Part shown: piece after piece, positions 1 through 64,000 of the stretch | Layout: every line of letters starts with the position of its first letter | Numbering within the stretch: the stretch's first letter is position 1 | Made by a program: the position numbers and the translations under genes | Notes under the pieces: generated by a model | The model's input: only the letters and a program-made list of their open reading frames with translations | The model's database searches: none | What the model was told of the DNA's origin: nothing | Assembly: GCF_023555375.1 (NCBI RefSeq) | Contig: NZ_JAJSEE010000002.1 | Span: 327,001-391,000, forward strand | Length of the DNA: 64,000 bases | Source: Guyparkeria hydrothermalis | GTDB lineage: Bacteria > Pseudomonadota > Gammaproteobacteria > Halothiobacillales > Halothiobacillaceae | Direction: 5' to 3'

Positions 1-1110
1 GCGCGCTTCTCGGACTTCGTCGACGGTCAGTCGGTCAAGACCGAGACGGACGAGATCACCGGCCTGTCCTCGCAGATCATCATCGATCCGGCGCAGCGTA
101 CCGGTACGGCCAAGGATCTGCGTCCGGCGATCGCCCTGACCGACGCCGAGGGCAATGCCGTCAACCTGCCGGGCACCGAGATCCCCGCGATCTACGTCCT
201 GCCGGCCGGTGCGATCATCGGCATCACCGACGGCGCCGAGGTGCAGGTCGGTGACGTGGTCGCCCGCATCCCTCAGGAGTCGCAGAAGACCCGCGACATC
301 ACCGGCGGTCTGCCGCGTGTGGCGGATCTGTTCGAGGCCCGCAAGCCCAAGGAGCCGGCGATCCTCGCCGAGCACACCGGTACGGTCAGCTTCGGCAAGG
401 AGACCAAGGGCAAGCAGCGCCTGGTGATCACCGACGAGCACGGCGAGCAGCACGAGGAGTTGATCCCGAAATACCGCGTGATCAACGTCTTCGAGGGCGA
501 GCACGTCGAGCGGGGCGAGATCATTGCCGACGGCGAACTGGCTCCGCACGACATCCTGCGCCTGCGCGGGATCGCCGAGCTGGCGAACTACATCGTCAAG
601 GAGATTCAGGACGTGTACCGCCTGCAGGGCGTGGGCATCGACGACAAACACATCGAGGTGATCGTTCGCCAGATGCTGCGCAAGGTCGAGATCACCGAGT
701 CGGGCGATTCCGGCTACCTGCGTGGCGATCAGGTCGACAAGGCGCGGCTGGTCGAGGAGAACGCGGCTCTGGAGAAGGACGGCAAGTTCCCGGCGAAGTA
801 CGAGCCGATGCTCCTGGGCATCACCAAGGCATCGCTGGTCACCGAGTCGTTCATCTCCGCGGCGTCGTTCCAGGAGACCACCCGAGTGCTCACGGACGCC
901 GCCACGCGCGGCGGTCGCGACGAGCTGCGTGGCCTCAAGGAGAACGTCATCGTCGGTCGTCTCATCCCGGCGGGTACGGGCCTGGCGCACCACGAGGAGC
1001 GTCGCCGTCGGCGTCACGCCGCGCTCGATCAGGCCAACGACCTGTTCGGTGCGCCGGCCGAGGCCGCCGAGGTGGAGGCCACTGCCGAGGAGAACGGCAA
1101 CGAGGAATGA
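1..1110 (+). CDS. rpoC: DNA-directed RNA polymerase subunit beta' (3' part)
   Basis: This is the C-terminal 369 residues of the beta' subunit, which forms the catalytic clamp and cleft of RNA polymerase. The reading frame is open from base 1, so the start lies upstream of the window. The visible part covers the C-terminal jaw/clamp regions, with conserved blocks such as [25 protein letters not shown] and, near the end, [14 protein letters not shown]. The short acidic tail after that block is typical of the gammaproteobacterial protein. The str-operon promoter starts 7 bases after the stop codon, so rpoBC and the str genes are separate but adjacent units. Confidence 0.97.
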
Positions 1111-1117
1111 GGTTGCG

Positions 1118-1146
1118 TTGACAGCAACGCGCCAACTGCATAGAAT
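1118..1146 (+). promoter_or_regulatory. sigma-70 promoter of the str operon
   Basis: A perfect -35 box TTGACA (1118-1123), a 17-base spacer and a -10 box TAGAAT (1141-1146) lie between rpoC and rpsL. The match is 6/6 and 4/6 to consensus with optimal spacing. It probably drives rpsL-rpsG-fusA-tuf-rpsJ. Confidence 0.85.
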
Positions 1147-1157
1147 CACTGCCCTTT

Positions 1158-1191
1158 ACGGCGGGCAACTGTGCCCGTCGTGCTAGTTTTT
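1158..1191 (+). promoter_or_regulatory. leader hairpin with U-run before rpsL
   Basis: A 9-base-pair stem (1158-1166 with 1173-1181, one G-U pair) with a 6-base loop is followed by a T-rich run (1187-1191). It sits just after the expected transcription start and 20 bases before rpsL. It may terminate rpoBC read-through, attenuate the str operon, or both. The function is inferred from shape only. Confidence 0.5.
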
Positions 1192-1210
1192 GGTCGGAGA
1201 ATACGGATAC

Positions 1211-1585
1211 ATGGCTACTATCAATCAGCTAGTGCGCAAGCCGCGCAAGCGCATGGTCGAAAAGACCAGCGTGCCGGCGCTGGAGCGCTGCCCCCAGCGA
1301 CGCGGCGTCTGCACCCGCGTCTACACCACCACCCCGAAGAAGCCGAACTCGGCCCTGCGTAAGGTCGCCCGTGTGCGCCTGACGTCTGGCTACGAGGTCA
1401 CCGGCTACATCGGTGGTGAGGGTCACAACCTGCAGGAGCACTCGGTCGTGCTGATCCGCGGCGGTCGTGTAAAGGACCTCCCGGGTGTGCGTTACCACGT
1501 CGTCCGCGGCAGCCTCGATACCCAGGGTGTCGAGAAGCGCCGTCAGGGTCGTTCCAAGTACGGCGCCAAGCGTCCGAAGAGCTAA
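1211..1585 (+). CDS. rpsL: 30S ribosomal protein S12
   Basis: S12 sits at the decoding centre of the 30S subunit. The 124-residue product matches the E. coli length. Start chosen at the ATG giving [12 protein letters not shown]; an upstream in-frame GTG at 1190 would add seven unconserved residues. The streptomycin-relevant loop TTPKKPNS carries the wild-type Lys43, and Lys88-Asp89 are intact, so no resistance substitution is seen at these sites. It is the first gene of the str operon and is followed 18 bases later by rpsG. Confidence 0.98.
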
Positions 1586-1603
1586 TCAACGGTAGGATTT
1601 GAC

Positions 1604-2074
1604 ATGCCCCGTAGAAGAGAAGTCCCCAAGCGCGAGATTCTGCCGGATCCGAAATTCGGCAACGTCACCGTCGCGAAATTCATCAACATGATCATGCTCA
1701 GCGGCAAGAAGGCCGTTGCCGAGCGTCTGCTGTACGACGCGATGGACATGATCGAGTCCAAGGGCAAGGGTCACCCGGTCGACGTGGTCGAGAAGGCGCT
1801 GGAAAACGTCGCCCCGTCGGTCGAGGTCAAGTCCCGCCGTGTGGGTGGTGCCACCTACCAGGTGCCCGTCGAAGTGCGCCCGGTGCGTCGTTCGTCGCTG
1901 GCGATGCGCTGGCTGATCGAGGCCGCCCGCAAGCGCGGCGAGAAGACCATGGCCCAGAAGATGGCCGGTGAGCTGTCGGATGCCGCCGAAGGTCGTGGTT
2001 CCGCTGTGAAGAAGCGTGAAGACACGCACCGCATGGCCGAGGCCAACAAGGCCTTCGCCCACTTCCGCTGGTAA
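1604..2074 (+). CDS. rpsG: 30S ribosomal protein S7
   Basis: S7 is a primary 16S rRNA-binding protein that nucleates assembly of the 30S head. The product is 156 residues, starting [16 protein letters not shown] and containing the conserved [11 protein letters not shown] and RWLIEAAR blocks. A TAGGA ribosome-binding site precedes the ATG. In E. coli S7 represses the str operon through the rpsL-rpsG gap; here that gap is only 18 bases, so any such control would need a different site. Confidence 0.98.
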
Positions 2075-2103
2075 CCCGACGCTTTTTTTAAGAGGTACTT
2101 TTC

Positions 2104-4200
2104 GTGTCCCGTACGACCCCGCTCGAGCGCTATCGCAATTTCGGCATCATGGCTCACATCGATGCCGGCAAGACCACGACCTCCGAGCGCATCCTGTTTT
2201 ACACGGGTGTGTCCCACAAGATCGGCGAGGTCCATGAAGGCGCCGCCACGATGGACTGGATGGAGCAGGAGCAGGAGCGTGGTATCACCATCACCTCCGC
2301 TGCCACCACCGCGTTCTGGCAGGGCATGGACCAGCAGTTCCAGAAGCACCGCCTGAACATCATCGACACCCCGGGGCACGTCGACTTCACCATCGAGGTG
2401 GAGCGTTCCCTGCGTGTACTCGACGGTGCGGTCTTCGTCCTCTGCGCGGTCGGCGGTGTTCAGCCGCAGTCCGAGACGGTCTGGCGGCAGGCGAACAAGT
2501 ACCGTGTCCCGCGTCTGGCATTCGTCAACAAGATGGACCGCCAGGGCGCCGACTTCTTCCGCGTCATGGACCAGCTCAAGAAGCGCCTGGGTGCGGTTCC
2601 GGTTCCGGTCGTCATCCCGATCGGCGCCGAGGACGAGTTCCAGGGCGTGGTCGACCTGATCCGCATGAAGGCCATCTACTGGAACGCTGACGACATGGGC
2701 ATGACCTATGACCAGCGCGAGATCCCGGCCGAACTGCAGGACGACGCCGAGACCTACCGCGAGCAGATGGTCGAGGCAGCCGCCGAGTCGTCGGAAGAGC
2801 TGATGGAGAAGTACCTCGAGAACGGCGAGCTGACCGAAGACGAGATCAAGCAGGGTCTGCGTCAGCGCACCCTCGAGAACGACATCATCCCGGCGCTCTG
2901 CGGTACCGCGTTCAAGAACAAGGGCGTGCAGCGCCTGCTCGACGCGGTCATCGAGTTCCTGCCGGCGCCGACCGAGGTTCCGGACATCAAGGGCGAGCTG
3001 CCGGACGGCACCGAGGCCTACCGGAAGACTGGCGACGACCAGCCGTTCTCCGCCCTGGCGTTCAAGATCATGACCGACCCGTTCGTCGGTTCGCTGGCCT
3101 TCTTCCGCGTCTACTCCGGTAGCGTCAACGCCGGCGACGCCGTGCTGAACTCCACCCGCGGCAACCGCGAGCGCATCGGCCGTATTCTCCAGATGCACTC
3201 CAACTCCCGCGAGGAGATCAAGTCGGTCTACTCCGGCGACATCGCCGCGGCCGTCGGTCTGAAGAACGTCACCACCGGTGAGACGCTCTGCGACCCGAGC
3301 AACCCGATCATCCTGGAGCGCATGGAGTTCCCGGAGCCGGTAATCGCCGTCGCCGTCGAGCCGAAGACCAAGTCCGACCAGGAAAAGATGTCCCAGGCCC
3401 TCGGTCGCCTGGCGCAGGAGGATCCGTCCTTCCGCGTTCGCACCGACGAGGAATCCGGCCAGACCATCATCTCCGGCATGGGCGAGCTGCACCTGGATAT
3501 CCTGGTCGACCGCATGCGCCGCGAGTTCAAGGTCGAGGCGAACATCGGCAAACCGCAGGTGGCATACCGCGAAACCATCCGCGGCACCGTCGAGCAGGAA
3601 GGCAAGTTCGTGCGTCAGTCCGGTGGTCGTGGTCAGTACGGTCACGTCAAGCTGCGCATCGAGCCGCTGGAAGAAGGCGGTGGCTTCGAGTTCGTCAACC
3701 AGATCGTCGGTGGCGTGGTTCCCAAGGAATACATCCCGGCGGTCGAGCGCGGTGCCGAAGAGCAGCTGCAGAATGGCGTTATCGCCGGCTACCCGATGGT
3801 CGACGTCAAGGTCACGCTGTACGACGGCTCGTACCACGAGGTCGACTCGAACGAAATGGCGTTCAAGGTGGCCGGTTCCATGGCCACGAAGGAAGGCTGC
3901 GCCAAGGCCAACCCGGTCCTGCTCGAGCCGATGATGAAAGTCGAGATCGAGACGCCGGAAGAGTACATGGGCGACGTCATCGGTGACGTCAACCGTCGCC
4001 GCGGCATGGTGCAGGGCATGGAAGACGTTCATGGCGGCAGCAAGCAGATCAAGGCCGAAGTGCCGCTGTCCGAGATGTTCGGTTACGCCACCGACCTGCG
4101 TTCGGCGACCCAGGGTCGTGCGACCTACTCGATGGAGTTCGGTCGTTACGCCGAGGCCCCGAAGAGCGTGGTCGAGGACGTCATCAAGGGTTCGTCCTGA
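2104..4200 (+). CDS. fusA: translation elongation factor G
   Basis: EF-G is the GTPase that drives ribosomal translocation and, with RRF, ribosome recycling. The product is 698 residues and starts at GTG. G-domain motifs are present: AHIDAGKT (17-24), the switch I element ERGITI, DTPGH (88-92) and NKMD. The domain IV tip sequence [10 protein letters not shown] is also intact. It lies 29 bases after rpsG and 45 bases before tuf. It is a canonical EF-G, not the mitochondrial-like or EF-G2 form. Confidence 0.98.
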
Positions 4201-4245
4201 TAGGACGCGATCGACAGAATTTGTTTCCAGTTGAGGATGTAAGAC

Positions 4246-5436
<1,191 letters not shown>

Positions 5437-5442
5437 TTAAGT

Positions 5443-5754
5443 ATGTCAGGACAAACGATTCGCATCCGGCTGAAGAGCTTCGATCACCGTCTGATCGACC
5501 GTTCGACCGCGGAGATCGTCGAGACCGCGCGCCGCAGTGGCGCGCGGATCAAGGGGCCGATCCCGCTGCCGACCCGCAAGGAGCGGTACACCGTACTGAC
5601 CTCGCCGCACGTCAACAAGGACGCGCGTGACCAGTACGAGATCCGCACCCACAAGCGCGTACTCGACATCGTCGACCCGACCGACAAGACGGTCGACCTG
5701 TTGATGCAGCTTGACCTGGCAGCAGGCGTGGATGTTCAGATCCGTCTGAACTGA
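5443..5754 (+). CDS. rpsJ: 30S ribosomal protein S10 (NusE)
   Basis: S10 is a 30S head protein and, as NusE, part of the antitermination complex with NusB and NusG. The product is 103 residues; blocks such as [14 protein letters not shown] and [15 protein letters not shown] are intact. It follows tuf by 6 bases and so belongs to the str transcript. It is cut off from rplC by 175 bases containing two terminator-like hairpins, whereas in E. coli rpsJ leads the S10 operon. Confidence 0.98.
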
Positions 5755-5774
5755 TCCGCCCCCAGGGCACCCGA

Positions 5775-5812
5775 AACGCGCCGGCCAAAAGCCTTTTGGC
5801 CCGGCGCGTTTT
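5775..5812 (+). terminator. intrinsic terminator after rpsJ
   Basis: A 10-base-pair GC-rich stem (5775-5784 with 5801-5810) extends inward through CCAAAAG/CTTTTGG with one bulged C, and is followed by TTTT. It closes the str operon. Confidence 0.8.
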
Positions 5813-5822
5813 CTGTTATAGT
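5796..5822 (+). promoter_or_regulatory. candidate promoter of the S10-type operon
   Basis: A -10 box TATAGT (5817-5822) lies 15 bases after TTGGCC (5796-5801), or 17 bases after the weaker TTTTGG (5794-5799). A GC-rich stretch (GCCGCGCTC) follows the -10 box, as at the other ribosomal promoters here. The -35 overlaps the terminator of the previous operon. Confidence 0.5.
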
Positions 5823-5836
5823 GCCGCGCTCTTGTT

Positions 5837-5876
5837 CAGCCCGATGCGTGCTCAAACCGCGTCGGGCTGGTTTTTT
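5837..5876 (+). terminator. leader terminator/attenuator before rplC
   Basis: A 12-base-pair stem (5837-5848 with 5858-5869, one G-U pair) with a 9-base loop is followed by six T residues (5871-5876). It lies in the leader 53 bases before rplC. Its position fits an attenuator for the rplC operon, comparable to the L4-controlled S10 leader of E. coli, but the sequence alone cannot show regulation. Confidence 0.7.
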
Positions 5877-5929
5877 CCGGCGATCCGGTCAATCGAAATC
5901 GGCGTCGAAGTGCATAAGAGGAAACAACA

Positions 5930-6574
5930 ATGGCTTTAGGTGTTGTCGGTCGTAAGGTCGGCATGACCCGAGTATTTGACGAGTCCGGTGCTTCCACGCC
6001 GGTCACCGTCATCGAGGTCGAGCCGAACCGTGTGACTCAGAAAAAGGTTGATGATGTCGACGGGTACACCGCGCTTCAGGTAACGGTCGGCGAGCGCCGC
6101 CCGGGCCGTGTGACTAAGCCGATGGCGGGTCACTTCGCCAACGCGTCCGTCGCTGCCGGTCGTGCCGTGCGCGAGTTCCGCGTGGACGAGGACGTGCTTG
6201 CCAACTACGAGGCGGGCAACGAAATCACGGTCGAGATCTTCAACGACGTGCCGGCGGTTGACGTCACCGGTACCAGCAAGGGTAAAGGCTTTGCGGGTAC
6301 GGTTAAGCGTCACAACTTCCGTACGCAGGATGCCACTCACGGTAACTCGCTGTCCCACCGCGTGCCGGGTTCCATCGGTCAGAACCAGACCCCGGGTCGC
6401 GTGTTCAAGGGCAAGAAGATGGCCGGTCACATGGGTGACGAGCGCGTCTCCGCGATGAACCTCAAGGTGGTTCGCGTTGACGTCGAGAACGGTCTGCTGC
6501 TGGTCAAGGGTGCCGTTCCCGGCGCCACCGGTGGCGACGTGCTCGTTCGTCCCTCGGTCAAGATCAAAGCGTGA
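5930..6574 (+). CDS. rplC: 50S ribosomal protein L3
   Basis: L3 is an early 50S assembly protein whose long loop reaches the peptidyl-transferase centre. The product is 214 residues against 209 in E. coli. The loop block [10 protein letters not shown], containing the glutamine that PrmB methylates, is intact, as is [13 protein letters not shown]. It is the first gene of the transcript after the leader hairpin. A GAGGAAA ribosome-binding site precedes the ATG. Confidence 0.98.
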
Positions 6575-6585
6575 GGTCGGCAGGT

Positions 6586-7194
6586 ATGGATATCCAAGTC
6601 AAGAACGGTTCCGCGCTGAACGTCTCCGAGCAGGTCTTCGGCCGGGAATACAACGAGGCGCTGGTTCACCAGGCCGTTGTCGCATTCCTCGCCGGTGGTC
6701 GCGCCGGTACCAAGAAGCAGCTGAGCCGCTCCGAAGTTTCCGGTGGCAACACCAAGCCGTGGCGTCAGAAGGGCACCGGGCGCGCCCGTGCGGGCACCAC
6801 CCGTGGGCCGATCTGGCGCACCGGTGGCGTCACCTTCGCCGCTCGTCCGCGTGACTTTTCGCAGAAGATGAACCGCAAGGCGTACCGCGCCGCAATGCGT
6901 TCGATCTTCTCCGAGCTGCTGCGCCAGGATCGCCTGGTCGTGGTCGAGTCGTTGACCGTGGATGCCCCGAAGACCAAGCAGGTCGTCAAGGCACTCAACG
7001 ATCTCGGTCTGGAAAAGGGCAAGCGCCTGATCGTCACCGAGGCGATGGACGAGGCACTGCTGCTGGGTTCCCGCAACGTGGTCGAGCTGGGTTACCGCAC
7101 CGCCGGCACGCTGGACCCGGTCAGCCTGGTCGACGCCGACAAGGTCGTCATCACCCAGGGCGCGCTGAAGATGGTTGAGGAGTGGCTGTCATGA
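6586..7194 (+). CDS. rplD: 50S ribosomal protein L4
   Basis: L4 binds 23S rRNA domain I and lines the exit tunnel; in E. coli it also represses the S10 operon. The product is 202 residues from ATG 6586 ([16 protein letters not shown]). An upstream in-frame GTG at 6571 would overlap rplC and add five unconserved residues. The tunnel loop block [14 protein letters not shown] is present. It overlaps rplW by 4 bases (ATGA). Confidence 0.97.
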
Positions 7195-7484
7195 ATTCGG
7201 AAATGCTTTACGACGTGCTGCGCGCCCCGGTGGTCACCGAAAAGACCGCCCGCGCCGGCGAGTTCAACCAGTACGTTTTCCAGGTGGCGACCTCCGCCTC
7301 CAAGCCGCAGATCAAGGCGGCCGTCGAGAAGGTGTTCGAGGTCAACGTCGAGGCCGTTCAGGTCGTCAACCAGCGGGGCAAGACCCGCCGCTTCCGCGGC
7401 ATGCCGGGTCGTCGCGCCGACACCAAGAAGGCCTACGTCACGCTCGCCGAAGGTCAGACCATCGATTTCGGCGCGGCCGGCTAA
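7191..7484 (+). CDS. rplW: 50S ribosomal protein L23
   Basis: L23 lies at the exit of the peptide tunnel and docks trigger factor and SRP. The product is 97 residues. Start chosen at ATG 7191, which overlaps the rplD stop and sits 8 bases after an AGGAG site; the GTG at 7182 would add three residues. The block APVVTEKT and the rRNA-binding RGKTRRFRG segment are present. Confidence 0.96.
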
Positions 7485-7503
7485 ACAGTAGGGGATTCAA
7501 CTC

Positions 7504-8331
7504 ATGGCTTTGAAAGTTGCAAAACCGACTTCTCCGGGTCGCCGTGGCGTCGTCGAGGTAGATCGTTCCAAGCTCTACAAGGGCAAGGGCTACGCGCCGC
7601 TGCTCGAGAAGAAGCATGGTTCGGGCGGCCGTAACAACGCCGGCCGCATCACCACCCGTCACGTGGGCGGTGGCCACAAGCAGCACTACCGCAAGATCGA
7701 CTTCAAGCGCAACAAGGACGGTGTTCCCGCCCAGGTTGAGCGCATCGAGCACGATCCGAACCGCTCGGCGCACATCGCGCTGCTGAAGTACGCCGACGGC
7801 GAGCGTCGCTACATCATCGCGCCGCGTGGCGTCGAGGTGGGCCAGGCGATCGTTTCCGGCGTCGACGCGCCGATCCGTCCGGGCAACGCCCTGCCGCTGT
7901 ACTCGATCCCGGTTGGTACCACCATCCACGCGATCGAGCTCAAGCCGGGCAAGGGCGCCCAGCTGGCACGCAGTGCCGGCGGCGCCGTCCAGCTGGTTGC
8001 TCGTGACGGCAACTACGCCACCCTGCGTCTGCGCTCCGGCGAGATGCGCAAGGTGCTCTCCGAGTGCCGTGCGACGGTGGGCGAGGTGTCCAACCAGGAG
8101 CACAGCCTTCGCCAGCTCGGCAAGGCCGGCGCCAAGCGCTGGCGCGGGGTTCGTCCCACCGTTCGCGGTGTGGTCATGAACCCGGTGGATCACCCGCACG
8201 GGGGTGGTGAAGGTCGCACCTCCGGCGGCCGTCATCCGGTCACGCCCTGGGGTGTGCCGACCAAGGGTTACAAGACGCGTACGAACAAGCGTACTGACAA
8301 GTACATCGTTCGCCGTCGTAACAAGAAATAA
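7504..8331 (+). CDS. rplB: 50S ribosomal protein L2
   Basis: L2 is essential for subunit joining and peptidyl-transferase activity. The product is 275 residues. Conserved C-terminal sequences [15 protein letters not shown] and the basic tail ending RRRNKK are intact, including the histidine of the HPHGGG loop. It starts 19 bases after rplW and ends 20 bases before rpsS. Confidence 0.98.
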
Positions 8332-8351
8332 CGCAATAAGAGGGCTTCAAG

Positions 8352-8627
8352 GTGCCACGTTCACTCAAGAAAGGTCCCTTCGTGGACCATCACCTGATGA
8401 AGAAAGTGGAAGAGGCCGCGGCCGCCAACAGCCGCCGGCCCATAAAGACCTGGTCGCGCCGCTCGATGATTCTTCCCGACATGATCGGGTTGACCATCGC
8501 GGTGCACAACGGTCGTCAGCACGTTCCGGTGCTGATCAACGAGAACATGGTTGGCCAGAAACTCGGCGAGTACGCACCCACGCGCACTTACCGTGGTCAT
8601 GCCGCCGACAAGAAAGCCAAGCGTTAA
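8352..8627 (+). CDS. rpsS: 30S ribosomal protein S19
   Basis: S19 binds the 30S head with S13 and contacts the A-site tRNA. The product is 91 residues and starts at GTG ([15 protein letters not shown]). It lies between rplB and rplV in the conserved order, followed by an AAGGAGGT site for rplV. Confidence 0.97.
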
Positions 8628-8639
8628 GGAGGTTCCGTG

Positions 8640-8972
8640 ATGCAAGCAGTAGCACTACACCGGTTTGCCCGGATCTCCCCGCAGAAGGCTCGCCTGGTGG
8701 CCGACCAGGTGCGTGGCGTCAATGTCGCCAACGCACTGGAGTCGCTCCAGTTCTCGACCAAGAAGGGTGCCGCGATCATTCGCAAGGTCGTCGAGTCGGC
8801 GATCGCGAATGCCGAAAACAACGAGGGCGCGGACGTCGACCGTCTGTGCATCTCCGAGATCATGGTCGACGAAGGCCCGACCCTGAAGCGATTCCGTGCG
8901 CGGGCGAAAGGCCGCGGTGTGCGGATCCTCAAGCGGACCAGCCACATCAAAGTCGTCGTCAGCGAGCGCTAA
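8640..8972 (+). CDS. rplV: 50S ribosomal protein L22
   Basis: L22 lines the polypeptide exit tunnel; mutations in its beta-hairpin can give macrolide resistance. The product is 110 residues from ATG 8640. A GTG immediately before it (8637) is an alternative, but the strong AAGGAGG at 8627-8633 and the E. coli length favour the ATG. The hairpin segment [17 protein letters not shown] is intact. Confidence 0.96.
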
Positions 8973-8981
8973 GGAGCAGTC

Positions 8982-9653
8982 ATGGGTCACAAAGTACATC
9001 CGGTAGGCTTCCGGCTTGGGATCTCCTCCGACTGGAGCTCTCGCTGGTACGCCGACAACAAGAGTTTTTCCGAGCACCTCGAGCAGGACGTCCGTACGCG
9101 CAAGTACATTCGTCAGCGCCTGAAGGACGCTTCCGTCTCGCGGGTTCAGATCGAGCGCCCGGCCCGTTCGGCCGCGGTCACCATCCACACCGCGCGCCCG
9201 GGCATCGTCATCGGCCGCAAGGGTGAGGACATCGAGCGCCTGCGCACCGAGATCGCCCCGATGCTGGGCCTGGAGCGCAGCGCGGTGAAGGTCTCGGTCG
9301 AAGAGATCCGCAAGCCGGAGCTGGACGCGCAACTGGTCGCCGAGTCCATTGCTCAGCAGCTCGAGCGTCGCGTCATGTTCCGTCGTGCGATGAAGCGCGC
9401 GGTTCAGACCACCATGCGCCTCGGCGCGGGCGGCGTGAAGGTCAACGTGGCCGGTCGCCTGGGTGGCGCCGAGATCGCGCGTACCGAGTGGTACCGCGAG
9501 GGCCGCGTGCCGCTGCACACGCTGCGTGCGGATATCGATTACGGCATGGCAGAGGCCCAGACCACCTACGGCATCATCGGTGTCAAGGTCTGGATTTTCA
9601 AAGGCGAGGTGTTCGGTGTGCCGGGCAGCGACGACGGCAAGTCGGCCGCCTGA
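8982..9653 (+). CDS. rpsC: 30S ribosomal protein S3
   Basis: S3 helps form the mRNA entry site and contributes helicase activity there. The product is 223 residues, slightly shorter than the 233 of E. coli. It carries the N-terminal [13 protein letters not shown] block, a type 2 KH domain with [13 protein letters not shown], and the conserved C-terminal [13 protein letters not shown] segment. It begins 9 bases after rplV. Confidence 0.98.
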
Positions 9654-9681
9654 TCAACGAATTGAAGTGGAGCTTTGAAAA

Positions 9682-10095
9682 ATGCTGCTGCCAAAACGTA
9701 CAAAATTCCGCAAGCAGTTCAAGGGCAAGAATCGCGGCGTTGCCAATAACGGCAACAAGGTGAGCTTCGGCGAATTCGGCCTGAAGACCCTTGAGCGCGG
9801 AAACATTACTTCCCGTCAGATCGAGGCCGGCCGTCGCGCCATCTCTCGTCACGTGAAGCGGGGCGGTAAGATCTGGATCCGGATCTTCCCGGACACCCCG
9901 ATTACCCAGAAGCCCCTGGAAGTCCGTATGGGTAAGGGCAAGGGCAGCGTCGAGCACTGGGTTGCCAAGGTGCAGCCGGGCAAGATGCTGTATGAAATCG
10001 AGGGGGTCAGCGAGGACGTCGCGCGCGAGGCTTTCGAGCGCGCTTCCGCCAAGCTGCCCGTGAAGACCACGTTCGTAACACGGTTGGTGATGTGA
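9682..10095 (+). CDS. rplP: 50S ribosomal protein L16
   Basis: L16 binds near the A site and is needed late in 50S assembly. The product is 137 residues. The conserved segment around residue 80, [13 protein letters not shown], includes the arginine-rich region targeted by the YcfD-type hydroxylase in E. coli. Its TGA stop overlaps the rpmC start by one base. Confidence 0.97.
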
Positions 10096-10286
10096 TGAAG
10101 GCAACAGAATTGCGTGAGAAATCCGTCGACGAGCTGCGCGAAGAGCTGCTGGCCGTCAAGCGCGAGCAATTCAACCTGCGCATGCAACATGCCACGGGCC
10201 AGGAAGTGAAGACTCACCTGGCGCGCGAGGCGCGTCGCAACGTTGCTCGTATCAAGACCGTGATTGCGGAAAAGGAGCGTGCCTGA
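10095..10286 (+). CDS. rpmC: 50S ribosomal protein L29
   Basis: L29 is a small helical protein at the tunnel exit beside L23. The product is 63 residues, identical in length to E. coli, from the ATG at 10095 ([15 protein letters not shown]); the GTG at 10092 would add one residue. It overlaps rplP by one base, implying coupled translation. Confidence 0.96.
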
Positions 10287-10287
10287 G

Positions 10288-10557
10288 ATGACGACGGTAT
10301 CCGAAGAAAAGAATGTCCGCACCCGTGAAGGTGTGGTGGTCAGCGACAAGGGCGACAAGTCCATCACCGTCGCGGTCGAGCGTCGCGTGCAGCACCCGCT
10401 GTACGGCAAGTACATGACGCGCACCACCAAGCTGCGCGTGCACGACGAAGAGAACACCTGTCGCCAGGGCGACCGCGTTGAAGTTCGCGAGACGCGGCCG
10501 ATCTCCAAAAACAAGAGCTGGACCCTGGTCCGCGTTGTCGAACGCTCTGCTGAGTAA
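10288..10557 (+). CDS. rpsQ: 30S ribosomal protein S17
   Basis: S17 is a primary 16S rRNA-binding protein. The product is 89 residues. The ATG at 10288 is the first that keeps the family N terminus; an upstream ATG at 10264 would read into rpmC. Blocks [17 protein letters not shown] and [16 protein letters not shown] are conserved. One base separates it from rpmC and 11 bases from rplN. Confidence 0.97.
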
Positions 10558-10568
10558 GGAGTTTCGTC

Positions 10569-10937
10569 ATGATTCAGATGCAAACAGTGCTGAATTCGGC
10601 AGATAACAGCGGCGCGCGCAAGGTCCAGTGCATCAAGGTGCTGGGTGGCTCGCATCGTCGTTACGCCGAGATCGGCGACGTAATCAAGGTGTCCGTGAAG
10701 GACGCGATCCCGCGTGGCCGCGTCAAGAAGGGCGAGGTCTACAACGCGGTGGTTGTCCGTACGGCCAAGGGCGTGCGTCGTCCGGACGGGTCGCTGATCC
10801 GGTTCGACGGCAACGCGGCGGTTCTTCTGAACGCCCAGCTGCAGCCGATCGGTACCCGGATCTTTGGCCCGGTCACCCGTGAGCTGCGTGGCGAGAAGTT
10901 CATGAAGATCGTCTCGCTCGCGCCAGAAGTGATTTAA
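10569..10937 (+). CDS. rplN: 50S ribosomal protein L14
   Basis: L14 lies at the subunit interface and forms bridge B8; it is also the target of the silencing factor RsfS. The product is 122 residues with [18 protein letters not shown] at the N terminus and the [11 protein letters not shown] loop. In E. coli this gene begins the separate spc operon; here only 11 bases separate it from rpsQ, with no visible promoter or terminator. Confidence 0.98.
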
Positions 10938-10949
10938 GAGGGGGTCGAG

Positions 10950-11270
10950 ATGCGCAAGATTCGCCAAGGCGACGACGTGGTCGTCGTCACCGGTAAAGAC
11001 AAGGGGCGTCGCGGCACGGTGCTGCGGGTCGTCGAAGACGGAGCCCGAGTGGTCGTCGAAGGGGTCAACATGGTGAAGAAGCACCAGAAGCCCAATCCGA
11101 TGATCGGTCGGACTGGCGGCATCATCGAAATGGAGAAGCCAGTTGATATCTCCAACGTGATGCTGTTTAATCCGGCCTCCGAAAAAGGCGACCGGGTCGG
11201 CTTCAAGACGCTTGAAGACGGTCGAAAGGTTCGTTATTTCAAATCCAACGGCGAAGTCGTTGACGCTTAA
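10950..11270 (+). CDS. rplX: 50S ribosomal protein L24
   Basis: L24 initiates 50S assembly by binding the 5' end of 23S rRNA. The product is 106 residues with an N-terminal KOW motif ([18 protein letters not shown]). It starts 12 bases after rplN behind a GAGGGGG site. Confidence 0.97.
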
Positions 11271-11284
11271 CAGGAAACAGAGAA

Positions 11285-11824
11285 ATGGCTCGACTTCAGG
11301 AATACTACTCCAAGACGTTGCGTGGCGAGCTCGCCAAGAAGCTCGAACTCGACAACGTAATGGCCGTTCCGAAGCTGACCAAGATTACGTTGAACATGGG
11401 CCTGGGTGATTCCGCTCGTGACAAGAAGGTAATCGATAACGCAGTGGAAGAACTCGGCCTGATCACCGGTCAAAAGCCGGTGGTGACGTATGCGCGCAAG
11501 TCGATCGCGGGCTTCAAGCTTCGCGAAGGCATGCCGCTGGGTGTCAAGGTCACCCTCAGGGGACGTACCATGTACGAATTCCTCGATCGGTTGATCCATG
11601 TGGCGAGTCCCCGCATCCGCGACTTCCGGGGTCTTTCCCCGAAGTCGTTCGATGGCCGTGGCAACTACAGCCTCGGGGTTCGCGAACAGATCATCTTCCC
11701 GGAAATTGATTTCGACAAGGTCGATCAGGTCCGGGGTATGGATATCACGATCACGACGACCGCGAAGGACAACGACCAGGCCCGGGCACTGCTCGACGGC
11801 TTCGGTTTCCCCTTCCGTCGTTAA
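11285..11824 (+). CDS. rplE: 50S ribosomal protein L5
   Basis: L5 binds 5S rRNA and forms bridge B1b with S13. The product is 179 residues, as in E. coli. Blocks [28 protein letters not shown] and [16 protein letters not shown] are present. It begins 14 bases after rplX. Confidence 0.98.
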
Positions 11825-11842
11825 CAGAGACGAAACGAGACT

Positions 11843-12148
11843 ATGGCTAAGAAAAGCATGATTGCTCGCGAGGTCAAGCGCCAGAAGCTTGCTCGCCAGT
11901 ACGCCGACAAGCGCGCCAAGCTGCGCGCGATCGTCGCCGATCCCGAGGTGGATTTCGACGAGAAGATGGCGGCCTCCGCCGCGCTGGCCAAGCTGCCGCG
12001 TGATTCTTCTTACACCCGCCAGGTGCGCCGTTGTGCGCTGACCGGCCGTCCGAAGGGCGTCTACCGGAAGTTTGGCATGGGTCGCAACAAGCTGCGCCAA
12101 CTGGCAATGGCCGGGGAAATCCCGGGCCTGCGCAAGTCGAGCTGGTAA
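11843..12148 (+). CDS. rpsN: 30S ribosomal protein S14 (zinc-free form)
   Basis: S14 is a late-assembling 30S head protein. The product is 101 residues, the long form without the CxxC zinc ribbon, as usual in gammaproteobacteria. It ends with the conserved segment FGMGRNKLRQLAMAGEIPG. A gene for the zinc-dependent paralogue is not seen in this window. Confidence 0.97.
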   Translation: MAKKSMIAREVKRQKLARQYADKRAKLRAIVADPEVDFDEKMAASAALAKLPRDSSYTRQVRRCALTGRPKGVYRKFGMGRNKLRQLAMAGEIPGLRKSSW

Positions 12149-12160
12149 GGAGAACGCGTT

Positions 12161-12553
12161 ATGAGTATGAACGATCCGATCGCGGACATGCTGACGCGCA
12201 TCCGCAACGGCCAGGCCGCGCGCAAGACCGAGGTCCGCATGCCGGCCTCCAAGTTCAAGAAGGCGGTTGCCGAGACCCTGCTTGCCGAGGGCTACGTGGC
12301 CGACGTCCGCGTCGAGGGCGACAAGAAGCCGACGCTGGTCATCGGCCTGCGTTACTTCGAGGGCAAGCCGGTCATCGAGAAGCTGAACCGCGTGTCCCGT
12401 CCGGGTTCGCGCAAGTTCTTCGGCGCCGAGAACCTGCCGCAGGTCATCGGTGGCCTCGGCGTTGCCGTGGTTTCCACCTCCGAGGGTGTGATGCCGGACC
12501 GTGAAGCACGTCGCCGCAACATCGGTGGCGAAGTCGTCTGCTTTGTATCGTAA
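12161..12553 (+). CDS. rpsH: 30S ribosomal protein S8
   Basis: S8 is a primary 16S rRNA-binding protein; in E. coli it also represses the spc operon by binding near rplE. The product is 130 residues, as in E. coli, starting [18 protein letters not shown] and ending in the conserved GGEVVCFVS. It starts 12 bases after rpsN behind AAGGAG. Confidence 0.98.
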
Positions 12554-12568
12554 CCGGTTGGGGGATTT

Positions 12569-13096
12569 ATGAGTCGAGTAGCACGAAAGCCGGTCGCGGT
12601 CCCCAAGGGTGTCGAGGTCAAGCTCGAAGACCAGGTTCTGTCCTTCAAGGGAAAGAACGGTGAGCTGACCCTGAACGTACACCCGACGGTCGGCGTGACC
12701 TTCGAGGACAACCAGATCCGGTTCACTCCGAACAGCGAAGACAACATCCCGATGGCGGGTACCATGCGCTCTCTGGCACAGGGCAGCGTTGACGGTGTCG
12801 CCAACGGGTTCGAGATCAAGCTTCAACTGGTCGGCGTCGGTTACCGCGCTCAGGTCCAGGGCCGTACCCTGAATCTGCAGCTGGGTTTCTCGCATCCGAT
12901 CGACTACCCGCTGCCGGACGGTGTCACCGCGGAAACCCCGTCGGCGACCGAAATCGTCATCAAGGGCGCGGACAAGCAGAAGGTCGGCCAGGTGGCTTCC
13001 AATGTGCGGGCGCTGCGTCCGCCGGAGCCTTACAAGGGTAAGGGCGTGAAGTACGCGGATGAGCGCATCCTGCGTAAGGAAGCCAAGAAGAAATAA
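12569..13096 (+). CDS. rplF: 50S ribosomal protein L6
   Basis: L6 lies near the factor-binding stalk base. The product is 175 residues (177 in E. coli) with two similar alpha/beta domains. The C-terminal [19 protein letters not shown] block is intact. It starts 15 bases after rpsH. Confidence 0.98.
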
Positions 13097-13110
13097 TCGA
13101 GGGTGACGCG

Positions 13111-13464
13111 ATGAACGAAAGTACCAAACAGCGGCTGCGCCGCGCACGTCGCGCCCGGGCCAAGATCAAGCAGCTCGGCGTGCATCGCCTGAGCGTGCAC
13201 CGGAGCAGCAACCACACCTACGCCCAGGTCTTCGCACCGGAAGGCCAGGTGGTAGCGACCGCCTCCACGGTCGGCAAGGGCGTGCTCGCCGATGGCGAGT
13301 ACGGTGGCAACGTCGCCGCCGCCAAGAAGGTGGGCGAGGCCATCGCCAAGGCCGCCCTGGAAAAGGGCATCGAGTCCGTGGCGTTCGATCGCTCGGGTTT
13401 CATTTACCACGGGCGTGTCAAGGCAGTTGCCGACGCGGCACGCGAAGCCGGCCTGAAGTTCTAA
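13111..13464 (+). CDS. rplR: 50S ribosomal protein L18
   Basis: L18 brings 5S rRNA into the 50S subunit with L5. The product is 117 residues with a basic N terminus and the conserved [21 protein letters not shown] segment. It starts 14 bases after rplF. Confidence 0.97.
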
Positions 13465-13477
13465 AGAGGTGTAAGCA

Positions 13478-13993
13478 ATGAGCCGTAATGCAAACGACGT
13501 CTCGAACGAAGGCCTGATCGAGAAGCTGGTCACGATCAACCGCGTGTCCAAGGTGGTCAAGGGTGGTCGCCAGTTCTCGTTCACCGCGCTGACCGTGGTG
13601 GGTGACGGCGAAGGCCGGGTTGGCTATGGCTACGGCAAGGCCAAAGAAGTCCCGGCTGCGATCCAGAAGGCCATGGACCGTGCTCGCAACAGCATGATCG
13701 ATGTGCCCCTGCGTGACGGAACCCTGTACTACCAGACCAAGGGTCGTCACGGCGCCGGTCGAGTATTCATGAAGCCGGCCTCCGAAGGTACCGGTGTCAT
13801 CGCCGGTGGCGCGATGCGCGCCGTGTTCGAGGCAGCCGGTGTGCGCAACGTTCTGGCCAAGTGCATCGGGACCCGCAATCACATGAACGTGATTCGGGCG
13901 ACCATCAACGGTCTCTCCCAGATCCAGTCGCCGGAAGCGGTCGCCGCCAAGCGCGGCAAGCGCGTCGAGGAAATCCTGGGGGATGAGGCATGA
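13478..13993 (+). CDS. rpsE: 30S ribosomal protein S5
   Basis: S5 contributes to mRNA entry and decoding accuracy. The product is 171 residues. The N-terminal double-stranded RNA-binding domain includes [19 protein letters not shown], and the [14 protein letters not shown] block is intact. It overlaps rpmD by four bases (ATGA). Confidence 0.98.
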
Positions 13994-14187
13994 GTCAGAA
14001 GGCTAATGGCAAGATCCGGGTGCGCCTGGTTCGGTCGATGAACAATCGGCTCGAATCCCACAAGGCCTGCGTTCGCGGGCTGGGCATCCGCCGTATGCAC
14101 CAAGAGGTGGAAGTGGCCGATACCCCGGAGAACCGGGGCATGATCAATCGCGTCCACTACATGCTCGACGTACAGGAAGCGAAGTAA
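13990..14187 (+). CDS. rpmD: 50S ribosomal protein L30
   Basis: L30 is a small 50S protein absent from some lineages. The product is 65 residues (59 in E. coli), and the extra residues are at the N terminus. Its start overlaps the rpsE stop, and its stop overlaps the rplO start by one base (TAATG), so the three genes are translationally linked. Confidence 0.96.
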
Positions 14188-14615
14188 TGCGTTTGAACAA
14201 ACTTTCCCCCGCCGAGGGTAGCCGCAAGGACGCCAACCGCGTCGGTCGCGGCATCGGTTCCGGGCTGGGCAAGACTGGCGGTCGTGGTCACAAGGGCCAG
14301 AAGTCCCGCTCCGGCGGCTTCCACAAGACCGGCTTCGAAGGCGGTCAGATGCCGCTGCAGCGTCGCCTGCCGAAGATGGGCTTCAAGGCGGCCAAGTCGC
14401 TGTATCGCGCCGAGATCCGCACCGCGGAACTCAACCGGCTCGACGGCGAGGTCACGCTCGAGTCCCTCAAGGCCGCGAACCTGATCCGCAACGACGTCAA
14501 GAGCGTCAAGATCATCCTGCAGGGTGACGTGGAGAAGAAGCTGCAGGTCAAGGGTCTGGCGATCACCAAGGGTGCCCGCCAGGCGATTGAAGCCGCCGGT
14601 GGTTCAGCGGAGTAA
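14187..14615 (+). CDS. rplO: 50S ribosomal protein L15
   Basis: L15 is a late 50S assembly protein. The product is 142 residues with a glycine-rich basic N-terminal extension ([19 protein letters not shown]) that threads into 23S rRNA. It precedes secY by three bases. Confidence 0.97.
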
Positions 14616-14618
14616 GGT

Positions 14619-15953
14619 GTGGCACAGGCAAACTCAGGGATAGGCGCACTTGCCGGGGCCGGTCGGTTGACCGAGCTCCGGCAACGTATTTTCTTCGTCA
14701 TCATGGTGCTCGTGGTGTACCGCATCGGGACGTTCATCCCGCTGCCGGGCATCGACGTGGACGTCATGAAGGCGCTGTTCGAGCAGAACTCCGGCGGGAT
14801 CCTGGGCATGGTGAACATGTTCTCCGGCGGGGCGCTCTCGCGCATGTCCCTGTTTGCCCTGGGTGTGATGCCGTACATCTCGGCGGCGATCATCGTCCAA
14901 CTGCTCACCGCGGTGGTGCCCTCGCTGGAGAAGCTGAAGAAGGAAGGCGAGGCCGGTCGGCGCAAGATCACTCAGTACACCCGCTACGGCACGCTCGGCC
15001 TGGGCCTGGTCCAGGCGTTGGGCGTATCGATCGCGTTGCAGGGTCAGTCGGTCGGTGGGTCGCCGCTGGTGTTCGCGCCGGGCATCGGTTTCGTGTTCAT
15101 TGCCACCCTGACGCTGGTGAGCGGCACCATGCTGCTGGTCTGGCTAGGTGAGCAGATTACCGAGCGCGGTGTGGGCAACGGCATCTCCCTGATCATCTTC
15201 GCCGGGATCGTGGCCGGCCTGCCCAGCGCGATCGGCGGCACGGCCGAGCTGGTGCGCACCGGTGAGTTGCATGTCTTCACCATGCTGATCCTGGGCGTGC
15301 TGATCCTCGCGGTGACCGCCTTCGTGGTCTTTGTCGAGCGTGGCCAGCGCCGCATCACGGTGAACTACGCGCGGCGCCAGCAGGGTCGCGGCATGGCCGG
15401 ACAGCAGTCGTCCCACCTGCCGTTGAAGTTGAACATGGCCGGGGTCATCCCGCCGATCTTCGCCTCGAGCATCATCCTGTTCCCGGCGACGGTGGGTAAC
15501 TGGTTCGGTCAGCAGGAAGGCATGGGTTGGCTCGCCGACCTGTCGAACACCCTCTCGCCGGGTCAGCCGCTGTATGTGCTGTTCTATGCCGCGGCGATCA
15601 TCTTCTTCTGCTTCTTCTACACCGCGTTGGTGTTTAATGCCCGCGAAACCGCGGACAACCTGAAGCGTTCGGGCGCGTTCGTGCCGGGTATTCGCCCGGG
15701 TGAGCAGACCGCCCGCTACGTGGACAAGGTGTTGACCCGCCTGACGTTCTGGGGCGCGATCTACATCACCGCGGTCTGCCTGTTGCCGGAATTCCTGATC
15801 CTGTACTGGAACGTGCCGTTCTACTTCGGCGGCACCTCCCTGCTGATCATCGTGATCGTGCTGATGGACTTCATGTCGCAGGTCCAGTCGCACCTGGTTT
15901 CGCACCAGTACGACAGCCTGGTTCGCAAGGCACATTTCAAGAACGGGCTGTAA
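14619..15953 (+). CDS. secY: preprotein translocase subunit SecY
   Basis: SecY forms the protein-conducting channel of the Sec translocon in the inner membrane, with SecE and SecG. The product is 444 residues, starts at GTG and has ten predicted membrane segments. The second starts at about residue 73 ([20 protein letters not shown]), which forms the plug/lateral-gate region. Three bases separate it from rplO. rpmJ, which follows secY in many relatives, is not found in the 79 bases downstream. Confidence 0.98.
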
Positions 15954-15974
15954 TCGACGGCCCGTCGTTTCCGT

Positions 15975-16003
15975 TTGCTATTGACGGCGCGTTGCGTTAA
16001 GCT
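15975..16003 (+). promoter_or_regulatory. candidate promoter of the alpha operon
   Basis: TTGCTA (15975-15980), a 17-base spacer and TAAGCT (15998-16003) precede rpsM, followed by a GC-rich stretch CTCGCGCTC. The match is 4/6 for the -35 box. The similar downstream stretch at the rplC and rplM promoters supports the call. Confidence 0.5.
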
Positions 16004-16032
16004 CTCGCGCTCTTTTTTGGGGTGATATATCG

Positions 16033-16389
16033 ATGGCACGTATTGCTGGGATCAACATTCCCGTTCAGAAACATGTGGTCATTGGCCTGACTTCCATCTA
16101 CGGAATCGGTCGGACCCGCGCCAAGCAGATCTGCGAAGCCACCGGCGTGGCCGAGGATCGCAAGGTGCGCGACCTGTCCGAGGCAGAGGTTGAGGCCCTG
16201 CGTGCGGAAGTCGGCAAGTATGTAGTCGAAGGCGACCTGCGTCGCGACGTCTCCATGAACATCAAGCGTCTGATGGACCTTGGTTGCTATCGTGGTCTGC
16301 GTCATCGCCGTGGTCTGCCGCTGCGTGGTCAGCGCACACGCACGAACGCACGGACTCGCAAGGGTCCGCGTCGCCTGGTCAAGCGCTAA
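16033..16389 (+). CDS. rpsM: 30S ribosomal protein S13
   Basis: S13 sits in the 30S head and contacts P-site tRNA and L5. The product is 118 residues, as in E. coli, with the basic C-terminal segment [18 protein letters not shown]. It is the first gene after secY, across a 79-base gap that probably holds a promoter. Confidence 0.98.
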
Positions 16390-16423
16390 TCAGGCTTAAT
16401 ATTCTTTCGAGAGTAGGATTTTA

Positions 16424-16813
16424 ATGGCTAAAGCAAGTCAAACTACCCGTAAAAAGGTAAAACGCGTCGTCACCGATGCGATCGCGCATATCCATGCGTC
16501 GTTCAACAACACGATCGTGACGATCACCGACCGTCAGGGCAACACCCTCAGCTGGGCGACTTCCGGAGGCTCGGGTTTCCGCGGTTCCCGCAAGTCGACC
16601 CCGTTCGCCGCCCAGGTGGCGGCCGAACGTGCCGGCGAGGCGGCCAAGGTGTATGGGGTCAAGAACGTCGACGTTGAAGTGAAGGGCCCCGGCCCGGGTC
16701 GCGAGTCGACCATCCGCGCGCTGAACGCCGTGGGCTTCAAGGTGGGCGTGATCACCGACGTTACCCCCATCCCGCACAATGGTTGCCGTCCGCCCAAAAA
16801 GCGTCGCGTTTGA
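16424..16813 (+). CDS. rpsK: 30S ribosomal protein S11
   Basis: S11 lines the 30S platform near the E site. The product is 129 residues and includes [13 protein letters not shown] and the conserved C-terminal [18 protein letters not shown]. It follows rpsM by 34 bases. Confidence 0.98.
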
Positions 16814-16841
16814 CGGTGCGTTCGTAAGGAGTATTTGACTT

Positions 16842-17465
16842 ATGGCTCGTTATCTCGGTCCTACTTGTAAACTCGCCCGTCGCGAGGGCACGGATCTTTT
16901 CCTCAAGTCCGGCGTCCGCGCACTGGAAGACAAGTGCCACCACGACCGCGCCCCTGGTCAGCACGGCTCCGGCCGTCGCCAGAAGGTGTCGGACTACGGT
17001 CTGCAGCTGCGCGAAAAGCAGAAGCTGCGCCGCATCTACGGCGTTCTCGAGCGCCAGTTCCGCAACTACTACAAGCGCGCTGCGCAGATGAAGGGCTCCA
17101 CCGGCGAGAACCTTCTGCAGATCCTCGAGTGCCGCCTGGACAACGTCGCGTACCGCATGGGCTTCGGCGCGACCCGCGCCGAGGCGCGTCAGCTGGTCTC
17201 GCATCGCGGCCTGCTGGTCAACGGCGAGGTGGTTAACATCCCGTCCTACCAGGTGGCCGCTGACGACGTGGTTTCCGTTCGCGAAAAGGCGAAGAAGCAG
17301 CAGCGCGTCAAGGATGCCCTCGAGCTGGCCGCCCAGCGCGAAATCGTGCCGTGGGTCTCGGTCGATTCCAGCAAGATGGAAGGCGTCTTCAAGGCCGTCC
17401 CGACTCGGGATGAACTGCCGGCGGACATCAACGAATCGCTCGTTGTCGAGCTGTATTCGAAGTAA
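16842..17465 (+). CDS. rpsD: 30S ribosomal protein S4
   Basis: S4 is a primary assembly protein and, in E. coli, the repressor of the alpha operon. The product is 207 residues with an S4 RNA-binding domain around 95-155 ([20 protein letters not shown]). Cys9 and Cys32 are present where zinc-binding S4 proteins have four cysteines, but the other two are missing, so zinc is unlikely to be bound. It is followed 20 bases later by rpoA. Confidence 0.98.
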
Positions 17466-17485
17466 ACGGTTTTCGGGGGTACGTA

Positions 17486-18481
17486 ATGCAACTGGGTTCT
17501 ACAGAGCTTCTCAAGCCGCGCCTGGTCGACGTGGAAACGATCGACGACACCCATGCGCGCGTCGTACTGGAGCCGTTGGAGCGTGGGTTTGGCTACACGC
17601 TGGGCAATGCGTTGCGGCGTATCCTGCTCTCGTCCATCCCGGGCGTGGCCGTCACTGAGGCGGAAATCGAAGGCATCCTGCACGAGTACAGTGCCCTCGA
17701 GGGTGTCCAGGAGGACGTGCTCGAGATCCTGCTCAACCTCAAGGGCCTGTCGATCACGATGCACGGCCGCGACGAAGCGGTACTGAGCATCAAGAAGACC
17801 GGGCCGGGAACCGTGACCGCCGCCGACATCAAGGCGGATCACTCGGTCGAGATCATGAATCCGGATCACGTCATCGCCACCCTGCGCGACGACGCCGAGC
17901 TGAACATGACCTTCAAGGTCGAGCGTGGCATGGGCTATGTCCCGGCCAGCGCCCGTCGTGAAGACGAGGAGACGACCGTCGGTCGCCTGCTGATCGACGC
18001 GTCGTTCTCGCCGCTGCGTCGCGTGGCCTACTCGGTCGAGCGGGCGCGTGTTGAGCAGCGCACTGACCTTGACTCGCTGGTGCTCGACATCGAGACCAAC
18101 GGTTCGATCTCCGCCGAGGACGCGATCCGCCAGGCGGCCGGCATCCTGGTTGACCAGCTGTCCGTTCTGGTCGATCTCAAGGCCGAGAAGGCCGAGCCGG
18201 TCGAGGAGCAGGCCCCGTCGGTCGATCCGGTGCTGCTGCGCCCGGTAGACGACCTGGAGCTGACCGTGCGTTCGGCCAACTGCCTCAAGGCGGAGAACAT
18301 CTACTACATCGGCGACCTGATCCAGCGGTCGGAAATGGAATTGCTCAAGACCCCGAACCTTGGCAAGAAGTCCCTGACGGAGATCAAGGACGTGCTCGCC
18401 AAGCAGGGCCTGTCCCTGGGGCAGAAACTGGAGAACTGGCCGCCGGCCGAGCTCCAGAATCTGAGCGAATCCAAGATTTGA
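17486..18481 (+). CDS. rpoA: DNA-directed RNA polymerase subunit alpha
   Basis: The alpha subunit dimerises to start RNA polymerase assembly, and its C-terminal domain contacts UP elements and activators. The product is 331 residues: an N-terminal assembly domain (to about 235), a linker, and a C-terminal domain with the [12 protein letters not shown] helix that holds the DNA-binding arginine. It lies between rpsD and rplQ as usual. Confidence 0.98.
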
Positions 18482-18505
18482 ACGAAATTTTTTGGAGTAT
18501 TTGAC

Positions 18506-18904
18506 ATGCGTCATCGTCAATCCGGTCGGCAGTTGGGTCGCAACGCCTCGCAGCGCAAGGCGCTGATGCGTTCGCTCACCAACGCCCTGATCGAGCACGA
18601 GGTCATCAAGACCACGGTTCCCAAGGCCAAAGAGCTGCGTCGCGTCGCCGAGCCGCTGATCACCCTGGCGAAGGAAGACAGCGTCCATGCACGCCGTCAG
18701 GCCTTCGCGAAGGTCGGCAACAAGGCCACCGTCGGCAAGCTGTTCACCGACGTCGGTCCGCGCTTCAAAGAGCGCAACGGTGGCTACCTGCGCATCCTCA
18801 AGTGCGGCTACCGCGCCGGGGACGCCGCCCCGATGGCCTACGTCGAACTGGTCGAGCGTAGCGCCGAGCCGGCCGAAGTGGCCGAAGAGGCTGCCGCCGA
18901 GTAA
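18506..18904 (+). CDS. rplQ: 50S ribosomal protein L17
   Basis: L17 lies near the tunnel exit of the 50S subunit. The product is 132 residues with the conserved start [20 protein letters not shown] and an alanine/glutamate-rich tail. It is the last gene of the alpha operon; a strong terminator follows 47 bases after the stop. Confidence 0.98.
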
Positions 18905-18951
18905 GGGCACGGTGTGCCCCGCGCCGCCGGGCCGTCGAGGCCTGGCAATGA

Positions 18952-18979
18952 AAAAAGCCCGCCATCCGGCGGGCTTTTT
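18952..18979 (+). terminator. intrinsic terminator of the alpha operon
   Basis: A 12-base-pair stem (18952-18963 with 18968-18979) with a 4-base loop has an A-run on one side and a T-run on the other, so it could work in both directions between rplQ and the convergent DUF302 gene. Confidence 0.9.
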
Positions 18980-19001
18980 GTATGCAGTGGCCGTCGATCC
19001 G

Positions 19002-19391
19002 TCAGCTGCCCACGGTCTCTGTCAGCATGTTGTTCATCGTCTTCTCGACCTCGGCGGCGACCTTGGCGAGGTTGGCGTCGTCGCTAAGCATCGCGAGCAT
19101 GGCGGTGGGACGGATCATGGAGACGATCACGTCGCCGTCACGCTCGTAGACCGCAATCCGACAGGGCAGGGCATTCGCGAGATCCATGCGCACGGCCAAT
19201 ACCTCGGCCGCGCGCTTGGGGTTGCACACTTCGAAGACACGGCATTGCGGCGCAAAGTCCACGCCCTTGGCGTTGAGGGTGCCGTGGATGTCGTGGGTGT
19301 GCAGCAGTCCGAAGCCGTTCGCCGGTACCGCGTCGTGTAGGCGCTGGCAGGTGGTCTCGAAATCGTGCGGGCTCTTGTGTTCGTCGATCAT
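19002..19391 (-). CDS. DUF302 family protein
   Basis: The 129-residue product resembles DUF302 (PF03625) proteins: a compact alpha/beta protein with the pattern GFGLLHTHDIHGTL, a cysteine pair (CRVFEVCNP) and a hydrophobic substrate-like pocket region. DUF302 proteins are frequent in sulfur-oxidising and thermophilic bacteria, sometimes beside sulfur-transfer genes; no biochemical role is established that I can cite. There is no signal peptide, so it is probably cytoplasmic. It is convergent with rplQ and divergent from the gene at 19642. The ATG lies 250 bases from that gene's start. Confidence 0.75.
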   Translation of the reverse strand: MIDEHKSPHDFETTCQRLHDAVPANGFGLLHTHDIHGTLNAKGVDFAPQCRVFEVCNPKRAAEVLAVRMDLANALPCRIAVYERDGDVIVSMIRPTAMLAMLSDDANLAKVAAEVEKTMNNMLTETVGS

Positions 19392-19541
19392 GGATCGTTG
19401 TCTCCGATTCGGGTTTGGTCGAGGCTAGCTTAGCAAACCGCGGTTGGCCTTCCTCGGGTGGTCCGGTTGCGCACGGCCACCGGGTCTCCTAGGATGCAAA
19501 AGGTTTCGTGGCGGCCGATATACGGGGGTCCCCATGATTGT

Positions 19542-19570
19542 GGAACTTTCCCGTCGATCGGCCTGTCGCA
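19542..19570 (+). promoter_or_regulatory. sigma-E-like (ECF) promoter
   Basis: GGAACTT (19542-19548), a 16-base spacer and GTCGCA (19565-19570) match the -35 consensus of RpoE perfectly and its -10 element (GTCNAA) in part. It points at the exported protein gene starting 71 bases downstream. A sigma-70 promoter is not obvious in the same gap. Confidence 0.45.
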
Positions 19571-19641
19571 TGTTTCTATCGGGGATCGGCACCCGGCACT
19601 CCCCGGTGCAAAGCCGAATCATTTAAACGAGGAGTAATTGC

Positions 19642-20268
19642 ATGTCCGTTTGGAACCAGAAGTTGCGCAAATCCATGATGGCTGCCGGCGTCTCCGCTGC
19701 GCTCGCCTTCAGCGGCGCGGCCGTGGCTCAGCAGGGCGGTCAGGCTGCCCCGCATGGTGGTCAACAGGGCCAGATGCCTGAAATGACCGACGAGCAGCGC
19801 CAGCTGATGGAAGAGATGCGCTCGGTTCAACAGGAGCTCCAGCAGACGCAGGCAAAACTGAGCGAAATGGAACAGCAGGCCTACGAGAACAACCCGGAGC
19901 TGGGTGAGAAGCGCGAGGCGCTTCAGGCCAAGATCGCCGAGAAGATGTCCAGCAGCGGTTACGATGCCGAGAAGGAATTCGAAGAGATGAAGGCCACCAT
20001 GGCCAAGTACCAGGGTGGCGAGCAGCAGCCGTCCGAGGAGGAGGTCAAGGCATTCCGCCAGCAGCAGCAGGAGTTCCAGCAGCGTCAGCAGCAGGCCTTC
20101 CAGGACGAGGAAGTCCAGAGCATGGCGCAGGACCTGCGTGGTGAGGTCGAGCAGGTGATGAAGGAGAACAACCCGCAGGCCAAGGACCTGTTCGCGAAGA
20201 TGGAACGCCAGGCCGAGGAAATGCAGCAGCTGCGCGAAAAGGCCATGGAGATGCGTCAGGGCGGTTAA
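19642..20268 (+). CDS. exported coiled-coil protein, Gln/Met/Glu-rich
   Basis: I do not recognise a characterised family. The 208-residue product has a clear Sec signal peptide (basic start, hydrophobic 12-27, cleavage after AVA at 29). The mature part is almost entirely helical and rich in Gln, Glu and Met, with heptad-like stretches suggesting a periplasmic coiled coil. The segment PEMTDEQRQLMEEM is reminiscent of the LTxxQ motif of the periplasmic chaperones Spy and CpxP, and the sigma-E-like promoter would fit an envelope-stress role, but both links are inference. An AACGAGGAG site precedes the ATG, and a terminator follows. Confidence 0.7.
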   Translation: MSVWNQKLRKSMMAAGVSAALAFSGAAVAQQGGQAAPHGGQQGQMPEMTDEQRQLMEEMRSVQQELQQTQAKLSEMEQQAYENNPELGEKREALQAKIAEKMSSSGYDAEKEFEEMKATMAKYQGGEQQPSEEEVKAFRQQQQEFQQRQQQAFQDEEVQSMAQDLRGEVEQVMKENNPQAKDLFAKMERQAEEMQQLREKAMEMRQGG

Positions 20269-20296
20269 TCGTCCGTCGCACGTCGAGGCGATAAGG

Positions 20297-20324
20297 GCCG
20301 ATCCCTGGCGGGGTCGGCTTTTTT
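20297..20324 (+). terminator. intrinsic terminator
   Basis: A 9-base-pair stem (20297-20305 with 20310-20318, one G-U pair), a TGGC loop and six T residues follow the exported coiled-coil gene, between it and the convergent uvrB. Confidence 0.85.
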
Positions 20325-20357
20325 ATTGTCTTGCCACTGCGTCTCGGGTGGGTCGGC

Positions 20358-22406
20358 TCAATCGTCGCTGTAGCCCGGTTCGGTGGCGCCGAAGAAGGCT
20401 TCCTTGAGCTTCTGAAGTTCGTCTCGGGCCTGGGCGGCCGCCTCGAACTCCAGGTCGCGGGCATGCCGATGCATGTCGGACTCGAGCTGCTTGATCCGCT
20501 TGGCCGCCTGGTCGGGTGACAGGGTGGCGTAGTCGGCCGGCGCCTCGGCCGCCTTGTCCGCCCCGCGACGCTTGCGCCCCGGGCGGGCGCCGGGGATCCG
20601 GGATTCGCCGGCCTCGAGGATATCCTGGACGCTTTTCTCGATGCCGCGCGGCGTGATGCCCATCGCCTCGTTGTGTGCCAGCTGTTTCTCGCGGCGGCGC
20701 TCGGTCTCGTCGATCGCCTTGCGCATGGCATCCGTGATGGTGTCGCCGTACAGGATCGCCTTGCCCTCTAGGTTGCGCGCGGCCCGGCCGATGGTCTGGA
20801 TCAGCGAGCGTTCCGAGCGCAGGAACCCCTGCTTGTCGGCATCGAGGATGCCGATCAGCGACACCTCGGGGATGTCGAGCCCCTCGCGCAGCAGGTTGAT
20901 GCCCACCAGCACGTCGAATTCGCCCAGGCGCAGGTCCTGGATGATCTCGACGCGTTCGACCGTGTCGATGTCCGAGTGCAGGTAGCGCACGCGCACGTCG
21001 TGCTCCATCAGGTAGTCGGTCAGGTCCTCGGCCATGCGCTTGGTGAGCACGGTGACCAGCACCCGCTGGTTCTTCTCGGCCCGCAGGCGGATCTCGGAGA
21101 GCAGGTCGTCGACCTGGCTCGCGACCGGGCGAACCTCGATCTGCGGATCGACCAGCCCGGTGGGGCGGACCACCTGCTCGGCGACCTGGTCGGCGTGCGC
21201 CTCCTCGTAGGGGCCGGGCGTGGCCGAGACGTAGACGGTCTGCGGCATCAGTCGCTCGAACTCCTCGAACTTCAGCGGCCGGTTGTCCAGCGCCGAGGGC
21301 AGGCGGAAACCGAAGTTGACCAGCGTTTCCTTGCGCGAACGGTCGCCCTTGTACATGCCGCCCAGTTGCGGGACGGTCACGTGGGACTCGTCGATGATCA
21401 GCAGCGCATCGGACGGCAGGTAGTCGTAGAGACACGGCGGCGGCTCGCCCGGCTGGCGCCCGGAGAGATAGCGCGAGTAGTTCTCGATGCCGTTGCAGTA
21501 GCCGAGCTCCTGGATCATCTCGATGTCGAAGCGGGTGCGTTGGGCCAGCCGCTGCGCCTCGACCAGCTTGTTCTGCGATTCGAGGTCCTCGAGGCGCTCG
21601 CCCAGCTCGATCTTGATTTGCTCGATCGCGTGCAGCAGCCGCTCGCGCGGCGTGACGTAGTGCGAGGAGGGGTAGACCGTGTAGCGCGGCACCCGGCGGC
21701 GCACCTGGCCGGTGAGCGGGTCGAACAGCGTGATCTGCTCGATCTCGTCGTCGAACAGCTCGATGCGCACGCCCTCGTCGTCGGCCTCGGCCGGGTGGAT
21801 GTCGATCACGTCGCCGCGCACGCGGTAGGTGCCGCGGCGGAATTCCATGTCGTTGCGGGTGTACTGCATCTCGGCCAGCCGGCGGACGATCTGGCGCTGG
21901 GTGACGTGATCGCCGCGCACCAGGTGCAGGATCATCTTGAGATAGGCCTCGGGATCGCCCAGGCCGTAGATCGACGAGACGGTGGCGACGATGATCACGT
22001 CGCGGCGCTCGAACAGCGCCTTGGTGGCCGACAGGCGCATCTGCTCGATGTGCTCGTTCACCGAGGCGTCCTTCTCGATGAAGGTGTCCGAGGCCGGCAC
22101 GTAGGCCTCGGGCTGGTAGTAGTCGTAGTAGGAGACGAAATACTCCACCGCGTTGTGCGGGAAGAAGCCCTTCAGCTCGCCGTACAGCTGCGCGGCCAGT
22201 GTCTTGTTGGGCGCGAGCACCATCGCCGGGCGCTGCACCTCGTTGATCACGTTGGCCATCGTGAAGGTCTTGCCCGAGCCGGTCACCCCGAGCAGGGTCT
22301 GGTGCATCAGCCCGTCGTTGAGGCCCTCGACGAGGGTCTCGATGGCGCGGGGCTGGTCGCCGGCCGGCTGGTAGTCTGTCGCGATCTGGAAACGGTGTTC
22401 TGACAT
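20358..22406 (-). CDS. uvrB: excinuclease ABC subunit B
   Basis: UvrB is the damage-verifying helicase of nucleotide excision repair; it receives the lesion from UvrA and recruits UvrC. The product is 682 residues from ATG 22406 ([18 protein letters not shown]); upstream in-frame codons give an unconserved extension. The Walker A GVTGSGKT is at 40-47, the damage-probing beta-hairpin begins [10 protein letters not shown], and a C-terminal UVR domain is present. A TATATA element lies only about 11 bases before the start on this strand. No LexA-type CTG-N10-CAG box was seen there. Confidence 0.97.
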
Positions 22407-22883
22407 GGGGTGGGAGTATATAGGTTGGAGCCACGCCTTTCCGGCGGCGCGGCCCGACGAACCCAGACCGAGCGGACGATGTGCCGACAGGGCGCCGCGC
22501 AAACCGGGGCGCTGCGTGCGTACACCGCCCGTTGGCTGGCCTCGCCGGCAGGCGTTCAACCGGGGCCGCGGCAAGCCGAACTGGCCGGTGTGAACCGGCC
22601 CGGACGGCGCGGGTCAGGGGCGATTGCGGCGATGCGGCGGATTGTCGCCGGGCGGCCGGCGCTGCCGGGCTTGCCGGCGTGTCCGCCCGCGGGGTTGCCG
22701 ATTCTCGCCGGGCAATCACCCCGCCTTCGAATCGGGGGGCGTGTGGCGCTTCGGTCGGGAAGCCAGAGTCATTGGCTATTCGTGCCGGGTTTCCTTTATG
22801 ATGGCCGGCTATATCACTCGCCGACACGTCAGATTAAGTCCGTGTTTCGCGAGCGACTTTCCAGACGCACTTTTCAGGTATCC
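22407..22883 (+). other. 477-base intergenic region between uvrB and rnr
   Basis: This very GC-rich stretch separates the divergent uvrB and rnr genes. No protein or RNA gene is recognised in it. A possible rnr promoter, TTGGCT (22772-22777), 17 bases, then TTTATG (22795-22800), lies near its right end. Confidence 0.5.
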
Positions 22884-25304
22884 ATGACCGATTCAAACCT
22901 CGAAGACCCGAACGCCCCGCGCGAGGCCGAGAAATACGACAACCCCGTCGCCAGCCGCGAGTTCCTGCTCGAGCTCTTGGGCAAGCAGGACGGGCCGATC
23001 ACGCTCAACAAGCTGATCAGCGAGCTCGGCTACGACGGTGACGAGGAGCGCATCGAAGGCCTGCGCCGTCGCCTGCGGGCCATGGAGCGCGACGGCCAGG
23101 CCATCCGCAACCGCCGCGGCGGCTACGTGCCGGTGACCAAGGCCGAGCTGGTGCGCGGCCGGGTGATCGGCCATCGCGACGGCTTCGGCTTCCTGGTGCC
23201 GGACGAGGGCGGCAACGACGTGTTCCTCTCGCCGCGCGTCATGCGTGCCCTGCTGCACGGCGACCGTGCCGTGGTGCAGGTGGTCGGCGAGGACCGTCGC
23301 GGTCGCCCCGAGGGCGCGCTGGTCGAGGTGATCGAGCGGGCCAACGCCGAGGTCGTCGGTCGGCTGGTGATCGAGGCCGGCGTGGCCTTCGTCATCCCCG
23401 ACAACAAGCGCATGACCCAGGACGTGCTGATCCCGATGGAGGCACTGGGTGGGGCGACCGACGGCCAGATCGTCCGCGTCGCGCTGGTCGAGCAGCCCAC
23501 CCAGCGGCACAAGCCGGTCGGCAAGGTCGTCGAGGTGCTGGGCGCCCACATGTCGCCGGGCATGGAGATCGACGTCGCCATCCGCGCCCACGGCATCCCC
23601 CACGAGTGGCCCGAGCCGGTTCAGCGCCACGTCGAGGGCATGAGCGACCAGGTCGCCGAGGCAGACAAGATCGGCCGCGTCGACCTGCGTGACGTGCCGC
23701 TGGTCACCATCGACGGCTCGGATTCCAAGGATCTCGACGACGCGGTCTTCTGCGAGCCGACCCCGAAGGGCTTCCGCCTGTTGGTGGCGATCGCCGACGT
23801 CTCGCATTACGTGCGCATCGGCTCGGCGCTCGACGAGGAAGGCTTCCGCCGCGCGACCTCCGTGTACTTCCCGGGACGCGTGGTGCCGATGCTCCCGGAG
23901 ATCCTCTCCAACGGCCTGTGCTCGGTGAACCCGGACGTCGATCGCCTCTGCCTCTGCGCCGAGATGCTGATCAACGGCCAGGGCCAGATCATCCGCTCGC
24001 GCTTCTTCGAGGGCGTCATGCGGAGCCACGCGCGCCTGACCTACGACAGCGTCGCGGCCATGCTGCTCGACAACGACCAGGCCGAGCGCGAGAAGTACAA
24101 CCACGTCATCAAGCCGGTCGAGGCGCTGCACGACCTCTACAAGGTGCTGCGCGCCGAGCGCGAATCGCGCGGGGCGATCGACTTCGACACCATCGAGACC
24201 AAGATCGTCTTCGGCGATAACCGCAAGATCGAGGCGATCGTGCCCTACGAGCGCAACGACGCGCACAAGATCATCGAGGAATGCATGATCGCGGCGAACG
24301 TGGCCGCCGGTCGCTTCCTCGCCCGGCGCAAGATCCCGTCGCTCTACCGCGTCCACGACCGCCCAGGCGCCGAGAAGATCGACGACCTGCGCGCCGCGCT
24401 CAAGGAAAAGGGCCTGACCCTCGGTGGCGGCGAGAAGCCGACCCCGGCGGACTTCAACGCCCTGATCGAGGAGGCCAAGGGTCGCCCGGACTTCGCCACC
24501 GTCCAGACCCTGCTGCTGCGCTCGCTGCAGCAGGCGGTCTACGCGCCGGACAACCTCGGTCACTTCGGCCTGGCCCACGAGCACTACGCCCACTTCACCT
24601 CGCCGATCCGTCGCTACCCGGACCTGATGGTGCACCGCGCCATCCGGCACGTGCTGCGCACCGGGGCCGCGGAGAACTTCCCGTACAGCCAGGAAGAGAT
24701 GGTCCTGATCGGCGAGCACTGCTCGAACAACGAGCGCCGCGCCGACGAGGCCACGCGCGATGCCACCGACTGGCTCAAGTGCGAGTTCATGCTCGACAAG
24801 GTCGGCAACGTCTACGAGGGCCGCGTGGCCTCCGTGCTGGGCTTCGGTCTGTTCGTCGAGCTCAAGGACTTCTTCGTCGAGGGCCTGTTGCACATCACCG
24901 CCCTCAAGCGGGACTTCTACCACTTCGATCCGGTCAGCGTCTCGCTCAAGGGCGAGCGCAGTGGCAAGACCTACTCGCTCAACGACACCATCCGCGTGCG
25001 CGTCGCGCGGGTCGACCTCGACGAGCGCAAGATCGACTTCATGCTGCCCGAGGACGAGGAAGGCACGGGCGACGACGAATCGGGTCGCGACGAGGGCAAG
25101 TCCCCGAAGGGCGCCGGTGAGTCGGATGATGGCGCCTCGACCGACGAGGGCAACGGTGGCGGCAAGAAGCGCCGCCCGCGTCGGCGTCGTCGCAAGCCCA
25201 AGGGCGATGGCAACGCCGAGCAGGGCGAGGGTCAATCGGGCGGCGAGTCCGGTGACAAGCGTCCGGGCAAGGGTGACGACTCCGCCGCTACCCCGACCGA
25301 CTGA
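22884..25304 (+). CDS. rnr: ribonuclease R
   Basis: RNase R is a processive 3'-5' exoribonuclease that degrades structured RNA and rRNA and acts with tmRNA in trans-translation quality control. The product is 806 residues from ATG 22884; the open frame continues upstream but is not conserved. Order of domains: an N-terminal helix-turn-helix, cold-shock domains (LVRGRVIGHRDGFGFLVPDE), the RNB catalytic domain (DGSDSKDLDDAVFCEP, the metal-binding aspartates) and an S1 domain (YEGRVASVLGFGLFVELKDF). The tail is acidic, then strongly basic (KKRRPRRRRRKPKG), as in E. coli. rlmB follows 11 bases later. Confidence 0.95.
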   Translation: MTDSNLEDPNAPREAEKYDNPVASREFLLELLGKQDGPITLNKLISELGYDGDEERIEGLRRRLRAMERDGQAIRNRRGGYVPVTKAELVRGRVIGHRDGFGFLVPDEGGNDVFLSPRVMRALLHGDRAVVQVVGEDRRGRPEGALVEVIERANAEVVGRLVIEAGVAFVIPDNKRMTQDVLIPMEALGGATDGQIVRVALVEQPTQRHKPVGKVVEVLGAHMSPGMEIDVAIRAHGIPHEWPEPVQRHVEGMSDQVAEADKIGRVDLRDVPLVTIDGSDSKDLDDAVFCEPTPKGFRLLVAIADVSHYVRIGSALDEEGFRRATSVYFPGRVVPMLPEILSNGLCSVNPDVDRLCLCAEMLINGQGQIIRSRFFEGVMRSHARLTYDSVAAMLLDNDQAEREKYNHVIKPVEALHDLYKVLRAERESRGAIDFDTIETKIVFGDNRKIEAIVPYERNDAHKIIEECMIAANVAAGRFLARRKIPSLYRVHDRPGAEKIDDLRAALKEKGLTLGGGEKPTPADFNALIEEAKGRPDFATVQTLLLRSLQQAVYAPDNLGHFGLAHEHYAHFTSPIRRYPDLMVHRAIRHVLRTGAAENFPYSQEEMVLIGEHCSNNERRADEATRDATDWLKCEFMLDKVGNVYEGRVASVLGFGLFVELKDFFVEGLLHITALKRDFYHFDPVSVSLKGERSGKTYSLNDTIRVRVARVDLDERKIDFMLPEDEEGTGDDESGRDEGKSPKGAGESDDGASTDEGNGGGKKRRPRRRRRKPKGDGNAEQGEGQSGGESGDKRPGKGDDSAATPTD

Positions 25305-25315
25305 GCCGCTGTCCG

Positions 25316-26086
25316 ATGGCTCGCCCGGATGCAATCGACTGGATCGGCGGCTTTCACGCCGTCGAGGCCGCGCTGCGTGAGCGACCCGAGCGGGTCGAGC
25401 GGGTGGCCCTGTCCGGGCGGGACGACCGCCGCGCCCGTCGTCTGCAGGCGCTGGCCGAGCGGGCCGGGGTCCCCGTGGAGTCGCGCGACGAGGCCTGGTT
25501 CGACACGCTGCGCAGCGACGGCAAGCCATTGCGTCACCAGGGCGTGGTCGCCCGGGTCGCGCTGGGCCAGGCCGGCGACGAGCACGACCTGTCGGCCTTG
25601 CTCGATGCGGCCGACGAGCCGCCGCTGCTGCTGGTCCTCGATGGCGTGACCGACCCGCACAACCTCGGCGCCTGCCTGCGGGCCGCCGAGGCCGCCGGGG
25701 TGCTCGCGGTGGTCGCGCCCAAGGATCGGGCCTGCGGACTGACCCCCGCCGCCCGCAAGACTTCGGCCGGTTCCGCCGAGCGACTGCCGTTCATCCAGGT
25801 GACCAACCTCGCCCGCACGCTCGCCGACCTAAAGGCGCGCGATGTCTGGATCGTCGGGGCCGCCGGCGAGGGGCCGGTCTCCCTCTACGAGAGCGACTTC
25901 GCCTGCGAGCCGGTCGCCCTGGTGATGGGGGCCGAGGGCGGTGGCCTGCGCCGCCTGACCCGCGAGCGCTGCGACCAGCTGATCCATATCCCGATGGCGC
26001 CGAGTGTCGAGAGCCTCAATGTCTCGGTGGCGTCGGCCGTCTGCCTGTTCGAGTTCCGTCGCCAGCGACTGGCGGCGGCCGGCTGA
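25316..26086 (+). CDS. rlmB: 23S rRNA (guanosine-2251-2'-O)-methyltransferase
   Basis: RlmB 2'-O-methylates G2251 in the P loop of 23S rRNA using S-adenosylmethionine. The product is 256 residues: an N-terminal SpoU substrate-binding domain and a C-terminal SPOUT knot with the three motifs DGVTDPHNLGACLRAAEAAG, LVMGAEGGGLRRL and APSVESLNVSVASAV. It lies 11 bases after rnr, the usual rnr-rlmB operon of gammaproteobacteria. Confidence 0.95.
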   Translation: MARPDAIDWIGGFHAVEAALRERPERVERVALSGRDDRRARRLQALAERAGVPVESRDEAWFDTLRSDGKPLRHQGVVARVALGQAGDEHDLSALLDAADEPPLLLVLDGVTDPHNLGACLRAAEAAGVLAVVAPKDRACGLTPAARKTSAGSAERLPFIQVTNLARTLADLKARDVWIVGAAGEGPVSLYESDFACEPVALVMGAEGGGLRRLTRERCDQLIHIPMAPSVESLNVSVASAVCLFEFRRQRLAAAG

Positions 26087-26238
26087 CACGACCGCCGGGA
26101 TTCGTGTCGCGACGGGCGGCTCGCCGCTGCCTTCGAAACCGCCCCGCGTTTCCGGTAAAATGCCGGCCGAATCATTTCAATGTGGTCCGGTGTTCTCGTC
26201 CACGCCGACGAACGCCCACCAGGGAGTCAGCAGCCGCC

Positions 26239-27420
26239 ATGAACCTTTCCGACCGGGTCCGCCGGGTCCGTCCCTCACCGACACTTGCCGTCACCGCCAA
26301 GGCCGCCGAGCTGCGTGCCGCCGGCCGCGACATCATCAGCCTCGGTGCCGGCGAGCCGGACTTCGACACCCCGAAGCACATCGGTGAGGCGGGTATCCAG
26401 GCGATCCGCGACGGCTTCACGCGCTACACCGCGGTCGAGGGCATCGTCGAGCTGCGTCAGGCCATCGTCGACAAGCTCAAGAACGACCAGGGGCTCGAAT
26501 ACGGCCTCGACCAGGTCATCGTCTCCACCGGCGGCAAGCAGAGCATCTTCAACCTCTGCCAGGCGCTGCTCAATCCGGGCGACGAGGCGATCATCACGGC
26601 CCCCTACTGGGTCTCCTACCCCGACATGGTGCGCCTGGCGGGTGGCGAGCCGGTGATCGTCTCCGCCGGCCAGGACCAGGGCTTCAAGATGAGCCCGCGC
26701 CAGCTGGCCGCCTCGATCACCGACAAGACCCGGCTGGTGATGCTCAACAGCCCCTCCAACCCCACCGGCGTGGCTTACACCCGCGAGGACTGGGCCCAGC
26801 TGGCGGACGTCCTGCGCGATCACCCCGAGATCGTGATCGCCACCGACGACATGTACGAGAAGATCCTCTGGGCCGACGAGCCGTTCTCGAACATCGCGAT
26901 GGTGGCGCCGGATCTCCTGCCGCGCACCGTGGTCCTGAACGGCGTGAGCAAGGCCTACGCCATGACCGGCTGGCGGATCGGCTACGCGGCGGGCCCGGCC
27001 GACCTGATCAAGGCGATGAAGGTGATCCAGTCGCAGAGCACCTCGGGTGCCTGCTCGATTGCCCAGAAGGCGGCCTGCGAGGCGATCGCCGGCGACCAGT
27101 CGGAGATCGACGCGATGGTGAGCGCCTTCCGCGAGCGCCACGACTTCATCGTCGATGCGCTCAACGAGTTGCCGGGCGTGTCCTGCCTGCCCGGGCAGGG
27201 CGCCTTCTACAGTTTCCCGGACGTCTCCGCGGCCATGAAGGCCCTGGGCGTCGAGGACGACGTCGCCTTCTCCGAGCACCTGCTCGAACAAGCCGGCGTC
27301 GCCGTGGTGCCGGGGTCGGCCTTCGGCGCCCCGGGTCACGTCCGCCTGAGTTACGCGACCAGCCTGGATGCGCTGCGCGAGGCCATCGACCGGATCCGCG
27401 CGGTCCTGTCGGCGGCCTGA
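26239..27420 (+). CDS. class I PLP-dependent aminotransferase (aspartate type)
   Basis: This enzyme probably transfers the amino group of aspartate to 2-oxoglutarate. The product is 393 residues. Fold-type I features are visible: SLGAGEPDFDTP near the N terminus, the NPTG motif (NSPSNPTGVAY), the PLP lysine K238 in SKAYAMTGWRIGY and the carboxylate-binding arginine in the GHVRLSYATS region. The sequence is of the Thermus/Bacillus-like gamma subgroup of aspartate aminotransferases rather than E. coli AspC, so substrate choice is inferred. ATG 26239 is preferred because the upstream extension is unconserved. Confidence 0.88.
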   Translation: MNLSDRVRRVRPSPTLAVTAKAAELRAAGRDIISLGAGEPDFDTPKHIGEAGIQAIRDGFTRYTAVEGIVELRQAIVDKLKNDQGLEYGLDQVIVSTGGKQSIFNLCQALLNPGDEAIITAPYWVSYPDMVRLAGGEPVIVSAGQDQGFKMSPRQLAASITDKTRLVMLNSPSNPTGVAYTREDWAQLADVLRDHPEIVIATDDMYEKILWADEPFSNIAMVAPDLLPRTVVLNGVSKAYAMTGWRIGYAAGPADLIKAMKVIQSQSTSGACSIAQKAACEAIAGDQSEIDAMVSAFRERHDFIVDALNELPGVSCLPGQGAFYSFPDVSAAMKALGVEDDVAFSEHLLEQAGVAVVPGSAFGAPGHVRLSYATSLDALREAIDRIRAVLSAA

Positions 27421-27509
27421 CCGACACCGTTTTTTCTATGGCGGCCGGCAGGGAGGCTGGTCGTATTTCACTGCCTGCATTTCAAGCCCGAAGGGTTGGG
27501 AGTTGATTG

Positions 27510-28556
<1,047 letters not shown>

Positions 28557-28571
28557 GGCCATCCACGTCCC

Positions 28572-29054
28572 GTGGACGACGAGAAGCGGCGCCGGCTCGA
28601 CTGTGAGAAGCGTGCGGTGGGGCTGTTGGCCCGGCGCGAGCACAGTCGGCTGGAACTGGCCCGCAAGCTCGCGGATCGGGGCTTTGCGGCCGACGAGGTC
28701 GACCCGGTGCTCGACCGCCTGGTCGAGGAGGGCTGGCAGTCGGATCGTCGCTACGCCGAGAGCCTGATCCGTGCCCGTGCCGCGCGGCGCTACGGGCCCG
28801 ACCGGATCGCGAACGAACTGGCCCAGCAGGGCGTCGACGAGGGGGTGGCCAGCGAGGCATTCGCCGCCGAGCCGCAGGACTGGGCCGAGCTGGCCCGGGA
28901 GCAGTTGCTCGCGCGGTTTCGCGAGCCCCCCGCCGACTTCCCCGACCGCGCGCGGCGCCACCGTCACCTGGTGCGCCGCGGCTTTCCCCCCGACCTCTCC
29001 CACGAGCTGGCCGGCTGGTGGCCCGACGAGGACGTCGGCCCCGATTTCCCGTAG
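28572..29054 (+). CDS. recX: regulatory protein RecX
   Basis: RecX binds RecA filaments and limits their activity. The product is 160 residues, all helical, built of repeated three-helix units ([42 protein letters not shown]). It starts with GTG 15 bases after recA, and no good ribosome-binding site is seen, suggesting low expression by read-through. Downstream is alaS. Confidence 0.9.
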
Positions 29055-29134
29055 CCCGCCCATCCATCGGAAAAGGCGGCAGACTGCGCTACAATCCGCG
29101 CTTTGTCCTCCCCGTTTTCCGAGATGGTTCGTGC

Positions 29135-31750
<2,616 letters not shown>

Positions 31751-31864
31751 ACCCGGCGGCGCCCCCGCCTGACACGGGGCCATGGGCCCGGCGGGTGAAA
31801 AAGTCCGGCCGGCGGTTTATACTGCCCGGCTGCTTTGACTTTCTCACGTCAGCGACAAGGAGCT

Positions 31865-31884
31865 GGCACCCCGCGGAGGGTGCC
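31865..31884 (+). promoter_or_regulatory. lysC leader hairpin with GGA in its loop
   Basis: A perfect 7-base-pair stem (31865-31871 with 31878-31884) presents GGA (31875-31877) in a 6-base loop. Further GGA motifs lie just before it (31859-31861) and in the ribosome-binding site (31887-31889). This is the layout of CsrA-bound leaders, and csrA is the next gene. A -10 box TATACT is at 31818-31823. Confidence 0.45.
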
Positions 31885-31898
31885 AAGGAAACGACAAC

Positions 31899-33131
31899 AT
31901 GGCGTTAATCGTACAGAAATACGGCGGTACCTCGGTCGGCAGCGTCGAGCGCATCCAGGCGGTGGCCGAGCGCGTCCAGCGTGCCGTGAACAACGGCGAC
32001 TCGGTGGTCGTCGTGGTCTCGGCCATGAGCGGCGAGACCAACCGCCTGATCGGGATGGCCAAAGAGATCCAGGCCGAGCCGACCCCGCGTGAACTCGACA
32101 CCCTGGTCGCCACCGGCGAGCAGGTCACCATCGCGCTGCTGTCGATGGCCCTGCAAGCGCGCGGTCAGGACGCGCGTTCCTATACCGGCGCGCAGGTGCG
32201 CATCCTCACCGACAGCACCCATACCAAGGCGCGTATCCAGTCGATCGATACCGACACCATTCGCGGCGATCTCGATGCCGGTCGCGTGGTCGTGGTCGCC
32301 GGCTTCCAGGGCGTGGACGAGCACGGCCAGATCACCACGCTGGGCCGTGGCGGCTCGGACACCTCGGCCGTGGCCCTGGCCGCGGCGCTCAAGGCCGACG
32401 AGTGCCAGATCTACACCGACGTCGACGGCGTCTACACGACCGATCCGCGCGTCGTGCCCAAGGCCCGTCGCCTCGACCGGATCACCTTCGAGGAAATGCT
32501 GGAGATGGCCAGCCTGGGCTCGAAGGTCCTGCAGATTCGCTCGGTGGAGTTCGCCGGCAAGTACAACGTCCCCCTGCGGGTGCTGTCCTCGTTCCAGGAC
32601 GGCCCCGGCACCCTGATTACCCTGGAGGAAGACGGCGTGGAAGAACCAGTAATTTCCGGGATCGCGTTCCACAAGGACGAGGCCCAGCTGACCATCAAGG
32701 GCGTGCCGGACAGCCCCGGGATTGCCTATAAGATCCTCGGCCCGATCGGCGAGGCCAACATCGAAGTCGACATGATCCTGCAGAACATCGGTGCGGACGA
32801 CACCACCGATTTCACCTTCACGGTTCATCGTAACGACTTCGACAAGGCGCTGGACCTGATGCGCAAGACCGCCGACGAGCTCGGCGCGCGCGAGGTCTCC
32901 GGCAACCACAACATCGTCAAGATCTCGCTGGTGGGCGTGGGCATGCGCTCGCACGCCGGCATCGCCTCGAAGATGTTCCGGGTGCTGGCCGAAGAGAAGA
33001 TCAACATCCGCATGATCGCCACCTCCGAGATCAAGATCTCGGTCGTGATCGACGACAAGTACCTTGAGCTGGCGGTGCGTGCCCTGCACGATGCCTTCGA
33101 GCTCGATACCCCGGAAGTGTCGCTGAGCTGA
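31899..33131 (+). CDS. lysC: aspartate kinase
   Basis: Aspartokinase phosphorylates aspartate, the first step toward lysine, methionine, threonine and diaminopimelate. The product is 410 residues, monofunctional, with the N-terminal kinase motif [11 protein letters not shown], the catalytic [16 protein letters not shown] segment and two C-terminal ACT domains for feedback control. It contains no homoserine dehydrogenase part. The start follows an AAGGAA site. Confidence 0.97.
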
Positions 33132-33160
33132 TCCGCGGCTGACCGACTAATATCCGGCAT

Positions 33161-33187
33161 GGCCCCCGACGGAAGACAGGCGGGGCC
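33161..33187 (+). promoter_or_regulatory. csrA leader hairpin with GGA in its loop
   Basis: A 6-base-pair GC stem (33161-33166 with 33182-33187) exposes GGA (33171-33173) in its loop, 25 bases before the csrA start. A -10-like TAATAT (33148-33153) lies just upstream, but no good -35 is seen. Confidence 0.35.
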
Positions 33188-33211
33188 GCTAAACACAGAG
33201 AGTGACCCGAT

Positions 33212-33409
33212 ATGTTGATTTTGACTCGCCGCATTGGTGAGGTGCTGCGCATCGGCGACGACGTCGCCATCACGGTGCTCGGCATCAAGGGAAACCAGGT
33301 CCGAATCGGTATTGATGCGCCCAAGGATGTCGCCGTGCATCGCGAGGAAATCTATCAGCGCATCAAGAGCGAGACGGAACAGGACGGTGAGGGCGACGCC
33401 TCGACCTGA
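33212..33409 (+). CDS. csrA: carbon storage regulator CsrA
   Basis: CsrA is a small dimeric RNA-binding protein that binds GGA motifs in mRNA leaders and changes translation or stability, controlling carbon flow, motility and biofilm. The product is 65 residues. The RNA-contact residues Leu4 and Arg44 (in VAVHREEI) are present. It lies between lysC and tRNA-Ser as in many gammaproteobacteria. Confidence 0.97.
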
Positions 33410-33552
33410 GGCCTCCCCCTCGCGATCGTTCGCCTCGCCGTGGTCGCCCACGGTCCATCCGAGTTGTCCGTTCCTGCCCGCGCCCCTCGGGACGCGTCCG
33501 GGCAGAGCGGTCGTGCGGGTGTGACGGGGCGGTCGACGGCCTCCCGGTGGCA

Positions 33553-33581
33553 TTGATTCCTGCCGCCAAAGCCGCTACCAT
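33553..33581 (+). promoter_or_regulatory. promoter of tRNA-Ser
   Basis: TTGATT (33553-33558), a 17-base spacer and TACCAT (33576-33581) with a GC-rich stretch after it place the transcription start a few bases before the tRNA. Confidence 0.6.
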
Positions 33582-33593
33582 GCGGCGCTTGTT

Positions 33594-33686
33594 GGAGAGG
33601 TGGCCGAGTGGCTGAAGGCGCTCCCCTGCTAAGGGAGTAAGGGGTTTATAGCCCCTTCGAGGGTTCGAATCCCTCTCTCTCCGCCA
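33594..33686 (+). tRNA. tRNA-Ser(GCU)
   Basis: This is a class II tRNA with a long variable arm. The acceptor GGAGAGG pairs with TCTCTCC; the anticodon stem CTCCC/GGGAG encloses CTGCTAA, giving anticodon GCU (reads AGC and AGU). The T-loop is TTCGAAT. CCA is encoded at 33684-33686. Confidence 0.97.
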
Positions 33687-33693
33687 TACGAAG

Positions 33694-33729
33694 AAAAAGC
33701 CCCGCCGGGCGTGCCTGGCGGGGCTTTTT
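33694..33729 (+). terminator. intrinsic terminator after tRNA-Ser
   Basis: A 13-base-pair stem (33694-33706 with 33717-33729) has A-runs and T-runs at its two ends, so it may also stop the convergent SDR transcript. Confidence 0.9.
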
Positions 33730-33745
33730 GCCGTGTGGGCCTTCC

Positions 33746-34510
33746 TTATCTCCCTGGGCGATTTCGCACCGCCATCAGTGCTTCGTATTCCTCCGGCGCG
33801 AGGATCTGGCGCAGGTCGACGAAACTGCCGCTCTCGAATTCCCTGAGCCCCGGCAGGGCATGGAGTATCCGTTCGGCCGCCGCCCCCGGTGACAGCAGCG
33901 TCTCGGTGCCACGCGCGGCGTGGATGCGTTCGAGCGCCGGGAAGCGCGAGGTGTCGTCGATCTCGCAGAGCGTGTCGATGATGCGCGTGTCGATCAGGCC
34001 CGGTGCGATCGCGGCGACATGCGTGTCCGGGAACTCGTGCGCATACAGTCGGCAGAGCATGTTGAGTGTCGCCTTGGACAGCGCGTAGCCGCCCCAGCCG
34101 CGGTTGCCGAGTACCGCCGCGCCCGAGGAAATCGCCACGATCTGGTCGATGGCGATGTTTGATGCCAGCAGCCAGTCGAGGATCACCTTGTTGGCCCATA
34201 CGTTGATGTCCATGAGCTCGCGCAGCCGCTCGACCGACACCCGGCTCATGTCCTCGATCTCGCCCAGGATGCCCGCGTTGAGCACCACCAGGTCGAGCCG
34301 GTCGACCCCGGCGAGCAGCTGGTCGAGCGCCGGTCCGATCGCGTCGAGATCGGACAGATCGCAGGGCACGTCGACCACCCGGTCGGCCAGTGCGGCGCAG
34401 CCGCGGCGACTGCAGCCGTGGACGCGGTAGTCGCGCTCGAGCAGGGCGTGGCTCAGCCCGAGGCCGAGTCCGCTGCTGTTGCCGGTGACCAGGGCGTTCG
34501 GTTGTGTCAT
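33746..34510 (-). CDS. short-chain dehydrogenase/reductase (SDR)
   Basis: The 254-residue product is a classical-type SDR oxidoreductase. It has a nucleotide-binding TGNSSGLG (9-16), NAG (78-80), and a catalytic set with Ser near 128-129, Tyr142 and Lys146 (YALSK). The substrate is unknown; some members act as sepiapterin reductase-like or 3-oxoacyl reductases. Its start overlaps the end of the PAS-GGDEF gene by four bases (ATGA), so it is translated from the same message. It ends close to the tRNA-Ser terminator. Confidence 0.85.
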   Translation of the reverse strand: MTQPNALVTGNSSGLGLGLSHALLERDYRVHGCSRRGCAALADRVVDVPCDLSDLDAIGPALDQLLAGVDRLDLVVLNAGILGEIEDMSRVSVERLRELMDINVWANKVILDWLLASNIAIDQIVAISSGAAVLGNRGWGGYALSKATLNMLCRLYAHEFPDTHVAAIAPGLIDTRIIDTLCEIDDTSRFPALERIHAARGTETLLSPGAAAERILHALPGLREFESGSFVDLRQILAPEEYEALMAVRNRPGR

Positions 34511-35808
34511 GGCGTTGCCTCCGGCTGCCGTTCGGCGTGGCAGGGTGGGTGATATTCGCTCTGGGCGACGCGATTGCGGCCCTCCCGCTTGGCCAGGTAC
34601 AGCGCCCGGTCGGCCGCCGCGATCAGGTCGTTGATCGACTCGATTCTCGGGTCGCTGCGGGTCACGCCAGCGCTGGCGGTGATGGTCTCGTCCTGCAGCG
34701 GTTCCGGCCAGTCACGCGCCTCGATCGCCGTGAGCAGCGTGGTGGCGAGGCGGCAACCCGAGGCGCCGTCGTCGAGCGGCAGGCCGATCAGGAACTCCTC
34801 GCCACCCCAACGCATGGCGACCGCATCCGGCGGGGCGTGCTGGGCGATGAGCCTTCCCAGCGCTTCGAGCACGGAGTCGCCCACCAGGTGGCCGTAGCGA
34901 TCGTTGACCGGCTTGAAGTGGTCCACGTCCAGGGCGATCAGCGCGAGCCGGCGACCCGAGCGTTGCGCCCGGGCGAGCAGTTCCTCCAGCCGGCCCATGC
35001 CCTTGCGTCGGTTGAGCAGCCCCGTGAGCATGTCGCGGTCGGCTTCCCGTTGCAGCCGGGCCTCGACCGCCTTGGCATCCGTGACGTCGTGGACCAGCCC
35101 AGTGACCCGCAGCGGCCGGCCCTCGTCGTCCCAGTCGACCACCGAGCCCCGGTCGTGCACCCAGAGGTAGTGGCCGTTGCGGTTGCGCAGCCGGTAGACC
35201 GCCTCGAACTGGTGGCGCTCGCCGGCCAGATGATCCTGCAACGTGGTGATCACCACGGGCAGGTCGTCGGGGTGGACGTTGTCCTTCCAGGTCTCGATCA
35301 CCTCGGGCATCTCCTCCGGCCCGTAGCCCAGCAGGCTATGCAATCGGGGACTGAAGACCAGTCGCTCCTGTGCCGGGTACCAGTCCCAGACGCCGTCGGC
35401 GAGGTCGTGCAGGATCTGCCAGCCGGTCGCGCGCTCGTCCGGCGGTGCCGCGACACCGGGGCGGCGGCTGATGTCCCGGGCGACGGAGATGAAGCGTTCC
35501 TCGCCGTTGAGGGTGGCCACCGACGTGACCACCTCGACCGGCAGTTCGCTGCCGTCCGCGCGCCGGTGCCCGCCGATGAATCGGTAGGGCGAGTTCCGAC
35601 GGATCACCTCGGCGATCGCCGACCAGGCCGGCATGCCATGCACGCGCGTCTGCAGGGAGAGCACCGAGTGCTCGAGCACGTCATCGCGCGCGAGCAACAG
35701 GTCCTCGTGGGCGGCGCGATTGCAGTCGACGATCCGGGAGGTGGCCGGGTCGATCACGTAGACGGCATCGGGCAGGGCCTGGAACAGCGACGGATGCAGG
35801 TCGTCCAT
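34507..35808 (-). CDS. PAS-PAS-GGDEF diguanylate cyclase
   Basis: The protein should make cyclic di-GMP in response to signals sensed by PAS domains. The product is 433 residues from ATG 35808; an upstream TTG at 35871 would add 21 proline-rich, unconserved residues. Two PAS domains (about 5-115 and 130-250) precede a GGDEF domain with the active-site GGEEF at 335-339. No RxxD inhibitory I-site lies at the usual place before it, so product inhibition is probably weak. There are no membrane segments, so it is cytoplasmic. It is co-translated with the SDR. Confidence 0.9.
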   Translation of the reverse strand: MDDLHPSLFQALPDAVYVIDPATSRIVDCNRAAHEDLLLARDDVLEHSVLSLQTRVHGMPAWSAIAEVIRRNSPYRFIGGHRRADGSELPVEVVTSVATLNGEERFISVARDISRRPGVAAPPDERATGWQILHDLADGVWDWYPAQERLVFSPRLHSLLGYGPEEMPEVIETWKDNVHPDDLPVVITTLQDHLAGERHQFEAVYRLRNRNGHYLWVHDRGSVVDWDDEGRPLRVTGLVHDVTDAKAVEARLQREADRDMLTGLLNRRKGMGRLEELLARAQRSGRRLALIALDVDHFKPVNDRYGHLVGDSVLEALGRLIAQHAPPDAVAMRWGGEEFLIGLPLDDGASGCRLATTLLTAIEARDWPEPLQDETITASAGVTRSDPRIESINDLIAAADRALYLAKREGRNRVAQSEYHPPCHAERQPEATP

Positions 35809-35877
35809 GACGGGTCGGAATGCCGGTGGTGATGGTGGGGGTATTCTTGCAGGTCTGGCGCCGAACCCCAATGCCCT

Positions 35878-36804
35878 TCAGCGCAATTCCGCCAGGAGTT
35901 GCCGGATCATGCCGTCGGCGCGACTGCCATAGCCACCACCGAACAGGTTGAAGTGGTTGAGGACGTGGTAGAGGTTGTAGAGCGTCTTGCGCGTGCGGTA
36001 GCCGGCATCCAGCGGCAAGTGGGCCTGGTAGGCCTGGTAGAAGCCGGGGGCGAACCCGCCGAACAGCTCGGTCATGGCGATTTCGGCCTCGCGGTCGGCG
36101 CGGTAGGTGGCCGGGTCGAACAGCACCGGGGTGCCGTCGGTGAGCGCGCCGTGGTTCGCGCCCCACATGTCGCCGTGGATCAGCGCGGGGTAGGGCCGGT
36201 AGTCGCTGAAGAAGGCGGGCAGGGCGTCGATCAGTTCGCGGCCCGCGTCGATGCTGCGCCCCGACAGGCCGCGTTCGGCGGCCCAGTCGAGCTGCGGGGC
36301 GAGGCGGCGTTGCCCGTAGAAGCGCGCCCAGTCGTCGTCCTCGCCACCCAGCTGGGGCATTGCGCCGATGAAGTTGTCCTCCGGCCAGCCGAAGCCCGAT
36401 TGCGGCTCGGCGTGCAGCTCGGCCATCGCCTCGCCCAGGGCGGCGTCGTTCACCGGGGCCAGGTCGAGCCATTCGAGCAGCAGGTAGGCCGTGCCGTCGA
36501 CGCTGCCCGCGGCGGCCACCTGCGGGGTGCGGATGCGCGTGCCCAGTGCCTCGAGCCCGCGCCCTTCGGCGGGAAACATGCCGTCGTTGCGGTCCGGGTG
36601 GGTCTTGAGGAACAGCGGGCCGCTATCGGTCTCGAGCTGGGTGGCATCGGCGATGCAGCCGCCACCGATGCCGCGCTGATCGGCAACCTCGAGCGAGCCG
36701 GCCTCGGCCAGCCGCGCGGTCAGCGCGTTTTCGGGGGTCTCGCCTTGCTGGATGCGGGCGAGGGCGTCGTCAAGAAGTGCCTGATACGTGGTTGGGGCAG
36801 CCAT
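35878..36804 (-). CDS. fructosamine kinase family protein
   Basis: The 308-residue product belongs to the fructosamine-3-kinase/ketosamine-3-kinase family (PF03881), kinases that phosphorylate sugars bound to amines and so help remove glycation damage. The catalytic loop HGDMWGANHG and the later FDPATY metal-binding segment are intact. The ATG at 36804 lies 35 bases inside the end of plsC, so the two are probably co-expressed. Actual substrate is unproven. Confidence 0.88.
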   Translation of the reverse strand: MAAPTTYQALLDDALARIQQGETPENALTARLAEAGSLEVADQRGIGGGCIADATQLETDSGPLFLKTHPDRNDGMFPAEGRGLEALGTRIRTPQVAAAGSVDGTAYLLLEWLDLAPVNDAALGEAMAELHAEPQSGFGWPEDNFIGAMPQLGGEDDDWARFYGQRRLAPQLDWAAERGLSGRSIDAGRELIDALPAFFSDYRPYPALIHGDMWGANHGALTDGTPVLFDPATYRADREAEIAMTELFGGFAPGFYQAYQAHLPLDAGYRTRKTLYNLYHVLNHFNLFGGGYGSRADGMIRQLLAELR

Positions 36805-37519
36805 GGCGGTTGTAGAGAGCCTCCTGTGTTGCCTCGATCCACTCCTGGGTGGCGTCGTTGATCTCGTTGGCCGTCCGGCCCTCGGTCTCGATCGGCGGGC
36901 CGAACACGACATGGATGGTGCCCGGGCGCATGCGAAAGCCCTTCTTGGGCCACAGGCAGCCGGAATCGACGGCCATGGGGATTACCCGGGCGCCGCTGCG
37001 CTCGGCGAGCATGGCCCCGCCGATGCGGTAGTTGGGTGGCGTGCCGGGGAGCCGGCGGGTGCCCTCGGGAAAGATCACCACGTCGCGGCCGTCGGCAAGG
37101 GCCGCCGACCCCTGACGCAGGATCTCGGCCAGCGCCTTGCGCCCGGCCGCCCGGTCGATCGCGATCGGCTCGATCGCCTTGAGCCCCTGGCCGAACACCG
37201 GGATGCGCAGCAGTTCCCGCTTGAGCACGAAGGCGGGAAAGCGCAGCGTGCTGGGCAGGAACATCGTCTCCCAGGTGGATTGGTGCTTGGCCAGCACCAG
37301 GTTGCCCCCCGTCGGATCGAGGTGCTCGAGCCCCTCGACTTCGTGGCGAATGCCGGTGATCACGCGCGCCAGCCACAGGATCGAGCGGCCGAAGGAGAAC
37401 AGCAGGCGATAGCGTCGCTCGAACGGCAGAAAGCGCCCGGCGAGCAGGATCGGCGTATGCGCGAGCAGCGAGAGGGTCGCTGCCAGGGCAAACAGGGCCG
37501 TCCGTAGCCAGGTGAGCAT
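36770..37519 (-). CDS. plsC: 1-acyl-sn-glycerol-3-phosphate acyltransferase
   Basis: PlsC transfers an acyl chain to lysophosphatidic acid, giving phosphatidic acid for phospholipid synthesis. The product is 249 residues: an N-terminal membrane anchor (about 7-30), motif I in the variant form HQSTWE (HX4E rather than HX4D), and motif III FPEGTR. It lies just after glyS on the same strand and overlaps the fructosamine kinase gene by 35 bases. Confidence 0.9.
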   Translation of the reverse strand: MLTWLRTALFALAATLSLLAHTPILLAGRFLPFERRYRLLFSFGRSILWLARVITGIRHEVEGLEHLDPTGGNLVLAKHQSTWETMFLPSTLRFPAFVLKRELLRIPVFGQGLKAIEPIAIDRAAGRKALAEILRQGSAALADGRDVVIFPEGTRRLPGTPPNYRIGGAMLAERSGARVIPMAVDSGCLWPKKGFRMRPGTIHVVFGPPIETEGRTANEINDATQEWIEATQEALYNRHGCPNHVSGTS

Positions 37520-37526
37520 TGCCGCC

Positions 37527-39605
37527 TTACGCCTGCAACTGGGAGACGTCGGCAATGGCGAGGAACAGCGCGTTGATCCGCGCCAGCAGTGCCAAGCGGT
37601 TGTCGCGCAGGGCCGTGTCGTCGGCCATCACCATCACCGAGTCGAAGAACGCGTCCACCGGCTCGCGCAGGGCGGCCAGCGCGGTCAGGGCCTCGGTGTA
37701 GTCGCCCTCGGCCAGCAGGCCCTCCAGGCGCGGGCCGATCGCGTCGACCGCCTCCCACAGGCGCTGCTCGGCCGGTTCGACCAGTCGGGCATCAATGACC
37801 GACTCCGGGACCGGGCCGTCATGCTTCTTGAGGATGTTGCCGATGCGCTTGTTGGCCGCGGCCAGTGCCTCGGCCTCCGGCAGCTCGATAAAGGCGTTGA
37901 CCGCCCGCATGCGCTGCTCGAAGTCCAGCGGCCGGCGGGTGCCGGTCATCGAGACGGCCTGGAAAACGTCGCTGCGGATGCCGCGATCGAGGCTGTAACG
38001 ATGCTGGCGCTCGGTGATGAACTCGAACACGCCCATGACGTGATCGTTGGCCTCCGGCACCTTGTCGGCGATACCGGCGGCCGCCATCTCGAGCAGCTCG
38101 ACCAGGTCGAGGTCCAGTTCCTGCTCGACCAGGATGCGCAGCACGCCCAGCGCCGCGCGACGCAGGGCGAACGGGTCCTTGGCGCCGGTGGGCGCCTGGC
38201 CGATGGCGAAGATGCCCATCAGCGTGTCGAGCCGATCGGCCAGGGCCACGGCCTGGGCCACCCCGCCACGCGGCAGGTCGTCGCCGGCGCGGCGCGGGCG
38301 ATAGTGATCGTCCAGGGCGATGGCGACATCTTCGTCCATGCCCTCGTGCGTCGCCAGGTAGCGGCCGATGGTGCCCTGCAGGCCGGCAAACTCGCCTACC
38401 ATCTGGGTCTGCAGGTCGCACTTGCTCAATCGCGCCGCCCGGCGGGCGGCCTGCGGGTCGGCCTCGATCTGCCGGGCGATGGCCTCGGCCAGTTGCTCGA
38501 TGCGAAGCACCTTGTCGAACACGCTGCCCAGGCGCTTCTGGAACACCAGGTGCTTGAGCGACTCGAGGTGTGATTCCAGCGGGGTCTTGAGATCGCCTTC
38601 CCAGAAGAACATCGCATCGGAAAAGCGCGGGCGGATGACACGCTCGTTGCCGTGGCGCACCGCCTCGATGTCGCGGCTCTCGATGTTCGCCACGGTGATG
38701 AACCACGGCATCAGCGCGCCGTGCGCATCCAGGACGGGGAAGTACTTCTGGTCGTCCTGCATGGTGTACATCAGTGCCTCGTGCGGCACGTCGAGGAAAC
38801 GCGCCTCGAACTCGCCGGCGACGGCCACCGGCCACTCGACCAGGGCGGTCACCTCGTCGAGCAGGTCGGTATCGATATGGGCGCGCCCGCCGATCTCGTC
38901 GGCCTTGGCCTTCACTTGCGACTCGATGTGCGCCCGGCGCTCGGCGAAGTCGGCCAGCACGAAACCCTGCTTCTGCAGGGTGGCGGCGTAGTCGGCCGGG
39001 GCACTAACGGTCAGCGCCTCCGGGTGGTGGAAGCGGTGGCCAAAGGTCTGGTTGCCGGCGGCGTGACCGAACAGGGTCATGTCGACCACCTGGTCGCCGT
39101 GCAGGGCGAGCACCCAGTGGACCGGGCGGATGAACTCGGCGCGCGAGCTGCCCCAGCGCATGCGCTTCGGGGTGGGCAGCTTGTCCAGTGCGCGCTCGAC
39201 GATGGCGGGCAGCAGGTCGGCGGCGCTCTGGCCCGGCTCGGTGTAGCGGTGGACCAGCCACTCGCCCTTGTCGGTCGTCATGGTCTCGAGCTGGTCGGGC
39301 GACACGCCGCAGCCGGTGGCGAAGCCGGTCAGGGCCTTGGTCGGGTTGCCGTCGGCATCGTAGGCGGCCTTGACCGCCGGGCCGCGGCGCTCGACCGGCT
39401 TGGGCTCGGTGGCGCGGGCCAGGTCGTCGACCAACAGGGCCAGTCGACGCGGCGCGGCGTAGGCCGTGAGCTTGCCGTGGGCCAGCCCCGCCTCGTCCAG
39501 CCCGGCGCGGATCTCGTCTTCGAGCGCGTCGCGCAGGGTGGTCAGGGCCTTGGGCGGGAGTTCCTCGGTGCCCAGTTCGAAAAGAAAGTCCGCCGTGTCA
39601 GTCAT
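37527..39605 (-). CDS. glyS: glycine--tRNA ligase beta subunit
   Basis: GlyS is the tRNA-binding and proofreading-like subunit of the alpha2beta2 glycyl-tRNA synthetase. The product is 692 residues (689 in E. coli) starting MTDTADFLFELGTEELPPKAL. It includes an HD-like domain and an ArgRS-like anticodon-binding C-terminal domain. It lies 73 bases after glyQ. plsC begins only 7 bases downstream. Confidence 0.96.
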   Translation of the reverse strand: MTDTADFLFELGTEELPPKALTTLRDALEDEIRAGLDEAGLAHGKLTAYAAPRRLALLVDDLARATEPKPVERRGPAVKAAYDADGNPTKALTGFATGCGVSPDQLETMTTDKGEWLVHRYTEPGQSAADLLPAIVERALDKLPTPKRMRWGSSRAEFIRPVHWVLALHGDQVVDMTLFGHAAGNQTFGHRFHHPEALTVSAPADYAATLQKQGFVLADFAERRAHIESQVKAKADEIGGRAHIDTDLLDEVTALVEWPVAVAGEFEARFLDVPHEALMYTMQDDQKYFPVLDAHGALMPWFITVANIESRDIEAVRHGNERVIRPRFSDAMFFWEGDLKTPLESHLESLKHLVFQKRLGSVFDKVLRIEQLAEAIARQIEADPQAARRAARLSKCDLQTQMVGEFAGLQGTIGRYLATHEGMDEDVAIALDDHYRPRRAGDDLPRGGVAQAVALADRLDTLMGIFAIGQAPTGAKDPFALRRAALGVLRILVEQELDLDLVELLEMAAAGIADKVPEANDHVMGVFEFITERQHRYSLDRGIRSDVFQAVSMTGTRRPLDFEQRMRAVNAFIELPEAEALAAANKRIGNILKKHDGPVPESVIDARLVEPAEQRLWEAVDAIGPRLEGLLAEGDYTEALTALAALREPVDAFFDSVMVMADDTALRDNRLALLARINALFLAIADVSQLQA

Positions 39606-39678
39606 GAAAGTCCGTACCTGTTGGCAATGCTTGGTCGTCGTGGCATGGCCCGATGGGCCGGGTGCGCCCGGTGCGTGA

Positions 39679-40605
39679 TCAGCCCTGTGTCGGGTTCGCC
39701 ATGGGGAAGCCCAGCGCCTCGCGGGCGGCAAAGTAGCGTTCGGCCACGGCGCGGGCCATGGTGCGCACGCGCAGGATGTAACGCTGGCGCTCGGTCACAG
39801 AGATGGCGCGGCGCGCGTCGAGCAGGTTGAAGGCGTGCGAGGCCTTGAGCACCTGCTCGTAGGCCGGCAACGGCAGGTCGGCCTTCACCAGGCGCAGGCA
39901 CTCGCCTTCCGCGTGGTCGAAGTGCTGGAACAGGAACGCGGTGTCGGCCTGCTCGAAGTTGTAGGTCGACTGCTCCACCTCGTTCTGGTGGTAGACGTCG
40001 CCGTAGGTAATCACCCCGGCATCCGAGCGCGACCAGACCAGGTCGTAGACGTTCTCGACCCCTTGCAGGTACATCGCCAGGCGCTCGAGACCGTAGGTGA
40101 TCTCGCCCGAGACCGGATCGCAGTTGAGCCCGCCGACCTGCTGGAAGTAGGTGAACTGGGTCACCTCCATGCCGTTGAGCCAGACCTCCCAGCCCAGGCC
40201 CCAGGCGCCCAGCGTCGGCGACTCCCAGTTGTCCTCGACAAAGCGGATGTCGTGGGTCAGCGGATCGAAGCCCAGCCGGGTCAGGGACTCGAGGTAGAGC
40301 TCCTGGATATTGTCCGGCGAGGGCTTCAACAGCACCTGGAACTGGTAGTAGTGCTGCAGGCGGTTGGGGTTGTCGCCGTAGCGGCCGTCGGTCGGCCGGC
40401 GCGACGGCTGCACGTAGGCCGCGCGCCACGGCTCCGGGCCGATCGAGCGCAGGAAGGTGGCCGGGTGGAACGTGCCGGCACCCACCTCGATATCCAGCGG
40501 CTGGAGGACCGCGCAACCCTGCTCGGCCCAGAAGCTCTGCAAGGCCAGGATCAGGCCCTGGAAGGTCGACAGGTCGAAGCGCGTTTCGATGGAAGGCTGA
40601 CTCAT
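39679..40605 (-). CDS. glyQ: glycine--tRNA ligase alpha subunit
   Basis: GlyQ is the class II catalytic subunit that activates glycine. The product is 308 residues from ATG 40605 (303 in E. coli). Blocks [39 protein letters not shown] and [15 protein letters not shown] are conserved. A -10-like TATACT on this strand (40670-40675) lies about 65 bases upstream. The next genes upstream are the accessory segment and trpD. Confidence 0.97.
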
Positions 40606-41153
40606 GAGAATTCTTGTGTAGATCGTGTCTGGACGCGGCCCCGAGAGGGGGGATACGCAAAGCGGCCATAGTATACCGATGGGCGCGTGCTCTGCACGGG
40701 CTGGACAGGTTGTCCTGCTGACTAACGGGCATTCTCGCCGCCGGTTGGCGAAATCAAATGGCGGCGATGAGTCGGGAGGTGGTTGCGAAGGCAGATCGAA
40801 GGGCGGGCCCTTGGCGTCCTGCCTCACGAGGGAAGGGCGGCCGGGGCGAAGCGACACGGACGTCGCTTCGAGGTTCGCCGCGACAGGAGGTCGCGTCGAA
40901 CCGGCCCCGAACAGCCGGCCTTCGCTCGTGAGGCCGGTAGCCTCGTCTCGAGGCTACCGGGTCCGCAGGACCAGGACGCAGGGTGTCCTTCTTTTCGCCC
41001 CTTTTCTTGGACAAGCAAGAAAAGGGGCTCGCCCGCCGGGCGCCGAGTCCGCTAAGGTTGGTAAACGTTGATCGGCGGGCGAAACAGGCACCCACGGCAC
41101 GTAGGGGTTAAAGCCCGCAGGTCATTGAATTGTTAGGTTTGATTGGGGCGGTT
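40606..41153. other. intergenic region glyQ to HNH nuclease gene
   Basis: This 548-base gap holds a likely glyQ promoter at its left end, then about 140 bases with no recognisable feature, then the inverted-repeat cluster (40822-41082), then about 70 bases before the HNH gene. No convincing coding sequence is seen. Confidence 0.6.
40822..41082. repeat. cluster of inverted repeats (multi-hairpin element)
   Basis: At least five strong inverted repeats lie side by side. An outer stem 40822-40836/40919-40933 (14 of 15 pairs) encloses two hairpins: 40847-40855/40862-40870 (9 pairs) and 40872-40884/40890-40902 (12 of 13). Next are a perfect 12-pair hairpin 40934-40945/40949-40960, a perfect 13-pair hairpin 40997-41009/41016-41028, and 41029-41038/41073-41082 (10 pairs around a 34-base loop). 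No credible protein is encoded. From memory it resembles intergenic repeats with a CTTTTCTT/AAGAAAAG hairpin common in Pseudomonas and Xanthomonas; that is unverified. Confidence 0.75.
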
Positions 41154-41915
41154 TTGAGTAACGTGTATCCATTTAAGGCCGGTGGCCAGTACACCAGAAA
41201 GGACGTTTTTCGAACTCTCGGCATTGAGGATCCCGGAGGAGGGAGTTGGTATACCGGTTACACCTCACACGAAGATGATCATTTCATCTTTTGTGGTGTG
41301 GGTACTGCCGGTCGGACTGGACACGATTACCAGAACAGGTTTGTGGGGGACGAACTGATTTGGTTCGGAAAGTCGCAATCAAGGCTGCACCAACCCTCAA
41401 TCCAGAGTTTGCTGCATCCTGCTGGGCACGTTTACCTGTTCTTCCGAGAGGACAACCGTGAAGCGTTCACTTTTGCGGGCTTGGCACATCCGAAAAGCTA
41501 CAAAAACTCTAGCCCCGTTCAGGTCACGTGGACCTTTGGAGGAACTGAGTTCAATCGTCCCGAAGTGCTGCCGGAAGAAGTGTTAGATCCACAAAGCGTT
41601 TCGGAAGGTGCCAAAAAGACGGTAACAGTGAACGTTTACGAGCGTGATCCGAATGCACGTCGACAGTGTTTGAAGCGTTGGGGAGTCAAATGCGCGGTCT
41701 GCAATTTCGATTTTGAGAGCATGTACGGAGAAATCGGCCGCGGCTTCATTCACGTGCATCACTTGAAGCCGTTGGCCGAAGTGGGTGAGGAGTACGAACT
41801 CAATCCGGTTGCCGATCTACGGCCTGTCTGCCCCAATTGCCACGCAATGCTCCATCGTAAACGGCCTGCGTTGTCGATCTCGGAGCTGAAACAGCTCATA
41901 AATGACATTGGCTAG
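41154..41915 (+). CDS. HNH endonuclease, probable modification-dependent restriction enzyme
   Basis: The 253-residue product has two parts. Residues 1-130 resemble a DUF3427-like beta-barrel domain (QYTRKDVFRTLG, TAGRTGHDYQN, ELIWFGKSQS), a type seen on restriction-related proteins and probably recognising DNA. Residues 175-240 form a McrA-type HNH nuclease with zinc cysteines C180, C183, C226 and C229, the catalytic HVHH (200-203) and NCHAMLH. GC content is visibly lower than in neighbours, suggesting transfer. The start is uncertain: TTG 41154 is used because GGGGCG precedes it; TTG 41130 and GTG 41163 are alternatives. No methylase gene is nearby, which fits a type IV-like enzyme. Confidence 0.75.
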   Translation: MSNVYPFKAGGQYTRKDVFRTLGIEDPGGGSWYTGYTSHEDDHFIFCGVGTAGRTGHDYQNRFVGDELIWFGKSQSRLHQPSIQSLLHPAGHVYLFFREDNREAFTFAGLAHPKSYKNSSPVQVTWTFGGTEFNRPEVLPEEVLDPQSVSEGAKKTVTVNVYERDPNARRQCLKRWGVKCAVCNFDFESMYGEIGRGFIHVHHLKPLAEVGEEYELNPVADLRPVCPNCHAMLHRKRPALSISELKQLINDIG

Positions 41916-42108
41916 GGGCAAGCAGAAGCCGAAGTCAGACGTTCGGCCAACATGTGGTCGCAGCCCCGGACGGGTCATGGGCGCAAAACGAGAAGGGGGG
42001 CTCCCTTAATATGCTGGCCTCTCCTCAGGTAAGGCCTCAGTGCTGCGGACCATCCCCCAGCCGTGCTACCTTTCCCCGCCTGACCCACGCCGGAACCCCG
42101 AACACCCC

Positions 42109-43131
42109 ATGGACATTCGCGAAGCCATTGCCCGCACCGTCGACCGTCATGACCTGAGCCGCGAACAGATGTACGCGGTCATGCACCAGATCATGGCCGG
42201 CGAGGCCACGCCGGTGCAGGTCGCCGGCCTGATGGTCGCGCTGCGCATGAAGGGCGAGACCATCGACGAGATCACGGCTGCCGCCGAGGTAATGCGCGAG
42301 CTGGCGGTGGGCGTGCAGGTGGACGTGCCGCACCTGGTCGACATCGTCGGTACCGGTGGCGACGGCTCCGCGCTGTTCAATGTCTCGACCGCCTCGAGCT
42401 TCGTGGTCGCCGCGGCCGGCGGGCACGTGGCCAAGCACGGCAACCGCTCGGTCACGAGCCGTTCGGGCAGTGCCGACATGCTCGAGACGGCGGGCGTGAA
42501 CCTGGAGGTCGACAGCGATTGCGTCGCCCGCTGCGTGCGCGAGCTGGGAATCGGCTTCATGTTCGCCCCGCGCCACCACGGCTCGATGCGCCACGCCGCC
42601 GTGCCGCGCAAGGAGCTGGGGGTGCGCACTTTGTTCAATGTCCTCGGGCCGCTTACCAACCCGGCCGGTGCGCCGGCGATGCTGCTGGGCGTCTACAGTA
42701 GCGACTGGCTCGAGCCGCTGGCCGAGGTGATGCAGCGCCTGGGCGCGCGTCACGTGCTGGTGGTGCACAGCCACGACGGTCTCGACGAGATCTCGCTGGC
42801 CGAGGCGACCGAGGTGGCCGAGCTGAAAGACAATACGGTGCGCCGCTTCCGCGTCGAGCCCGAGGACTTCGGCATCACGCGCCAGCCGCTTGATCGGCTG
42901 ATCGTCGATGGCCCCGAGCAGAGCGTGGCCTGCGTGCGCGCCGCCCTGGGCGGCGAGCCCGGCCCGGTCGCCGACATGATCGCGCTGAATGCCGGGGCGG
43001 CCATCTATGCCGCGGACCTGGCCGAGGACCTGGTCGCCGGCGTGGCCACCGCCCAGCGCCTGCTGGCCGAAGGGCGCGCGCTGGACAAGCTCGAGCAGCT
43101 GGTCGCCATGACCCGCGCCTGCCAGGCCTGA
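42109..43131 (+). CDS. trpD: anthranilate phosphoribosyltransferase
   Basis: TrpD joins anthranilate to PRPP in tryptophan synthesis. The product is 340 residues from ATG 42109. The PRPP-binding GTGGDG motif (in DIVGTGGDGSALFNVST) and the KHGNRSVTSRSGSADMLE segment are intact. It is followed 69 bases later by trpC. trpE and trpG, which usually precede it, are absent here; the region upstream is the accessory segment. Confidence 0.96.
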   Translation: MDIREAIARTVDRHDLSREQMYAVMHQIMAGEATPVQVAGLMVALRMKGETIDEITAAAEVMRELAVGVQVDVPHLVDIVGTGGDGSALFNVSTASSFVVAAAGGHVAKHGNRSVTSRSGSADMLETAGVNLEVDSDCVARCVRELGIGFMFAPRHHGSMRHAAVPRKELGVRTLFNVLGPLTNPAGAPAMLLGVYSSDWLEPLAEVMQRLGARHVLVVHSHDGLDEISLAEATEVAELKDNTVRRFRVEPEDFGITRQPLDRLIVDGPEQSVACVRAALGGEPGPVADMIALNAGAAIYAADLAEDLVAGVATAQRLLAEGRALDKLEQLVAMTRACQA

Positions 43132-43200
43132 TACCGGCCCGAATTGTCCGGCCGGGGATGGATGCGTCCCCGGTCCACCCACCCATTACACTTCCCGGTC

Positions 43201-44019
43201 GTGACTGCCGTGACTGATACCCCCGATATCCTGAAGAAGATCATCGCGCGCAAGCGCCTCGAGGTCGCCGCCGCCCGGCAGGTGACCCCGCCGTCCGTGA
43301 TGGAGGACCAGGCGCTGGCCGCCGATCGTCCGCGCGGCTTCGAGCGCGCCATCGAGACGCGCGTGGCCGACAAGCGCCCGGCGGTGATCGCCGAGATCAA
43401 GAAGGCCTCGCCCAGCCGCGGCGTGCTGCGCGAGCCGTTCGACCCGGTCGCCATCGCCAAGAGCTACCAGAAGGGCGGGGCGGCCTGCCTGTCGGTGCTG
43501 ACCGACCGCGACTTCTTCCAGGGCGATGCCGAGTACCTCAAGGCCGCCCGCGCCGCTTGCCGCTTGCCGGTGCTGCGCAAGGACTTCCTGATCGACCCCT
43601 ACCAGGTCGACGAGGCGCGCGCGATGGGCGCCGACTGCGTGCTGCTGATTGCCGCCGCGCTCGACGACGAGACGATGCGCACCTTGCACGACCGCGCCCG
43701 CCACTGGGGCATGGACGTGCTGGTCGAGGTCCACGACCACGACGAGCTGCTGCGGGCGCTCCAACTGGATACCCGCCTGATCGGCATCAACAACCGTGAT
43801 CTCCGCAGCTTCGATGTCAGTCTCGACGTCACGCTGGAATTGCTGCACGACATTCCGGACGACCGGATCGTGGTCACCGAGAGCGGCATCCTCGGCGTCG
43901 AGGACGTGCGCCGCATGCGCGAACACGACGTGCATGCCTTCCTGGTGGGCGAGGCGTTCATGCGCGCCGAGGACCCGGGCGAGGCGCTGGCGGAACTGTT
44001 CGAACTCAACCAGTCGTAA
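43201..44019 (+). CDS. trpC: indole-3-glycerol-phosphate synthase
   Basis: TrpC converts carboxyphenylamino-deoxyribulose phosphate to indole-3-glycerol phosphate on a TIM barrel. The product is 272 residues from GTG 43201 (GTG 43210 is nearly as good). Catalytic regions [21 protein letters not shown] and TESGI are present. It is monofunctional, not fused to TrpF. Confidence 0.94.
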
Positions 44020-44029
44020 GGTAGTCGTG

Positions 44030-44452
44030 ATGAAGGCACGAGTGAAATGGGTCGACGGCATGGCGTTCATGGCCGAGGCCGACAGCGGGCACGCCATCGT
44101 CATGGACGGCGCGCCGGAAATCGGCGGTCGCAATGCCGGGCCGCGTCCGATGGAGATGGTGCTGATGGGCCTGGGTGGCTGCACCGCCATCGACGTGATG
44201 ATGATCCTGGGCAAGCAGCGCCAGCCGGTCGAGGACTGCTGGATCGAACTGTCCGCCGAGCGGGCGGACGTGAAGGCGCCCAAGGTGTTCACCACCATCC
44301 ACACCCATTACGTGGTGGTCGGCCGCGGGCTGGACCCGAAGAAGGTCGAGCGCGCGGTGGACCTGTCGGCGGAGAAGTATTGCTCGGTGTCGGCGATGCT
44401 GCGCGACTCGGTCGAGCTGACGCACGATTTCGAGGTTCGCGAGCCCGAGTAG
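44030..44452 (+). CDS. OsmC family protein
   Basis: The 140-residue product is an OsmC/Ohr-fold protein, a family of thiol-dependent peroxidases. It has the pattern GGRNAGPRPMEMVLMGLGGCT, with the first redox cysteine in GGCTAIDV and the second later in EKYCSVS. It resembles the YhfA-like subgroup, whose role is less clear than that of Ohr. It starts 10 bases after trpC and probably shares its message. Confidence 0.88.
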   Translation: MKARVKWVDGMAFMAEADSGHAIVMDGAPEIGGRNAGPRPMEMVLMGLGGCTAIDVMMILGKQRQPVEDCWIELSAERADVKAPKVFTTIHTHYVVVGRGLDPKKVERAVDLSAEKYCSVSAMLRDSVELTHDFEVREPE

Positions 44453-44569
44453 CGGGCACAGCGGATCTCCGGGGCACCCGCCCCATCAATGTGTCGCGGT
44501 GGTGGGCCCGGTCGTGGCAATGGTGCGACAGCAGTGCCTCGGCCAACGGCCGATGGCGTGCGCGGTTGG

Positions 44570-44598
44570 TGACACGATTCCCGGCGCCGGTTTACACT
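44570..44598 (+). promoter_or_regulatory. candidate speD promoter
   Basis: TGACAC (44570-44575), a 17-base spacer and TACACT (44593-44598) precede speD by about 85 bases. A hairpin CGCCCG/CGGGCG with a short T-rich stretch lies between them. Confidence 0.45.
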
Positions 44599-44683
44599 TT
44601 GCGGCAATTACAGCGCGTCGTTTTCGTTCGACGCATCGATACGCCCGGCCGGGAGGTCGGGCGCTTTGTTTCAGGGGGTAGTC

Positions 44684-45520
44684 ATGGGTGAGCCGTCGGT
44701 CACCTTGCACGGGTTCAACAACCTCAGCAAGACGCTGAGCATGTCGATCTTCGACATCTGTTACGCCAAGACCCGTGCGCAGGTAAACGAGTACATCGCC
44801 TACATCGACGAGGTCTACGACGCCGACCGGCTGACCCAGATCCTCACCGATGTCACCGAGATGATCGGGGCGAACATCCTCAATGTCGCCCGCCAGGACT
44901 ACGAGCCGCAGGGCGCCTCGGTCACCATCCTCATTTCCGAGGAGCCGGTGATCGCCGAGGGCATCGACTACCACGAGGAGCCGGGTCCGCTGCCGGGCGA
45001 CGGCGAGCTCGAGCGCGACTCGGTGGTCGCGCATCTGGACAAGAGCCACATCACGGTCCACACCTACCCGGAGAGTCACCCGGAAAACGGCATCTCCACC
45101 TTCCGGGTCGATATCGACGTGTCCACCTGTGGGCGGATCTCGCCGCTACGCGCGCTGAATTACCTGATCCACAGTTTCGACTCGGACATCGTCACGCTCG
45201 ACTACCGCGTGCGCGGCTTTACCCGCGACGTGCACGGCAAGAAGCACTTCATCGATCACGAGATCAACTCGATCCAGAACTACCTCGCCGAGGACACCCG
45301 CGAGCGCTACCAGCTGATCGACGTCAACGTCTACCAGGAGAACATCTTCCACACCAAGATGCTCCTGAAGGACTTCGATCTGGACAACTACCTGTTCGGC
45401 CACGGCACCGACGATTACAGCCCGCAGGTTTGCACCCGCATCGAGAAGGCGCTGAAGAAGGAGATGTTCGAGATCTTCTATGGCCGGAACCTGGCCGACG
45501 CGGACGTGCCCTCAGGTTGA
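44684..45520 (+). CDS. speD: S-adenosylmethionine decarboxylase proenzyme
   Basis: SpeD makes decarboxylated S-adenosylmethionine, the aminopropyl donor for spermidine. The product is 278 residues, of the E. coli type (264 residues). Self-cleavage is expected between Lys120 and Ser121 (in [13 protein letters not shown]), making the pyruvoyl cofactor. speE is not adjacent. ATG 44684 follows AGGGGG; an upstream ATG at 44666 would add six residues. It is convergent with the Fe-S protein gene, with 11 bases between stops. Confidence 0.95.
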
Positions 45521-45531
45521 TTAGCGATTAA

Positions 45532-46776
45532 TCAGCGGCTGGCGGCGGCGATCGACTCGGCCAGCAGTTCCACGGGTTGCCTGACCGTGAGGTTCGCGCC
45601 CGCCGCCAGGTGGGTGGCGCAGCCGACGTTGGCGCTGACCACCACGTCCGGCGCCAGTTGCTCGATCGAGTCGAGCTTCGGTTCGCGCAGCTGTTCGGCC
45701 TGATCCGGGTAGAGCAGTACCTGCATGCCGGCGGCACCGCAGCAACGCGCGTTGCCGTCGATCTCCAGCAATTCCAGCCCCGGGATGGACGCCAGCAGCT
45801 GGCGGGTCGCTTCGGGTTGCCGCAGGTGATTGCGCTGGCTGCAGGGCGTGTGCACGGCGACGCGGTAATCGAGACGCGCGACGTCCGGCCATTCGGTTCG
45901 ATCGCGCGCGAGCAGCCAGTCGGTGATCTCGCGCACCGTGATCTCGTGCGAATCCGTCAGCGGGCCCAGCTCGGCGGCGCAGGCCGTGCCCACGACAACG
46001 ATCGCCTCGACGCCCGCGGCCTGGAAGACGGCGGCGTTCGCCTCGCGGCGGCGTCTCGCCTCCGCCGGCTCACCGCCGTGGGCATGCATCGCCCCGCAGC
46101 AGCCCTGGCCGGCCGGCTCGACCACCTCGTAACCGAAGGCAGCGATCGCGGTGCGGGCGGCGGCGACGGCGTTCGCGTTCATCGCCGCACCCGTGCAGCC
46201 GACGAACAAACCGACGCGACCGCGCGTGGGTTGGGTATCGGACGGCCGGGGTTGTGGCGATAGGGGGCCGGCAACCTGCCGGGGCAGGGCGCGGCCGACC
46301 GGGCCGGCCAGCCGGCGGGTCAGGCCGCCCAGTCCCAGGCGTTGCATCAGTCGAACCAGTTGCCAGGCTGCGCCCAGGCGCCGGCGCCGGGTGAGCAGCT
46401 GGTCGCGCAGCAGTCGCCACTGCCGCGCCGCGGGCTTTGGGTGCGCGGCGTGGCTGGACTCCTGCGCCAGTCGCGCGCGGCCGTTGTCGATCAGTCGGCC
46501 GTAGGCGACGCCCGATGGGCAGACGATCTCGCAGGCACGGCAGGTCAGGCAGGTATCCAGATGGCGGGTGATGTCGGCGTCGGGCGCGAGTTCGCCCTGG
46601 CTGATGCCGAGCAACAGGCTGATCCGCCCGCGTGGGCCGTCGGCCTCGTTGTCGCTCAACGCGAAGGTGGGGCAGTGCGGTACGCAGATGCCGCACATGA
46701 CGCAGTCGAGCGCATCCGAGCGGATGGCCTCGTCGAGGTGGCGCGTCGGGTGGTCGCTCGGGTCGGTGGCAGTCAT
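45532..46776 (-). CDS. (Fe-S)-binding protein, GlcF-like glycolate oxidase subunit
   Basis: The 414-residue product has two N-terminal 4Fe-4S motifs (C25, C28, C31, C35 and C76, C79, C82, C86) and two C-terminal CCG domains (GQGCCGAMHAHGG; GNARCCGAAG), the layout of GlcF and related lactate/glycolate oxidoreductase subunits. It probably passes electrons from a flavoprotein to quinone. No glcD or glcE partner lies nearby, so the partner and substrate are unknown. ATG 46776 is chosen over a TTG two codons upstream. Confidence 0.88.
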   Translation of the reverse strand: MTATDPSDHPTRHLDEAIRSDALDCVMCGICVPHCPTFALSDNEADGPRGRISLLLGISQGELAPDADITRHLDTCLTCRACEIVCPSGVAYGRLIDNGRARLAQESSHAAHPKPAARQWRLLRDQLLTRRRRLGAAWQLVRLMQRLGLGGLTRRLAGPVGRALPRQVAGPLSPQPRPSDTQPTRGRVGLFVGCTGAAMNANAVAAARTAIAAFGYEVVEPAGQGCCGAMHAHGGEPAEARRRREANAAVFQAAGVEAIVVVGTACAAELGPLTDSHEITVREITDWLLARDRTEWPDVARLDYRVAVHTPCSQRNHLRQPEATRQLLASIPGLELLEIDGNARCCGAAGMQVLLYPDQAEQLREPKLDSIEQLAPDVVVSANVGCATHLAAGANLTVRQPVELLAESIAAASR

Positions 46777-46919
46777 GCGCAAAGAGTGCAGTGGCGTGAT
46801 GCGGCGGTCAAGGCAGGCGGTGGCGCGTCAAGTAAGGGGGGCGAGGGCGTCGTGAGGCCCTGGGGTGGACGGCGGGCGCCCAGCGCGGGGCGGTCCCGAC
46901 AAAAAAGTGTCGGTCGGGC

Positions 46920-46947
46920 TTGACGGCCCGTGGAGTATTAGTATATC
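46920..46947 (+). promoter_or_regulatory. sigma-70-like promoter without a downstream gene
   Basis: TTGACG (46920-46925), a 16-base spacer and TATATC (46942-46947) form a good promoter. A terminator lies about 45 bases after the expected start. Confidence 0.55.
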
Positions 46948-46953
46948 TTGATA

Positions 46954-47017
46954 CCGTGAATTGCTTATCCTCCTTTGGTGGTTCTTGTTGTTGCCGGCTC
47001 CTGCCGGCATTTTTTTT
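46954..47017 (+). ncRNA. candidate small RNA (about 64 nt)
   Basis: The stretch between the promoter at 46920-46947 and the terminator at 46992-47017 has no open frame. It includes CCTCC (46969-46973), complementary to ribosome-binding sites. It could be a trans-acting small RNA or only an attenuated rplM leader. Confidence 0.35.
46992..47017 (+). terminator. strong intrinsic terminator
   Basis: A 7-base-pair stem (46992-46998 with 47003-47009), a TCCT loop and eight T residues (47010-47017). No plus-strand gene precedes it within 1.4 kb. Confidence 0.85.
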
Positions 47018-47049
47018 GTCTGCGATACACGCGTTGACGACCTGACGCC

Positions 47050-47090
47050 CATCGGTGCGGAAAGTCCTTCGCTTTCGGCGCCGATGCGTT
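47050..47090 (+). promoter_or_regulatory. rplM leader hairpin (possible attenuator)
   Basis: A 15-position stem (47050-47064 with 47072-47086; one mismatch, one G-U pair) with a 7-base loop is followed by CGTTTT. A -10-like TATACT overlaps its end (47092-47097). Confidence 0.45.
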
Positions 47091-47136
47091 TTATACTCCG
47101 CGGTTCTCCACGTTCGGGCCGGTTGTGAAATCGGTC

Positions 47137-47165
47137 TTGCGGGGTGCGTTGCCTTCGGGTAGACT
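47137..47165 (+). promoter_or_regulatory. rplM-rpsI promoter
   Basis: TTGCGG (47137-47142), 17 bases, TAGACT (47160-47165), then a GC-rich TCGCGCCC. It lies about 52 bases before rplM. Confidence 0.55.
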
Positions 47166-47217
47166 TCGCGCCCTCTTGAAATCAATGTATCGCTTCTGGT
47201 TTGGGAGCTGTCGATCC

Positions 47218-47646
47218 ATGAAAACCTATTCCGCCAAGCCGGCCGAGGTCAAACGCGACTGGTACGTCATCGATGCATCCGGCAAGACGCTGGGTCGCCT
47301 GGCTACCGAGGTCGCTCGTCGCCTGCGTGGCAAGCACAAGGCCGAGTACACCCCGCACGTCGATACCGGTGACTACATCGTTATCGTCAACGCGAAGGAC
47401 ATCAAGGTCACTGGCAACAAGGCCAAGGACAAGATGTATCACTTCCACACCGGGTTCATCGGCAACATGAAGCACTTCACCTTCGAAAAGCTGATGGAGC
47501 GTTCCCCGGAGCGCGTCATCGAGTTGGCCGTCAAGGGGATGCTGCCGAAGAACGCTCTCGGTCGCCAGATGTACACCAAGCTCAAGGTCTACGCCAACGC
47601 CGAGCACAACCATCAGGCGCAACAGCCGCAGCCGCTCGAGATCTAA
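47218..47646 (+). CDS. rplM: 50S ribosomal protein L13
   Basis: L13 is an early 50S assembly protein. The product is 142 residues, identical in length to E. coli, starting [20 protein letters not shown] with the conserved [20 protein letters not shown] block. The upstream in-frame ATG at 47185 is not conserved. rpsI follows 12 bases later; the pair is a standard operon. Confidence 0.97.
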
Positions 47647-47658
47647 GAGAGACTACCC

Positions 47659-48051
47659 ATGGCAATGACACAGAATTACGGAACCGGTCGTCGCAAGAGA
47701 TCCTCCGCACGGGTATTCCTGCGTCCGGGCACCGGTAACATCACCATCAACGGCAAGCGCATCGAAGACTTCTTCGGTCGCGAAACCGCGCAGATGGTCG
47801 TGCGCCAGCCGCTGGAGCTGCTGGAGCTGAGCGACAAGTTCGACGTCGTCGCGACCGTTGCTGGCGGTGGCCCGAGCGGCCAGGCCGGTGCCGTTCGTCA
47901 CGGTCTGACCCGTGCGCTGATGGACTACGACGAGTCGCATCGTCCGAAGCTGCGCGAAGCCGGCTTCGTGACCCGTGACGCGCGTCAGGTCGAGCGTAAG
48001 AAGGTCGGTCTGCGCAAGGCACGTCGCTCGGTTCAGTTCTCCAAGCGCTGA
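47659..48051 (+). CDS. rpsI: 30S ribosomal protein S9
   Basis: S9 contacts P-site tRNA through its C-terminal tail, which here ends SVQFSKR with the conserved final arginine. The product is 130 residues. An in-frame ATG two codons later (47665) is an alternative start. A terminator follows. Confidence 0.97.
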
Positions 48052-48093
48052 TCCGACGCCGTCCGGCCCCGTGCCGGATGCCTGCGAGACGAG

Positions 48094-48118
48094 AGCCCCG
48101 CCATCGAGCGGGGCTTTT
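48094..48118 (+). terminator. intrinsic terminator of rplM-rpsI
   Basis: An 8-base-pair stem (48094-48101 with 48108-48115), a CATCGA loop and TTTT. Confidence 0.8.
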
Positions 48119-48304
48119 GCTTTGCCCGGTCGAAACGTTGCGGGCCCGCTGAGCTGGTGGCGGGGAACTGGGACCGCGCCCGGCTCAGGCTTCCGGCATT
48201 GCCGAGCCCCTCCTGGTCCGGTCAACGGGTCATGCGCAGCTCACACGCGCGGTTGGCGGGGAGGCGATATCCCCGCGACGCGGCATCTCGTGCCGGGCGA
48301 GCCG

Positions 48305-49591
48305 CTATTCCTCGAGCCTGATCCGACGCAGGCTGTAATCCCCGCCGTGGTTGACCAGCGTCACGCCCTGGAACGGGTCGCGCAGCCCGTTGTCCTGAAC
48401 GCGCAGCAGGTGCCGGTCGTCCACGTGGACCTCCATCCGCCCGCTCTCGTCGCGGGTCCAGCGGATGCGGTGAAAGCGGCCATCCTCGAGATCGAGCCGG
48501 CCGTCGTGGCGGGCGATCACCTCGGCGTGGCCGGAAACCAGGCGCAGCAGGGCGAGCGCCGGCTCGGAGCCCGCGGAATAGACCAGTCGATAGCCGGTGC
48601 CGTCGGGGCGATCGCCCTGGAAAAGCCCCACCTCGAGTTGGCCGGGTTGCTCGCGTGAGGCGAGGTCCATTTCCATGGCGAAGTCGTTGCCGACCGGGGC
48701 GTTGGTGATAATCCTGGCCGGCTGGGTGGGGGCGGTCTGTTCGTCCTGTCGGCCGCGGCGCTGTTCGAGGATCATCCCGAGTACGGCCAGGCCGATGTCC
48801 TCGGGGCGATCCGAATTCAGCCCGCCCATGGCGCGATCATTCGCCGTGGTGGTATCCACGATGCTGCGCAACCCGTTGCGGTCGACCTCGAACTCGCCGT
48901 TGAGCACCGTCCAGGACGGATTGTTGCGGTAATTGCCATCGCTGAAGTCTTCCTGCAGCACCACGCGGGGGCTGTCGTCGTGTTCGACCTGCTCCGGCTT
49001 GGTCTGGCGCAGGCGCTCGAGCAGGTCGGCAGTGGCACGGCCGTCCCGGTACAACCCCATGTCGGCCTGGTACTGACGAATCGCGCTGCGGCTGCGGTCG
49101 CCCATGATGCCGTCGGTCGGACCGGCGTCGTAGCCCAGCCGGTTGAGTTCGCGCTGGACCTCGGCCACGCGTTCCTGCTCGGACAGGCTGTCGACCGGCG
49201 GGCGCGATGACGATGGCGTCGGCGACGACGTGGAGCCGTCCGCCTGCCAGTCGCGTGCGGCCTGCTGGGCCTGGGAAACCTGCCGGGCGGTCATGCGCTC
49301 GGCGAGCAGGTCGCGCGCCTCGGCAGCGTGGCGATGGCCGTTTGCCGCGGCCAGGTTGTACCACTTGTGGGCCTGCACGAAGTCCTGCGTGGTGCCGTTG
49401 CCGGCCTCGTGCAGGCGGCCGAGCATGTACTGGGAATAGGCATCACCCCGGTCGGCCGATTCGCGGAATTCCTGCAGGGCCTCCCGGTATTGCTGTTGGT
49501 CGTAATGGCGCATCGCCTGCGTGAAGTCGGCGCTGGCCACGCCGATTGAGCCGGCGAGGACGAGGCCGATGGTGAGGGTCTTGGTGATCAC
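48305..49591 (-). CDS. exported Sel1-repeat and peptidoglycan-binding protein
   Basis: The 428-residue product starts at GTG 49591, 7 bases after GGAGGT. Parts in order: signal peptide (1-21, ending ASA); Sel1/TPR-like repeats (about 30-100, with AYSQYMLGRLHEAGNG); a Ser/Pro-rich linker (118-135); a peptidoglycan-binding PGBD-type domain (141-195, LNRLGYDAGPTDGIMGDRSR); and a C-terminal beta-rich domain (about 210-428) resembling a laminin-G/DUF1080-like fold (IRWTRDESGRMEVHVDD). No enzyme active site is recognised. It is probably a cell-wall-associated scaffold. It lies downstream of bamD on the same strand but after a terminator. Confidence 0.78.
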   Translation of the reverse strand: MITKTLTIGLVLAGSIGVASADFTQAMRHYDQQQYREALQEFRESADRGDAYSQYMLGRLHEAGNGTTQDFVQAHKWYNLAAANGHRHAAEARDLLAERMTARQVSQAQQAARDWQADGSTSSPTPSSSRPPVDSLSEQERVAEVQRELNRLGYDAGPTDGIMGDRSRSAIRQYQADMGLYRDGRATADLLERLRQTKPEQVEHDDSPRVVLQEDFSDGNYRNNPSWTVLNGEFEVDRNGLRSIVDTTTANDRAMGGLNSDRPEDIGLAVLGMILEQRRGRQDEQTAPTQPARIITNAPVGNDFAMEMDLASREQPGQLEVGLFQGDRPDGTGYRLVYSAGSEPALALLRLVSGHAEVIARHDGRLDLEDGRFHRIRWTRDESGRMEVHVDDRHLLRVQDNGLRDPFQGVTLVNHGGDYSLRRIRLEE

Positions 49592-49760
49592 AGTCGCACC
49601 TCCAGTGGACTGACAGGGCGGTCGTCGTCCGTGTTGTCGGGATGATCGGTCCTTGGAGCCTAGCACCGGGGGTGGCGGGATGCGTGAGGTGTCGAGCTGT
49701 TGAGGGCGATGCGGGGTGCGTCGGGGCCCGCGCCGCGCGCCGGGGGCGAAAGGGGCAGGC

Positions 49761-49791
49761 AAAAAAGAGGCCGATGGCATCGCCATCGGCC
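49761..49791 (-). terminator. intrinsic terminator of bamD
   Basis: On the minus strand a 10-base-pair stem (49782-49791 with 49769-49778), a 3-base loop and a T-rich run (complement of 49761-49766) follow bamD. Confidence 0.88.
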
Positions 49792-49844
49792 CTTGCGTTG
49801 CGGGGTTGGTATGCCGGTGTCCCGGCATGGACGCGTCGACCGGC

Positions 49845-50666
49845 TCAGGAGTCCCCGGCGTTGGCCTGGCGCGTCGCCTCGAGGATTGCCTCGGCGTCCT
49901 GGCGTTCCTGCTCCAGGCCGAGCTTGTCGTAGGCGCGGATCAGGAGCTTGAGTGCCGGGATGGTGGAGGTCGAGCCGTTGTACTTGTCGAGTGCCGACTG
50001 GGCCCGGTTGGCGGCGGCGAGCCACGCGCCGCGGCGCATGTAGTACTCGGCGACCTCGACCTCGTGCTTGGCGAGCGAGTTGCGCACGTCGATCAGGCGG
50101 CGGCTGGCGTCATCGACGTACTGGCTGTCGGGGTATTGCTCGACCAGGCGGGAGAAGGACTTGTAGGCCTCCTCGAGTACCGACTGGTCACGCTTGGAAA
50201 GGTCCGGCGGGGCGATCTTGTTGATCAGCGAGTCGCCGCGGCTCATGTTGGCCAGGCCCTTGAGATAGAGGGCGTAGGCCACATTGTCACCACGCGGGTG
50301 CAGCTGGATGTAGCGATCCGCCGCGGCGATGGCCGAGTCCGGCTCGTCGTACTTGTAGTAGGCGTAGGCCACTTCCAGCTGGGCCTGCTCGGTGTAGGCA
50401 CCGAACGGGTAGCGGCCCTCGAGGGTCTCGTACTTCTTGATCGCCGTTTCGTAGTCCGCCCGCCGCATGGCCTCGTTGGCCTCCTGGTAGAGCTGGCTGG
50501 CCGAGGCGGTGGGATCGGAAAGATCCACGCGATCGTCGTCGGACTTGGAGAACCAGGAGCAGCCGCTGGCGAAGGTGACCATGCCGGCAATCAGTGCCGC
50601 GCGGGCGAGGTGCCGGGGAAGAGTTCGGCGAGTGGCCGGGCGGTTACGGTCGCGATGCTGGGTCAT
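49845..50666 (-). CDS. bamD: outer membrane assembly lipoprotein BamD
   Basis: BamD is the essential lipoprotein of the BAM complex that folds outer-membrane proteins. The product is 273 residues: a lipoprotein signal peptide with lipobox ASGC (lipidated Cys36) and five TPR-like repeats (SASQLYQEANEAMRRADYE; EGRYPFGAYTEQAQLEVAYA). It is divergent from rluD, as in most gammaproteobacteria. Confidence 0.96.
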   Translation of the reverse strand: MTQHRDRNRPATRRTLPRHLARAALIAGMVTFASGCSWFSKSDDDRVDLSDPTASASQLYQEANEAMRRADYETAIKKYETLEGRYPFGAYTEQAQLEVAYAYYKYDEPDSAIAAADRYIQLHPRGDNVAYALYLKGLANMSRGDSLINKIAPPDLSKRDQSVLEEAYKSFSRLVEQYPDSQYVDDASRRLIDVRNSLAKHEVEVAEYYMRRGAWLAAANRAQSALDKYNGSTSTIPALKLLIRAYDKLGLEQERQDAEAILEATRQANAGDS

Positions 50667-50736
50667 GGTCAGGAGTGAAGGGCCGCTGGCAATGGTGAGT
50701 GGATGCCGACCGCCCCGGGCCGCACCGTGCGGCGCG

Positions 50737-50765
50737 TTGATGGGGCGGGCGTTAGCGGATAATCT
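50737..50765 (+). promoter_or_regulatory. candidate rluD promoter
   Basis: TTGATG (50737-50742) lies 15-17 bases before the overlapping -10-like elements GATAAT (50758-50763) and TAATCT (50760-50765). Confidence 0.4.
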
Positions 50766-50800
50766 TCGCAGATAAGATGCTAAAAACCAACCGATCTCAT

Positions 50801-50823
50801 GACGGGTGTCGACCCGTCTTTTT
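50801..50823 (+). terminator. leader terminator before rluD
   Basis: A perfect 7-base-pair stem (50801-50807 with 50812-50818), GTCG loop and five T residues (50819-50823) lie 63 bases before the rluD start. Transcription from the upstream promoter would meet it within about 50 bases. Confidence 0.7.
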
Positions 50824-50886
50824 CATGTCTCGACGGACGGCAGCAGACTGCGGTTCGTCCCCGGTTCAAAGGCTGATTTCCGACCG

Positions 50887-51879
50887 ATGGATGTAGAACG
50901 TAACGCGTCGATTCCGGCCGAGCTTGCCGGCATGCGTCTCGACCAGGCGGCAGCCCAGTTGTGGCCGGACTTCTCCCGCAGCCGGATCCAGTCGTGGATC
51001 AAGGGCGGGCAGGTAACGGTGGACGGTCGTTCGATGCGCCCGCGCGACACGGTGCTGGGTGGCGAGACCCTATCCCTGAGCACCGAGCTCGAGCAGCAGA
51101 GCGAGGACCAGGCCCAGGCCATCCCGCTGGATATCGTCTTCGAGGACGAGCACCTGCTGGTGGTCAGCAAGCCGGTCGATCTGGTGGTGCACCCCGGCGC
51201 CGGCAATCCCGATGGTACGCTGGTCAACGCGCTGCTCCACCACGACCCGGACCTGGCATTGCTGCCACGCGCCGGCGTGGTGCATCGACTGGACAAGCAG
51301 ACCAGCGGCCTGCTGGTGGTGGGCAAGACCCAGGCGGCCTACCAGGCACTGGTGGCCGATCTGGCCGAACGGCGCATCGGTCGGGAGTACGATGCGGTGG
51401 TGATCGGCCACCTGATCGCCGGCGGTACGGTCGATGCGCCGATCGGGCGCCACGCCCGCGATCGCCAGCGCCAGGCCGTGGTGCCCCAGGGCAAGCCGGC
51501 CGTCACGCATTACCGGGTGGTCGAGCAGTTCGGCGAGCACACCTGGTTGCGCGTCAAGCTGGAGACCGGACGCACGCACCAGATCCGGGTGCACATGGCG
51601 CACATCCGCCACCCGATCGTGGGCGATCCCGTCTATGGTGGTCGGCCGCGCCTGCCGCCGGGCGCCGAGGACATGCTGGTGGAGGTGCTGCGCGACTTCG
51701 GTCGCCAGGCGTTGCACGCGCGTCGCCTGACGCTCACGCACCCGGAGACCGGCGAGACGCTGTCGCTCGAGGCCCCGTTGCCCGAGGACATGGACGAATT
51801 GATCGAATTGCTGCGCGACTATCGCGACGGCGTTGACGACGGAGAGGCCGAGGTTATCTATGTCGCGGATCCCGACTGA
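50887..51879 (+). CDS. rluD: 23S rRNA pseudouridine(1911/1915/1917) synthase
   Basis: RluD makes the three pseudouridines of helix 69 in 23S rRNA, which matter for subunit joining and termination. The product is 330 residues from ATG 50887: an N-terminal S4 domain (about 16-75) and a catalytic domain with Asp136 in HRLDKQTSG. The upstream ATG at 50806 lies inside the terminator hairpin and is not used. It overlaps pgeF by 20 bases. Confidence 0.95.
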   Translation: MDVERNASIPAELAGMRLDQAAAQLWPDFSRSRIQSWIKGGQVTVDGRSMRPRDTVLGGETLSLSTELEQQSEDQAQAIPLDIVFEDEHLLVVSKPVDLVVHPGAGNPDGTLVNALLHHDPDLALLPRAGVVHRLDKQTSGLLVVGKTQAAYQALVADLAERRIGREYDAVVIGHLIAGGTVDAPIGRHARDRQRQAVVPQGKPAVTHYRVVEQFGEHTWLRVKLETGRTHQIRVHMAHIRHPIVGDPVYGGRPRLPPGAEDMLVEVLRDFGRQALHARRLTLTHPETGETLSLEAPLPEDMDELIELLRDYRDGVDDGEAEVIYVADPD

Positions 51880-52654
51880 CGCCCCCGAGGGCAGTCGTTT
51901 TATCGAGGCCACCTGGCCGGCGCCGGGCGGCGTGCGTGCCGGCGTGACCACCCGCATCGGCGGTCACAGCCGTCCGCCGTTCGACGGCTTCAACCTGGCG
52001 ACCCACGTCGGCGACGACGCCGAGGCCGTGGCGGCCAATCGCCGCGATCTCGCCGAGATGCTCGGGTTGCCGGAGGCGCCGCGCTGGCTCAACCAGACCC
52101 ACGGCACCACGGTGGTCGGGCCGAACGTGCCCACCGATCGCCCCGAGGGGGACGCCGCCTACACGGACCGGCCGGGCGAGGTGCTGGCGGTGCTGACGGC
52201 CGACTGCCTGTCGGTGACGCTCGCCAGCCACGACGGCCGCGAGGTGGCCGTGGCCCACGCCGGCTGGCGCGGGCTGGCCGCCGGCGTGATCGAGCGCACC
52301 GTGAACCGCTTTTCCGTGGCCGGCGACGGCTTGATGGCCTGGCTGGGCCCGGCGATCGGCCCGGCGCATTTCGTGGTCGGCGAGGAGGTGCGCGAGGCCT
52401 TCATGCGCGAGTACCCGGCCGACGCCTCCGCCTTCCGGGCGGCCGCCGAGACCGGCAAGTACCACGCCGACCTGTTCGCGCTGGCCCGCTCGCGGTTGCG
52501 TCGACAGGGGATTACCCGCGTGTTCGGCGGCGAGCGGGATACCTACGCCCTGCCCGAGCTGTTCTACTCGCATCGCCGCGACCAGGGCGAGACCGGCCGG
52601 ATGGCCACCCTGGTCTGGCGCGAAACCGACGGATCAAGAGGACGACCGACATGA
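51860..52654 (+). CDS. pgeF: peptidoglycan editing factor PgeF (YfiH)
   Basis: YfiH/PgeF is a copper/zinc-binding oxidase-like or nucleoside phosphorylase-like enzyme that in E. coli prevents L-Ser incorporation into peptidoglycan stems. The product is 264 residues. The metal-site motifs QTHG, TADC and HAGWRG are all present. ATG 51860 follows GAGG and lies within the end of rluD; rluD-yfiH is the usual pair. Confidence 0.92.
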   Translation: MSRIPTDAPEGSRFIEATWPAPGGVRAGVTTRIGGHSRPPFDGFNLATHVGDDAEAVAANRRDLAEMLGLPEAPRWLNQTHGTTVVGPNVPTDRPEGDAAYTDRPGEVLAVLTADCLSVTLASHDGREVAVAHAGWRGLAAGVIERTVNRFSVAGDGLMAWLGPAIGPAHFVVGEEVREAFMREYPADASAFRAAAETGKYHADLFALARSRLRRQGITRVFGGERDTYALPELFYSHRRDQGETGRMATLVWRETDGSRGRPT

Positions 52655-53175
52655 ATCAACCCTGGCTTCTGCTGACCCTGGTCGGGGCGGATCGACCCGG
52701 CATCGTCGCCCACGTCACGCGGGTGCTGTTCGGCGTGGGCGCCGAACTCGGCGAGACGGCGATGATGCGCCTGGGCAACCAGTTCGCGATCATGATGATG
52801 GTGCGCGGCGCCGGCAACCCGGAAGAGGTGGCCGGTCTGCTCGAATCCACCCGCGCCGATTTCGGCCTCAAGCTGCACGTCGACGAGATCGACGCGGCCC
52901 TGCACCAGCACCGCGAGCCCGATGTCTCGGTCACCGTGCACAGTGCCGATCGCAGCGGGATTGTCGCCGATGTGACCGCCGCGCTGCTCGAGGCCGGCAT
53001 GAACATCCTCGACCTGCGCTCCGACGTGGGCGGGTCGACTGACAAGCCGATCTACATCATGCAGATCGACGGCGAGAGCAGTCAGGGCATCGAGCCGATC
53101 GAGCAGTGCGTGGCGCGCTTTGCCGACCAGGGGCTGACCGTGCGCGTCACCCCGCTCGAGACGATGCGGGGGTGA
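52651..53175 (+). CDS. ACT domain protein, GcvR-like
   Basis: The 174-residue product consists of two ACT domains (GADRPGIVAHVTRVL; SADRSGIVADVTAALLEAG), like the glycine cleavage system repressor GcvR. It probably senses an amino acid and acts through a partner. It overlaps pgeF by four bases and def by four bases (GTGA), so the rluD-pgeF-ACT-def genes form one message. No glycine cleavage genes are in the window. Confidence 0.85.
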   Translation: MNQPWLLLTLVGADRPGIVAHVTRVLFGVGAELGETAMMRLGNQFAIMMMVRGAGNPEEVAGLLESTRADFGLKLHVDEIDAALHQHREPDVSVTVHSADRSGIVADVTAALLEAGMNILDLRSDVGGSTDKPIYIMQIDGESSQGIEPIEQCVARFADQGLTVRVTPLETMRG

Positions 53176-53669
53176 GCGTGGAGCCGCTGCCGATCCTGAC
53201 CTACCCGGACGAGCGCCTGAAAACGGTCTGCGAGCCGGTCGAGCAATTCGACCCGGAATTGCGCGAGTTCGCCGAGCACCTGCAGCACACGGCCGACCAG
53301 GGGCCGTCGGCGGTCGGCATCGCCGCCCCCCAGGTGGGGCGCATGCAGCGCCTGTGCCTGGTGGACGCGACCCGCGCCAAGCGCCCGGTCGACAACAACG
53401 GCCCGCTGGTGCTGGTGAACCCGGCGATCACCAACTGGAAGGGCTTTGCCGTCGGCCGCGAGGGCTGCCTGTCCATCCCCGACTACACCGGCAAGGTGAT
53501 CCGTGCCGAGACCATCGAGTTGACCGCCCAGGACATCGAGGGGCGCACGGTCACCTTCAAGATGAAGGGCTTCGAGGCGCGCATCGCCCAGCACGAGATC
53601 GATCACCTCGACGGCATCCTGTTCTTGGACCGGCTCGTGAGCCGGCACGCGGACCTGCGCGAGCGGTAA
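53172..53669 (+). CDS. def: peptide deformylase
   Basis: Deformylase removes the formyl group from the initiator methionine of new proteins. The product is 165 residues starting at GTG 53172. The three metal/active-site motifs are SAVGIAAPQVG (46-56), EGCLSIP with Cys99, and QHEIDHLDG with His141, Glu142 and His145. It is not next to fmt as in E. coli, so another def copy elsewhere is possible. Confidence 0.93.
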   Translation: MSVEPLPILTYPDERLKTVCEPVEQFDPELREFAEHLQHTADQGPSAVGIAAPQVGRMQRLCLVDATRAKRPVDNNGPLVLVNPAITNWKGFAVGREGCLSIPDYTGKVIRAETIELTAQDIEGRTVTFKMKGFEARIAQHEIDHLDGILFLDRLVSRHADLRER

Positions 53670-53760
53670 GCCTGACTGTCGTCGAATCGTGACCGGGCTG
53701 ACACGCGCCGGTCACGCGCCGCTGGGATAACGGTGGGGTGGCCATTGCCGGAGGTGCCCC

Positions 53761-54648
53761 ATGCAGACTCGCCTGCCCAGTTGCCCGCCATCCCGTCCCA
53801 CTCTTCATCATTACCGCACGGTGATCGTCTCCGACGTCCACCTGGGCACGCCGGACGCCCGCCCCGACCGGCTGCTCGAGTTCCTCGGCACCGTTCACTG
53901 CGACACCCTGATCCTCAACGGCGATCTGCTCGACGTCTGGCAGATGCAGCGCCGCCGCTGGCAGTGGTCGGCGGAAAAGAGCGAGCTGTTCCGCCGGCTC
54001 CAGGCCCTGGTCGAGGCCGGTACGCGGGTTGCCTATGTGCCCGGAAACCACGACGAGTGCTTTCGCGCCTTCGTCGGTCAGACGTTCGCCGGGGTGTCGT
54101 TGCACAGGGAGCTGCACTTGACGCTGGCCGACGGTCGTCGCGCGCTGGTGCTGCACGGCGACGAATTCGATGACGAGATTGCCCCTTCCTCACCGGCCCG
54201 CTGGCTGGGCGATCTCGGCTATGGCGGGCTGTTGCGACTGGATCGCCTGCGCCGCCGCCTGAAGCAGCTCTTGGGCCGCCGCCCAGGCCATCACCTGGGG
54301 CGCGGCGATCGGCACGGGTCGCTGGTTCGCGCGATCAAGACGCGCGTGCCGGGGGCTCGGGCCCATGTCGCGCGCTTCGAGGCGGCGGCCCTGGCCCACG
54401 CCCGGCGCGAGGGCGTTGACGTCATCGTCTGCGGCCACATCCACCATCCCAATCTGCGCCAATGCGACGGCGTCACCTATGCCAATAGCGGCGACTGGGT
54501 CGAGGGCTGTTCGGCGCTGGTCGAGCACGCCGACGGTTCACTCGACGTGATCGAATGGGATGGCTTGTCCGCCGTCAGTCCGAGTGCGCCCGCCGACAGA
54601 ACGCCCGAGTCGGAGCCGGAGGGTCCGGTCGCGATCAGCGGGAACTGA
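53761..54648 (+). CDS. UDP-2,3-diacylglucosamine diphosphatase-like metallophosphoesterase
   Basis: The 295-residue product is a calcineurin-type metallophosphoesterase. Dinuclear metal motifs: SDVHLG (24-29), NGDLLD (53-58), GNHD (95-98), HGDEFD (132-137) and GHIHHP (225-230), then NSGDWVE. It belongs to the LpxH-like group with the NSGDWVE signature rather than the classical E. coli LpxH; a role in lipid A assembly is plausible but not proven. The C-terminal 25 residues are Pro/Ser/Glu-rich. Confidence 0.82.
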   Translation: MQTRLPSCPPSRPTLHHYRTVIVSDVHLGTPDARPDRLLEFLGTVHCDTLILNGDLLDVWQMQRRRWQWSAEKSELFRRLQALVEAGTRVAYVPGNHDECFRAFVGQTFAGVSLHRELHLTLADGRRALVLHGDEFDDEIAPSSPARWLGDLGYGGLLRLDRLRRRLKQLLGRRPGHHLGRGDRHGSLVRAIKTRVPGARAHVARFEAAALAHARREGVDVIVCGHIHHPNLRQCDGVTYANSGDWVEGCSALVEHADGSLDVIEWDGLSAVSPSAPADRTPESEPEGPVAISGN

Positions 54649-54681
54649 GCCGCCGCGAACCGGCACCGGGCGTCCCGCCTC

Positions 54682-54709
54682 TTGAATACCCCGATGCCGT
54701 GCCTACATT
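54682..54709 (+). promoter_or_regulatory. candidate clpB promoter
   Basis: TTGAAT (54682-54687), 16 bases, TACATT (54704-54709). The preceding C gives CTTGAA, the sigma-32 -35 core, but no CCCCAT-type -10 lies at the right distance, so heat-shock sigma control is not shown. Confidence 0.4.
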
Positions 54710-54753
54710 CCTAGGCAGTTACACGAATTCCGACGGCATACGAGGTGCTTTCA

Positions 54754-57348
<2,595 letters not shown>

Positions 57349-57385
57349 TCGCCGCGGGCAAGCCGCTCGATCGTTCTGACTCAAG

Positions 57386-57416
57386 GGCCACCGGTGGCGA
57401 CGCCGGTGGCCTTTTT
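57386..57416 (+). terminator. intrinsic terminator of clpB
   Basis: A 9-base-pair stem (57386-57394 with 57403-57411), an 8-base loop and five T residues. Confidence 0.88.
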
Positions 57417-57512
57417 CGGTTATGGTTTGCGCCACGTTTCCCATCGGGACGGTCGGCACGACTGCCATACGCGCTTTGCGCGCAGAACCGTCCCTAGCGC
57501 AAGGATCCCCGC

Positions 57513-58499
57513 GTGGCCCTGAAGATCATCGAAATCGTTGCGCCGGCCAGCGAGAAGGCCGCGATCGCCCGCATTGCCGACTCGCACGACGTGGTCGATT
57601 GGTGGCGTACCTCCTCGTTCGAGGACGAGCGCTTTTCCACCGAACTGGTGGTGCGGCCCGAGGGCCAGCAGGAGGTGCTCGACGACCTGCAGCAGATTCT
57701 CGATCGCTGCGAGGACGCGCGCATCATCATCTTCGGCCTGCAGGCGACCCTGCCCGCCGCCGGCGACGAGGAGGGCGAGGCCGAGTCGCGGCGCTCGACC
57801 GCCTCGCGCTCACGCGAGGAGCTCTACGCCGAGGTCGCCGGGGGTGGCGCCATCACCTCGACCTACCTGCTGCTCTGCGGGCTGTCGGCGGTGGTCGCCG
57901 CGATGGGCATGCTCGAGGACAGTGCCGCGGTGGTGATCGGGGCGATGGTGATCGCGCCGTTGCTGGCCCCCAACCTGGCGTTGGCGCTGGGCACCACGCT
58001 TGGGGACCCCGATTTGTCCCGGCGCGCGATTGCCGCGAACCTGGCCGGCCTGGCCCTGTCGGTCGGCCTGGCCCTGTTGATGGGGCTGGTGCTCGATCCG
58101 GTCACCAACAGTCAGCTGCTCGATCGCACCGACGTGAGCTATCCGGCGATGATCCTCGCCCTGGCCTCCGGGGCGGCGGCGGTGCTGTCGCTGACCTCGG
58201 GGGCCGCGGCCGGCCTGGTGGGGGTGATGGTGGCCGTGGCGCTGATGCCGCCGGCCGCGGCCCTGGGGCTGTTCGTCGGCTGGGGGCAATGGGACAATGC
58301 GATTGCCGCCGGCCTGATGCTGGCGATCAATATCGCGGCGATCAATCTTTCGGCCAAGCTGGTGTTCGTGCTCAAGGGCATCTCGCCGCGGCACTGGCCG
58401 GAAAAGACCCGCGCGCGCCGGTCGATGCGCTGGTCCTTCGCCTTCTGGGGCATGTCGCTGCTGGTGCTGGCCGGGCTGATCTGGCTGGCAAAATACTAG
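57513..58499 (+). CDS. DUF389 (TIGR00341) membrane protein
   Basis: The 328-residue product starts at GTG 57513 behind AAGGA. Residues 1-100 are soluble and ACT/ferredoxin-like; from about 108 there are six or seven hydrophobic segments, with the family block VIGAMVIAPLLAPNLALALG. The function of this family is unknown to me; it is widespread in archaea and halophilic or marine bacteria. The C terminus is basic, then a last membrane segment. Confidence 0.85.
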   Translation: MALKIIEIVAPASEKAAIARIADSHDVVDWWRTSSFEDERFSTELVVRPEGQQEVLDDLQQILDRCEDARIIIFGLQATLPAAGDEEGEAESRRSTASRSREELYAEVAGGGAITSTYLLLCGLSAVVAAMGMLEDSAAVVIGAMVIAPLLAPNLALALGTTLGDPDLSRRAIAANLAGLALSVGLALLMGLVLDPVTNSQLLDRTDVSYPAMILALASGAAAVLSLTSGAAAGLVGVMVAVALMPPAAALGLFVGWGQWDNAIAAGLMLAINIAAINLSAKLVFVLKGISPRHWPEKTRARRSMRWSFAFWGMSLLVLAGLIWLAKY

Positions 58500-58575
58500 G
58501 GGCATCCAGTGCGCGTAGAGCCCCCATCCGAGTTTCCCTAGCTATATGTTCACGTAACACGAGGAAGATCGACCC

Positions 58576-59223
58576 GTGCAGGATTTCCGTCAGGCCTTCG
58601 TCCAGTTTGCCGTGGAGCACCAGGCGCTCCGGTTTGGTGAGTTCACGCTCAAGTCCGGGCGCGTCAGCCCCTACTTCTTCAACGCCGGGTCCTTCGCGGA
58701 CGGCCAGGCGCTTTCTGCGCTGGGCGGGTTCTATGCCGACGCGATCCTGGATGCCGGGATCGAGTTCGACGTGCTGTTCGGTCCGGCCTACAAGGGCATC
58801 CCGCTGGCGGCGGCCACGGCGATCGCGCTGGCCGAGCGGACCGGCGAGCCGGTGCCGTGGTGCTTCAATCGCAAGGAGGCCAAGGATCACGGCGAGGGCG
58901 GCAACTTGGTCGGCGCGCCGCTCTCCGGTCGGGTGCTGATTATCGACGACGTGATCACCGCGGGCACGGCGATCCGCGAGTCGCTCGAGTTGATTCGCGC
59001 CAATGGCGCCACCGCCGTGGGCGTGGCGGTGATGATGGACCGACAGGAGCGGGGCCAGGGCGAGCTGTCGGCGATCGGCGAGCTCAAGCGTGACCACGAC
59101 CTCGACGTGGTCGCGATTGCCAATCTCGACGGGTTGATCGAGTTCTGTGCCAGCGATGCGAACCTGGCCGAATCGGCCGAGGCCATGGCCAACTACCGCA
59201 AGGAGTACGGCGTGGCCGACTGA
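58576..59223 (+). CDS. pyrE: orotate phosphoribosyltransferase
   Basis: PyrE attaches PRPP to orotate, making orotidine monophosphate for pyrimidines. The product is 215 residues from GTG 58576 (213 in E. coli). The PRPP-binding segment [15 protein letters not shown] and the loop [16 protein letters not shown] are intact. A GAGGAAG site precedes the start. It ends at a bidirectional terminator. Confidence 0.96.
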
Positions 59224-59251
59224 GTCGGCCCGTTTCGTTTGCGGCAATGAA

Positions 59252-59281
59252 AAAAGGCCCCGCTCGAGAGCGGGGCCTTTT
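59252..59281. terminator. bidirectional terminator pyrE / rpsT
   Basis: A 13-base-pair stem (59252-59264 with 59269-59281) flanked by A-run and T-run, between convergent genes. Confidence 0.9.
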
Positions 59282-59321
59282 GCTGCACCGGGTTGCCGGG
59301 CGCCGGCAACCCGGCGCGCGA

Positions 59322-59582
59322 TCAGATGGACTTGATGCGGTTGACCAGGGTCGACTTGCGACGCGCAGCCGTGTTGCGCTTGAGAATGCGCTTGGTCACC
59401 ATCCGGTCCAGGATCGGCTGGGCTTCACGATAAGCTTGCTGCGCCTTGTCCGCATCACCGTCCTTAACGGCCTTGATGACGGCCTTGTAGGCGGTGCGTA
59501 CCTGCGAGCGCATCGCCATGTTGTGCTGGCGGGCTTTCTCAGCCTGGCGAACGCGCTTTTTGGCTTGAGCGGTATTGGCCAC
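59322..59582 (-). CDS. rpsT: 30S ribosomal protein S20
   Basis: S20 is a primary 16S rRNA-binding protein of the 30S body. The product is 86 residues, as in E. coli, starting MANTAQAKKRVRQAEKAR; it is a three-helix bundle. It is transcribed alone, divergently from priA. Confidence 0.97.
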   Translation of the reverse strand: MANTAQAKKRVRQAEKARQHNMAMRSQVRTAYKAVIKAVKDGDADKAQQAYREAQPILDRMVTKRILKRNTAARRKSTLVNRIKSI

Positions 59583-59650
59583 GGGTAAACTCCTCGAATT
59601 CGGCTATAAATCTGGTGAAACGTGATGGAAACATCAGTTCAAGGCGCGGG

Positions 59651-59678
59651 ATTATGCCATACCGGTGGGTGTAGTCAA
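59651..59678 (-). promoter_or_regulatory. rpsT promoter
   Basis: On the minus strand: TTGACT (59678-59673), 16 bases, CATAAT (59656-59651). It lies 68 bases before rpsT. Confidence 0.65.
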
Positions 59679-59744
59679 GAACAATCCCGTCGCCGCTGAC
59701 CACGAGCGGCCACCGCGGACAGGCGCTGCGGTATCCTGCCGGAC

Positions 59745-62352
<2,608 letters not shown>

Positions 62353-62368
62353 GTTGCGACCGGCGGAT

Positions 62369-63445
62369 TCAGCCGTCGATCAGGCGTTCGAGGCGGTAGG
62401 GCGTCGCGTCGAGGCGAGTCTCGCGCCCGGCCATGCGGTCGGCGAGTAGTTCCGCTGCGGCGGGCGCCATGGCCAGGCCGTTTCGATAGCCGCCCGTGTT
62501 GGCCCAGAGGCCGCCGATGGCCGGGTGTTCTCCCAACAGCGGGAGTTCGTCGGCCGAGCCCGGGCGCAGACCGGCCCAGCGATGGGTGATCCGCGCCCCG
62601 GTCAGTTGCGGCCAGAGGCGGCAGGCCGTGGCGTGCAGTCGCGCCTGGGCCGCCTCGTCCACCGTCTTGTCGAATCCTGCGTTTTCCACCGTGGACCCGA
62701 TCACCACCGAGCCATCGCGGCGCGGGATCAGGTAGACCCCGCCGTCCATCAGGATGCGATCGAGCCCGTTCTCCGCACGCGGTTCGAGGCGCAGCATCTG
62801 GCCCCGGACCGGGAACAGGCTGCCGTCTGGCAGCCCCGGGATCAGCGACTCGCTCCAGGCACCGGCCGTGACCACGACCCGGTCGGCCTGCAGTTCGCCT
62901 TGGCCGGTCGCGACCCCGGTCACGCGCCCGTTCTCCAGCAGCAACCCCTCGGCCGCGCAGTGCTCGCGCAGCGCGATGCCGCGTGCGTGCAGGGTGTCGG
63001 TCAGCGCGTCCAGCAGGTAGGGGTTGCGCACGTTGGCCACCTCGGGCAGCCATAGGGCATGGGTTTCGGCCTGCCGACGCCATTGGTGGGCGATGCCGAC
63101 GGATTCGAGCGTCGCGCCGATCGACTCGACCGTCTCGCCGTCACCGATCGGGTCGAGGATTTCCATGCCGGTGACCCAACGTTCGGGGTCGACGGGCGAG
63201 TCGAGCGAGTCGAGCAGGGCGGGGTAGCGGCGCATGCCCTCGGCGGCGAGCCGCAGGACGGGCATGGGGTAGCGCCAGGCATACAGGGGGCAGAGGATGC
63301 CGCCACCGGCCCAGGAGGCCTCGGTGCCGGCGCGATCGCGATCGAGCACGACCACCGAGGCGCCGTCCCGTTCGAGGGCCAGGGCGCTGGTCAGGCCGGC
63401 GATGCCGGCGCCGACGACGATGATGTCGAAGCGGGTCGAGCTCAC
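62369..63445 (-). CDS. thiO: glycine oxidase ThiO (FAD-dependent, DAO family)
   Basis: ThiO oxidises glycine to iminoglycine for the thiazole half of thiamin. The product is 358 residues starting at GTG 63445. It has a Rossmann FAD motif (IIVVGAGIAGLTSALALE), the GGIL segment and the C-terminal GGYRNGLAMAP block. thiS and thiG are not visible, so other amine oxidases of the DAO family remain possible. It lies 117 bases downstream of tRNA-Gly on the same strand. Confidence 0.85.
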   Translation of the reverse strand: MSSTRFDIIVVGAGIAGLTSALALERDGASVVVLDRDRAGTEASWAGGGILCPLYAWRYPMPVLRLAAEGMRRYPALLDSLDSPVDPERWVTGMEILDPIGDGETVESIGATLESVGIAHQWRRQAETHALWLPEVANVRNPYLLDALTDTLHARGIALREHCAAEGLLLENGRVTGVATGQGELQADRVVVTAGAWSESLIPGLPDGSLFPVRGQMLRLEPRAENGLDRILMDGGVYLIPRRDGSVVIGSTVENAGFDKTVDEAAQARLHATACRLWPQLTGARITHRWAGLRPGSADELPLLGEHPAIGGLWANTGGYRNGLAMAPAAAELLADRMAGRETRLDATPYRLERLIDG

Positions 63446-63561
63446 GGGAAGACGATGCCACCTGGCTCGGACACGGCCCGATTCCCGCCATGGCGGAGTC
63501 AGGCAGACCCCGTGACGCCCCCATGGGGTGGGGCGGTATCGGGGGCGGCGTCCGGGAAAAC

Positions 63562-63635
63562 TGGAGCGGGTGAAGGGAATCGAACCCTCGTCTTAAGCTT
63601 GGGAAGCTTCTGCTCTACCATTGAGCTACACCCGC
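63562..63635 (-). tRNA. tRNA-Gly(CCC)
   Basis: The acceptor GCGGGTG pairs with CACCCGC; the D-arm has GTAGCTCAATGGTAGAGC; the anticodon loop TTCCCAA gives anticodon CCC (reads GGG); the T-arm holds GGTTCGATTCC. The discriminator is T and CCA is encoded (63564-63562). Closely similar to E. coli glyU. Confidence 0.96.
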
Positions 63636-63641
63636 AGGATT

Positions 63642-63850
63642 GGTCTGTCCCGCCGCCATTCCTGTGACCTTCAGCGCCCGGTTGAATCGACAGTGCCGAT
63701 TCAACCGGGCTCCCGTTGGGCGAGCCGGGCAGGGCTCATCCGCGGCGTTATGGCTCTTGGCAAGGGCGTTGCCATTACCGGCGAGCCATGCCTTGCGGCT
63801 AAGCCCTTCCCGACACGCTGAAGGCTACAGGAATAGCGGCGGGACACACC
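63642..63850 (-). ncRNA. structured RNA / inverted-repeat element before tRNA-Gly
   Basis: A long outer stem pairs 63646-63676 with 63816-63846 (28 Watson-Crick plus two G-U pairs and one mismatch on the minus strand) and extends outward to 63642/63850. It encloses a perfect 13-14 pair hairpin (63676-63689 with 63697-63710) and a long irregular arm (63731-63807). A minus-strand promoter begins right at its edge. No protein is likely. No direct target repeats flank it, so simple insertion is not shown. Confidence 0.55.
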
Positions 63851-63857
63851 GGGGGCA

Positions 63858-63886
63858 ATTATCCTGTCCGGCCGGCGCAAACGCAA
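63858..63886 (-). promoter_or_regulatory. promoter of the structured element and tRNA-Gly
   Basis: On the minus strand: TTGCGT (63886-63881), 17 bases, GATAAT (63863-63858), then GC-rich TGCCCCC. The expected start is about 63851. Confidence 0.6.
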
Positions 63887-63908
63887 GCCGGCGATCGGTT
63901 CGCGGGGT

Positions 63909-64000
63909 TCAGTCGAGCGGCGGCAGTTCGTCGCTGTCGGACTTGTCGCTCTTGATCCCGCTGGAGTCGGCGGCAGCGGCCTTGAGCTCGTCCTGGCCGC
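63909..64000 (-). CDS. unidentified protein, C-terminal end
   Basis: A minus-strand frame enters from beyond the window and ends at TGA 63911-63909. The 29 visible residues are acidic and Ala/Ser/Lys-rich, ending SDELPPLD. Base composition is like neighbouring coding DNA, but the family cannot be identified. It is just upstream of the promoter for the tRNA-Gly unit. Confidence 0.5.
   Translation of the reverse strand, partial: GQDELKAAAADSSGIKSDKSDSDELPPLD

Follow-up and report, generated by a model that had tools for sequence, protein, structure and literature searches.

At the end of a long stretch of the Guyparkeria hydrothermalis genome, a block of strongly self-complementary DNA separates a tRNA gene from the promoter that should transcribe it, which raises the question of whether this block is an RNA that belongs to the tRNA or a piece of DNA that came to lie there. 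The stretch analysed, hereafter the window, comprises 64,000 nucleotides (contig NZ_JAJSEE010000002.1, positions 327,001 to 391,000). Read along the minus strand, a promoter with a 17-base spacer is followed by the structured element, seven further bases and tRNA-Gly(CCC) (Table 1). The initial annotation took the element to be a stable RNA made as the leader of this tRNA. We favor a different reading, to which we assign a probability of about 0.8: the stretch is an old non-autonomous MITE-like insertion between the promoter and tRNA-Gly(CCC), its folded single strand is under selection, and it is presumably cotranscribed with the tRNA as a removable leader.

Table 1. Features of the tRNA-Gly locus, in window coordinates.
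Feature	Position	Strand	Basis and remarks
-35 box TTGCGT, tRNA-Gly promoter	63881-63886	minus	kept in 9/9 congeners with the locus read
-10 box GATAAT, tRNA-Gly promoter	63858-63863	minus	kept in 9/9 congeners with the locus read
Element copy	63643-63849	minus	207 bp, shorter than the ~265-bp full-length family members
Outer stem, 5′ half (terminal inverted repeat)	63816-63850	minus	predicted fold; both-side change in 12/28 pairs of the A1 outer helix
Arm 1, stems variable and covarying, bulges conserved (GCAAGGC ... AACGCC)	63724-63814	minus	predicted fold, A1 and A2 alignments
Junction mini-hairpin CCC-AAC-GGG	63712-63720	minus	two C-G pairs identical in 40/40 A2 rows
Arm 2 without apex	63676-63710	minus	in full copies, the arm 1 apex recurs there in inverted form (alignment A1)
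Outer stem, 3′ half (terminal inverted repeat)	63642-63675	minus	predicted fold; A1 covariation
tRNA-Gly(CCC)	63562-63635	minus	ARAGORN and Rfam RF00005; 3′ of the element

The window copy is predicted to fold far better than its composition would lead one to expect. The minus strand of 63640-63852 reaches -154.3 kcal/mol against a mean of -87.4 for 200 shuffled sequences (z -13.1), none of which folds as well. The plus strand of the same stretch reaches -137.4 kcal/mol (z -12.3), in line with the earlier claim that the minus strand is the better folder. The architecture proposed from the letters likewise reappears in the predicted fold: the inverted repeats pair with each other as the outer stem, the proposed hairpin at 63676-63710 has 16 pairs and a loop of 3, and the proposed second arm corresponds to the long arm 1. 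The predicted minus-strand fold adds a small hairpin at the junction. The claim that no known RNA family is present also agrees with Rfam 15, which returns no family at the gathering cut-off for the window element and, for eight further loci up to E 1, nothing beyond three sub-threshold matches to microRNA precursors.

Comparison with congeners separates the promoter from the element. A tRNA-Gly match is found in 10 of 11 Guyparkeria genomes; the one in G007 is that genome's other tRNA-Gly, which leaves nine genomes with the locus read. In all nine, CTTGCGTTT-spacer-GATAAT precedes the tRNA, and phylogeny thus bears out the minus-strand promoter that had been proposed (TTGCGT, 17 bases, GATAAT). 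Its -35 box matches the consensus at only 3/6 positions, and a plain consensus scan therefore misses it. Since congeners without an insert have the same promoter, it predates the element and is the tRNA's own. In six of the nine genomes only 10-12 bases lie between the -10 box and tRNA-Gly; this distance is 222 bases in the window genome (G000) and 220 in G001, which we take as Guyparkeria sp. SCN-R1. Filled and empty sites show that the element was inserted between the promoter and tRNA-Gly(CCC). Because the site is empty in six of nine congeners and the same fold occurs at unrelated places in other genera, a mobile element landed between a pre-existing promoter and its tRNA. The conserved association of structure and tRNA-Gly implied by the initial annotation is present at only two of the nine loci, and the empty sites lead us to reject a conserved tRNA-leader RNA. 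From that earlier proposal we retain the compensated fold, the real upstream promoter and the expected transcript with the structure as its 5′ extension; we do not retain a stable RNA belonging to tRNA-Gly.

The ninth locus, in G010, has 157 bases between the -10 box and tRNA-Gly (L074). This insert is unrelated: it contains one strong short hairpin, its overall fold is ordinary (z -0.2), and the covariance model R1 described below finds no match in it. With differing inserts in the window genome and G010, the site may be a hot spot. In another congener (G002), a family copy lies about 100 bases 3′ of the same tRNA-Gly (L078:1132-1397), with no copy upstream of the tRNA.

The two filled sites also allow a view of the element after its arrival. 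The G001 copy is 86% identical to the window copy (blastn), and the gene upstream of the tRNA-Gly element is 92% identical between the two genomes. G000 and G001 have the insertion in common, yet two single-locus trees of moderate support do not place them as sisters; loss, recombination or an error in the trees may explain this. Among 87 pairs compared between the orthologous copies, 70 are unchanged, four are compensated, eight are kept by a one-sided change and five are broken. From these counts, pairing seems to be maintained even after insertion at tRNA-Gly, although template-switch repair of palindromes could give the same pattern. The same counts would fit a functional structured RNA, either a leader of tRNA-Gly or an independent ncRNA domesticated here, that is kept by selection on its RNA fold. 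The strong fold on the very strand that the tRNA promoter should transcribe fits such an RNA as well, but the locus is empty of the element in six of nine congeners and the element is mobile elsewhere.

The element belongs to a dispersed family with a full length of about 265 bp. In G005, a full-length related copy lies between a thioredoxin-like gene and map (gene names from ORF reading), and none of the nine other congeners displayed has an insert at the corresponding place. A 23-base pattern gave 41 matches at 40 loci in the species-genome collection. One gammaproteobacterial MAG accounts for 32 of them; the other nine are in a second MAG, Wenzhouxiangella, Wenzhouxiangellaceae, Thioalkalivibrio denitrificans and Guyparkeria SCN-R1. 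In the copy-rich MAG, 15 copies are cut at the end of a stretch, several at the identical base, which we liken to assemblies breaking at a repeat. To extend the search we used R1, a covariance model of 27 copies, run without decoy palindromes and with a short calibration that leaves its E-values rough. The window copy, itself in the training set, matches the whole model with 209.9 bits. At E ≤ 1e-5, R1 matches 84 of 369 gammaproteobacterial genomes, in 63 of 271 genera. The best match is at E ≤ 1e-20 in 64 of the 84 genomes; the other 20 are counted by score alone, and some of these may be other palindromes. A repeat present in 17% (strong matches) to 23% (all matches) of the Gammaproteobacteria sampled, with no Rfam family in the copies tested and no description in the literature searched, would amount to an unannotated class of intergenic DNA.

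R1 finds matches in 10 of the 11 Guyparkeria genomes. For the window genome, 150 of 990 candidates were scored and gave 97 matches, with a palindrome counting once per strand; inside the window there is no further convincing copy, the next best match having E 0.06. The further copies in this genome are divergent, and those read form a second subfamily with the end GGAAACTCTGCACGATTCGATGG. This end has 67 matches in the window genome and none in a reversed control; 28 pairs of ends close within 400 bp, and 11 ends are single. The initial annotation had held that many identical copies with target duplications would mark a MITE. Copies elsewhere do exist, but they are divergent rather than identical, and a target duplication is not readable at the window copy. 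Some copies or end pairs of the window genome are longer than the usual 266 bp, at about 338-350 bp (C1:54858-55195, C2:398632-398970, C6:117762-118111 and C5:105155-105500).

By a crude, purpose-made gene caller, 23 of 53 elements lie between tandem genes, nine between divergent and eight between convergent genes, nine at an edge and four within a long ORF. Some copies contain chance ORFs (e.g., of 93 aa in L010). One or two representatives each gave no match in plasmids, phages and E. coli genomes, and the exact pattern gave none in viral contigs; these negatives are limited, because so few representatives were used and the family has diverged past the reach of blastn between lineages.

Two alignments indicate that the fold is maintained by paired changes. 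The first, A1, derives from 35 candidates, from which the spurious L007, short or masked copies and L099 were removed to leave 28 full copies; the second copy of L065 was left unaligned, giving 27 rows, 16 of them from one MAG. The second, A2, has 40 rows of top matches only (34 rows from 31 genomes plus six A1 rows), oriented by the better R1 score. Copies cut at the end of a stored stretch were left unaligned. In A1, 28 of 84 pairs have changed on both sides with pairing kept, and 97.3% of cells are paired (97.9% in the outer helix formed by the terminal inverted repeats). None of 500 shuffles, which ignore relatedness, reaches any of five measures, and sliding the partners drops pairing to 32.5-43.8%. 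In A2, compensatory changes affect 91 of 97 pairs. The compensatory changes that the initial annotation had named as a check are thus present in relatives. From them we infer that the single-strand fold is under selection, to which mutation that repairs palindromes could contribute.

The alignments also reveal which parts of the element are kept as sequence. A2 contains 11 invariant columns, and two arm 1 pairs are identical in all 40 rows, as are the two C-G pairs of the mini-hairpin. Across the 34 rows from outside the A1 family, mean column identity rises from 0.59 (outer stem) through 0.64 and 0.65 (stems of the arms) to 0.73 and 0.78 (their unpaired positions) and 0.79 (surroundings of the junction hairpin). 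In these rows AAC and CCC..GGG stand in the expected stretches in 34/34, G[TC]GTT in 31 and GCCTTG in 29. The mean paired fraction is 0.90 (lowest row 0.54), which is weaker than in A1. For the aligned top matches, this conservation of unpaired positions points to shared ancestry and not to chance palindromes. In a usual MITE, the ends are kept and the middle decays. Here the inner loops are conserved and the terminal repeats vary between lineages, which is the reverse.

This reversal bears on the proposal that the family is an ordinary MITE, in which function resides in the terminal repeats alone, the inner hairpins arise incidentally, and compensation comes from palindrome-templated mutation together with transposases that need matched ends. 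The terminal inverted repeats, the TA or YTAR-like flanks and the dispersed copies are all as such an element would have them. So are two minimal copies in G060 (L091:911-980, 70 bp, and L091:13035-13080, 46 bp), which are nearly all end repeat, as if the arms had been deleted. We nonetheless consider this proposal doubtful, because the interior is more conserved than ends that differ between lineages, and covariation is strong in the inner arms too.

The family is built of two halves that are mirror images of each other: covariation and alignment define an outer stem of terminal inverted repeats, two arms and a junction mini-hairpin, with arm 2 an inverted version of arm 1. After reverse-complementing (39 rows), the two apices of one element have an identity of 0.70, apices of different elements 0.68 and shuffled sequences 0.57. 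The window copy lacks the apex of arm 2 in A1; the apex is wholly absent in rows L001 and L009, partly absent in L053 and L094, and present in the other 23 of 27. The arm types come in the same order from either strand. Within the A1 family, 23 of 27 rows give the better fold on the plus strand of the element (consensus energy -134 versus -90), a further point for a functional structured RNA. In the wide set, however, 25 of 40 rows favor one strand and the consensus energies are -155 versus -151, with rows oriented by model score. Neither strand is clearly favored there, and RNA therefore cannot be told from DNA as the folded strand. An excess of G-U over A-C (156 versus 24) was dropped as a strand signal, since the reverse strand on its own structure gives 128 versus 20. 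Of the 23 copies between tandem genes, 11 have the same and 12 the opposite orientation, which looks random on crude gene calls; this also speaks against a structured RNA, if weakly, as the element is mirror-symmetric. Taken with the empty sites, we regard selection on a functional RNA as quite unlikely to account for the element.

The ends of the element differ between subfamilies and may point to more than one target. Among 30 copies of the GTGTACCCC subfamily, TA flanks the element on either side in 19, CTA precedes it in 22 and TAG follows it in 17. The flanks of the own-genome subfamily were read in 22 copies (19 of 20 stretches plus L171-L173). Their flanking 4-mers agree more often than permuted flanks do, at 60 of 88 letters (p 0.0003) and exactly in 6 of 22 copies (p 0.006). 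These flanks look like YTAR, the target of IS5, and the 4-bp YTAR-like repeats of the GGAA subfamily are a likeness to the IS5 type. If CTAG-like and YTAR-like flanks both hold, different subfamilies would use different cutting enzymes. IS630 is reported to prefer TA in CTAG, according to the title of a reference in PMC2170065, and the CTA/TAG flanks of the GTGTACCCC subfamily resemble this preference of IS630/Tc1-mariner elements. Unlike in those elements, no transposase gene with the element's ends was found.

Candidate enzymes were sought in ten genomes, where no gene of the IS1380, IS630 or Y1 families was found between full copies or matching ends. IS1380 gave one clear transposase and one sub-threshold match, with ends that resemble a different repeat. 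IS630-type genes occur in two of the ten genomes and have no ends in common with the element. The own-genome subfamily has no IS-sized end pair among the ends listed. Because these non-exhaustive searches (IS1380, IS630, Y1 and end pairs) found no autonomous relative with the same ends, we call the element MITE-like rather than assign it to a named MITE family.

Y1 genes merit separate consideration, as the element could be REPIN-like, with its folded single-stranded DNA serving as substrate for copying by a RAYT, a Y1 tyrosine transposase. Such copying would suit a dyad of two hairpins and the CTAG at the foot in one subfamily. Y1 genes are also found in 71 of 84 carrier genomes versus 170 of 285 others (Fisher p 1.4e-5), a comparison confounded by phylogeny and genome size, and in G040 a truncated copy and a Y1 gene are some 0.9 kb apart, on either side of a tRNA-Arg. 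However, 13 carriers have no Y1 match, including G005 with its 17 element matches, and none of 26 Y1 loci has a full copy within 1.5 kb (two of them contain three short weak matches). We regard copying by RAYT as a long shot.

The MITE-like reading can be set against other small bacterial repeats, as these are described in two sources. Correia/NEMIS, RUP and ERIC are MITEs with 5′ TA ends, ~100-200 bp long, that fold as long stem-loops (PMC2229807). The element resembles them in being dispersed, in its terminal inverted repeats, in the TA ends of one subfamily and in a highly paired predicted transcript. Unlike them as described there, it is branched, mirror-symmetric and ~265 bp long, is found in 63 of the 271 genera sampled, and is more conserved in its inner loops than in its terminal repeats. 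The CIR repeats of Caulobacter have two arms joined by a linker, with no 5′-3′ closing stem (PMC2229807); the element shares an RNA model with two arms, but is closed by a long outer stem. REPs are 20-40 bp long (PMC3733652). With REP/REPIN and their RAYTs, the element has in common inverted hairpins, dispersal and mostly intergenic positions; it is several times longer than they are in that account, and no full copy adjoins the 26 Y1 genes examined. A literature search that included element sequence strings, with subscription papers and preprints outside its reach, found no description of the element, nor any of a fold-read mode of spread for bacterial MITEs. We take the element to be a variant of the MITE kind, and there is a real chance that its fold-first organisation is new.

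How might such a MITE-like element spread, and what would it do at tRNA-Gly? Most probably, some factor on which spread depends would recognise its folded single strand, whether single-stranded DNA, a cruciform extruded during copying or RNA, by way of the conserved bulges and loops, and a transposase supplied in trans would cut the element ends. At the window locus, the tRNA promoter would transcribe the element as a 5′ leader of tRNA-Gly of ~210 nt, which RNase P, perhaps after RNase III, may remove from the tRNA. Locally, this makes for a tRNA gene with a structured insert of ~210 bases between its promoter and its 5′ end in two species. It is tempting to go further. Tentatively, and at somewhat less than even odds, the family may be a class-wide mobile group whose defining feature is neither its ends nor a transposase but a mirror-symmetric folded core in which the loops are conserved. 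Its lineages would carry this core behind unrelated terminal repeats, and the core would be a portable module whose folded single strand (single-stranded DNA or RNA) is read by a host or helper factor. As the inner fold is conserved and the ends are not, the family lends itself to testing directly whether small bacterial elements spread by recognition of folded single strands or of duplex ends.

Two further features came to light during these searches. The MAG G057 contains a second dispersed repeat, with ends CTAGCCCGCATTATTCATGA, near L031:5699-5883, L034:7151-7335, L048:3669-3852 and other places. It abuts the element at some of them (L048, L037 and L089), and an IS1380-type transposase gene in G061 (L137) has flanks similar to the end of this second repeat. 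The window itself encodes, on the plus strand at 40812-40943, a TwoAYGGAY RNA (RF01731; 56.7 bits against a cut-off of 43).
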